Of a stretch of 33,501 bases of DNA, positions 1 to 33,501 are shown piece by piece (within the stretch, counting starts at the first letter, position 1; each line of letters starts with the position of its first letter). The DNA is from a virus. Position numbers and translations under genes: made by a program. The notes under the pieces were generated by a model. It had not been told where the DNA came from. It saw only the letters and a list, made by a program, of their open reading frames with translations, and did not search any database. The stretch is taken from IMG/VR virus record IMGVR_UViG_3300034012_001335, positions 1 through 33,501 of that record. One strand, written 5' to 3'.

Positions 1-549
1 AAGGGGTTGTTTTTTGCTTACATCAACACCGTCGAAGAGTGCGAAGAGATCCGCGCCCGCTACGGGGTGGAACCTAAGCACACGTTCCTGGATGTTGGAT
101 TCGATCAGGAGCGCATGGCCGGAATCATTAACCGATACGGCTGGCAGGGTCTAAAAGGCGACGGGAATCGAAAGAGCGGCTGGGACTGGCCAGTCAAAGG
201 CGACCCGAACCGGAAGGAAATCCGGCTATACTCGAAACGATGGATTGCCTTGTCGAAGGAAAAGAAACCCGCGACCTGCTGGCACATTGCAACCGAGCCG
301 ATCCAGTATATTTTGCAGCGACTTATGAACGGCGAGGGCGCAGAATGGCTAGTTGAGGACGACGCGCCGCCGAGCTATGCGAAGCACCTCAACGGCGAGC
401 GGTTGGAAACCACCAAGGACAGCCGGGGTAAGGAAATCCGCAAGTGGGTGCGCAAGGGAGCTAACCACGGACGCGATTGCGAGGCGTATCAAATTGCTGC
501 CGCCTTAATGTTCAGAATCTTCACCCCACCAATCAAAGACGATGAGTAA
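1..549 (+). CDS. Terminase large subunit, C-terminal fragment (gpA-like)
   Basis: This is the 3' end of a gene that starts before the window; the frame is open from base 1, so the TTG at 7 is not a true start. The visible 183 codons fit the nuclease domain of a lambda gpA-like large terminase, which cuts concatemeric DNA at the prohead portal. Support is the LDVGF segment near the start and the closing pattern GANHGRDCEAYQIAAALMF, matching the family's typical ending of (N)H.xDCE.y..AAA. Position also fits, since joining protein, portal, protease and capsid genes follow. The last codons overlap the next gene (ATGAGTAA), suggesting coupled translation. Only the last third or so of the protein can be judged. 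Confidence 0.8.
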   Translation, partial: KGLFFAYINTVEECEEIRARYGVEPKHTFLDVGFDQERMAGIINRYGWQGLKGDGNRKSGWDWPVKGDPNRKEIRLYSKRWIALSKEKKPATCWHIATEPIQYILQRLMNGEGAEWLVEDDAPPSYAKHLNGERLETTKDSRGKEIRKWVRKGANHGRDCEAYQIAAALMFRIFTPPIKDDE

Positions 550-865
550 AAAACGCGGAGTCTACCGAATGCGACACATCGAAACCAAACGCCGCGACAA
601 CGAGGCGCGAAAGGGCGACGACCTCGCCTTCTACCACGACCCCGAAAAGCCGACCGGATGGGTGAGCTTAAAAGGCAAACAGCAACCACCGGAAAACCGC
701 ATCAGGCAGGAATATATCGCGGTTGAAACTATCGACCCCGAAACCCAGCGCGAGCTAGTCCGCGCCGTGTCGGGAGGCAGTCACAAGCTCGACCGATACC
801 ACGCCGCACGGATCATCGTCGCGCAGGCGATAGAGCGCGGATTGATACGGGAATCGGATGCGTGA
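542..865 (+). CDS. Small hypothetical protein downstream of terminase
   Basis: A 107-residue, strongly charged soluble protein that I do not recognise. It is basic at the N terminus (MSKKRGVYRMRH) and has a helical-looking C-terminal third around HAARIIVAQAIERG. The start overlaps the terminase stop by 8 bases, so it is probably translated with terminase. No membrane segment or known motif is seen. Its place between terminase and the gpW-like protein could suit a packaging accessory, but that rests on position alone. The stop is followed at once by the promoter of the structured RNA region. Confidence 0.6.
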   Translation: MSKKRGVYRMRHIETKRRDNEARKGDDLAFYHDPEKPTGWVSLKGKQQPPENRIRQEYIAVETIDPETQRELVRAVSGGSHKLDRYHAARIIVAQAIERGLIRESDA

Positions 866-904
866 AAAATAATGCTTGCGGCCAATCCAGATCGGTGGTT
901 TTCT
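862..904 (+). promoter_or_regulatory. A-tract/TTGCGG promoter of the structured RNA
   Basis: GTGAAAAA at 862 lies 14 bp upstream of a TTGCGG -35 (876-881). A 17-bp spacer leads to TTTTCT (899-904), a poor -10. Architecture matches the A-tract promoters before the genes at 5979, 17059, 19533, 23532 and 33121. The expected +1 is near 911, the 5' edge of the folded RNA element. The -10 is the weak point of this call. Confidence 0.45.
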
Positions 905-909
905 ACCTG

Positions 910-1000
910 CGGCGGAGGTGCAATTCAGCCAACAGACTTCACGGGTGTAAGCACCCACCAAGCCCCGCACTGTATTGCACCTCCAGTCGCGGGGCTTTTC
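910..1000 (+). ncRNA. Candidate C4-like antisense/pseudoknot RNA
   Basis: The segment holds three linked structures. GGAGGTGCAAT (914-924) is perfectly complementary to ATTGCACCTCC (974-984). A small hairpin GGGTG/CACCC lies at 943-956. A strong stem, AGCCCCGC (961-968) with GCGGGGCT (989-996), is extended by ACTG/CAGT (969-972/984-987) and followed by TTTT. The loop of that terminator-like hairpin is almost exactly the sequence complementary to 915-924, so the RNA can form a pseudoknot, or two RNAs can pair in trans. From memory, the sequence around ACCTGCGGCGG and the layout resemble the C4 antisense RNA of P1/P7-type phages (and P4 CI RNA), which pair with a nearby leader to silence downstream genes. 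Family identity is inferred, not verified; the pairing is directly visible. Confidence 0.55.
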
Positions 1001-1189
1001 CTTTCCATGGGACTTGTTACCCGCCTGTTCCAAAGCCGCACAGACCAACAGCAAAAGGCACAACGTGACGCAGAGGGTAAATGCTTGCGCGTCCAAAAAC
1101 AAGGCAAGCAGGGTCACCCGTTTTCCAACGCTTTTCAGTGGGGGAAGAGGGGGTATTGCCAAAGTAGAAGAAACAATGAATCACCGATT
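1001..1189 (+). other. Non-coding stretch after the structured RNA
   Basis: Together with the preceding RNA this makes a gap of about 320 bases without a convincing gene. Reading frames cross it, but their products look like random, Cys- and Ser-rich translation. A copy of ATGCTTGCGCG at 1081-1091 echoes the A-tract promoter family without its A-tract or a clear -10. Proteobacterial phages with C4/P4-type immunity RNAs often have such a poorly coding stretch (annotated ash or icd-like) after the RNA. I infer that this is the target leader of the RNA. Confidence 0.35.
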
Positions 1190-1474
1190 ATGAAAATAAC
1201 ACCAGATAAAACGCCAGTAAACAAACAAGCATCGGTTCAATTATCGCGCGGCACAGGGCAAATAGAAACCGTAGAGGCGGCGTTGGCTCACTTTGGAGAG
1301 CGTATTGCGTCGCCTGAGTTCGCTGGTCATGTCCGGCAAATGATCGAGGCCGGCACAAATGTAAAATATGAGCTAACTGTGAAAAAAGGGAATCAACCCG
1401 GATTTATTGTTTCGCTAAACTACACAATGGAAGCGGCAAAACAACCGCTAGGCACTTTGCTTCGCCTTACGTGA
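1190..1474 (+). CDS. Hypothetical protein
   Basis: A 94-residue protein beginning MKITPDKTPVNK; not recognised. The frame is open further upstream to 872, but that part (from MLAANPDRW) looks non-coding and overlaps the folded RNA, so I chose the ATG at 1190. The body alternates a helix-rich part (VEAALAHFGERIASPEFAGHVRQMIEAG) with a strand-rich C-terminal part (NVKYELTVKK through GFIVSLNYTM). No signal peptide or membrane segment is seen. It is the first real gene after the C4-like region and could be what that RNA controls, but this is inference. Confidence 0.55.
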   Translation: MKITPDKTPVNKQASVQLSRGTGQIETVEAALAHFGERIASPEFAGHVRQMIEAGTNVKYELTVKKGNQPGFIVSLNYTMEAAKQPLGTLLRLT

Positions 1475-1495
1475 CATTTACAGCCTTTGCGCCGT

Positions 1496-1524
1496 TTGAC
1501 TTTCGCACCGCATCGGGCAAAGAT
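1496..1524 (+). promoter_or_regulatory. TTGACTTTCGC-type promoter, leaderless start at 1530
   Basis: TTGACT (1496-1501), a 17-bp spacer starting TTCGC, then AAAGAT (1519-1524), with the ATG only 5 bases later. The start codon thus falls at the expected transcription start, implying a leaderless mRNA. The same arrangement precedes the genes at 5599, 6518, 7736 and 12557. Confidence 0.6.
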
Positions 1525-1529
1525 ACGGC

Positions 1530-1805
1530 ATGTCGCCGTTTCACCAAGCTCAGGGAATTTTCCGCGCAATTCGCGGCAATTCCACGCTCATTGAGGAGCA
1601 GAAAGCCGCGTATCTCGCAGCAGCGCGGGCGATAACCTCGACAACTGGCGGCGTTCAAGTCGAATCCGCGACCGTCAACGGGCAAAGTTTTTCCGGCAAA
1701 GCAACCTCAACACCCGCCGAACGGTTTGAGGTATTGCAAATCCTTATGGGCATGATCGACCGAGATAGTGCCGGAACCCGCCAAACCGTTGCCCGCTTTT
1801 TATGA
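1530..1805 (+). CDS. gpW-like head-tail joining protein
   Basis: A 91-residue protein, slightly longer than lambda gpW (68 residues), in the classical gpW position between terminase and portal. The helix-rich N terminus (EEQKAAYLAAARAI) is followed by a short beta element, VQVESATVNGQSFSG, then by PAERFEVLQILMGMID. This resembles the gpW layout of helix, beta hairpin (v.v.G.s) and helix. Such proteins stabilise DNA-filled heads and form the platform for tail attachment. The stop overlaps the portal start (ATGA), indicating coupling. The family call is inferred from layout and position. Confidence 0.55.
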   Translation: MSPFHQAQGIFRAIRGNSTLIEEQKAAYLAAARAITSTTGGVQVESATVNGQSFSGKATSTPAERFEVLQILMGMIDRDSAGTRQTVARFL

Positions 1806-3292
1806 TCGTTGACCAATACGGAAACCTGACGCAGAGCAACCTTTACCGCAGGCCATCACGGCACGCGAACCTAGGCGGTGGAGAGCGGCCTAGCGAGTCG
1901 CGGAACCTTCGTGACCTGCATAAGATCGTCACAAAATACGACCGCCAGACGCTATCCAGCGCATCGCGGACGCTGTATCTCAACTCCCCGCTAATGGTCG
2001 GCGCACTCAACCAGATCGGCATTTATGCGGTCGGCAATGCATGGCATCCGGTCTATAAAGGCACGGACAAGGAAGGCGGTGACGCGATTAAGGACTGGTT
2101 GAAAGACGAGTGGTATCCGATTTGCAACATCGCCGGGGACATCGCGGATTTTACCTCTGACCTCTACGTTGACTCGATCAGCATGGATCGTGACGGGGAG
2201 GTTTTCGAGTATTTCACCGCCTCGCCAAGCGGCTATCCGCAGATTCAGCAAATCCCCTCGCACCGCATTGACAGCGGCGGCATGGCGGATGGGATTCTAA
2301 GGGATGGCACGTATTCCGGATACGAGCTTTACGATGGTATCGTGTATTTCCCGAATACATCCATCCCCGTCGCCTACTGCCTTTGCGACGTTGACGGGAA
2401 GTTCCAGCAATACATCGAGAAGCGGTTTATTATGCACGTTTTCGACCGCTACTGGCCGGAACAACGCAGGGGATTACCGCTTTTCTACCCATCGCTTAAC
2501 AACCTCCGTGACATCATGCAGAGCGAGGAATGGGAGCGCATGAACCTGCTTTCCATGTCCAGCCTCAACTACACGGTTGAGAATCTGTCAGGTGGCCCCG
2601 ATCCCGAAGACCCGACATATGTGCCGGGCGATTGCGGGAAGCTCGCTGCCGAGTATCTCCAAGGCGGGCGCATCATGTATGCGAAGGCTGGAGCAGGCGA
2701 GAAGATCACCCAGCATCAGAACTTCCGCCCCGGCAATCCGTGGCATGAATTTTACGACATGCAAGCCCGCCAGTGCCTTGTCGGTGCTTGTCTACCTGCC
2801 ACGCTCTGGAAGCCATCTGGACAAGGAACCGCGCAGCGCGAGGACATCGGCAAAGCATGCCGCTTTGTCGAAGACCGCCAATCCACCCTCGCCAAAATCG
2901 CCAAGTGGAGAGTCACCAAGGCCGTAGCATGGGCGATGGAGAACGACCGCGTTCCGAAGATTCAGCAATGGTGGAACTGGAGCTTCACCACCCCGCCGAA
3001 GCTCACGATTGACGACGGACGAAGCCTCAAAGAGAAGATGGCTCTTTACGACAAGGGTCTGATTAACGCCACGCAAATCCTTGGCGAACTATCTCTTGAC
3101 CTTGGCGAGACTCTTAAAGAACGCGCCACGGAAGAGGCAAAACGCCTTGTTGCCATCCGCGAAGCTAACGAGGAATATGAGGTGGAAATCGACCCACGCG
3201 GCGTGCGCCTCATCACCGCAAACGAGCAACCGCCGAAAGAGGATCAATACGATACGAACGAAGAAACCACCCAACAGGAGGAAGAACCATGA
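1802..3292 (+). CDS. Phage portal protein (lambda gpB-like)
   Basis: A 496-residue portal protein, a normal length for the lambda-type family. It would form the dodecameric ring through which DNA enters the head and onto which the tail docks. Family-like parts are SPLMVGALNQIGIYAVGN near residue 60, the conserved mid-region with HVFDRYWPEQRRGLPLFYPS, and the C-terminal helical segment GQGTAQREDIGKACRFVEDRQ. The charged, Glu/Gln-rich tail is typical. It starts inside the gpW-like gene (ATGA) and overlaps the protease start by 4 bases. No truncation is seen. Confidence 0.88.
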   Translation: MIVDQYGNLTQSNLYRRPSRHANLGGGERPSESRNLRDLHKIVTKYDRQTLSSASRTLYLNSPLMVGALNQIGIYAVGNAWHPVYKGTDKEGGDAIKDWLKDEWYPICNIAGDIADFTSDLYVDSISMDRDGEVFEYFTASPSGYPQIQQIPSHRIDSGGMADGILRDGTYSGYELYDGIVYFPNTSIPVAYCLCDVDGKFQQYIEKRFIMHVFDRYWPEQRRGLPLFYPSLNNLRDIMQSEEWERMNLLSMSSLNYTVENLSGGPDPEDPTYVPGDCGKLAAEYLQGGRIMYAKAGAGEKITQHQNFRPGNPWHEFYDMQARQCLVGACLPATLWKPSGQGTAQREDIGKACRFVEDRQSTLAKIAKWRVTKAVAWAMENDRVPKIQQWWNWSFTTPPKLTIDDGRSLKEKMALYDKGLINATQILGELSLDLGETLKERATEEAKRLVAIREANEEYEVEIDPRGVRLITANEQPPKEDQYDTNEETTQQEEEP

Positions 3293-4329
3293 TTACAATC
3301 GAAAACAAAGCAGGTAAGGTGAAGCTGAATGAAGCCGTCACGCAAGACAGCATCAAACGCATGATTGACGAAATCGGGCGCATGTTCGGAGCGAAAGCCG
3401 TTGCCGAGGGCGCGGACTTTGGTGAGATCATGAACTGCGCGGAAAACGCCGTTGACGTTCTCGACATCGAAATTAACTCCCCAGGCGGAAGCGTATTCGA
3501 CGGATACACCATCTATCAGGAAATCAAATCCCTCCGCGACCGTGGCGTGGCTGTCAACGCGACCATCACCGGAATGGCCGCGAGCATGGCCAGCGTGATT
3601 GCAATGGCGGCGGACAAAATTTCCATCGTCAAGCATGGCCGCATGATGATCCATGACGCATCCAGCGCGGCACAAGGCAACGCGGAAAGCCTCCGTAAAA
3701 CCGCCGAACTACTCGACGGCATCAGCGATGACATCGCCGGAATCTATGCCGAACGCACCGGAATTGATAAGGAGGAAATCCGCGAAATGATGAAGCGCGA
3801 AACATGGATGACCGCCCGCGAAAGCATCGCTAACGGCTTCGTGGACGAGGTGCTAGGTGAGCAATTTGACTTTCGCGAAGAAAAGGCGCAATCTAACGCC
3901 ATGAGCTTTTTAAATCGCCTCACCAATCCATCGTCCGAAGAGTCCATCGAGCGCATCTCCGCACTGGAAGCCGACCTCACCGCGCAAGCCGCAGAGTTTC
4001 AATCCAAGCTCGACAAGGCCGAAGCCGCTCTCCAAGAGGCCGCAACCATCCAAGCCGAAAACATCGAACTCCGCGCCAAGGTCGAACTTGTTCCGACCCT
4101 TGAGGCGAAGATCACAGAACTCGAAAACGCCGCGAAGATCACCGCCGAAAAGATCGACACCGCCGCCGCACAAAAGCTGGCAAGCATGGGACACGGCGAG
4201 CCGCTTGACCTTGGCGCGAAGGCTCCGACAGAAACCAGCGCAAAGGAACTCAGCCTTGTGGCGTTCAACGAACTCACCCCTTCTCAACGCATGGACTTCA
4301 TTAAGTCCGGCGGCAAAATCTCCAACTAA
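3289..4329 (+). CDS. ClpP-like prohead protease with scaffold-like C terminus
   Basis: A 346-residue head maturation protease. The ClpP/S49 fold is clear: INSPGGSVFDGY (residues 62-73), nucleophile Ser99 in GMAASMAS, His122 in MMIHDAS, and probable Asp186 in ANGFVDEVL. Residues of about 200-300 form a long Ala/Glu/Lys-rich coiled coil (SALEADLTAQAAEFQSKLDK onward), like the scaffold part of lambda C/Nu3 proteins. One polypeptide therefore probably supplies protease and scaffold, and then cleaves itself during head maturation. The start has a strong Shine-Dalgarno (AGGAGG at about 3278), unusual among its neighbours. No internal start for a separate scaffold could be proven. Confidence 0.88.
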   Translation: MITIENKAGKVKLNEAVTQDSIKRMIDEIGRMFGAKAVAEGADFGEIMNCAENAVDVLDIEINSPGGSVFDGYTIYQEIKSLRDRGVAVNATITGMAASMASVIAMAADKISIVKHGRMMIHDASSAAQGNAESLRKTAELLDGISDDIAGIYAERTGIDKEEIREMMKRETWMTARESIANGFVDEVLGEQFDFREEKAQSNAMSFLNRLTNPSSEESIERISALEADLTAQAAEFQSKLDKAEAALQEAATIQAENIELRAKVELVPTLEAKITELENAAKITAEKIDTAAAQKLASMGHGEPLDLGAKAPTETSAKELSLVAFNELTPSQRMDFIKSGGKISN

Positions 4330-4342
4330 CTAAACTACCACC

Positions 4343-5491
4343 ATGCCAAATACTCTCACTAACCTAGTCGCCGACGCATACACCGCGTTGGATGTCGTTT
4401 CCCGCGAGCTTGTGGGATTCATTCCGTCCGTCACCCGTGACGCATCCGTTGACCGCGTAGCCGTTGGTCAAAATGTCCGCAGCTTCAAGACCGCCGCAAA
4501 TACTGCCGGTAAGGACATCGAAGCTGCAATGGCATTTCCTACCGCCGCGTATCAAACCGTTGGTAACGAAGCTATCACGATCAGTAAGGCACGCGCCTTT
4601 CCGTTTTCGTGGACTGCTGAGGAGCAATACACGGTGAACGCCGGAGCCGGAACGCTTTCGGTTGCTCAAGACCAAATCGCCCAAGCCTACCGCGCTGCCG
4701 TCAACGAAATCGAAAACGACATCGCCGACGCTGCCGCACTTGGCGCATCCGGCGGCATCACTCCGAACGCAAGCGCCCTTTTCAGCGCAACCCTGAAAGA
4801 CGGCGCGTTTGCCAAGAAGTTCCTCGATGATCGTGGCGCACCACTCAGCGACCGTCACATGGTGCTTAATACCACCGCATCGGCAGCAATGCGCGGACTC
4901 ACCCAGCTTACCAACGTAGGTGATGCGGGAGATCAAGGACTGCTTCGTCAAGGCGTTATTGGAAACCTCTTTGGGTTTAACGTGCGCGAATCCGCTCAAG
5001 TTGGATTGACCGCAACCGCAACAGGAGCTAACTACCTTGTTGATAACGTCGCAGGCTATGCTGTTGGAGCAACCACAATCCACGTTGACACTGGAACCGG
5101 ATCAATCCCAGCAGGTTCGCTCGTAACCATCGGCGGAAATAGCTACATGGTTGTTACCGGAACCGCTGGCGACGGAGATCAAGACATCGTTATTGCAGCG
5201 CCGGGACTTATCAAGGCAATCTCCAATAATGACCCAGTCACCGTGCTTTCCGCTCAGGATGCAAACGCCGCATTCAGCCGCAACGCTATCGTCCTTGCCA
5301 CCCGCCTCCCAGCCGTGCCAATCGGCGGCGAAGACCTCGCCATCATGCGCGAAGTCATCACCGACCCACGCAGCGGCCTGAGCTTTGAGCTTGCGGTTTA
5401 TCCCGGCTACCGGATGGTTCATTACGAGATCGGCGTTCTCTGGGGCGCGAAGGTTCTCAAGCCGGAGCATATCTGCCTCCTCACCGATTAA
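4343..5491 (+). CDS. Major capsid protein (P22 coat-like)
   Basis: A 382-residue protein directly after the protease/scaffold gene, where the major head protein belongs. The N-terminal part (NLVADAYTALDVVSRELVG, then PSVTRDASVDRVAVGQNVR) and the C-terminal run (DPRSGLSFELAVYPGY, ending WGAKVLKPEHICLLTD) resemble the P22-type coat family. Residues 240-290 form a glycine-rich beta segment (VDTGTGSIPAGSLVTIGGNS), probably the inserted domain typical of P22-like coats. The start has only a C/A-rich leader and no Shine-Dalgarno. A strong terminator follows, fitting high expression of one transcript. HK97-type folds are shared widely, so the P22 sub-family is less sure than the capsid role. Confidence 0.8.
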   Translation: MPNTLTNLVADAYTALDVVSRELVGFIPSVTRDASVDRVAVGQNVRSFKTAANTAGKDIEAAMAFPTAAYQTVGNEAITISKARAFPFSWTAEEQYTVNAGAGTLSVAQDQIAQAYRAAVNEIENDIADAAALGASGGITPNASALFSATLKDGAFAKKFLDDRGAPLSDRHMVLNTTASAAMRGLTQLTNVGDAGDQGLLRQGVIGNLFGFNVRESAQVGLTATATGANYLVDNVAGYAVGATTIHVDTGTGSIPAGSLVTIGGNSYMVVTGTAGDGDQDIVIAAPGLIKAISNNDPVTVLSAQDANAAFSRNAIVLATRLPAVPIGGEDLAIMREVITDPRSGLSFELAVYPGYRMVHYEIGVLWGAKVLKPEHICLLTD

Positions 5492-5520
5492 TTTTCTTAG
5501 GCATCTGCTATTCATCCCTA

Positions 5521-5560
5521 TCCGCCGCATCCCTCAAAAGGTGCGGCGGATTTGTTTTGT
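5521..5560 (+). terminator. Rho-independent terminator after capsid gene
   Basis: TCCGCCGCA (5521-5529) pairs perfectly with TGCGGCGGA (5542-5550) around a 12-base loop, followed by TTTGTTTTGT. It separates the capsid transcript from the next promoter at 5565. Confidence 0.85.
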
Positions 5561-5564
5561 GCTT

Positions 5565-5593
5565 TTGACTTTCGCCCCCATCCTTGCAATCTT
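5565..5593 (+). promoter_or_regulatory. TTGACTTTCGC-type promoter, leaderless start at 5599
   Basis: TTGACT (5565-5570), 17-bp spacer starting TTCGCCCCC, AATCTT (5588-5593), then ATG 5 bases later. It comes right after a terminator, which supports real promoter function. Confidence 0.65.
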
Positions 5594-5598
5594 AGGCC

Positions 5599-5934
5599 AT
5601 GTCAATCCTGAGTGACTTCGTTTCCGCCATCGCCCCGCTCGCCCGTGAAATCATCGGCAGCGAGACGCTATCCATCGCAGGAGGGGCGGCTATCGCCGGA
5701 ACATTTAACGAAGCTCGACACTCCCGCGACTACGAGGAAGGCGGATTTGAACGTGATGGCATGATGGACTTCGTGGTTTTGACCGCTGCGTTCACCGCAG
5801 CATACGCCGAATCAGCGACGGCATACCTCGGCAAGAAAGCCACGGCACGCGGCGAAACATGGCGGATTTCTTCCATTTCCAAAGGAGCTTCATTCGTGAC
5901 GATTGGATTGGTTTCAACGAATAAATCATCTTGA
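5599..5934 (+). CDS. Putative head-tail connector / head completion protein
   Basis: A 111-residue protein in the position of lambda gpFII/adaptor proteins. The C-terminal stretch (YLGKKATARGETWRISSISK, then a closing hydrophobic strand VTIGLVSTN) resembles the small beta-barrel head-closure family. The N terminus contains an Ala/Gly-rich hydrophobic segment, IAGGAAIAGTF. It has its own promoter and appears to be made from a leaderless transcript. The specific family is inferred from order and strand pattern only. Confidence 0.5.
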   Translation: MSILSDFVSAIAPLAREIIGSETLSIAGGAAIAGTFNEARHSRDYEEGGFERDGMMDFVVLTAAFTAAYAESATAYLGKKATARGETWRISSISKGASFVTIGLVSTNKSS

Positions 5935-5972
5935 AAAAATAGCTTGCGCGGTTTCAAGCTTATGGGTAGATT
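5931..5972 (+). promoter_or_regulatory. A-tract/TTGCGC promoter of the ligase gene
   Basis: TTGAAAAAAT at 5931, TTGCGC (5944-5949), 17-bp spacer with GTTTCAAG, and TAGATT (5967-5972). The expected +1 coincides with the GTG start at 5979, so this transcript also looks leaderless. It is the best match to consensus among the A-tract family members. Confidence 0.7.
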
Positions 5973-5978
5973 TTCCCC

Positions 5979-6485
5979 GTGAACGAAATCCCCGACAACA
6001 TCACCGACTACCTCGCAAGTGAAAAACTCGACGGCGTGCGCGGAATCTGGACGGGATCAGAGTTCATCACCCGCCACGGGAATATCCTCAACGTCCCAGC
6101 ATGGTTCAAGGTCGGCATGCCATCCGTTCGCCTTGATGGCGAGATTTACATGGGACTCGGAACATTCAACCAACTGCAATCGGAGATGCAGCGCAAGGGC
6201 GGCGAATGGGCAGGTATCCGATTCATGATCTTCGACGCAGCAATCCTCCGCAAGACGACTATTGAACGTATTGCATTCCTTGAAGCTCTTTCTTTGCCAT
6301 CGCATTGCACGGTAATCAGCCACGCACCGCTCGACAACCACGCCGAGCTTGACGAGATGGAAACTGACATCGTGGCACGCGGAGGTGAGGGCATCTGCCT
6401 ACGTCACAAGGACGAGTTCTACCGCCCTAACAACTTCATCAAGGTGAAAAGATTGTTTCCCGATCTTGAGCGGTGGCAAGGCTAG
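5979..6485 (+). CDS. Minimal ATP-dependent DNA ligase (nucleotidyltransferase domain only)
   Basis: A 168-residue protein with all the main nucleotidyltransferase motifs. Motif I is EKLDGVRG with adenylated Lys16; motif III is LDGEIY with Glu55; motif IIIa is FMIFDAA at about 82-88; motif IV is GEGICLR with Glu137; motif V is FIKVKR with Lys155/Lys157. It would seal nicks using ATP. There is no room for the usual OB-fold domain, so it is smaller than most phage ligases. It is oddly placed between head-tail connector genes and has its own A-tract promoter, so it looks like an added moron gene. The start is GTG, chosen because the next Met is far inside the fold. RNA ligase is a less likely alternative. 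Confidence 0.82.
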   Translation: MNEIPDNITDYLASEKLDGVRGIWTGSEFITRHGNILNVPAWFKVGMPSVRLDGEIYMGLGTFNQLQSEMQRKGGEWAGIRFMIFDAAILRKTTIERIAFLEALSLPSHCTVISHAPLDNHAELDEMETDIVARGGEGICLRHKDEFYRPNNFIKVKRLFPDLERWQG

Positions 6486-6511
6486 ACTTTCGCCCATCGC
6501 CTTGCTAACCT
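6483..6511 (+). promoter_or_regulatory. TAGACTTTCGC-type promoter, leaderless start at 6518
   Basis: TAGACT (6483-6488, containing the ligase stop codon TAG), 17-bp spacer starting TTCGCCC, TAACCT (6506-6511), then ATG 6 bases later. Confidence 0.55.
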
Positions 6512-6517
6512 CCCGCC

Positions 6518-7285
6518 ATGCTTCGCGCCTCAATCGACACTCTTGGCATTGCGCGGCAGTTGAAAAAGATTGCCGGAGATTTTGGCGACACGAATGAAGC
6601 GGCGATTGCCCGATGGGGCGTTGCGGTTTGCCGTGATTTAACGAAGCGCACACAGGCTTGGGGTGATGATACGAAGGCGAAGCAAAAGCAAACAGGCGCG
6701 ATACGCATGGACGCAAGCAGAGCGGTTTTCCAAGTCGATAGCGCACCGATTGTGAATCGGATTGAAAGAGGTAAGTTAGCAGGACTAACCATCAAAGGAG
6801 AGCTTGTAAAATTCACACCTGACCGCATCCTTAAAACGCCGCAAGAGGTTGTTGATTTTATCGACATGAACCGCACTAATCGCAAGGGGCGAGTCCCTGT
6901 GATGAATCGTCAACTCAAAGGAGTGGCATCAAAGGCGACAATAAAAAAGGCGATTGCGATTAAAGACAAGCAATCAGGCAAAGCCAAAGGAGGATGGATT
7001 GGAGCGGGAAAAACCATCGGCGCAAAACAGCGCAAAGGGTCACGTATCACCATCGGGAAAGGAGTCGCCGGATATGCCCACAAATTCGCATCGGGCGGCA
7101 CGGCTCAACTTATCCGGTCAACATGGAACCCCATCGGAAAGCTCATCAATAACGTGCCATACGTCGGCACTGATTACGTCCTGAAAAAATCAGACGCGCA
7201 GGGAGCTATCAACCAAGGCGGGCGGATGACGATCAAATGGTATGAATCGGCGATGGCCGCGAAACTCAAACGCAAAAACAAATGA
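6518..7285 (+). CDS. HK97 gp10-like / gpZ-like tail completion protein
   Basis: A 255-residue basic protein. Its N terminus (SIDTLGIARQLKKIAGDFGD) and the later GVAGYAHKFASGGTAQLI with a Lys-rich end fit the minor tail or neck proteins of the HK97 gp10/lambda gpZ group, which finish the tail end that meets the head. The middle is rich in Lys, Gly and Ala. Order supports this: connector before, tail-terminator-like gene after, with a 4-base overlap. Detailed homology is not certain from the residues alone. Confidence 0.55.
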   Translation: MLRASIDTLGIARQLKKIAGDFGDTNEAAIARWGVAVCRDLTKRTQAWGDDTKAKQKQTGAIRMDASRAVFQVDSAPIVNRIERGKLAGLTIKGELVKFTPDRILKTPQEVVDFIDMNRTNRKGRVPVMNRQLKGVASKATIKKAIAIKDKQSGKAKGGWIGAGKTIGAKQRKGSRITIGKGVAGYAHKFASGGTAQLIRSTWNPIGKLINNVPYVGTDYVLKKSDAQGAINQGGRMTIKWYESAMAAKLKRKNK

Positions 7286-7704
7286 CAACCGACAGACTAC
7301 TCGACGCATGGAAACGATGGCTACAACGCGGCACGGCTTTGCCTGTGGCGATGCGTGATGATGCGAGCGTGAAAACTTACCCGGGCGTTTACATCGAAGG
7401 CGATCAGGTAAGCCGCTTTGAATCGAACGGCATACAGGACGGAAACGCCTTTCTTGTCGAATGGGAAACGAAGCTAGTCACAACTCCAGGACTCGATTCA
7501 GACCTCGCCACAAGCAAGGAAGAGCATGACGAAATGCGCCGCCACCTATCCGCACACATCGGAGCCAACGAGGCCGAATCATGGATGGACGGGCAACTTG
7601 GCATCCGTGTTTTCCAACTCCTCACAAACTCCCCTGAGACGACCGAGGAAGACGGATACCGCGTGACGACTTGGAAGGCATCCGCGATAGCCTGCGAAAT
7701 TTGA
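7282..7704 (+). CDS. Putative tail terminator (gpU-like)
   Basis: A 140-residue protein overlapping the preceding neck gene by ATGA. It opens with a helix (DRLLDAWKRWLQ), has a beta-rich centre, and ends EEDGYRVTTWKASAIACEI, the strand pattern of tail terminator proteins. It sits just before the tail tube gene, as gpU sits before gpV in lambda. Such proteins cap the growing tail tube and set the joining surface. Function is inferred from size, order and layout. Confidence 0.5.
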   Translation: MTTDRLLDAWKRWLQRGTALPVAMRDDASVKTYPGVYIEGDQVSRFESNGIQDGNAFLVEWETKLVTTPGLDSDLATSKEEHDEMRRHLSAHIGANEAESWMDGQLGIRVFQLLTNSPETTEEDGYRVTTWKASAIACEI

Positions 7705-7729
7705 CTTTCGCGGCGTTTCGGGGCAATCT
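7701..7729 (+). promoter_or_regulatory. TTGACTTTCGC-type promoter, leaderless start at 7736
   Basis: TTGACT (7701-7706, overlapping the previous stop), 17-bp spacer starting TTCGC, CAATCT (7724-7729), and ATG at 7736, exactly the predicted +1. This position argues for the ATG rather than the in-frame TTG at 7730. Confidence 0.62.
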
Positions 7730-7735
7730 TTGTGC

Positions 7736-8161
7736 ATGGCCGCAACCGTATTTTCCGCCGCTCAATTTGGGCTTGCCGACGACTCTACCGCAACCGGACT
7801 GCTTGTCGCATCCATGTCTTTTAGTGGGACATCCAGCCTTGCGCAAGCACCTGACCACATCGGTAATACTGCCGGATTTGCCGTCTTTGAGCGCAAGAAA
7901 GACATCACTTTTTCCGGCGTAATCAAAACCAAAGGAACCGGATTAGTTGGATCAATGGGAACGCTTGTAACGCTGGCAAATACCACTAACAACACCCGCA
8001 CGCGACTTTCCGAAGGGCTTGGAGTTACGCCAGTGGCAAACAGCGGCATTGTGATTACAGGAAACGACATCACGCCGACCAACTCCGATTTTGAAGGTGG
8101 ATCGGGAACTGGTATATTCTTCCCCGGCGTAGCGGTCAACTCTCCCGTCACTTTGACCTGA
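7736..8161 (+). CDS. Putative major tail tube protein
   Basis: A 141-residue, beta-strand-rich protein with few charged residues: FAVFERKKDITFSGVIKTKG, and a later ITGNDITPTNSDFEGG. Size, composition and position after the terminator-like gene and before the chaperone pair fit a tail tube subunit (lambda gpV role). A separate leaderless promoter is expected for a protein needed in many copies. The ATG at 7736 is preferred over TTG 7730 because it falls at +1 of that promoter. No Ig-like extra domain is present. Confidence 0.6.
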   Translation: MAATVFSAAQFGLADDSTATGLLVASMSFSGTSSLAQAPDHIGNTAGFAVFERKKDITFSGVIKTKGTGLVGSMGTLVTLANTTNNTRTRLSEGLGVTPVANSGIVITGNDITPTNSDFEGGSGTGIFFPGVAVNSPVTLT

Positions 8162-8171
8162 TAGAATCTTT

Positions 8172-8750
8172 ATGACATTAGAAAATTTAGGACACGCAAG
8201 AACATCGGGAGACATTAACCTAATCGCCACAATGATGGCACTAGGTATTCCGCTTGACCCGACTTGTCCCGTATCCATGATTGACCGTGACGGCGCGGCT
8301 TATTCAGCTTACCACGTTTGTGAGTATTCATCAGACGGAATAGAATCATCCGACATGATTAGCGCGTATTGGGCAGGACATGAATCAGCCCCACCGGATC
8401 ATGGATACCGTTATATTTCAGAATTCATCCGTTCCAGGCCTAAAGGTATTCAAAGAACATCCGACCTATTGGATTTTGCCGTTGATTACCTTACTCAGCG
8501 CGGGCATCGCCTCACCGGATTTCAAAGCATTGTTGACATCCCTGATTTTGTCGCCGCGCTTCCTAATCATGAAGCCAGTTATATCTTGGCGTATGTTTGG
8601 AATCGTGAAGTTTGCTACCAACTGCACAAGCTAGCATCACGCAAAGTCTTTTACGAAGATGGACAAGGCGACGATACGCGCCGCGCCATTATCGACACGC
8701 GACTTCCAAAATGGAAAGCGAAGGAAATTCTAGCCAGACTTGAAGGATAA
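8172..8750 (+). CDS. Hypothetical protein between tail tube and tail chaperones
   Basis: A 192-residue acidic soluble protein of unknown function. It has long helix-forming segments (RTSDLLDFAVDYLTQRGHRL, then VCYQLHKLASRKVFYEDG) and no membrane part. It starts 10 bases after the tube gene and ends 4 bases before the chaperone gene, so it is part of the tail transcript. In lambda no gene occupies this exact site. A dedicated tail assembly factor is possible but unsupported by any motif. Confidence 0.6.
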   Translation: MTLENLGHARTSGDINLIATMMALGIPLDPTCPVSMIDRDGAAYSAYHVCEYSSDGIESSDMISAYWAGHESAPPDHGYRYISEFIRSRPKGIQRTSDLLDFAVDYLTQRGHRLTGFQSIVDIPDFVAALPNHEASYILAYVWNREVCYQLHKLASRKVFYEDGQGDDTRRAIIDTRLPKWKAKEILARLEG

Positions 8751-8754
8751 AAAT

Positions 8755-9156
8755 ATGAAAAGAGAATGCTTATTGTCACAATCATACATCGGGGAGCCGA
8801 TGATTTTCAAAGGAACCGAATTGGCTTACAGCCCGCTTGTGAATGAAATCTTGCGATCAATAAAAACCGCATTTTTTCACGGACGTGGGGGCAACGATCA
8901 AACAGAGCATCACGGGATTTGCGAGGGGATCATGGTGATGGATATGGTTGCACGGAATGCCAAGCAAGAGATTCACGCCCATATAAATCTCCCGACTAAT
9001 GATCGGTCAAAAGCCGTCCTTGCTTTTTACATCGACAACGAAGCGGAGATTGAAGCGATCAAACCCGCGCTTGTTGCTCGGATGGAATCAGCAATCGCCG
9101 CCAGCGTAGAAAGTGAGGGATCGGGAAAGCCTCACCCGCAAGCCCAGGACTCTTAG
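8755..9156 (+). CDS. Tail assembly chaperone G (zero-frame product)
   Basis: A 133-residue protein located directly before the tape measure, as gpG is in lambda (140 residues). The ATG at 8755 is chosen over an upstream TTG at 8740, which lies inside the preceding gene. The end of the gene contains G GGA AAG (9123-9129) in the zero frame, the same slippery heptamer that lambda uses for its G/GT frameshift. Zero-frame reading stops after PHPQAQDS. G-type proteins coat the tape measure and recruit tube subunits. The frameshift site and position carry the call, since sequence similarity in this family is low. Confidence 0.72.
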   Translation: MKRECLLSQSYIGEPMIFKGTELAYSPLVNEILRSIKTAFFHGRGGNDQTEHHGICEGIMVMDMVARNAKQEIHAHINLPTNDRSKAVLAFYIDNEAEIEAIKPALVARMESAIAASVESEGSGKPHPQAQDS

Positions 9157-9383
9157 CTATCGTTGACTTTTTTTGTATCCGCCATGAACTCGACAGTGAC
9201 ACGGTTATGCGCAACTGGGAATTATCCCGCATCTTGCAGCTTCTACACGCGGAAGGCATTTATCGCGGATCATTGTATCAATGGCGCAACTTTGGCGAGC
9301 CTTCGCAAGAACTACTTGACAAGCTCGACACGGACTCAAAAGCCGTTGACTGGGATCAACTAGAACCTCAATACGTATCATGA
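8755..9383 (+). CDS. Tail assembly chaperone GT, programmed -1 frameshift product
   Basis: Reading G to base 9129 (125 codons), slipping back one base on GGGAAAG, and continuing to the stop at 9381-9383 gives a 209-residue GT fusion. The -1 frame is open from 9117 to 9383. After the linker ASPASPGLLAI it encodes a protein-like domain (VDFFCIRHELDSDTVMRNWE, then LQLLHAEGIYRGSLYQW). The extension stop overlaps the tape measure start (ATGA). In lambda, a few percent of ribosomes make GT, whose T domain recruits tail tube protein. No internal start is needed, although ATG 9207 lies in this frame. Confidence 0.78.
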
Positions 9384-10435
9384 TCGGAACAACTGTAAAA
9401 ATCGGATTCGACTCAAGCGCAGTGGGGCGCGGCATGGCGAACATGGGGCGCATGTTGAGCAAAGGGCTTGGACGCATCGGCACGGGCGCAGCGGAGCGCG
9501 TAGGACATCAGATGACCGACCTTATGGGGCGCATCGTAATGGCGATTCCTGACGCATTGCGTGAAACCGCAGATTGGGCGGGCAACATGACCGACATGTC
9601 CACGCAAACTGGAATGAGCGTAGAGAGCTTAGTTGTATTGGAAGAAAAGCTAAGGCTTGCAGGAGCATCAGCAAACGATACAAGCCGAATCATTTCAACG
9701 CTCAACTCCCGCGTTCACGAAGCAACCACTGAAAACGGCGCGGCGGCGGAAGCGATGCGTGCGCTTGGGATCAACATTCAAGACATCGCCGGAGCTAGTC
9801 CGGAGCGAGCATTTACAATGATAGGCCAGCGCGTCGCAGAGCTTGGCCCCGAATTTAAAGGGCTTGAGAATATCATGGGAGATTTGTTTGGGGCGCGGAT
9901 GGGATTCAAGTTGATCCGATTCTTCAAAACCTATGATGAATCCACGGCACGGGCAGAAAAAACAGCCGGAATGTTTGGAAAGGCATTAACTGGCGGACTC
10001 GCCGGGGAGATGGATGAATTTGGCGACGCGCTCGGAAGAATGACAATCATGAAGCGGCAGCTTTCCTCGATTGTCCTTGGCGAAATGTTCCGCGTCACAG
10101 GCGGATCTGGCGGAGTGGATAAAATGTTTGATTTCTTCGACCCTGAAAAAATACGCCCAAAAGTAACTGAGCTTTTCAACCTTATTGGGCGCAATCTTGA
10201 AGTATTTATGTCTCAGGACATATCGAAATCATTCGGAGATATTTTCCGTAATATTGGCAAGCAGCTTGGTGAAGGAATCAAGGAATCATTCGGGGATAGT
10301 ATGAACATCAAGGGCATTCTCGGATTTAAAACAGCATCCGCAACGCAAACAGGCGAAGACCCTATTGCAGTGATTAAAGAATCCAATAAGCTACTTACGG
10401 AAATCCGCGACAAGTCTGTCTCAAAATTCGCATAA
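9380..10435 (+). CDS. Tape measure protein (short)
   Basis: A 351-residue, helix-rich protein following the G/GT pair. It has the Gly/Ala/Met-rich N terminus (MANMGRMLSKGLGRIGTGAA) and repeated amphipathic helices typical of tape measure proteins, which fix tail length and help DNA entry. At roughly 0.15 nm per residue it implies a tail near 50 nm, far shorter than lambda's. The stretch ADWAGNMTDMSTQTGMSVES with the following helices is characteristic of this group. It starts within the end of the GT frame. Confidence 0.8.
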   Translation: MIGTTVKIGFDSSAVGRGMANMGRMLSKGLGRIGTGAAERVGHQMTDLMGRIVMAIPDALRETADWAGNMTDMSTQTGMSVESLVVLEEKLRLAGASANDTSRIISTLNSRVHEATTENGAAAEAMRALGINIQDIAGASPERAFTMIGQRVAELGPEFKGLENIMGDLFGARMGFKLIRFFKTYDESTARAEKTAGMFGKALTGGLAGEMDEFGDALGRMTIMKRQLSSIVLGEMFRVTGGSGGVDKMFDFFDPEKIRPKVTELFNLIGRNLEVFMSQDISKSFGDIFRNIGKQLGEGIKESFGDSMNIKGILGFKTASATQTGEDPIAVIKESNKLLTEIRDKSVSKFA

Positions 10436-10438
10436 TCA

Positions 10439-11245
10439 ATGTCCTCAACATTACACAGCATCCCAGCAAACACCCTTCGCCCGTCATTTAACTTTTCGCC
10501 GTCACGTAGTCCCGACGGGAAAACCACGGCGACAATGGATTTCACATGCCGAAAATATGACATCGGCAAATTTGCCATTCAGCAAAAGTTAAAAAAAGGA
10601 AATTCAATTTCCACGATTTACCCCCAAGTAACAGCCGAGTATGACTTCCTTAAAATCGACTCATATTCATCTAGGGATGAAGCCGGAGGAATAACCACTG
10701 TAACAGTCAACTTTGCTGGAATCGAGTGGGCAAATGAATTTTCATCAGATGATTCAATCGTTTATACTCGCAACAACGCATTGCGCGAAGAGTCGATTTT
10801 CAATCATCCAAAATTCCGTGAGTTGGACATGAACACAAAGACGGGGATTAAGGCTTGTGTTGATAATACCGCAAGATACATCCCTGCAACGGCTGAAATC
10901 AAAACTTGGGTCGGCGATGTTAATATTACATACATCACAAGCGATGAAGCTATTGCGTGGAATGATCTTATTGTGATACGTGGCATTACCACTTATTTGA
11001 TTCCAACTTCCGAATGGACAAAAACAGCAACAGGAAGAGGGAAGCTGACCTCAAACGAGCTGGCAAAAATGGGATTCATTGACACGCCGCCAGGCAACCC
11101 GACCGCGCCAACTGGGCAGAATTGGCTTATGACGGGAGCAACCGAATCACTTCCGCTAATTGGCGATTCGGTCAACTCATATTCACTCACATGGTCAAGC
11201 GGCGATTGGCCTGCTGATATTTATACCGCGCCAGTTCCAGAATAA
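10439..11245 (+). CDS. Putative distal/minor tail protein
   Basis: A 268-residue, beta-rich protein beginning 3 bases after the tape measure stop, the place of distal tail or hub-adaptor genes. It contains aromatic- and Thr-rich strands (AGGITTVTVNFAGIEWANEF and WVGDVNITYITSD), giving the look of a virion protein. No recognised domain is found. The stop overlaps the next start (TAATG). Role is assigned by position. Confidence 0.5.
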   Translation: MSSTLHSIPANTLRPSFNFSPSRSPDGKTTATMDFTCRKYDIGKFAIQQKLKKGNSISTIYPQVTAEYDFLKIDSYSSRDEAGGITTVTVNFAGIEWANEFSSDDSIVYTRNNALREESIFNHPKFRELDMNTKTGIKACVDNTARYIPATAEIKTWVGDVNITYITSDEAIAWNDLIVIRGITTYLIPTSEWTKTATGRGKLTSNELAKMGFIDTPPGNPTAPTGQNWLMTGATESLPLIGDSVNSYSLTWSSGDWPADIYTAPVPE

Positions 11246-11745
11246 TGAGCAAGATGCACATCAACCTACCCGCTAGGATCAATAAAGACCAGCCCGTAAC
11301 TGCGCGGTGGGCGAATGATTTGCGCGAATCAATCTACCGATTGGCATCACGGAAGATTGAGCAAAGAGGAGGAATGCCGGGAGGAGGATCAACAGAGCTA
11401 GAATTCCCCTTCCAAATCTACGACAACGGAACCGAGTTCGTATCCCGTGCCGGAACCTTTAACGGCAGCTACGGCGAGCTTACCCAAGCGGCGACAACGG
11501 ACGGGACATGGAGACTTTACGCATCGCTGACGATCAACGCCACCACGGGGGAGATCACAGCATCCAGCGTGGCGTGGTATGCTTCCGCTCAAACCAGCAC
11601 GACCACTACATTCTACCATCTTATCGGCATCGGCATTGTTGCGGATTCTGGAGAGACACGGACGGTGATAAACTATAACTATGGGCCAATTTTCTTTTTG
11701 CTGCACGGCAGCGTGACGGACGATTGGAATTGCTCATTTTACTGA
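11245..11745 (+). CDS. Tail structural protein, unknown
   Basis: A 166-residue protein. The N terminus (INKDQPVTARWANDLRESIY) has the look of an anchoring module repeated in phage tail proteins. After a Gly-rich hinge, MPGGGST, a Thr-rich beta domain follows (TWRLYASLTINATTGEITAS). It is probably attached to the tail tip or baseplate. It overlaps the previous gene and the next begins after one base. Confidence 0.5.
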   Translation: MSKMHINLPARINKDQPVTARWANDLRESIYRLASRKIEQRGGMPGGGSTELEFPFQIYDNGTEFVSRAGTFNGSYGELTQAATTDGTWRLYASLTINATTGEITASSVAWYASAQTSTTTTFYHLIGIGIVADSGETRTVINYNYGPIFFLLHGSVTDDWNCSFY

Positions 11746-11746
11746 T

Positions 11747-12514
11747 ATGGACGCAGCGGAATACTTGGAGCGGGTGAAGATGAAGAAGCGGGATAAAGTG
11801 CTGAATGACCGATTCAACACTTACAATTTCCCGAATAATGTCACTGGCGCAAAAATGACAGGATCGGTCTATATACAATACGTATCTGAGGATGATTATT
11901 CCAAAACGGTGGAAGAAATAAACATTGACCCTACCTTGTTAGCGGATCTTCAGCGGGTGACATTTCCGCCGCAAAGTATCCCATATGAGCCAGGGGATGA
12001 GGGCATTTTCTACATTACACATTTCCCAGCGAAACCGTGGAACGTAAATTCTGGAGGTGGTAATGGGCTTGCATGGCCTCCCGTCACACTAGCTGGGAAT
12101 CCCGATTATTACGTAGGCAGCGGATCGTTGAAGTTTTACAGCAGGGCGGAACCAGAAGACCCATTCACCCTAGATAGCACATGGCCTGTTGATTTTTACG
12201 GGTATTTGCTTTTACTATTCTCAGGCGGAGGGCATCCGGTTAGCGGTGGGCGCGGCGCGGATAGTAACGAGAAGCGAATGGGCATCACTGTTGCGTTGAA
12301 TGTGTTGGGAGTGGACGCGGAAGATCCTAATTTTACGTTATACGAATATAGCTTTGGCGGTGACGTGCCAACTGCCGACAGCCCATACCCGTGGGATGAC
12401 CCGTGGCCGGGCTACACGGATATTTTTACGGATAGCTTTAACGACATTTTAGCTGACGCATACGGCGACACAACAGGATCATCCTGCGACCTTGCTTTCG
12501 AGTGGTTGTATTAG
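11747..12514 (+). CDS. Hypothetical tail-region protein
   Basis: A 255-residue acidic protein, not recognised. The basic N terminus (LERVKMKKRDKVLNDRFNTY) is followed by an aromatic- and Pro/Gly-rich body (GIFYITHFPAKPWNVNSGGG; YPWDDPWPGYTDIFTD). The composition is typical of receptor-contact or fibre-associated proteins, and the gene lies among tail genes. No enzyme motif was found. Confidence 0.5.
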   Translation: MDAAEYLERVKMKKRDKVLNDRFNTYNFPNNVTGAKMTGSVYIQYVSEDDYSKTVEEINIDPTLLADLQRVTFPPQSIPYEPGDEGIFYITHFPAKPWNVNSGGGNGLAWPPVTLAGNPDYYVGSGSLKFYSRAEPEDPFTLDSTWPVDFYGYLLLLFSGGGHPVSGGRGADSNEKRMGITVALNVLGVDAEDPNFTLYEYSFGGDVPTADSPYPWDDPWPGYTDIFTDSFNDILADAYGDTTGSSCDLAFEWLY

Positions 12515-12522
12515 TCTCAAAT

Positions 12523-12551
12523 TTGACTTTCGCCCCGATTTAAGCAAGGAT
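12523..12551 (+). promoter_or_regulatory. TTGACTTTCGC-type promoter, leaderless start at 12557
   Basis: TTGACT (12523-12528), 17-bp spacer starting TTCGCCCC, AAGGAT (12546-12551), then ATG after 5 bases. It splits the fibre genes into a separately transcribed unit. Confidence 0.58.
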
Positions 12552-12556
12552 CAGGC

Positions 12557-13417
12557 ATGACTCTAAGCGGCACTGAGGTTAGGTATGGAATGCTTGCGAC
12601 TGCCGACCCAGCGGCGGTAAATGTATCCGGCTCACAGTCCATCGGGACAGGATTATCAACGCTCACTTATACCGACGCTCCCACCGTTGCCTATTCGCTG
12701 GCCATGATTATCCAGGACGGCGATACCCTCACATGGAACGCTAGCACGGGCGCAGTTACCGGAACCGTAGCCGGAACTGCACAAGTCGAAACAGCAACCA
12801 TTGTAGCCGCGTCCGGCGCAACCACAGCGGGCGATTTGAACGTGACAGTGACCTCCGCGCTTGTAACCGGATCGCCTTTGCTCATTCCCGTTGCGCTCCT
12901 CTTGACGGATAACACCGCCTCGCTTGTGGCGACGAAAGTTAGAGCCGCGCTTAACGCAACCACCGCCATCACGGATCATTACACCGTCGGCGGAACAGGC
13001 GCGACATACTCGCTGACCACCAAGGCCGTCAACCACGCCGCAAACGATACCACGCTCAACCTAGCACACGCCAACGGCACATGCGCGGGCATCACAACGG
13101 CGGCGACCTCGGCCAATACTACGGCGGGAGTCGGAACCACGCGGGCATATAAATTTAACGGAACCGCTTGGAACGCGACGGATAACGAAGGCATCGCACT
13201 GCCGTCTATGACGAAAGTCCACTCCATGCTTATCCGCTCGTCAAACACAGCCGGAACCGTGGCGATTGACGACGGGACGGACATGTTCAACCCCGCTTGT
13301 CCTTTTGTAAGCCTCACAGCATCACCCACCGGAGCGCATCCATTCACAGCCGGAACCGTGACTTTCACAGCCGACGCAGCACCTGTAACCCTGACAATCG
13401 ACGTTCATGCCGGATGA
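12557..13417 (+). CDS. Thr/Ala-rich virion or fibre protein
   Basis: A 286-residue protein of low charge, dominated by Ala, Thr, Gly and Val beta-strand runs (STGAVTGTVAGTAQVETAT; TAATSANTTAGVGTTRAYKF). The composition points to an extracellular virion protein such as a fibre, decoration or hub protein. A leaderless promoter lies directly before it. The tail end has an Ig-like strand pattern (HPFTAGTVTFTADAAPVTL). No catalytic motif is seen. It overlaps the next gene by 11 bases. Confidence 0.55.
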   Translation: MTLSGTEVRYGMLATADPAAVNVSGSQSIGTGLSTLTYTDAPTVAYSLAMIIQDGDTLTWNASTGAVTGTVAGTAQVETATIVAASGATTAGDLNVTVTSALVTGSPLLIPVALLLTDNTASLVATKVRAALNATTAITDHYTVGGTGATYSLTTKAVNHAANDTTLNLAHANGTCAGITTAATSANTTAGVGTTRAYKFNGTAWNATDNEGIALPSMTKVHSMLIRSSNTAGTVAIDDGTDMFNPACPFVSLTASPTGAHPFTAGTVTFTADAAPVTLTIDVHAG

Positions 13418-13718
13418 TACCATTTACCTCAAGCGAGGCCAGACGCTTGAAATCACCGTTACATTCCAGGATGTTGACGGCAATAACATCGTGCTAGATG
13501 ACGACTGGACTGTCTCGTCTGCGATGAAACTAAAAACATCCTGCGACATCATCACGCTTTCACCAACGATCAGCGGCGGGAATGTTTCAATCATCCAAGA
13601 AACCGATGACCTCGCAGCAGGCGTTTATGACATCGACGTGATAGCAGACGACGGAAACCGCGAAATCACTGACATTTTTTACCTTAACCTCGCCAAGACC
13701 ATCACACCCCTAGCATGA
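13407..13718 (+). CDS. Small beta-sandwich tail protein (BppU-N-like)
   Basis: A 103-residue protein starting DDTIYLKRGQTLEITVTFQD and closing with a strand-rich segment GVYDIDVIADDGNREIT. This is the pattern of small immunoglobulin-like or BppU N-terminal modules that attach fibres to the tail tip. It starts 11 bases inside the previous gene and overlaps the large fibre gene by 4, so the three are probably co-translated. The assignment is structural by pattern only. Confidence 0.5.
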   Translation: MPDDTIYLKRGQTLEITVTFQDVDGNNIVLDDDWTVSSAMKLKTSCDIITLSPTISGGNVSIIQETDDLAAGVYDIDVIADDGNREITDIFYLNLAKTITPLA

Positions 13719-15814
13719 GCGCAATCGTCACCCAAACAGGCCGCGTAGCAACCGTCACGGTATCCACCGCCCGATACATCCACCCGAACCATAACGGCGA
13801 CGTTACAAGCGTAGGCGACGGCGCGACCACAATCACGGACAAGGCCGTCACGCTTGGGAAAATCCAAGACATCGGCTCAGGCAAAGTCATAGGCCGACAC
13901 ACCGCAGGCGACGGAACACCGCAGGAAATCGGCATTGACGGCGGCCTTGAAATCCACGGCGCAAACATCCGCCGCGCCGCCCTGACTGGCGACGTTACCG
14001 CATCGGCTGGCAGCAATGCAACCACCCTCGCCAATACCGCCGTCACCGCTGGCTCATACACCGCCGCGAGCATCACGGTGGATAGCAAGGGACGCATCAC
14101 CGCCGCGTCTAGCACCGCCGCGCTAACACCCACCGCGCACGCATCCACACACGCTACAGGCGGCAGCGACCCGATCACGCCAGCGGCCATCGGAGCGGAA
14201 ACACCTGCCGGAGCAGCCGCACAAATCGCCGCCGCTGTTGGTGAGACAGTAGCATCCGCCGCCCAAGGCCGCGCAGCAGTCACAAGCCCGCTTCGTGTTG
14301 CCATCGTCGGAACGTCCATCACCGCTCAATCTTCGGCAATCGACACCACGCACCAACCGCGCATCCATGATACGAGCGGCGGATATGGAGCATGGCTTGA
14401 ACACATATCAGGCCATCGCGTGAGGCTTGTCAGAAACTACGGAACAGCCGAATCCGCATCACAGAAAACCTTTGGGTATTCAGGATACCAACTCCCGGGA
14501 CTGACCGATGGAGCATCCGGCGTGTATCCTCTCGACAACGCCCTTAACTCCGGCGCGGAAATGCTCGTGTTGGAAGGCGGGATCAATGACATCATCACGG
14601 GCGGCGTATCGGCGGCGACCCTCATTAGCCGATTCACAAGCTACTGGACAAAAGCAGTATCCACCGGGCTTCCTGTCATCGCCTTTAACTGCACCCCGTA
14701 TGGAGGCGGGGCAACCGCCGCAGCGTCCATGACCAACGGCAACACCTACGAAATTTACACCGCAGGGACAACGACATGGACGAGCTTCGGAGCTGCCGAT
14801 AACAATGTGGGAACCGTCTTCGTCAAGAGTGGTGGCGCAGCAAGCGGGACGGGGTTAGCCCTAGACAAGTCATCCGCCACCGCTACCACACGGCGTGACA
14901 ACATTGCCACCGCTAACGCATCACTCGCCGCTATCGCGACATCCCTCGGCGTGACGATTATCGACACCCACGCGCTTGCCACTATGTCAGGTGGCTTTGC
15001 CACTACGGAGTCATTGTGGGATGGAATCCACCCTACACCTGCATACGCACACCGCTTGGCGGTGGCAATCAACACGCAGATCGCCAGCTCATACGCAGCC
15101 CGACCGCCCGCAACCATCGTGCCGCCATCATCGTCGGCGGTATGGGTGACGACCAACAACTCCCCATCCCAAGCCACTATCCCGACAGGATGGGCAAAAG
15201 GAGGATCTACATTTGCTGATACATGGTCAGCGCAGACCGACGCAGACGGGACAACGTGGCAACGCGTTCGTGTCGTTCCATCCGTTGCCAATACAGCCGG
15301 ATCAATTTACATCCGCGCTAGTACTGGTTTAAAAGAGGGCGAGCGAGTAAGATTCGCTTGCCGTCTCCGTCCGGTCAGCGGCACACATACACTCAGAGAC
15401 ATTACGATCATAGGTCGCGTTTCTGGGTCGAATGCCAGCTTTGTTACTTTTCGGGCAATCTCACAAGGTAGCAACTTGGGGACAGGTAATTTTAACCCGA
15501 TCACCGGGCTCTTTATCTCGCCGGAATTTACCGTCCCATCGCTTGTCACCAGCCTCGCAGCAACCGCTATGGTGGCTGGCAAGGAATACGAAATTCTAAC
15601 GGCAGGAACGACAAACTACACCCTTGTAGGTGCGGTAAATAGCACTGTAGGCACTCGCTTTATTGCCACTGCCGCCGGAACCGGAACCGGAACAGTCATC
15701 AATCCAGCCGTCGTTGATCCGGCTTTTATCGACGCTTACATTGATTTCACCGCAACGGATGTCACATACGACATCCGGCAGTTCGGAGTTTATAAAGTGA
15801 TTTCAAACGGATGA
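13715..15814 (+). CDS. Tail fibre with SGNH/GDSL esterase domain
   Basis: A 699-residue fibre. Residues 1-170 are Ala/Thr/Gly-rich fibre repeats (DGATTITDKAVTLGKIQDIG; SAGSNATTLANTAVTAGS). An SGNH hydrolase follows: nucleophile Ser201 in VGTSIT, Asn291 in GGINDI, and Asp436/His439 in WDGIHP. Such domains remove acyl groups from surface polysaccharides during adsorption. The C-terminal 220 residues are beta-rich and probably bind carbohydrate. A module of about 45 residues (YEIYTAGTTTWTSFGAAD...) lies inside the esterase at about 336-386 and recurs near 618-662 (YEILTAGTTNYTLVGAVN...). Which sugar is the substrate cannot be told. Confidence 0.85.
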   Translation: MSAIVTQTGRVATVTVSTARYIHPNHNGDVTSVGDGATTITDKAVTLGKIQDIGSGKVIGRHTAGDGTPQEIGIDGGLEIHGANIRRAALTGDVTASAGSNATTLANTAVTAGSYTAASITVDSKGRITAASSTAALTPTAHASTHATGGSDPITPAAIGAETPAGAAAQIAAAVGETVASAAQGRAAVTSPLRVAIVGTSITAQSSAIDTTHQPRIHDTSGGYGAWLEHISGHRVRLVRNYGTAESASQKTFGYSGYQLPGLTDGASGVYPLDNALNSGAEMLVLEGGINDIITGGVSAATLISRFTSYWTKAVSTGLPVIAFNCTPYGGGATAAASMTNGNTYEIYTAGTTTWTSFGAADNNVGTVFVKSGGAASGTGLALDKSSATATTRRDNIATANASLAAIATSLGVTIIDTHALATMSGGFATTESLWDGIHPTPAYAHRLAVAINTQIASSYAARPPATIVPPSSSAVWVTTNNSPSQATIPTGWAKGGSTFADTWSAQTDADGTTWQRVRVVPSVANTAGSIYIRASTGLKEGERVRFACRLRPVSGTHTLRDITIIGRVSGSNASFVTFRAISQGSNLGTGNFNPITGLFISPEFTVPSLVTSLAATAMVAGKEYEILTAGTTNYTLVGAVNSTVGTRFIATAAGTGTGTVINPAVVDPAFIDAYIDFTATDVTYDIRQFGVYKVISNG

Positions 15815-15921
15815 GCACACATCCCCGCTACCCGCACCGTGAACGCGACACCCGCAGCCTCCTCGGCGGACTCGATGCCCGCGTGGACATCGACCCCTCA
15901 ACCATCGTCACACCAGAATAA
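15811..15921 (+). CDS. Small hypothetical protein (36 aa)
   Basis: A short Arg/Asp-rich ORF starting MSTHPRYPHRERDTRSL, joined to the fibre gene by ATGA. The overlap and the clean spacing before the holin-like gene support translation. No function can be inferred; it may be a fibre-end accessory or simply a coupling peptide. Confidence 0.45.
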   Translation: MSTHPRYPHRERDTRSLLGGLDARVDIDPSTIVTPE

Positions 15922-15947
15922 ACAACCAACCAACCAACCAAACCACC
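15922..15947 (+). repeat. CCAA tandem repeat leader before holin gene
   Basis: The bases before the ATG at 15948 are four CCAA units plus AACCACC, with no Shine-Dalgarno. Shorter CCAACCAA leaders precede the starts at 24390, 24768 and 25163, so this C/A-rich stretch probably serves translation initiation. Confidence 0.55.
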
Positions 15948-16097
15948 ATGAACCGACTCAAACAAGAATCCACATGGAGAGGCGTTATCCTGCTTCTCAC
16001 AGCCTTCGGCGTTCAAATCGCGCCGGAACTCCAGCAAGCTATCATCACGGTCGGCCTCGCCATCGTGGGAGCGATTAACGTGGCCAAGAATAAGTGA
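15948..16097 (+). CDS. Putative holin (49 aa, two membrane segments)
   Basis: A 49-residue protein with two hydrophobic segments, GVILLLTAFGVQIA (residues 12-25) and AIITVGLAIVGAINVA (31-46), separated by the short polar turn PELQQ and flanked by charged ends. Directly upstream of a peptidoglycan peptidase gene, this is the usual look of a very small phage holin that opens the inner membrane for lysis. Very short holins have little sequence conservation, so topology and position carry the call. Confidence 0.62.
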   Translation: MNRLKQESTWRGVILLLTAFGVQIAPELQQAIITVGLAIVGAINVAKNK

Positions 16098-16098
16098 C

Positions 16099-16539
16099 AT
16101 GTCCTCACAACCAACCGCAACCGAAACATTTGGCCAGTGGTTTAACCGCCAAGGGCTGAAACATTTTAAGGCCAATGAGCTTGAATGGTATTTCTCCAAA
16201 GTCCGCAACGGAGTCTCTAACAAGCCGCCCGCCCGCGAACTCTGGGCAAACATCATCCCGACCTTGCGAATCCTCGACAGATTGCGCGAGGACATCGGAA
16301 AGCCAATCAACATTTCCAGCACCTACCGAGATAAACCCTACAACCGCGCCATCGGATCAGGAGACGGTAGCCAGCACGTTCGGTTTACAGCGATTGATTT
16401 CACCGTAAGCGGAATGACACCCAGCCAAGTTTTCAAGCGTCTCCTAGCCATGCGCGAGCGCGGCGAATGGACTGGAGGACTCGGCAAGTATCCCAGCTTT
16501 GTCCATATCGACACCCGCAAAAACAACGCGACTTGGTAA
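16099..16539 (+). CDS. Endolysin: M15-family peptidase
   Basis: A 146-residue zinc peptidase of the D-Ala-D-Ala carboxypeptidase/M15A type. Zinc ligands are visible: His93 and Asp100 in SQHVRFTAIDF and His136 in FVHIDTR. The N-terminal part, with ITSF-like helices and INISSTYRDKPYN, also fits. It would cleave peptide cross-links of the cell wall at the end of infection. It starts 2 bases after the putative holin stop. Length matches small phage endolysins with no separate binding domain and no signal peptide, so export depends on the holin. Confidence 0.85.
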   Translation: MSSQPTATETFGQWFNRQGLKHFKANELEWYFSKVRNGVSNKPPARELWANIIPTLRILDRLREDIGKPINISSTYRDKPYNRAIGSGDGSQHVRFTAIDFTVSGMTPSQVFKRLLAMRERGEWTGGLGKYPSFVHIDTRKNNATW

Positions 16540-16559
16540 GCCTAATTTTCCTACACCCC

Positions 16560-16856
16560 ATGAGCAAAGACGACCTCCACAACGTAGCATCCGCCGACTC
16601 CCCCCGTGACGTTGAAATCCCGAATACATGGCAGGGACTAATCGTCTGGGCGGTGGCTAGGTTCGGAGTCGGCATGTTTGTCGCCGGAGTTTTCGGCTAT
16701 GCGACCAAGGAAATTTATTCCGACATGCGAGCCGATAGATTGCAACTGTTAGACGCGTATCAGGATAATACCCGTGTGATCCAAGAGTTTTCGTCTAAAA
16801 TCCACAATCTTACCGAATCAATGGACGACGCGCACCGCCGGGCGATTGACCCGTGA
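16560..16856 (+). CDS. Membrane-anchored coiled-coil protein, possible spanin
   Basis: A 98-residue protein. A polar N terminus of about 24 residues is followed by one hydrophobic segment (GLIVWAVARFGVGMFVAGVFGY) and a charged helical C-terminal region (DMRADRLQLLDAYQDNTRVI, then SSKIHNLTESMDDAHRR). Downstream of the endolysin, this suits an inner-membrane spanin (Rz-like) or a second holin-type protein. No lipoprotein partner was found in an alternative frame. The ATG at 16560 is preferred over starts inside the endolysin gene. Confidence 0.5.
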   Translation: MSKDDLHNVASADSPRDVEIPNTWQGLIVWAVARFGVGMFVAGVFGYATKEIYSDMRADRLQLLDAYQDNTRVIQEFSSKIHNLTESMDDAHRRAIDP

Positions 16857-16952
16857 TTTTCAGCGTCGGGCGGGCGGTTCGCCACCGCTAGGACTCAAAG
16901 TCACCGCCCTTCGCTCCAACCACTTTCCTCGTCATGCTGTGCTATTCCGAAG

Positions 16953-16986
16953 CCCCTGCCTAGATTCGCCCCTAGTCAGGGGTTTT
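16953..16986 (+). terminator. Terminator closing the structural/lysis module
   Basis: CCCCTG (16953-16958) pairs with CAGGGG (16977-16982), with inner CTAG/CTAG pairing, followed by TTTT. It lies between the lysis genes and the early promoter at 17007. A further GGGCGGT/ACCGCCC inverted repeat sits in the same gap at about 16871-16910. Confidence 0.75.
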
Positions 16987-17006
16987 CGTTTCGGTGATAA
17001 TCTTTC

Positions 17007-17048
17007 TTGAAAAAATAAGTTGCGTTGTTTCATCCTATCGGCTAGGAG
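17007..17048 (+). promoter_or_regulatory. A-tract/TTGCGT promoter of the early gene cluster
   Basis: TTGAAAAAAT at 17007, TTGCGT (17020-17025), 17-bp spacer containing GTTTCATC, and TAGGAG (17043-17048). The ATG at 17059 follows within about 4 bases of the expected +1. It comes just after the terminator, so it starts the early transcript of small genes. Confidence 0.7.
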
Positions 17049-17058
17049 TCTTTCCGAC

Positions 17059-17475
17059 ATGAACACGCCACAAATCACCGAGCTAATCAAGGACGCATCA
17101 TACGCCCTTGCTATCTTAGCTGAAGTCACATCCCCCGCATTCCGCCAAGCCGCAGTAAGGCAACTTGCCAGCATTGTCCGTGAATTTCACGATATTGAGT
17201 TTGCGCCCAATCATCCAGACATCGCTAATCAACTCCAAGCAGCGACACCGGAACAACCCGCCGCCGCCAAAGAACGCCCCGTCATCGACCTCGCGATGAA
17301 ATACCGGACGAGGGACGGGCGGGAGGTGACGGAGCTGCATATCCGCGACAATCTAAGATTTCCAATTTGGGGGATAGTGGAAGGACAAACACGTAATTGG
17401 GATGAAGAAGGTTTTTTCATGGACAGAGGCAAGCGACACGGATGCGACCTAATCCCAACCGGAGAAAGAGCATGA
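17059..17475 (+). CDS. Hypothetical early protein with a common phage C-terminal domain
   Basis: A 138-residue protein. A helical N terminus (ITELIKDASYALAILAEVTS) and a Pro/Ala-rich linker lead to a C-terminal domain. That domain (KYRTRDGREV, then FPIWGIVEGQTRNWDEEG and DLIP) is a small module seen in many phage proteins of unknown role. It is the first gene after the early promoter. The ATG at 17059 fits the promoter +1; longer frames upstream would start inside the promoter. The stop overlaps the next start by ATGA. Confidence 0.62.
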   Translation: MNTPQITELIKDASYALAILAEVTSPAFRQAAVRQLASIVREFHDIEFAPNHPDIANQLQAATPEQPAAAKERPVIDLAMKYRTRDGREVTELHIRDNLRFPIWGIVEGQTRNWDEEGFFMDRGKRHGCDLIPTGERA

Positions 17476-17690
17476 TTAGCCCATCCCAACACGACGGCTA
17501 CCGAGGATCCGGAGACGCGGCCAACCTGGAACGAGCCGATCTAGACGACGACATCGCCCATGTGCAATGCAACTACCGCACCAAGGGACTTCTACGCCGC
17601 GCCGGAATACCCGACCCCGTGGAAAACCAGCATTACCTTGTGCGAGTCATTACTGATAAATTCAACCGCTTACAGATTGCACCAGTATGA
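17472..17690 (+). CDS. Small hypothetical early protein
   Basis: A 72-residue acidic protein (SPSQHDGYRGSGDAANLER; then NYRTKGLLRRAGIPDPVEN). Not recognised. ATGA overlaps link it to both neighbours, strong evidence that it is translated in a coupled chain. No membrane segment or metal-binding motif is seen. Confidence 0.55.
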   Translation: MISPSQHDGYRGSGDAANLERADLDDDIAHVQCNYRTKGLLRRAGIPDPVENQHYLVRVITDKFNRLQIAPV

Positions 17691-17875
17691 CCTCAATAGA
17701 AATAGGAGTAATAAACGCCATGCGTAAACGCGGCGGCAGCTTTGTAAAAGCACTAGCGGAAACCTATGTCCTAGCCGACCCAGACGACCGCGAACGAATC
17801 AAGGACGCGTTTCCCGAATACTGGATGCGCTACCTGCAAATCGCACTCGACACGCCAACTAACAACGAACCATGA
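17687..17875 (+). CDS. Small hypothetical early protein
   Basis: A 62-residue helical protein (GVINAMRKRGGSFVKALAET; DPDDRERIKDAFPEYWMRYL). The F.E.W..Y pattern is common in short phage proteins of unknown function. ATGA overlaps are present at both ends. Confidence 0.55.
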   Translation: MTSIEIGVINAMRKRGGSFVKALAETYVLADPDDRERIKDAFPEYWMRYLQIALDTPTNNEP

Positions 17876-17985
17876 CCACCGACGACCACCTTGATTTGAT
17901 CGTGGCCAGGTTAGCTAATGAGCTAGATATGCGGATCGGCCAGCTTACTGCCATCGAAAACCATTTACTAGGACTAGAAGAATGA
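17872..17985 (+). CDS. Very small helical protein (37 aa)
   Basis: An ORF of 37 residues (MTTDDHLDLIVARLANELDM onward) coupled by ATGA at its start and end. It is predicted as one amphipathic helix. The double overlap is the main evidence that it is a gene; function is unknown. Confidence 0.5.
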   Translation: MTTDDHLDLIVARLANELDMRIGQLTAIENHLLGLEE

Positions 17986-18326
17986 GGAGTATAAAGCCAC
18001 GCACCAGCCACACCGGATACGCGACTTACATTGAGCGCAAGGGGATTTCATTCCTGATATTTTCCAGCGATCCGCAAAAACTAGAGAGGATCTGGGTGGA
18101 TATGACTGAGAGCATCGAAGGCTTTTCCCAATCGGAATGCCGCAAAGTCGAATTAAGGAGAATCCATAACGAGATGAAAAAAGAACAGAAACCAAAGAAA
18201 CCACGCGCCCACAATCATATCCCAGCTAGCCACCGCGAAAAGCTAACGCTGACGCAGGGGATTAGCCAAGATGAGCTAGCCAAGGCCAAGGCTCAGGCGG
18301 CGAGGTTTTTGTCTAAAATGTCATGA
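17982..18326 (+). CDS. Hypothetical early protein
   Basis: A 114-residue basic protein. The N-terminal half looks beta-rich (GYATYIERKGISFLIFSS). The C-terminal half has Lys-rich helices (EMKKEQKPKKPRAHNHI; SQDELAKAKAQAARFLSKM). Basic charge could mean nucleic acid contact, but no motif proves it. ATGA overlap with the previous gene. Confidence 0.55.
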   Translation: MRSIKPRTSHTGYATYIERKGISFLIFSSDPQKLERIWVDMTESIEGFSQSECRKVELRRIHNEMKKEQKPKKPRAHNHIPASHREKLTLTQGISQDELAKAKAQAARFLSKMS

Positions 18327-18364
18327 ACGCCGATGTGCAGCCACCGATGAGAAAGGAAAGCTAA
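18323..18364 (+). CDS. Possible 13-codon coupling peptide
   Basis: ATGA overlap at its start and TAATG overlap at its end connect the neighbouring genes. It encodes MNADVQPPMRKES. It may only keep ribosomes moving to the next start, which also has an AGGAAAG upstream sequence. Confidence 0.25.
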   Translation: MNADVQPPMRKES

Positions 18365-18663
18365 TGAATACACCTTGTAAAACCGAAGATGATTGTCCGA
18401 CACCAACATGGCGCCGAGGTAAGAACCGATGCCTGAAACGGGATGCCAAAGAGCCGCGAAAGATCGGTTTGCTGGCACGCCTTGTTCTCGGAAGCTGGCA
18501 TTCAGTGTGGGCGTGTTACCACCTCGAAAGAGTGGACGACTTAAGAACATTCACGATGTCCGATGGATCATCCCACCATGACAACCGATACAAACATCAC
18601 CGCTGCGCCATCAATAAGTTATCCGAGAACGCATATGTGGAGGCACGCCGCGCTAGACTCTAA
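18364..18663 (+). CDS. Hypothetical early protein
   Basis: A 99-residue basic protein rich in Cys, His, Trp and Arg (MNTPCKTEDDCPTPTWRRGK; WACYHLERVDDLRTF). The first half might bind metal (Cys at 5, 11, 23), but the spacing fits no known finger. Its TAATG start joins it to the preceding mini-ORF. The last coding bases precede an inverted repeat before the next gene. Confidence 0.45.
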   Translation: MNTPCKTEDDCPTPTWRRGKNRCLKRDAKEPRKIGLLARLVLGSWHSVWACYHLERVDDLRTFTMSDGSSHHDNRYKHHRCAINKLSENAYVEARRARL

Positions 18664-18668
18664 ATCAA

Positions 18669-18707
18669 GAACAAGGCTGATCGGCGGTTGCCTCTCACGC
18701 CTTGTTC
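18669..18707 (+). repeat. Inverted repeat GAACAAGGC/GCCTTGTTC
   Basis: A perfect 9-bp inverted repeat (18669-18677 and 18699-18707) with a 21-base spacer, ending 15 bases before the next start. The right arm, extended to CACGCCTTGTTC, also occurs at about 18476. No T-run follows, so an operator or mRNA hairpin is more likely than a terminator. Confidence 0.4.
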
Positions 18708-18722
18708 GGGAATCAAATTACC

Positions 18723-18971
18723 ATGAAAATCGACATCGCAAAAGAAGACCTCTGGTGGCTCCGTGAAGCTCTCACTCACGCCATCCGCCACATGGAGAGC
18801 CAGCCGAATCCGGCTGCATTCTCGAAAATGCCTCACGTCGCCCGGAAGACCTACAAGAAGTTGTCCGTGGCTATGAAGAGTTGGGATCATGACAAGTCCT
18901 ATTTCCCGAACGTCACAGCGATGGCATCCGCCGACACTCAAACTCCAACAACACCAACTAATGGTCAATAA
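18723..18971 (+). CDS. Small hypothetical early protein
   Basis: An 82-residue helical protein (EDLWWLREALTHAIRHMESQ; VARKTYKKLSVAMKSWD). The start ATG at 18723 lies right after the inverted repeat, and an upstream in-frame ATG at 18702 would start inside that repeat. Its layout (WLREAL near the start, helix, basic helix) resembles the following gene product, so the two may be diverged duplicates. Confidence 0.5.
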   Translation: MKIDIAKEDLWWLREALTHAIRHMESQPNPAAFSKMPHVARKTYKKLSVAMKSWDHDKSYFPNVTAMASADTQTPTTPTNGQ

Positions 18972-19224
18972 ATCCCAAGACCCCAAGAGATCACAGAAGG
19001 CGGATTGCTCATCCGCGACTTGTTCGGTGTCTTTGAATCACGAGCAAATCGCCTTCCTGCGCGAATCTTTGGAGAAACGTAGGAATACCGCGATCACCGA
19101 GCCACGCCACCCCGTTGAGAAAATGTGGGGGGCGTATCTTGATGAAGTGATTGAAAACGCGAACGAACTCTTGGCAATCATTAGCCCGTGCGCGTCCGTC
19201 AAAATCACTCCACCGAACAGTTAA
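18961..19224 (+). CDS. Small hypothetical early protein
   Basis: An 87-residue protein starting inside the previous gene (11-base overlap). The core AFLRESLEKRRNTAITEPRH and WGAYLDEVIENANELLAII are helices. It shares the (W/F)LRE(A/S)L start-of-helix pattern with the preceding protein. Function unknown. Confidence 0.5.
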   Translation: MVNKSQDPKRSQKADCSSATCSVSLNHEQIAFLRESLEKRRNTAITEPRHPVEKMWGAYLDEVIENANELLAIISPCASVKITPPNS

Positions 19225-19259
19225 TTATCCCGACCATGAAGTTTCAATAACCCACTTTT

Positions 19260-19388
19260 ATGACCATCCCCAGCATCGAAGACCCGCGCCGCTACACCGC
19301 GCCCCCCGAACCCACGGAAGAGCAATGGCTTGAGCCGGAAGACTACGTGCCATACGACGACGAGCCGTGCGAAACGGATGATCCGTGA
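19260..19388 (+). CDS. Small very acidic protein (42 aa)
   Basis: An ORF rich in Glu, Asp and Pro (TAPPEPTEEQWLEPEDYVPY), with a net charge strongly negative. Small acidic early proteins in phages often mimic DNA or bind host factors, but no evidence here goes beyond composition. It is followed directly by a terminator hairpin. Confidence 0.45.
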   Translation: MTIPSIEDPRRYTAPPEPTEEQWLEPEDYVPYDDEPCETDDP

Positions 19389-19393
19389 AAAAT

Positions 19394-19420
19394 AATTCCC
19401 TTATACCGCAAGGGAATTTT
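19394..19420 (+). terminator. Terminator ending the first early transcript
   Basis: AATTCCCTT (19394-19402) pairs perfectly with AAGGGAATT (19410-19418) around a 7-base loop and continues into TTTT. A new promoter follows within 20 bases. Confidence 0.72.
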
Positions 19421-19437
19421 GAAAAAATGCGGGGAAG

Positions 19438-19478
19438 ATGAAAAAAGATGTTGTGCGGAATCAAGTAATCGGATATTC
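19438..19478 (+). promoter_or_regulatory. A-tract/TTGTGC promoter
   Basis: ATGAAAAAA at 19438, TTGTGC (19451-19456), spacer with GGAATCAAG, and -10 TATTCC or ATATTC (about 19473-19479). It aligns base by base with the promoter at 23443. Both drive genes whose leaders end in ACTGACAAACC just before the ATG. Confidence 0.6.
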
Positions 19479-19532
19479 CTTTTCCCGTCAGCGAGACACG
19501 CCGACACAACCAACCACAAACTGACAAACCAA

Positions 19533-19757
19533 ATGACAACATATATCGCAGAACTCAACGACGGCGGAAAATCAGCATCCTTCGACACCATGGAAGAAGC
19601 CCTTAAATACATTGCCAAAAACTTCCGCGCCGAAGCCGATGAACTCGGAACATGGTCGAATGACGACATCGAAACGCTAGTCTGGATGACTCAGGACGCT
19701 GCCGATGAAGCGGAAGGAAACGAAGACGTGATCGCAACCATCACGAAATCCATCTAA
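19533..19757 (+). CDS. Small acidic hypothetical protein
   Basis: A 74-residue acidic protein (TTYIAELNDGGKSASFDTME; TWSNDDIETLVWMTQDAAD). The start is placed after the leader CTGACAAACCAA, shared with the gene at 23532; upstream frame codons would read through the promoter. Unknown function. Its own promoter plus the following hairpin make it a one-gene unit. Confidence 0.6.
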   Translation: MTTYIAELNDGGKSASFDTMEEALKYIAKNFRAEADELGTWSNDDIETLVWMTQDAADEAEGNEDVIATITKSI

Positions 19758-19767
19758 TCTCCCAACC

Positions 19768-19807
19768 CTCCCCTCGCTTTTCCTGTCAGTTTGGCAGGGG
19801 AGGGGCG
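19768..19807 (+). terminator. Hairpin after the acidic protein gene
   Basis: CCCTCCCC (about 19768-19775) can pair with GGGGAGGG (about 19798-19805); CCTG/CAGG pairs inside. No T-run follows, so termination would be weak or of another type. Confidence 0.4.
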
Positions 19808-19826
19808 GGGGCAAACCAAACAAACC

Positions 19827-19937
19827 ATGCAAACTCTAATCCTAGCCGCCTCCGAAGCGGCAGAAATCACCGAAACAATCGGATGCGTTATCATCATGGT
19901 TGTGTCTCTTTTCTTCGCCTACAAAATTAACCGCTAA
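19827..19937 (+). CDS. Single-span membrane peptide (36 aa)
   Basis: An ORF of 36 residues with one hydrophobic span (IGCVIIMVVSLFFAY) and a short basic end (KINR). It is preceded by the C/A-rich leader CAAACCAAACAAACC, like other starts here. It may be a small inner-membrane protein, with the following gene also carrying a membrane span. Confidence 0.5.
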   Translation: MQTLILAASEAAEITETIGCVIIMVVSLFFAYKINR

Positions 19938-19941
19938 AAAC

Positions 19942-20136
19942 ATGCACCCGCAAATCATCATCGACCACATCCGCACGGCCACAAACAAGAGCCACCTCAA
20001 CCGCCGCCGCACCACCTACCGCCCGCCTAGCCACAAGCTCGCGGCAGAGCGTGCCAGCGACGTTGTAACGGGACTCATCGCCCTGGTCGGAGTCGCCGGA
20101 ATCCTGACCATTGCTTACATCATCACCCACAAGTAA
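19942..20136 (+). CDS. Small membrane protein with basic N terminus
   Basis: A 64-residue protein. A His/Arg-rich N-terminal region (NKSHLNRRRTTYRPPSHK) leads to a C-terminal membrane segment (DVVTGLIALVGVAGILTIAY). Topology would place the basic part in the cytoplasm. It lies 4 bases after the previous membrane peptide, so the pair may act together. Superinfection exclusion is a possible role but is speculation. Confidence 0.5.
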   Translation: MHPQIIIDHIRTATNKSHLNRRRTTYRPPSHKLAAERASDVVTGLIALVGVAGILTIAYIITHK

Positions 20137-20337
20137 AACTTTCCCCCGCTCGCAGCCGCAATGGGACTCGGCGAGGAGCATATCACGCGGGCGGGGGATT
20201 CACTTTCACCAAATACAACGAAGCGGCGGCAGCAACCGAATGTAGTCCATCTCACTCCCACCTGCGCTTGACGGCCTAGGACTAGACAGAGCAGCCAAGA
20301 CCACGATGACCCGCTTCACCACTCTCCAAACAACACT
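20137..20337 (+). other. Gene-free leader with structured element before recT-like gene
   Basis: No ORF of protein character is seen. CCCCCGC (20143-20149) pairs with GCGGGGG (20191-20197). Inside it CTC..GCCG pairs with CGGCGAG (20155-20175), making a long branched hairpin. No T-run follows on the + strand, though on the opposite strand the stem is followed by GAAAGTTTT. A TTGACG at 20268 has no usable -10. The segment may be a leader control element for the recombination genes. Confidence 0.4.
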
Positions 20338-20985
20338 ATGACAACCGAAATCACAACCATCGAATCAGACACGCAAGCCTTTGAGCTTGTCCAAAGGCAG
20401 GCGAAACTGCTTTCCACTTCCACCCTTGTTCCTAAGGAGTTTCAAGGCAACATGGCAAACTGTGCCATCGGATTGAACATCGCAAAACGATTGGGCGCGG
20501 ATGCGTTCATGGTGCTGCAAAATATCGACATCATCCACGGACGGCCATCATTTCGCGCTACGTTCCTTATCGCCATGGTCAACGCCAGCGGCAGATTCAC
20601 GCCCCTTCAATTTCGCATGGAAGGCAAGGACTCGACCCGCTCTTGCGTGGCATGGGCGAAAACTAAAGAGGGCGAGGTTGTTGAATCACCTGAGATCACG
20701 ATGGCGATGGCCAAAGCCGAGGGATGGTCAACCAAATCCGGCAGCAAGTGGCTAACCATGCCGGAGCTTATGCTTCGCTACCGTGCTGCCGCGTTCTTCG
20801 CCCGCATCTACGCGCCGGACATCACACTGGGGATGCATACCAGCGAGGAGATTGCGGACATCGTGGAAATCCGCGACGTTACCCCAAAGCCACTCCCAAA
20901 GGAGAACCCTTTTGAGAAAAAGTCTCTACCTGAGCCGGAATGCAAGCAGGAAGAAACCGTTGAAGCAGAGGAGGTGGGCAAGTGA
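20338..20985 (+). CDS. RecT-like single-strand annealing protein
   Basis: A 215-residue protein of the RecT/Redbeta-type annealing group. Family-like parts are ANCAIGLNIAKRLGADAFMV, the central IDIIHGRPSFRATFLIAMVN, and WLTMPELMLRYRAAAFFARI with YAPDITLGMHTSEEIAD. The last 40 residues are an acidic, probably disordered tail. It would coat and anneal single strands made by the exonuclease encoded two genes downstream. A C/A-rich leader precedes the ATG. The partner nuclease strongly supports the call. Confidence 0.75.
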   Translation: MTTEITTIESDTQAFELVQRQAKLLSTSTLVPKEFQGNMANCAIGLNIAKRLGADAFMVLQNIDIIHGRPSFRATFLIAMVNASGRFTPLQFRMEGKDSTRSCVAWAKTKEGEVVESPEITMAMAKAEGWSTKSGSKWLTMPELMLRYRAAAFFARIYAPDITLGMHTSEEIADIVEIRDVTPKPLPKENPFEKKSLPEPECKQEETVEAEEVGK

Positions 20986-21284
20986 ATCCCTCGGATGAAA
21001 TACGGGCGGCGGTGAAGGAATCGAAGCAGGCAGTCAATGACGGCGGGCAGGCTTTCCCGTGTCCGAATCCAGACTTTGATGGAAACTGGAACAAAGAACG
21101 CGGACTTTACGGTATGCCCCTGCGCGACTGGTTTGCGGGCATGGCTTTGCAGGGCTATCTTGCGGGCAGAAACAACAATCCGGAGCGCGAAACCCTAATC
21201 GATAGAGCGGTAAAATCATGTTACCAATACGCCGACGCAATGCTAGCCGCCCGCACGAAAGGAGGACAGGATGAGCGAGCTTAA
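20982..21284 (+). CDS. Hypothetical protein, common phage family
   Basis: A 100-residue protein with the pattern GLYGMPLRDWFAGMALQGYL and a C-terminal YADAMLAAR, seen in many phage proteins of unknown function. GTG start overlapping the recT-like stop (GTGA). It lies between annealing protein and exonuclease, overlaps the latter by 14 bases, and carries that gene's Shine-Dalgarno (GGAGG) in its own codons. Confidence 0.65.
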   Translation: MNPSDEIRAAVKESKQAVNDGGQAFPCPNPDFDGNWNKERGLYGMPLRDWFAGMALQGYLAGRNNNPERETLIDRAVKSCYQYADAMLAARTKGGQDERA

Positions 21285-22107
21285 CCTCCACTTCCCAGAC
21301 TGCCTAGTCCACAAGATGCCACAGCGTTCGCCGGAGTGGCACGAAATCCGCAAGGACAAACTGACAGCCTCCCAAGTTGGCGGATGGCTTGCCGAGCGTC
21401 CTGAGTGCCGTTTGACGATACCGGAGATTAAAGACATGCTCACCGCGAACGAGGTGGAATATCTCAAGTCGGCAACTCGACCGCAACTATTAGCGATATG
21501 CGAGGGGCTTACCATCCCGCTGCCAAAATCCCACCTCAAAGGCACGATAGACGCACGTCACACGGCCATCTGCAAGATCCTTGGTAGCATGTCCAAGTGC
21601 CAAGTGCCGGACGCATGGGAGGTTGACCCCGAAGGCGACCCCCCGCGCAATCCTGCATTGTGGGCGGTCTGGAACGGCATAAGGCAAGAACCCGCCGCGC
21701 TCGCTACCTTCCAAGACTGGCATGGCCATGCGCTTATCGAGGTTGGATTTTGCGAGCATAAGTCAGGCGTGGCTGGATGCTCGCCGGATGCGCTCATCTA
21801 CGGACAACCAATCGGGTTTGAGGGGAAAGCACCCTTACCATCTACGCACATCCGCTACTTGCTGGATGGCGTGCTACCATCGGAATACGCCGATCAGGTG
21901 CATTTCAGCATGGCCGTCACGGGCGCGGTAGGATGGTGGTTTCAAAGCTACTGCGAAGGTCTGCCATCGTTCCGAGTATTCACCGAGCGCAGCGACTATA
22001 CCGAGTGCATGGTTGAGGGTATCGCAGAGTTTGCCGATCACTTGGAATCCGCACGGGATGAAATCGCCGGACTATGGGATGCGGAGTTTAACCAAGCCAC
22101 CCAATGA
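21271..22107 (+). CDS. YqaJ-like recombination exonuclease
   Basis: A 278-residue nuclease of the YqaJ/lambda-exonuclease type. Seen are the N-terminal RSPEWHEIRKDKLTAS motif (residues 19-34), the acidic residue Asp173 in GCSPDAL, the E-x-K motif Glu184/Lys186 in GFEGKAP, and YADQVHFSMAVTG. It would resect double-strand ends to give the 3' strands used by the RecT-like protein. The start has GGAGG nearby. An insert at about residues 50-110 (LTIPEIKDMLTANEVEYLKS onward) is longer than in the smallest family members. Confidence 0.82.
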   Translation: MSELNLHFPDCLVHKMPQRSPEWHEIRKDKLTASQVGGWLAERPECRLTIPEIKDMLTANEVEYLKSATRPQLLAICEGLTIPLPKSHLKGTIDARHTAICKILGSMSKCQVPDAWEVDPEGDPPRNPALWAVWNGIRQEPAALATFQDWHGHALIEVGFCEHKSGVAGCSPDALIYGQPIGFEGKAPLPSTHIRYLLDGVLPSEYADQVHFSMAVTGAVGWWFQSYCEGLPSFRVFTERSDYTECMVEGIAEFADHLESARDEIAGLWDAEFNQATQ

Positions 22108-22262
22108 CCCTACAAGACCACATCCGCATCGTTAAAACGTATTCTGACCCCGTGATTTTATCCGCGATCAACCAGCTAGCGAAACAGCATAAACTGGGAG
22201 AGTGGGCGGATTATAGGCTACGCGCCTTAAAGATCGTAGCCAAGGAAAGGAGGATCATGTGA
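22104..22262 (+). CDS. Small hypothetical protein (52 aa)
   Basis: A basic helical ORF of 52 residues (VILSAINQLAKQHKLGEWAD; LRALKIVAKERRIM). It is linked to the exonuclease by ATGA and to the next gene by an ATGTGA arrangement, with AAGGAGG near its end serving the next start. Unknown function. Confidence 0.5.
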   Translation: MTLQDHIRIVKTYSDPVILSAINQLAKQHKLGEWADYRLRALKIVAKERRIM

Positions 22263-22453
22263 ACTGCACCACCCATCACCACGCCTGCAACTGCCGCGAA
22301 AAGGCGATGCTGGAAATCCTCATCCTTGTCGAACCGATCATGGAAGCGTATGCGCTATCCTATGAGCTGCACGAATGGCATTGCCGAGTTGAGGATTTAA
22401 TCGGCACGGCGTATCCGAGTTTTACTACAATCGAAACGAACGAAATACAATGA
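22259..22453 (+). CDS. Small Cys/His-rich protein (64 aa)
   Basis: The N terminus MNCTTHHHACNCREK holds a dense Cys/His cluster that could bind zinc, followed by helices (MLEILILVEPIMEAYALSYE). Similar short C.HH.C.C.RE starts occur in other phage early proteins of unknown role. GTG start overlapping the preceding stop, with an AAGGAGG site 6-8 bases upstream. Confidence 0.5.
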   Translation: MNCTTHHHACNCREKAMLEILILVEPIMEAYALSYELHEWHCRVEDLIGTAYPSFTTIETNEIQ

Positions 22454-22626
22454 ATACAGAAAAGCAAATTATCCGCAACGAAATAAAAGTCATTCGCGCA
22501 AGGATTAAAGATAAGCGAAAAACTTATGAAAAAATTAACCGCATTTGCGAGACTCTTTGGAGTGAAATAGACTCACTTGAGGCGACTGAAGAAATATTAA
22601 AAAAAGAATTATCAGAATACGAATGA
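22450..22626 (+). CDS. Small coiled-coil protein (58 aa)
   Basis: The ORF is almost entirely Lys/Glu/Ile-rich helix (IKVIRARIKDKRKTYEKI; TLWSEIDSLEATEEILKK), predicted as a coiled coil. It is clearly more AT-rich than its neighbours. ATGA overlaps at both ends support its expression. Function unknown. Confidence 0.5.
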   Translation: MNTEKQIIRNEIKVIRARIKDKRKTYEKINRICETLWSEIDSLEATEEILKKELSEYE

Positions 22627-22943
22627 ACACACAACACACACCTGCACCATGGCACATCGGAGAATCAAATCCGTGGCTAGTATATGCGGCGGATGGCTAC
22701 GCGGTGGCTGATACGCGAACCTACCACGGAAGGCATGCTGACACAAAAGCAGATGCTCGACTCATCGCAGCCGCGCCGGAGATGCTTCACGCTTTGCAAT
22801 ATCAGCTTGATTTAATGCAGTGGATTGAGACCGCAGATACGGAATCACCGTTTTACGAGCAGACAATGACACTTAGGTTAAATACTGGGCGTGATTACAT
22901 GGAGTTAGCCATCGCCAAGGCAATCGGAAAGGAGACGGCGTGA
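22623..22943 (+). CDS. Hypothetical protein, common phage family
   Basis: A 106-residue protein with the opening HTPAPWHIGES and the later DARLIAAAPEMLHAL, a combination found in very many phage proteins with no established function. It is coupled by ATGA before it and GTGA after it. No catalytic motif is seen. Confidence 0.7.
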   Translation: MNTQHTPAPWHIGESNPWLVYAADGYAVADTRTYHGRHADTKADARLIAAAPEMLHALQYQLDLMQWIETADTESPFYEQTMTLRLNTGRDYMELAIAKAIGKETA

Positions 22944-23446
22944 GCATAGTCATAGGCATCGACAACGGCATTTCCGGCGGCCTAGTCGCCATCTCCGCGC
23001 ACCACGGCCTAATCATCGCCACAACCACCATGCCGAGCCGAAAACACCGGACGCGAAACGAGGTGGATATACAGGCCGTGCATAGATGGATCAGCAGCAT
23101 CACCGATGGACAACCCGGGCGAGCCGCCTACATCATCGAGGAGCCTAACAACTCCCGCAACGCATCGACGGCTTACAGCGTGGCGGCATCGTTCCATGCC
23201 CTTCGCGGATACCTGGAGGCGTATCGTGCCGACGCTCGCCGCATCACCCCGCAAAGCTGGCAAAAAGCGATGCTAGGCAAAGTGCCAAAGGGCGAGACAA
23301 AAGCGTTCGCACTGGCCAAGGCGCGGGAGATATGGCCGGATGAAACTTGGCTAGCATCGCCCCGAAGCAAAGTCCCGCATGAGGGTATTGTGGACGCTTT
23401 TCTCATTGCGGAACACGGACGAAAACACCTCCTCAAAAATAATTGA
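22940..23446 (+). CDS. RuvC-like Holliday junction resolvase
   Basis: A 168-residue RNase H-fold nuclease. The acidic active site is visible: Asp8 in IGIDNG, Glu67/Glu68 in YIIEEP, and Asp152 in GIVDAFLIAEHG. The WQKAMLGKVPKGETKAFA region is typical of the phage RuvC-type family. It would resolve branched DNA before packaging and works with the nearby recombination genes. GTG start overlapping the previous gene. Last gene before a new promoter. Confidence 0.8.
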   Translation: MSIVIGIDNGISGGLVAISAHHGLIIATTTMPSRKHRTRNEVDIQAVHRWISSITDGQPGRAAYIIEEPNNSRNASTAYSVAASFHALRGYLEAYRADARRITPQSWQKAMLGKVPKGETKAFALAKAREIWPDETWLASPRSKVPHEGIVDAFLIAEHGRKHLLKNN

Positions 23447-23483
23447 AAAAATGCTTGCGGGTTTTCAAGTGGTCGGGTAGGTT
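23443..23483 (+). promoter_or_regulatory. A-tract/TTGCGG promoter
   Basis: TTGAAAAAAT at 23443, TTGCGG (23455-23460), 17-bp spacer with TTTTCAAG, and TAGGTT (23478-23483). The leader that follows has a GTTGC/GCAAC hairpin (about 23491-23505) and ACTGACAAACC before the ATG, as at 19533. Confidence 0.7.
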
Positions 23484-23531
23484 CTTCTCAGTTGCACGAC
23501 GCAACGCACCAACAACCAAACTGACAAACCG

Positions 23532-23900
23532 ATGAAAACGACACCAACCCTTGAAAACGCAATCAAACAAGAAGGATACACCCTTGCAGTCGAAATGATC
23601 CATAGCTACCTGCGCCATATGAAGCGAGTTGAAAACGCATGGCCTATCTTGCAAGATCGCCCATGCTCGCTTCATAGCTTGGTGCAAGAATGGCACAAGC
23701 ATGGCCAGACCATCGGCAAGCGTCACAAGCCAACCGCCGAGCGACTGATCGCTGTGGAAAAGGCGGCAAGAGAATCCTTCTATTCGTTGCTTGAAAACCA
23801 CGCTCGTTCACACGATCTGAAATCCTTTATCCACTTCGTTAATACCGCCAAAGAAAACAACGACATCCGCGAATCACGCCGCGAACCAATCTGCGCATAA
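23532..23900 (+). CDS. Hypothetical protein with own promoter
   Basis: A 122-residue basic, helix-rich protein (TPTLENAIKQEGYTLAVEMI; RLIAVEKAARESFYSLLENH). Not recognised. It forms a one-gene unit between the A-tract promoter at 23443 and the hairpin at 23908. Sharing leader sequence with the gene at 19533 suggests common control. Confidence 0.6.
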   Translation: MKTTPTLENAIKQEGYTLAVEMIHSYLRHMKRVENAWPILQDRPCSLHSLVQEWHKHGQTIGKRHKPTAERLIAVEKAARESFYSLLENHARSHDLKSFIHFVNTAKENNDIRESRREPICA

Positions 23901-23907
23901 CCAAACT

Positions 23908-23928
23908 GCCGGGGTTCAATCCCCCGGC
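23908..23928 (+). terminator. Perfect 7-bp hairpin resembling a tRNA T-arm
   Basis: GCCGGGG (23908-23914), loop TTCAATC (23915-23921), CCCCGGC (23922-23928). It follows a gene stop by 7 bases, fitting a terminator or mRNA end, but lacks a T-run. The 7-base loop matches the tRNA T-loop consensus. No acceptor partner, D-arm or anticodon arm is present upstream, so it is not a tRNA gene. Confidence 0.45.
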
Positions 23929-23939
23929 CACATACTTAA

Positions 23940-24212
23940 ATGAACCGCCAAGAAAAACAAGCTATCAAGGAAGTGATAGATGGATACTTTACGCCAGACA
24001 GCCCCGAAGCATTTGCAGGTGCAATGTATCAATTAAAACGAATCTATGAAAACGAAACACGGAGGCAAACGCCAAAACTCAGGCCGCAAACCACGCGCCA
24101 CGCCGAAAGCCCAGCTATCGGTGCGCATCGAGCCGCATCACGCCGCGAAACTCCGCACACACTGCAAACGGCGCGGGATCTCTCAGGCCGCTTGGGTGAC
24201 GGAGAGGATTGA
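23940..24212 (+). CDS. Hypothetical protein, possibly real only in its first part
   Basis: The frame codes 90 residues. The first 40 (QEKQAIKEVIDGYFTPDSPE; AFAGAMYQLKRIYENE) look like a genuine helical protein. From 24046 the next gene is read in another frame over 167 bases, and there this frame gives an Arg/Thr/Ser-rich, poorly protein-like sequence. Either a long overlap is real or the end of this gene has been replaced. Confidence 0.4.
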   Translation: MNRQEKQAIKEVIDGYFTPDSPEAFAGAMYQLKRIYENETRRQTPKLRPQTTRHAESPAIGAHRAASRRETPHTLQTARDLSGRLGDGED

Positions 24213-24243
24213 GGAGGATGCAAAAATCCCATCATGGGCGTAA
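24046..24243 (+). CDS. Small ribbon-helix-helix-like DNA-binding protein
   Basis: A 65-residue protein with a basic N terminus (KHGGKRQNSGRKPRATPK), then a strand AQLSVRIEP and helices (HAAKLRTHCKRRGISQAAWV). This order (GG.R.GAGRKP-type tail, short strand, two helices) is common in phage proteins like MetJ/Arc-type ribbon-helix-helix regulators. A related layout occurs at 33121. It could act as a repressor of early genes. Confidence 0.62.
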   Translation: MKTKHGGKRQNSGRKPRATPKAQLSVRIEPHHAAKLRTHCKRRGISQAAWVTERIEEDAKIPSWA

Positions 24244-24268
24244 ATAAAAAAGAAACTGCCATCTATGA

Positions 24269-24388
24269 ATGACGACACCCAAACTCCACCGAAGGAAACG
24301 ACTTTATGATACCGAAAACCCTAAAGAAACCATCATGCAGCTAATCGCCGCGATGCAGACCGAGCGGGAACAACTTACCAACCAATAA
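24269..24388 (+). CDS. Small hypothetical protein (39 aa)
   Basis: An ORF coding a basic-then-helical peptide (TTPKLHRRKRLYDTENPKET; MQLIAAMQTEREQLTNQ). Shorter frames that start at 24265 and 24306 end within 15 codons and look less likely. Its stop lies 1 base before the next ATG, and its last codons supply the CCAACCAA leader of that gene. Confidence 0.45.
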   Translation: MTTPKLHRRKRLYDTENPKETIMQLIAAMQTEREQLTNQ

Positions 24389-24389
24389 C

Positions 24390-24749
24390 ATGAACATACA
24401 CGAACTAATCGGAGAAATCCGGCAATGGGGAGAGGCTAAGGGCATCACCGGAATTAACGGTAAAGGAACGCTACTCGGCCAGCTATCCAAGACCCAAGAG
24501 GAGCTTACCGAGACGCGGGATGCGGCGGTGAAGGCACAAATTGCAAACAATGAACGCACATGGGATACTAAGCTATGGAATGAGTCACAGGACGAAATCA
24601 AAGACGGCATCGGAGACACCGCCGTCACGCTTATCCTTGCTGCTGAAATGGCTGGATTGCGCTTTGAAGACTGCCTACAAGCCGCATACAACGAGATCAA
24701 ATCGCGCACCGGAACTATGGTGGGCGGCGTTTTCGTGAAGGACAAATAA
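24390..24749 (+). CDS. MazG-like nucleotide pyrophosphohydrolase
   Basis: A 119-residue all-alpha NTP pyrophosphohydrolase. Metal-binding residues are visible in QEELTE (Glu37, Glu38, Glu41) and DEIKDGIGD (Glu69, Asp72, Asp76). The end, YNEIKSRTGTMVGGVFVKD, is typical of the phage sub-family. It would hydrolyse nucleoside triphosphates, perhaps modified ones or host alarmones. It stands in an early operon with nucleic-acid genes. CCAACCAA leader, no Shine-Dalgarno. Confidence 0.8.
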   Translation: MNIHELIGEIRQWGEAKGITGINGKGTLLGQLSKTQEELTETRDAAVKAQIANNERTWDTKLWNESQDEIKDGIGDTAVTLILAAEMAGLRFEDCLQAAYNEIKSRTGTMVGGVFVKDK

Positions 24750-24767
24750 TCACCAACCAATAATACA

Positions 24768-25145
24768 ATGCAAAGACTGAAAATAGACCTGAGAAAGATT
24801 CCCGGCGCAAAGCACTTTACCACTAAAGACGGGACGGATTGCATCGCGTTCCCTACTTCCGCGAATAACATCTACGTCGGAGAAAAGGGAACCTACATGG
24901 AAGTGACCCTGATGGACAACCGCGACGGGCGCGACCAGTATGATAACGATGGATTTGCCGTGATGGATGTTGGCAAGCAACGGCGCGAAGCTGGCGAGAA
25001 GGGCGCGATCTTGGGTAACTGGAAGCACGTTGTGATTCCGACCCAAGCACACAGCCAATCACCCGCACCTAAACGCACGGCAGCGGGCGGGGTGGCTACG
25101 ACTGAGAAAGGGTGGGATGATGATGATACAAGTCTGCCTTTCTGA
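24768..25145 (+). CDS. SSB-like protein with acidic C-terminal tip
   Basis: A 125-residue protein. A strand-rich body (MQRLKIDLRKIPGAKHFT; GTYMEVTLMDNRDGRDQYD) and a disordered Ala/Thr/Pro linker lead to an end WDDDDTSLPF. That tip copies the acidic DDDxPF end by which bacterial SSB recruits repair and replication proteins. It probably binds single-stranded DNA for the phage recombination/replication genes. The body lacks an obvious standard OB-fold signature, so it may be one of the divergent phage types. C/A-rich leader. Confidence 0.65.
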   Translation: MQRLKIDLRKIPGAKHFTTKDGTDCIAFPTSANNIYVGEKGTYMEVTLMDNRDGRDQYDNDGFAVMDVGKQRREAGEKGAILGNWKHVVIPTQAHSQSPAPKRTAAGGVATTEKGWDDDDTSLPF

Positions 25146-25162
25146 CCTAACCAACCAATACT

Positions 25163-25354
25163 ATGAAAATCACCATATCGCCCAGCGAGCCACAGGATGC
25201 GCAAACCTACCCATATTACTCAGTTTCCATCGAAAGCCCGTGCGATGACTCATTTACCGCGACGCAAGCCGTGGAGATGTTTTACCAAGCCATGTTGGCT
25301 TTCGGGCATGACAGCGAGTGCGTGATCCGGGCAATGGATGAGTTTAAACTGTAA
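25163..25354 (+). CDS. Small hypothetical protein (63 aa)
   Basis: Begins KITISPSEPQDAQTYPYYSV, then an acidic helix VEMFYQAMLAFGHDSECVI. A family of short phage proteins with this layout exists, but its function is unknown. CCAACCAA leader; 4 bases separate it from the next gene. Confidence 0.58.
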   Translation: MKITISPSEPQDAQTYPYYSVSIESPCDDSFTATQAVEMFYQAMLAFGHDSECVIRAMDEFKL

Positions 25355-25358
25355 TGCC

Positions 25359-25643
25359 ATGAACACACAACAAACGCCGGAGACGGATGATCACCACGCC
25401 CGTTTTCCGATGGGCGGATTCACCTTGGACTTTGCCCGCTGGCTTGAACGCGAGCGGGACGAAGCACGCAAGAATGCCGAGACATCCAAGGCTAACAAGC
25501 GCGTGCTAAAGGATGAAAATAAACGGTTACGAAGCCGCGTGGAGAAGTTGGAATGTCAACTAGCCGCAGCCCAAGACGAGCTAATCCGCCTCACCGACAC
25601 GAAAAGGCCGAGCAGGGAGACGAGTAATAAGCTGGAGATATGA
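25359..25643 (+). CDS. Coiled-coil hypothetical protein
   Basis: A 94-residue protein. Its N-terminal part (GGFTLDFARWLERERDEARK) passes into a Lys/Arg/Glu heptad-like helix (NKRLRSRVEKLECQLAAAQD). It resembles small phage coiled-coil proteins with the DF.R.LERE motif. ATGA overlap with the Mom-like gene, so it might help or regulate that gene. Confidence 0.55.
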   Translation: MNTQQTPETDDHHARFPMGGFTLDFARWLERERDEARKNAETSKANKRVLKDENKRLRSRVEKLECQLAAAQDELIRLTDTKRPSRETSNKLEI

Positions 25644-26320
25644 AAGCAAACATTCAGATTCTATCTATGCCCACAAAGGAAGCAGAGCCGTGGCTTTTAC
25701 TCAGGCATTATGCTAAGCGTAAATGCCCAATCTCATTCGCTTTCGGAGCATATCGAGAATCTGAATTGATTGGCGTTATCACATACGGCACTCCCGCAAG
25801 CTCACCACTTAGGGAGGGCATAGCCGGGAAAGAATGGGCATCGCATGTCCTAGAACTGAATCGGCTATGCTGTGAAAACTCCCCAAACTTAGCCAGTATG
25901 ATCGTAGGGCGTTCGCTAAGGATGCTTCCCAAGCCTTCCGTAGTGGTAAGCTATGCAGACACAGCACAAGGCCATGTTGGATACATTTACCAAGCTACGA
26001 ACTTTATTTACACCGGACTAAGCGCAAAGCGAACGGACTGGAAAATTAAAGGCCGTGAGCATCTTCATGGGGCAACCATAGCCGACGAAAGCCGAGGGCA
26101 ATCCAACCGTGCGGAATGGATGCGCGAAAAATACGGAGATGATTTCTACCTTGGCGAGCGAGCAAGAAAGCACCGTTACGTTTATTTATGCGGTAACAAG
26201 CAACAGCAATCGGCCATGCGTAACTCGTTGCGATACCAGCAAGAAGCATACCCAAAAGGAGAAAGTCGACGATATGACGCTTCGTGCCAAATCCAAACAC
26301 AGACAGCTTTTTCCATTTAA
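25640..26320 (+). CDS. Mom-like DNA adenine-modification acyltransferase
   Basis: A 226-residue protein, close in size to Mu Mom (about 231). The pattern HYAKRKCPISFAFGAYRESE, LIGVITYGTPASS, VLELNRLCC and SYADTAQGHVGYIYQATNF is that of Mom-family proteins. These GNAT-like enzymes convert adenine in phage DNA to a methylcarbamoyl-type modified base, protecting it from restriction. Two methyltransferase genes follow. No Com-like zinc finger regulator is seen upstream, although Mu requires one. The C terminus (GESRRYDASCQIQTQTAF) is polar. I infer the chemistry from the family. Confidence 0.72.
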   Translation: MKANIQILSMPTKEAEPWLLLRHYAKRKCPISFAFGAYRESELIGVITYGTPASSPLREGIAGKEWASHVLELNRLCCENSPNLASMIVGRSLRMLPKPSVVVSYADTAQGHVGYIYQATNFIYTGLSAKRTDWKIKGREHLHGATIADESRGQSNRAEWMREKYGDDFYLGERARKHRYVYLCGNKQQQSAMRNSLRYQQEAYPKGESRRYDASCQIQTQTAFSI

Positions 26321-26390
26321 CCCCTTGACCGCGCCGAGGAAATAGGAGAGAAAAAACCGCTGCGGTTTCGCAGACATTGGATGATCCCCG

Positions 26391-26486
26391 ATGAAAACAT
26401 ACCCACACAATGCGCCCCTGTGCGTCCGCGAGCCTCTGGAATACCGGAGGGGATCACTCGTTGATGCTCAGGGGCGAACCATTTGA
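26391..26486 (+). pseudogene. Frameshifted 5' copy of the methyltransferase gene at 27290
   Basis: ATG at 26391 opens 31 codons (MKTYPHNAPLCVREPLEYR onward) that repeat the start of the protein encoded at 27290. One extra base in the GGAGGGG run and one in GAACCATTT shift the frame, ending it at 26484-26486. It stands directly before the first methyltransferase and has probably lost its own product, or survives as a leader peptide. Confidence 0.65.
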
Positions 26487-26496
26487 AAGATATGGA
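26391..26496 (+). repeat. Direct repeat copy 1 (about 105 bp)
   Basis: It matches 27290-27393 with a few substitutions and two single-base insertions; shared blocks include CCACACAATGCGCCCCTG and GATCACTCGTTGATGCTCAG. The end TTGAAAGATATGGA is common to both, and the first methyltransferase starts within it. Confidence 0.9.
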
Positions 26497-27277
26497 AAAA
26501 GAAAACAGAGAACGGCAACTGAAACATGAAATCTACAATGATCATTTTCAGAACTACAAGCGGCACGCAATCCCCAAGGCTCAACTGGTGATCGCTGACA
26601 TCCCCTACAACATCGGAAAGAACGCCTATGGCTCAAATCCGGCATGGTATGAGGGAGGCGACAGCGCGAACGGTGAAAGCAAGCTGGCGAATAGCGAGTT
26701 CTTCGACACGGACAAAGACTTCAGAATCTCCGAGTTCCTGCACTTCTGCTCGAAGATGCTCAAGCCAGAGAACAAGAAGGAAACCGGAACGGCTCCCTGC
26801 ATGGTGGTCTTCTGTGCCTTCGACCAGCAAATGGAAATCATCGAAAAGGCTAAGGAACACGGGCTGATGAACTACATCAATCTGGTCTTCACGAAAAACT
26901 TCTCTGCCCAAGTGCTGAAAGCGAATATGCGAGTCGTGGGCAACTGCGAATACGGACTGATCCTCTACCGCGACAAGCTGCCGAAGTTCAACAACGGCGG
27001 AAAGATGGTCTTCAATGCCATGGAATGGCCTAGGGACAACGAAAGCGAGAAGATCCACCCCACACAGAAGCCGGTAAAGCTCCTGCAACGGCTCATAACG
27101 CTCTTCACTGACCCCGGAGAAGTGGTTATTGATCCATGCGCCGGAAGCGGCTCAACGATCATCGCTGCGTCACGGTGCAACCGCACAGGCTACGGATTCG
27201 AGATCAAGAAGGACTTCCACAAGGCCGCGTGCGATTGGTTGAAACGCGAAAAGTCACAAATGACACTTAAACTATAG
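26492..27277 (+). CDS. DNA adenine methyltransferase 1 (DIPY type)
   Basis: A 261-residue DNA methyltransferase, probably N6-adenine. Motif IV is DIPY at 36-39 (VIADIPYNIGKNAYGSN) in place of the usual DPPY, and the AdoMet motif is VIDPCAGSGSTIIAAS near the C terminus after HPTQKPVKLLQ. Such proteins with KNAYGSNP and NFSAQVLKANMR are common in Firmicutes phages. The gene uses CTG leucine codons more than its neighbours, a sign of transfer. TTG 26483 is another possible start. It lies between two copies of a 105-bp repeat. Confidence 0.82.
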   Translation: MEKENRERQLKHEIYNDHFQNYKRHAIPKAQLVIADIPYNIGKNAYGSNPAWYEGGDSANGESKLANSEFFDTDKDFRISEFLHFCSKMLKPENKKETGTAPCMVVFCAFDQQMEIIEKAKEHGLMNYINLVFTKNFSAQVLKANMRVVGNCEYGLILYRDKLPKFNNGGKMVFNAMEWPRDNESEKIHPTQKPVKLLQRLITLFTDPGEVVIDPCAGSGSTIIAASRCNRTGYGFEIKKDFHKAACDWLKREKSQMTLKL

Positions 27278-27289
27278 CAAAAACACACT

Positions 27290-27393
27290 ATGAAACCACA
27301 CCCACACAATGCGCCCCTGCGCGTCCGCGAGCCTCTGGAATACCGGGGGGATCACTCGTTGATGCTCAGGGGCGCGCCTTTGAAAGATATGGA
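27290..27393 (+). repeat. Direct repeat copy 2 (about 105 bp)
   Basis: Intact copy of the repeat at 26391-26496. Here it encodes the first 35 residues of methyltransferase 2 in one open frame, so this is probably the original copy. Confidence 0.9.
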
Positions 27394-28078
27394 GCCATTT
27401 ATCTTAGAATCCGACACGCCGGACAAAACCGCGCCAATCTCACCACCGCGATACGGGACGCTCGACCTACGCTTGGCGGACTGCATGGATGTGATGCGGG
27501 AGTTTCCAGACGGGCATTTTGACTTGGCGATTGTAGATCCACCCTACGGCATCGGCGTGAACTCAATGAACATGGGAAGCAGGAAAACCGTCCGCCCCGA
27601 CAAGAAAAACTGGGATGATGAAATCCCCACACCGGAATACTTCGCGGAGCTTCGTCGTGTGGCGAAGAAACAAATCGTCTGGGGCGGCAACTACTTCCCG
27701 CTGCCGCCGTCGCGTGGCTGGTGCGTGTGGGACAAGGGCGAGTCAATGTATGGCCGCAGCTTCGCCGAAGTGGAACTCGCGTGGATGTCCATGGATGCCT
27801 CGGCGCGAATCTTCAAAATGTCGCCGAATCAACTGGATCGGTTCCACCCCACGCAAAAGCCCGTGAAGCTCTATGAATGGCTGCTGGGAAGCTACGCAAA
27901 GCCAGGTGAAAGGATACTGGACACGCACCTAGGCTCGGGTAGCTCAGCTATCGCCTGTCACTACGCCGGAATGCACCTAACAGCCTGCGAGATTGATCCT
28001 GACTACTTCCACGCGGCAAAAGCCCGCATCGAGCGGGAGACGATGCAGAAAGAACTTTTCTCACTACCGACACCATGA
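27290..28078 (+). CDS. DNA methyltransferase 2 (DPPY type)
   Basis: A 262-residue N6-adenine or N4-cytosine methyltransferase of the beta-type order. Motif IV DPPYGIG is at 83-89, followed by FHPTQKPVKLYEWLL and the AdoMet motif DTHLGSGSSAIA at about 210-221. Its first 35 residues come from the repeat and lie outside the catalytic core. Together with methyltransferase 1 and the Mom-like enzyme it makes a DNA-modification island. ATGA overlap with the next small gene. Recognition sequence unknown. Confidence 0.85.
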   Translation: MKPHPHNAPLRVREPLEYRGDHSLMLRGAPLKDMEPFILESDTPDKTAPISPPRYGTLDLRLADCMDVMREFPDGHFDLAIVDPPYGIGVNSMNMGSRKTVRPDKKNWDDEIPTPEYFAELRRVAKKQIVWGGNYFPLPPSRGWCVWDKGESMYGRSFAEVELAWMSMDASARIFKMSPNQLDRFHPTQKPVKLYEWLLGSYAKPGERILDTHLGSGSSAIACHYAGMHLTACEIDPDYFHAAKARIERETMQKELFSLPTP

Positions 28079-28194
28079 AAACGCACGAACAATACGAAGC
28101 CGAGATTGCCGACCTGAAAGAACTCATCCGCAAGATGCAAGCCCAACTTACTGCCGCGCTGGAGACGGTGGCGGAGAATTGGAAGCCGCGTTGA
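28075..28194 (+). CDS. Small coiled-coil peptide (39 aa)
   Basis: An ORF giving one heptad-patterned helix (EQYEAEIADLKELIRKMQAQ). Its ATGA overlap with methyltransferase 2 supports translation. The stop codon lies within the following TTGACT promoter box. Function unknown. Confidence 0.5.
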   Translation: MKTHEQYEAEIADLKELIRKMQAQLTAALETVAENWKPR

Positions 28195-28216
28195 CTTTTG
28201 GAAATCATGATATAAC
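28191..28216 (+). promoter_or_regulatory. Promoter before the replication operon
   Basis: TTGACT (28191-28196) and an extended -10, TGATATAAC (TATAAC at 28211-28216). The 14-bp spacing is short but partly compensated by the TGn extension; TAACTT at 28213 gives 16 bp. It would produce a leader of about 140 bases before the helicase. Confidence 0.55.
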
Positions 28217-28257
28217 TTGAACCCGTCGCCTAGCGCGGCAATTCCTAGCTTACGGGA

Positions 28258-28362
28258 ATGAAACGCAAATCACCATACAACGCGCTCCCGCGTGAATTGA
28301 AGTGCCGCTCTTATGGAGTGGGTAAGCCACTGCGATTCATTCGGGAGCGAACCTTTTTTTAG
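28258..28362 (+). CDS. 34-codon leader ORF abutting the helicase gene
   Basis: ATG 28258 to TAG 28360-28362, directly followed by the helicase ATG. The product is basic (MKRKSPYNALPRELKCRSYG, then VGKPLRFIRERTFF). The ATG sits in the 3' arm of an ATTCC/GGAAT hairpin (28241-28259), and the coding part overlaps a long terminator-like hairpin. It may be a leader peptide controlling the helicase or a small protein gene. Its role is unproven. Confidence 0.45.
   Translation: MKRKSPYNALPRELKCRSYGVGKPLRFIRERTFF
28283..28360 (+). terminator. Long hairpin plus T-run immediately before helicase
   Basis: CGCTCCCG (28283-28290) pairs with CGGGAGCG (28342-28349); TGAAT/ATTCA (28293-28297/28335-28339) continues the stem, with AGTG/CACT and CCGCTC/GAGTGG inside. 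Seven T residues follow at 28354-28360. The run ends 2 bases before the helicase ATG, an arrangement typical of transcription attenuation. Confidence 0.55.
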
Positions 28363-29712
28363 ATGGAACTACGCGATTACCAACAGGACTTATTTTCACG
28401 CATCCAAGGCGCAATTCGGCGCGGCGTGCGGAGTTCGCTTGTTGTTAGCCCTACGGGATCAGGGAAGACGGCTACGTTTTGCTATATCGCTTCGCGTGCC
28501 GAACGAGCAGGCAGCCCAACCCTGATTCTTGCGCACCGCCGCGAATTGATTACCCAAACATCCGGCACGCTAGGAAAGTTCCAAGTCCGACACGGTATCA
28601 TTCAACCTGGGATTACTCCTGACCCCGGCAAAATCGTCCAACTAGGCATGGTGCAAACCATCGCACGGCGACTAGGGCGCATGGCGATTCCTAAGCTGAT
28701 TATCGTGGACGAAGCTCATCATGCCGCTGCTGGGCAGTACCGCGCAATCATTAAGGCGTTCCCAAGCGCGGCAGTTGTAGGTTTTACTGCGACACCGCTC
28801 AGGCTCGACGGGAAAGGACTAGGCGATTATTTCCATGAGATTATTCCCGGCCCCGCAGTTGAGTGGCTCATGGAAAACGGCCATCTTTGCCGCCCGCGAT
28901 ACTTCGCTCCGCCCATGATAGCTAATATGAAAGGCATAAAGAAGCGCGGTGGTGATTATGCAAGCGACCAGCTCGCGGACGCGATGACATCCGCCAGGAT
29001 CACAGGTGACGCTGTAAAGCACTATCAAAAGCTAACACCAAACACCCGCGCCGTGGCATTTTGCGTAAATATCCGACATGCAGAGCATGTTTGCAGCATG
29101 TTCAACGCAGCGGGCATTCCATCGGGTATCATTAAGGGCGATATGACGGCTGACGACAGGCGTAAGATCGTCACTGACTTGGCTGATGGTCGGATACGTG
29201 TCATGGTGAGTGTGGATGTTATCTCAGAGGGCTTTGACTTGCCAAGTGTCGAGACGGCAATCTTGATGCGCCCCACGCAATCACTCGGACTTTACCTACA
29301 GCAAATCGGGCGTATTCTTCGGCCATCGCCGGGCAAGACCGCAACGATACTCGATCACGCTGGAAATATCGCACGGCATGGACTCGCCGAGGATGATCGG
29401 GAATGGAGCCTGGAGGGGCAGGACAAGAAGTCTAAAAAAACCGAAGCTGGAACGCATAAGCAATGCGGATCATGCTACGCGATGTTTTTACGCCTACTTC
29501 CTTCCTGCCCCGAATGCGGATGGACACCACCTCCGCCAGAACCTAAGGAGTTTGAGCATACCGACGAAGAGTTGGTTGAAATCCGCCGCGCTCCTATCCA
29601 GATGCTTTTGAAGGACGTTAAGACGCGAAAGGATTTGAAGATTATTCAAAAGGCCAAAGGCTACAAACCCGGCTGGACATATTATATGGCAAAGGAGCTA
29701 CAACTCAAATGA
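28363..29712 (+). CDS. SF2 DEAD/DEAH-box helicase
   Basis: A 449-residue superfamily 2 helicase. Motifs are in order: Walker A PTGSGKT (30-36), DEAH (116-119, in IIVDEAHH), TATP (142-145), and motif VI QQIGRILRPSPGK near 310. A C-terminal CGSC..CPECGW four-cysteine cluster, probably zinc-binding, is at about 367-388. Phage proteins of this type unwind replication or recombination intermediates. It is the first gene of a replication operon with the VRR-NUC and primase/helicase genes and overlaps the former by 4 bases. Confidence 0.88.
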   Translation: MELRDYQQDLFSRIQGAIRRGVRSSLVVSPTGSGKTATFCYIASRAERAGSPTLILAHRRELITQTSGTLGKFQVRHGIIQPGITPDPGKIVQLGMVQTIARRLGRMAIPKLIIVDEAHHAAAGQYRAIIKAFPSAAVVGFTATPLRLDGKGLGDYFHEIIPGPAVEWLMENGHLCRPRYFAPPMIANMKGIKKRGGDYASDQLADAMTSARITGDAVKHYQKLTPNTRAVAFCVNIRHAEHVCSMFNAAGIPSGIIKGDMTADDRRKIVTDLADGRIRVMVSVDVISEGFDLPSVETAILMRPTQSLGLYLQQIGRILRPSPGKTATILDHAGNIARHGLAEDDREWSLEGQDKKSKKTEAGTHKQCGSCYAMFLRLLPSCPECGWTPPPPEPKEFEHTDEELVEIRRAPIQMLLKDVKTRKDLKIIQKAKGYKPGWTYYMAKELQLK

Positions 29713-30059
29713 CCGAATCACAAATACAGCAAGAAATACGAATCAAGCTCAACCATGCTGACACGCGGGCATGGCGCAACAATATTGCCAAGCTCAAGGT
29801 GAGAGGCCGCTGGATTGACTACGGAATCCCGGGCAAGGGGGGGAGTGATTTGATCGGATTACACACAATCACCATCCGCCCCGATCATGTCGGAAAACGT
29901 GTGGCTGTATTTCTTGCGGTCGAATGCAAATCACCAACAGGCAAAGCGACTCCAGAGCAGACTAATTTCATACGATACATCCAAGAGGCCGGAGGAATTG
30001 CCGGAGTGGCACGAAGCGCGGATGAGGCAACCAATTTAATCAAAGACTATGAGCGATAA
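29709..30059 (+). CDS. VRR-NUC domain nuclease
   Basis: A 116-residue stand-alone VRR-NUC (PD-(D/E)XK) nuclease. Asp47 lies in GGSDLIG, Glu72-x-Lys74 in AVECKSPTG, Gln84 in TPEQTNFI, and the typical ending GGIAGVARS is present. These often accompany phage SF2 helicases and cut branched or flapped DNA. ATGA overlap with the helicase and an 11-base overlap with the next gene show coupled expression. Confidence 0.87.
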   Translation: MTESQIQQEIRIKLNHADTRAWRNNIAKLKVRGRWIDYGIPGKGGSDLIGLHTITIRPDHVGKRVAVFLAVECKSPTGKATPEQTNFIRYIQEAGGIAGVARSADEATNLIKDYER

Positions 30060-32034
30060 CGACATGGGCATACATGCCCCATTTGCAGACAAGGCAGATC
30101 ACGACGGCCAAGTTCTTTTAGGGCTTTGGATGGATTGTGGCATCAAGAAATCCCTTGCTTTCCCTATTGAGGATTTACCAACCGCTAACTTGCAGGAATT
30201 GGGCAAAATCATCAAGTCCGCCTTGGATGCTGGATTGGTTGGGTTTCCTTTCATCGCCGAGCAATATCCGAACCATGTCCCGCAATTAGCACAATGCGCC
30301 ACCGCTTTAAGCTCAATTCTCGCTATGGGCAAAAAGCCCACCGCTAAGAAGATCATCGCCGACCTGACCCGCTATCGGTTGCTTTACGATGAGCAAATGC
30401 GCCGATGGCAGGAAACCGAACCCGCTGGTGATGTTTTTTCGGACGAGCCAGCCCCGCCAAAAAACCGCATTGAAGGACTTCCATTCCGATTACTGGGCAT
30501 GGATGACGGCGTGATGCGATACATGCCCGACAACGGGCAGCATATTGTGAGCATGACCGCAGGCGGGCATACAAAGCTCAATCTGCTTCAACTTGCGCCA
30601 CTTCAATCATGGGCGGAAATTTTCCCGTCAAAGCAGGGGTGCGATTGGGACGCGGCTTGTAACTGCATTATCCAAATGAGCCAATCGCTTCCGCGCTTTG
30701 ACCCTCGCTCAATTCGTGGCCGTGGCTGCTGGATTGACGGTAATGACGTAATCTATCACGCTGGCAACAAACTCGCCGTAAATGGGCAAATCCGGCCAAT
30801 CACGGCATATTCCAGCCCTAGCATTTACGAGGCTGGATTAGCCATCGCTATTGACACCGCCGACTCCGCTAAAAACATCGAATCCGCACGCTTGCTCGAG
30901 CTTTGTGACGCGCTTTCTTGGGATCAACCTCTTTATGGGAAGCTCATAGCCGGCTGGATGGCACTCGCTCCTATCTGCGGGGCGATGCAATGGAGGCCGC
31001 ACGTATGGGTGACTGGTGCAGCCGGATCAGGTAAGACATGGATCATGGGGAATATCATCAACCCGATTGTGGGCAAATCCGCCGTTTTCGTTCAAGGGAA
31101 CACCTCTGAGGCGGGCATACGCGGACAACTAGGTTCTGACGCGCTGCCTGTGCTTTTCGATGAGGCAGAGGCGGAAAACCTACGCAGCATAACACGCATG
31201 GAATCAGTCATGGAGCTTGCCAGGCAGGCATCAACAGAATCAGGGGCCGGAATCGTAAAAGGAACCCAGAACGGCGGCAGCATCACCTACATGGTGCGAA
31301 GCATGTTTTGTTTTTCCTCAATCGGCGTGGCAGCGGTCAAAAAAGCCGACACATCCCGTATTTCAGTTTTAGCTCTACGCAAGGCAGATAACCAAGATCA
31401 ATTTAACCTAGTCAAATCCATATGGCGCGAAACTACGGCAAATCCTGAGTATTGCGCTAGAATCCGCGCCCGCGCAGTAAAAAACGCCAAGACTACCCGC
31501 AAAAACGCTGACACATTTTCCCAATGTGCGGTCGATTTTACGGGCGACAAACGGAGCGCAGACCAGATCGGCACTCTACTGGCGGGTGCTTATTCCCTCG
31601 CATCGTCTCGCCCGATTACATCCGAAGCGGCCACGGAATGGCTTCAGAAGCAGGATTGGAGCGGATTCAAGGTGGACGCCATCGACAGCGACGAAAACCA
31701 ATGTCTTTCTCACCTCATGTCGGCAATAATTCGGGTTGAACGCAACGGATCGGCTGAAAATATCTCGATAGATGAGGCGATTACACGCTGCCGAGCAGGG
31801 GTGTCATGCGAGCCGGATAATCTCGCATTGCTCCGAATTGGCATAAAAGTGGATCAGGAATGCGTTTTTGTGGCCAACTCCCACCAGGGACTAGATCGCG
31901 TTTTCCGCGAAACAGCATGGTCAGGAGGGAAATGGAGAGGTCAAATGTTGCGAATTTCTGGCGCAGAATCCGCATCACACGCCGTCAGATTCGGAAAAAA
32001 CATCCGTCAGAGGGCTGTTTCTGTGCCAATTTAA
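30049..32034 (+). CDS. Replicative primase/helicase-type P-loop ATPase
   Basis: A 661-residue protein. Walker A is GAAGSGKT (323-330) and Walker B-like LPVLFDEAEAE has Asp371/Glu372, in the central ATPase. The N-terminal 200 residues may contain a degenerate primase-like or DNA-binding region. The region VKGTQNGGSITYMVRSMFCF through SRISVLALR is like DUF927/phage replication ATPases. It probably unwinds or loads at the iteron region starting at its own end. A start at ATG 30064 is possible. No classical zinc primase motif was found, so primase activity is unproven. Confidence 0.68.
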   Translation: MSDNDMGIHAPFADKADHDGQVLLGLWMDCGIKKSLAFPIEDLPTANLQELGKIIKSALDAGLVGFPFIAEQYPNHVPQLAQCATALSSILAMGKKPTAKKIIADLTRYRLLYDEQMRRWQETEPAGDVFSDEPAPPKNRIEGLPFRLLGMDDGVMRYMPDNGQHIVSMTAGGHTKLNLLQLAPLQSWAEIFPSKQGCDWDAACNCIIQMSQSLPRFDPRSIRGRGCWIDGNDVIYHAGNKLAVNGQIRPITAYSSPSIYEAGLAIAIDTADSAKNIESARLLELCDALSWDQPLYGKLIAGWMALAPICGAMQWRPHVWVTGAAGSGKTWIMGNIINPIVGKSAVFVQGNTSEAGIRGQLGSDALPVLFDEAEAENLRSITRMESVMELARQASTESGAGIVKGTQNGGSITYMVRSMFCFSSIGVAAVKKADTSRISVLALRKADNQDQFNLVKSIWRETTANPEYCARIRARAVKNAKTTRKNADTFSQCAVDFTGDKRSADQIGTLLAGAYSLASSRPITSEAATEWLQKQDWSGFKVDAIDSDENQCLSHLMSAIIRVERNGSAENISIDEAITRCRAGVSCEPDNLALLRIGIKVDQECVFVANSHQGLDRVFRETAWSGGKWRGQMLRISGAESASHAVRFGKNIRQRAVSVPI

Positions 32035-32318
32035 GCGTTTTGTGCCAGCTTTGTGCCAGCTTTGTGCCACTTAATCACCTTACAATCAACAACTTACAAA
32101 AATTGGCTACGGTGGCACACTTTTTTCGATATCCCCTATTATATACCCTTATGTATTTACCCCTCTCTAGTACAGTACCTATATGTATAAATGTGTGTCA
32201 GTGTAGCCAAAAACCCGCTAGCCCTTATCCGGCAAGGGCTACAGCTGGCACACCTCTGGCACACTTTTTCTGTTGTAGTGTGCCAATCCTTATTCTACAA
32301 GGGATTCAAAGTGTGCCA
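32022..32318. other. Candidate replication origin with TGTGCCA iterons
   Basis: TGTGCCA occurs at 32022, 32041, 32052, 32063, 32279 and 32312; its complement TGGCACA occurs at 32113, 32246 and 32257. Three direct copies and two inverted copies are spaced exactly 11 bp, one helical turn. Between the groups lies an AT-rich stretch (about 32128-32195), suitable for melting. A cruciform-capable repeat TAGCCCTT/AAGGGCTA is at 32219-32241. The stretch 32035-32364 holds no convincing gene and borders the replication ATPase. Iteron binding would be expected from that ATPase or a nearby regulator. Confidence 0.72.
32219..32241. repeat. Inverted repeat TAGCCCTT/AAGGGCTA in origin region
   Basis: A perfect 8-bp inverted repeat around a 7-base loop, 5 bases before the pair of inverted iterons. 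No T-run follows; it may form a cruciform during initiation. Confidence 0.6.
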
Positions 32319-32364
32319 CCCTCCACCTAAACTGAGAAATGCAGAGATTTACAAACCATAAACC

Positions 32365-32700
32365 ATGACCCACGCACAAAAACTAAAACGAATACACGAG
32401 CTGATAGAATTGCCGGATGTTATTGAACTATGGAAACTATCAGCCGAAGTCGCCGCATACGAAAAGAAGACTTACCCAATACCGCTGCCGACGCTTTCCG
32501 AGGCAATGCGATTCCGCCGCGAGCAGATGGGCGAGACACGCGTCGAGATAGCCGAACGAGCCGGACTGGATGTCATTGTATGGAGCTTACTAGAAGACGA
32601 TGAGGTAGAGGATTTAACCATATCAGAAGCTCGCAAACTCTTCACCATCGGTATTCCAGCCGAGGTGCTATTGTCTCAAGACAACCAATCGAAACCATGA
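32365..32700 (+). CDS. HTH-type small regulator
   Basis: A 111-residue protein. The C-terminal half, LSEAMRFRREQMGETRVEIAERAGLD, has the pattern of an XRE/Cro-type helix-turn-helix, followed by EDLTISEARKLFTIG. The N-terminal half is a charged helix. It stands next to the iteron region and might bind it or control early genes. C/A-rich leader (ACAAACCATAAACC), no Shine-Dalgarno. Confidence 0.6.
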   Translation: MTHAQKLKRIHELIELPDVIELWKLSAEVAAYEKKTYPIPLPTLSEAMRFRREQMGETRVEIAERAGLDVIVWSLLEDDEVEDLTISEARKLFTIGIPAEVLLSQDNQSKP

Positions 32701-33053
32701 AACCAATAAAAACGAAACAGCTAGGCGAGGTCTGGATTGCCAACCAAGGCGAGGCATCCGCAATCGGAGCGACAAAGGAAAAAGCCATCGATGGCGTGAG
32801 GGATTGTGCGGGAACCACCCTACAGCCCCCGCACACAGCCCCGAAAGACGGCACGATTATCCTAGGCGAGTTTGGATGGCCTTGGATGCTTCCCGCTTGC
32901 TGGAATAACCATGACGAGAAATGGGCGGTTTCAATGCCGCATACTTGCCCGATGGAGGGCGGGAAAGTTGACACCTATTGGGAGACAGATCAGGAGGAAC
33001 ATGGCGCGTTGAAAGGCTGGCTACCCATGCCGGAAGTTGAGCGGAAACGATAA
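32697..33053 (+). CDS. Hypothetical protein with a common phage domain
   Basis: A 118-residue protein. After an N-terminal strand region (GEVWIANQGEASAIGATKEK), the segment HTAPKDGTIILGEFGWPW through WLPMPE has the APxDGT...W...W.P.P layout of a small domain widespread in phage proteins, whose role is not known. ATGA overlap with the HTH gene. Confidence 0.65.
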   Translation: MKPIKTKQLGEVWIANQGEASAIGATKEKAIDGVRDCAGTTLQPPHTAPKDGTIILGEFGWPWMLPACWNNHDEKWAVSMPHTCPMEGGKVDTYWETDQEEHGALKGWLPMPEVERKR

Positions 33054-33064
33054 TTTCTCACCCC

Positions 33065-33105
33065 TTGAAAAAAAGAGTTGCAAGGATTCATCTGACGAGT
33101 ATTAT
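33065..33105 (+). promoter_or_regulatory. A-tract/TTGCAA promoter
   Basis: TTGAAAAAAA at 33065, TTGCAA (33078-33083), 16-bp spacer with GGATTCATC, and a good -10 TATTAT (33100-33105). The ATG at 33121 follows about 9 bases after the expected +1. Confidence 0.75.
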
Positions 33106-33120
33106 TCCGCGCATCGAACC

Positions 33121-33327
33121 ATGAACCCACCCCACATCATCAAAAAACACGGAGGCGCAAGGAAAGGCGCAGGCCGAAAGCCTGGAGCTGGAAGCAAGCG
33201 AAGCCGGATTACTCGGAGCATATCCCTACCCACCGAGCTATGGGCGAGTATAGACAAGCAGAGGGGGAAGGTTAATCGCAGCAGATGGATCGAGGGGAGG
33301 ATGAGCCATGCCGACCAGCCCGCTTAG
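33121..33327 (+). CDS. Ribbon-helix-helix-like small DNA-binding protein
   Basis: A 68-residue protein. The basic N-terminal tail (HGGARKGAGRKPGAGSKR) precedes a strand RSISLP and helices ELWASIDKQRGKVNRSRWIE. Layout matches the protein at 24046 and other small phage RHH regulators. It has its own strong A-tract promoter and overlaps the next gene by 43 bases. The start is chosen at the first ATG after that promoter. Confidence 0.65.
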   Translation: MNPPHIIKKHGGARKGAGRKPGAGSKRSRITRSISLPTELWASIDKQRGKVNRSRWIEGRMSHADQPA

Positions 33328-33501
33328 ACCTTGCAATCAGCAGAGCAATGAGGAAGCTTCTTGAAAAGGATAGCGACAATGAGATGCGAGTCGTCAAGCT
33401 TAAAAATAAAATGAAACGAGTGTTTGAATGTAAGTCATTGATACTAAGACCCCCACAAAGGGAACCTCTTGCCCGACCCCTAGATCCGACGGAGTGCCGA
33501 C
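33285..33501 (+). CDS. Partial hypothetical protein at window end
   Basis: A frame open from ATG 33285 to the window edge (72 codons, no stop). The product has a helical basic segment (ARLDLAISRAMRKLLEKDSD, then VVKLKNKMKRVFE). ATG 33348 is another possible start. Incomplete, so not identifiable. Confidence 0.5.
   Translation, partial: MDRGEDEPCRPARLDLAISRAMRKLLEKDSDNEMRVVKLKNKMKRVFECKSLILRPPQREPLARPLDPTECR

Follow-up and report, generated by a model that had tools for sequence, protein, structure and literature searches.

A candidate iteron-type replication origin next to a putative initiator-helicase gene in a tailed phage and its relatives

Gene content and repeat array of the window

The sequence analyzed here, which we refer to as the window, is a 33,501-bp IMG/VR contig classed as virus. 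Its host is probably a verrucomicrobium. It encodes a terminase fragment, a lambda-type portal, a Clp-type protease, a major head protein and a tape measure, along with RecT-like and YqaJ proteins and a RuvC-like resolvase that precede a DEAD-type helicase, a VRR-NUC nuclease and the gene at 30049. No separate primase was recognized among the window genes scanned. The features considered in this study are the following.

28363-29712 (+): ResIII/DEAD-type helicase gene of the replication module (PF04851, E 1e-24; phrog_16, E 1e-104)
29709-30059 (+): VRR-NUC nuclease gene of the replication module (PF08774, E 1e-9)
30049-32034 (+): putative initiator helicase gene, 661 aa (phrog_35358 'DNA primase', E 8e-112)
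31771-32031 (+): C-terminal domain of the helicase, residues ~575-661, proposed iteron reader (confidently modeled; swapped along with the iteron word)
32022-32069 (+): left arm with four TGTGCCA copies at 32022, 32041, 32052 and 32063
32103-32132 and 32181-32210 (no strand): imperfect inverted repeat of 30 nt, 77% complementary, with 48 nt between its arms
32113-32119 (-): single TGTGCCA copy, an exact match, at the left edge of the core
32119-32199 (no strand): core and putative unwinding element, the least stable 80 bp by nearest-neighbor energies
32194-32200 (+): degenerate tenth copy, TGTGTCA, mirror partner of the copy at 32113
32219-32226 and 32234-32241 (no strand): 8-bp inverted repeat TAGCCCTT / AAGGGCTA, terminator-like on the - strand
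32246-32318 (both strands): right arm with TGTGCCA on the - strand at 32246 and 32257 (11 bp apart) and on the + strand at 32279 and 32312
32288-32303 (-): quasi-palindrome CCCTTGTAGAATAAGG inside the right arm, also present at the putative origins of close relatives and beside other arrays
32365-32700 (+): small gene with a weak match to phage transcriptional regulators (phrog_1373, E 3e-6)

Two further observations concern other parts of the window. At 25640-26320 and 26483-28078, two N6/N4 DNA methylase genes have a Mom-like DNA modification protein (phrog_1384, E 6e-51) in their vicinity, and the structural gene block includes a short protein at 5979-6485 that resembles ATP-dependent DNA ligases (PF01068, E 3e-4, which falls short of the curated cut-off).

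The 7-mer TGTGCCA occurs 13 times in the whole window against 4.5 expected, and nine of these copies are located at 32022-32318. As the initial annotation had reported, all nine are exact and they occupy both strands (six + and three -); its estimate that chance would supply far less than one copy also held, with ~0.04 expected within the 297 bp. When 31990-32370 was shuffled 2000 times at the dinucleotide level, no 7-mer exceeded 4 copies, compared to the 9 observed; elsewhere in the record, the best 400-bp window contains 5 copies of any 7-mer. The 11-bp spacing within the groups (32041/32052/32063 and 32246/32257) was confirmed as exact. The copy at 32022 overlaps the last codons of the 30049 gene, while the remaining copies lie 3' of it, and the array is thus placed directly 3' of the initiator-helicase gene, as are the origins of SaPI/PICI elements.

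Between the arms at 32022-32119 and 32246-32318, the core at 32119-32199 is the least stable 80-bp stretch of the entire 33.5 kb, and this arrangement of two iteron sets around a weak segment resembles that of PICI. The 30-nt inverted repeat pairs the copy at 32113 with the copy at 32194 around the core and lends the latter a two-fold symmetry. Both the AT-rich core and the 8-bp cruciform repeat previously noted between the repeat groups are real, but the placement of the latter has to be narrowed to the gap between the core and the right arm, and its terminator-like character on the - strand is matched by a similar chance expectation. The hairpin in the gap beside the core is significant in the window (p 0.004); since it was found in just 8 of 54 gaps elsewhere, it was rejected as a conserved feature of the family.

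Promoter and terminator scans returned no more than chance, no RNA element was matched in Rfam, and the DNA of the origin region showed no similarity to named phages. The GC-skew analysis proposed along with the initial annotation gave no origin signal in the window, where the minimum falls at 32499, or in two complete phages (phi1422 and S-H1), in which no minimum coincides with the array.

The 30049 protein and its predicted fold

The 661-aa product of the 30049 gene aligns to positions 408-941 of the 968-position phrog_35358 profile, which correspond to the helicase and the C-terminal part, and comprises an AAA/SF3-like core (residues ~145-570) followed by the C-terminal domain. The Zn-ribbon/Toprim primase half is absent, with no Toprim match detected. 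Its nearest relatives (L002-L008) are 804-856 aa long, several of them with weak Toprim matches N-terminally, and relatives overall are mostly of 840-905 aa, with Toprim or Zn-ribbon matches in several; a clear Zn-ribbon is seen in the more distant ones.

The 30049 protein had no match in Pfam, to either the DUF927 or the VapE/D5-type (Primase_Cterm/D5) models, and sequence-profile searches with it reached no PDB structure. An AlphaFold2 (AF2) model built from 115 relatives had a mean pLDDT of 86.9, with values >90 through most of residues 140-661. In a Foldseek comparison of this predicted fold against the PDB, SCCmec Cch (5dgk) ranked first (E 2.7e-9) and SaPI PriRep1 with dsDNA next; a viral PrimPol, NrS-1, poxvirus E5 and the SaPI5 primase-helicase were matched as well (7pds and 7ola being among the SaPI-type matches). 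The predicted fold of the 30049 protein is therefore closest to a helicase group that includes self-loading replication initiators. When modeled in isolation and considered against the winged-helix initiator domain of P4 alpha, the C-terminal domain showed a mixed helix/hairpin fold (pLDDT 93.5) that matched no solved structure in the PDB and no recognized DNA-binding fold; in a viral structure library, two long phage proteins were its only good matches.

Arrays in related phages

Relatives of the helicase were gathered from viral contigs and genomes into a non-redundant set of 234, and an array was scored where at least six copies of one TGNNNNN 7-mer lay within 2 kb after the stop codon. Seventy-three of the 234 relatives carried such an array, in 62 cases at most 120 bp from the stop. 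Six or more copies of a single 7-mer were present in the first 450 bp downstream of the stop at 44 of the 152 loci with enough sequence, compared to none of 834 control windows inside gene bodies. The word began with TGT in 61 of the 73 arrays, usually as TGT plus four variable bases, and differed by lineage (TGTAACG, TGTTACG, TGTTACC, TGTCACG, TGTTGCG, TGTCAGC, TGTTTCA, TGTCCAC, TGTGCCA and others). In the layout that recurs among these loci, a core of median length ~104 bp is bordered by inward-facing copies, two of which are often spaced 8-9 bp apart, and a cluster at 10-12 bp spacing follows; near the core, 83 copies face rightward and 13 leftward on the left side, against 23 and 57, respectively, on the right. 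The arms in the window are arranged unlike this common layout. An array of another kind was seen at L059, where ~20 copies of a 9-bp tandem unit (TTGCAGCGN) lie downstream of the primase, ~1177-1348 bp after the stop.

At 46 of 58 loci, the 80-bp segment of lowest stability in the locus fell inside the array, where length alone would predict 2.6 such loci. Relatives without arrays frequently have a weak region directly downstream of the gene as well (93 of 155), and the evidence for unwinding is therefore partly a property of any intergenic gap at this position. By the above criterion, 161 of the 234 relatives have no array, and none was found anywhere in three contigs of array-less relatives (L016, L017, L020) or in the complete Bordetella phage PBb001; these relatives may rely on repeats that are shorter or degenerate, or on a different origin.

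Arrays were also located in two complete genomes, in each case as the sole such array of the genome. Bdellovibrio phage phi1422 carries 11 copies of TGTTACC right after its family gene (gp23), and Acinetobacter phage Acjo_20 (L347) has nine copies of TGTAACA at ~3061-3460, upstream of its primase gene.

Because the relatives bear equivalent arrays at the same place but with other words, and none inside gene bodies, an origin is the favored reading of the array. The suggestion of the initial annotation that an iteron origin lies beside the replication ATPase gene is thus supported by these arrays, as well as by the weak core and the predicted fold. Two other functions were weighed against the same data. 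First, the repeats could be an operator array for the HTH-like protein encoded at 32365 and serve transcription regulation only. The start of this gene is 47 bp from the last repeat, its product resembles phage regulators, and an 11-bp spacing of sites would suit cooperative binding. However, this explanation is weakened by a search, run without a positive control, in which relatives of the 32365 gene were found in 0 of 16 related records, the array-bearing contigs L002, L003, L007 and L008 included. The constant neighbor of the array among relatives is instead the helicase gene, upstream of which the array lies in Acjo_20, and the natural swap described below affects the word and the helicase C-terminal domain jointly. 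The 32365 protein is, on this sequence evidence, probably not the reader of the repeats, and we consider an operator function unlikely.

Second, the array could be a packaging site (a pac/cos region) bound by the small terminase, given that a fragment of a terminase large-subunit gene (phrog_15) opens the record, that the array is ~1.2 kb from the record end and that some of the arrays found with the quasi-palindrome are near terminase genes. In phi1422, however, the array is at 14 kb, directly after the primase, and the terminase is at 21.5 kb (~7 kb apart), and many lineages have an array of this layout behind the helicase gene. Of the functions weighed here, packaging appears to us the most improbable.

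The probable reader of the repeats

A natural experiment is provided by two groups of relatives, L010/L011 and L013-L015, whose helicases are 94-98% identical while their C-terminal domains share 34-38% identity. The iteron word is TGTTGCG in the former and TGTTACG in the latter; their right arms align copy by copy, and a G/A difference at one position recurs in nearly every copy. As read from these alignments, this is a natural exchange of the C-terminal domain accompanied by a concerted one-base change of the iterons, and it points to the last ~85 helicase residues as the iteron reader.

Across 60 loci, a partial Mantel test of iteron distance against C-terminal distance, given helicase distance, gave r 0.18 (p 0.0035), whereas the reverse partial test gave 0.095 (p 0.11). 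The effect is small, and in the simple test iteron distance is as well correlated with the helicase blocks as with the C-terminal block. At the level of residues, covariation between the C-terminal domain and iteron positions yielded no usable code, with helicase columns scoring as high. The coupling of iteron and C-terminal domain thus appears clear in the swap and modest statistically, and the C-terminal domain is likely the iteron reader.

It could also be argued that the region is an origin but that its iterons are read by a host protein or another phage protein, such as DnaA or a RepA-type initiator, rather than by the 30049 helicase. The lack of a recognized DNA-binding fold in the isolated C-terminal domain and the modest covariation statistics would agree with another reader. 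On the other hand, the two DnaA boxes (TTWTNCACA) of the window are not near the array, and a DnaA-dependent origin of the oriC type was rejected on this ground. The variation of the word between close relatives argues against a fixed host protein, the L010/L011 versus L013-L015 swap implicates the C-terminal domain, and among helicases of similar fold origin binding is performed by the helicase itself (PMC7581432). A reader other than the 30049 helicase is, in our estimation, slightly less probable even than the operator function.

Proposed mechanism and comparison with known systems

Taken together, we infer that 32022-32318 is very probably the replication origin of a tailed phage and is read by the C-terminal domain of the 30049 helicase. 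According to this model, copies of the helicase would bind TGTGCCA in both arms through the C-terminal domain (residues ~575-661) and form rings that flank the weak core (32119-32199). The rings would then melt the core, load themselves and start replication forks in both directions. The iteron sequence and the C-terminal domain would evolve as a matched pair, such that related phages share one plan but use different words. DNA binding, ring assembly, unwinding and origin activity are functions that we infer for the 30049 helicase and its array by analogy with the systems discussed below. As a more general proposal, to which we give somewhat better than even chances, this family of tailed-phage helicases would combine a near-fixed TGT with four free last bases and a swappable matched reader, and the origin 'address' would be changed by the concerted replacement of all copies.

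Within the family itself, the closest parallel is phi1422 gp23, which likewise has an array right after its gene; it differs in its word, TGTTACC, and in having an intact Toprim half. We found no description of the phi1422 downstream region as an origin. The alpha protein of satellite phage P4 unites primase, helicase and initiator in one protein and acts at a repeat-based origin (ori/crr). The likeness to it is drawn from these general properties, and unlike P4 alpha, the window protein is devoid of the primase half. P4 alpha and its cognate ori are also mentioned in work on PICI (PMC6092414).

The origins of PICI always consist of two iteron sets that flank an AT-rich region 3' of rep, and a PICI rep-ori plasmid replicates (PMC6092414). 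The window shares with SaPI/PICI elements the order of an initiator-helicase gene followed by two sets of short iterons around an AT-rich segment (PMC6092414, PMC7581432), words that differ between elements, a helicase C-terminal domain as the reader (proposed here) and a similar predicted fold (7pds, 7ola). The carrier, however, is not a satellite but a tailed phage that itself encodes head, portal and terminase proteins; its helicase belongs to phrog_35358 and matches neither the DUF927 nor the VapE/D5-type Pfam models; and the iterons mostly have a common TGT start across the family. In SCCmec, a putative origin with three 5-nt repeats lies downstream of Cch and Cch2, in which origin binding is assigned to the C-terminal domain (PMC7581432). 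Cch is the best fold match (5dgk) and short direct repeats follow the gene in both cases, but there are only three 5-nt repeats in SCCmec and no homology is detectable in profile searches. The new aspects are the type of carrier (tailed phages from many phyla), the TGT-anchored variable iterons found family-wide and the natural swap of a domain together with its iteron.

The arrays supply candidate origins for a large group of tailed phages, for which, as far as our literature search found, none had previously been described. They also offer naturally occurring pairs of matched initiators and iterons, which could serve to derive a DNA recognition code, and suggest that an origin plan regarded as a hallmark of PICI is apparently common to ordinary phages. 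A further question is why phages keep altering the address of the origin, whether for incompatibility with co-infecting relatives or as an escape from parasites that hijack origins.

A quasi-palindrome associated with the arrays

The right arm also contains a second element. The quasi-palindrome CCCTTRTAGAATAAGG, with the extended consensus AAACCCTTATAGAATAAGGCTTT, occurs in the window at 32288-32303 (-) and at 32223-32238, and also at L453, L383, L447, L409 and others. Versions of CCCTTGTAGAATAAGG are present at the putative origins of the relatives most similar to the window (L002, L003, L007 and L008); over all loci, its density is 0.13 per kb near the stop codon versus 0.001 per kb elsewhere, and it was absent from the three bacterial genomes checked. 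A scan of viral contigs with the quasi-palindrome returned at least 119 matches, compared to 33 for the reversed sequence. Arrays of at least six copies were present in 21 of 112 windows centered on a match versus 29 of 2858 control windows (Fisher p 5e-18), and in 0 of 30 windows around the reversed pattern. The arrays found with the quasi-palindrome differ in sequence, and two of them lie directly 3' of other replication helicases, one a PrimPol-VapE protein (L453), the other a DUF927 protein that carries a Cch HTH domain (L383). The consensus AAACCCTTATAGAATAAGGCTTT could act either as a bidirectional terminator or as an element of the origin.

Arrays with seven copies of TAGATAC were noted in L395 (at 1437) and L389 (at 4908), in each case beside a 362-aa gene, which in L395 encodes a tyrosine integrase. 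Such arrays could represent arm sites of an integrase instead of origins.
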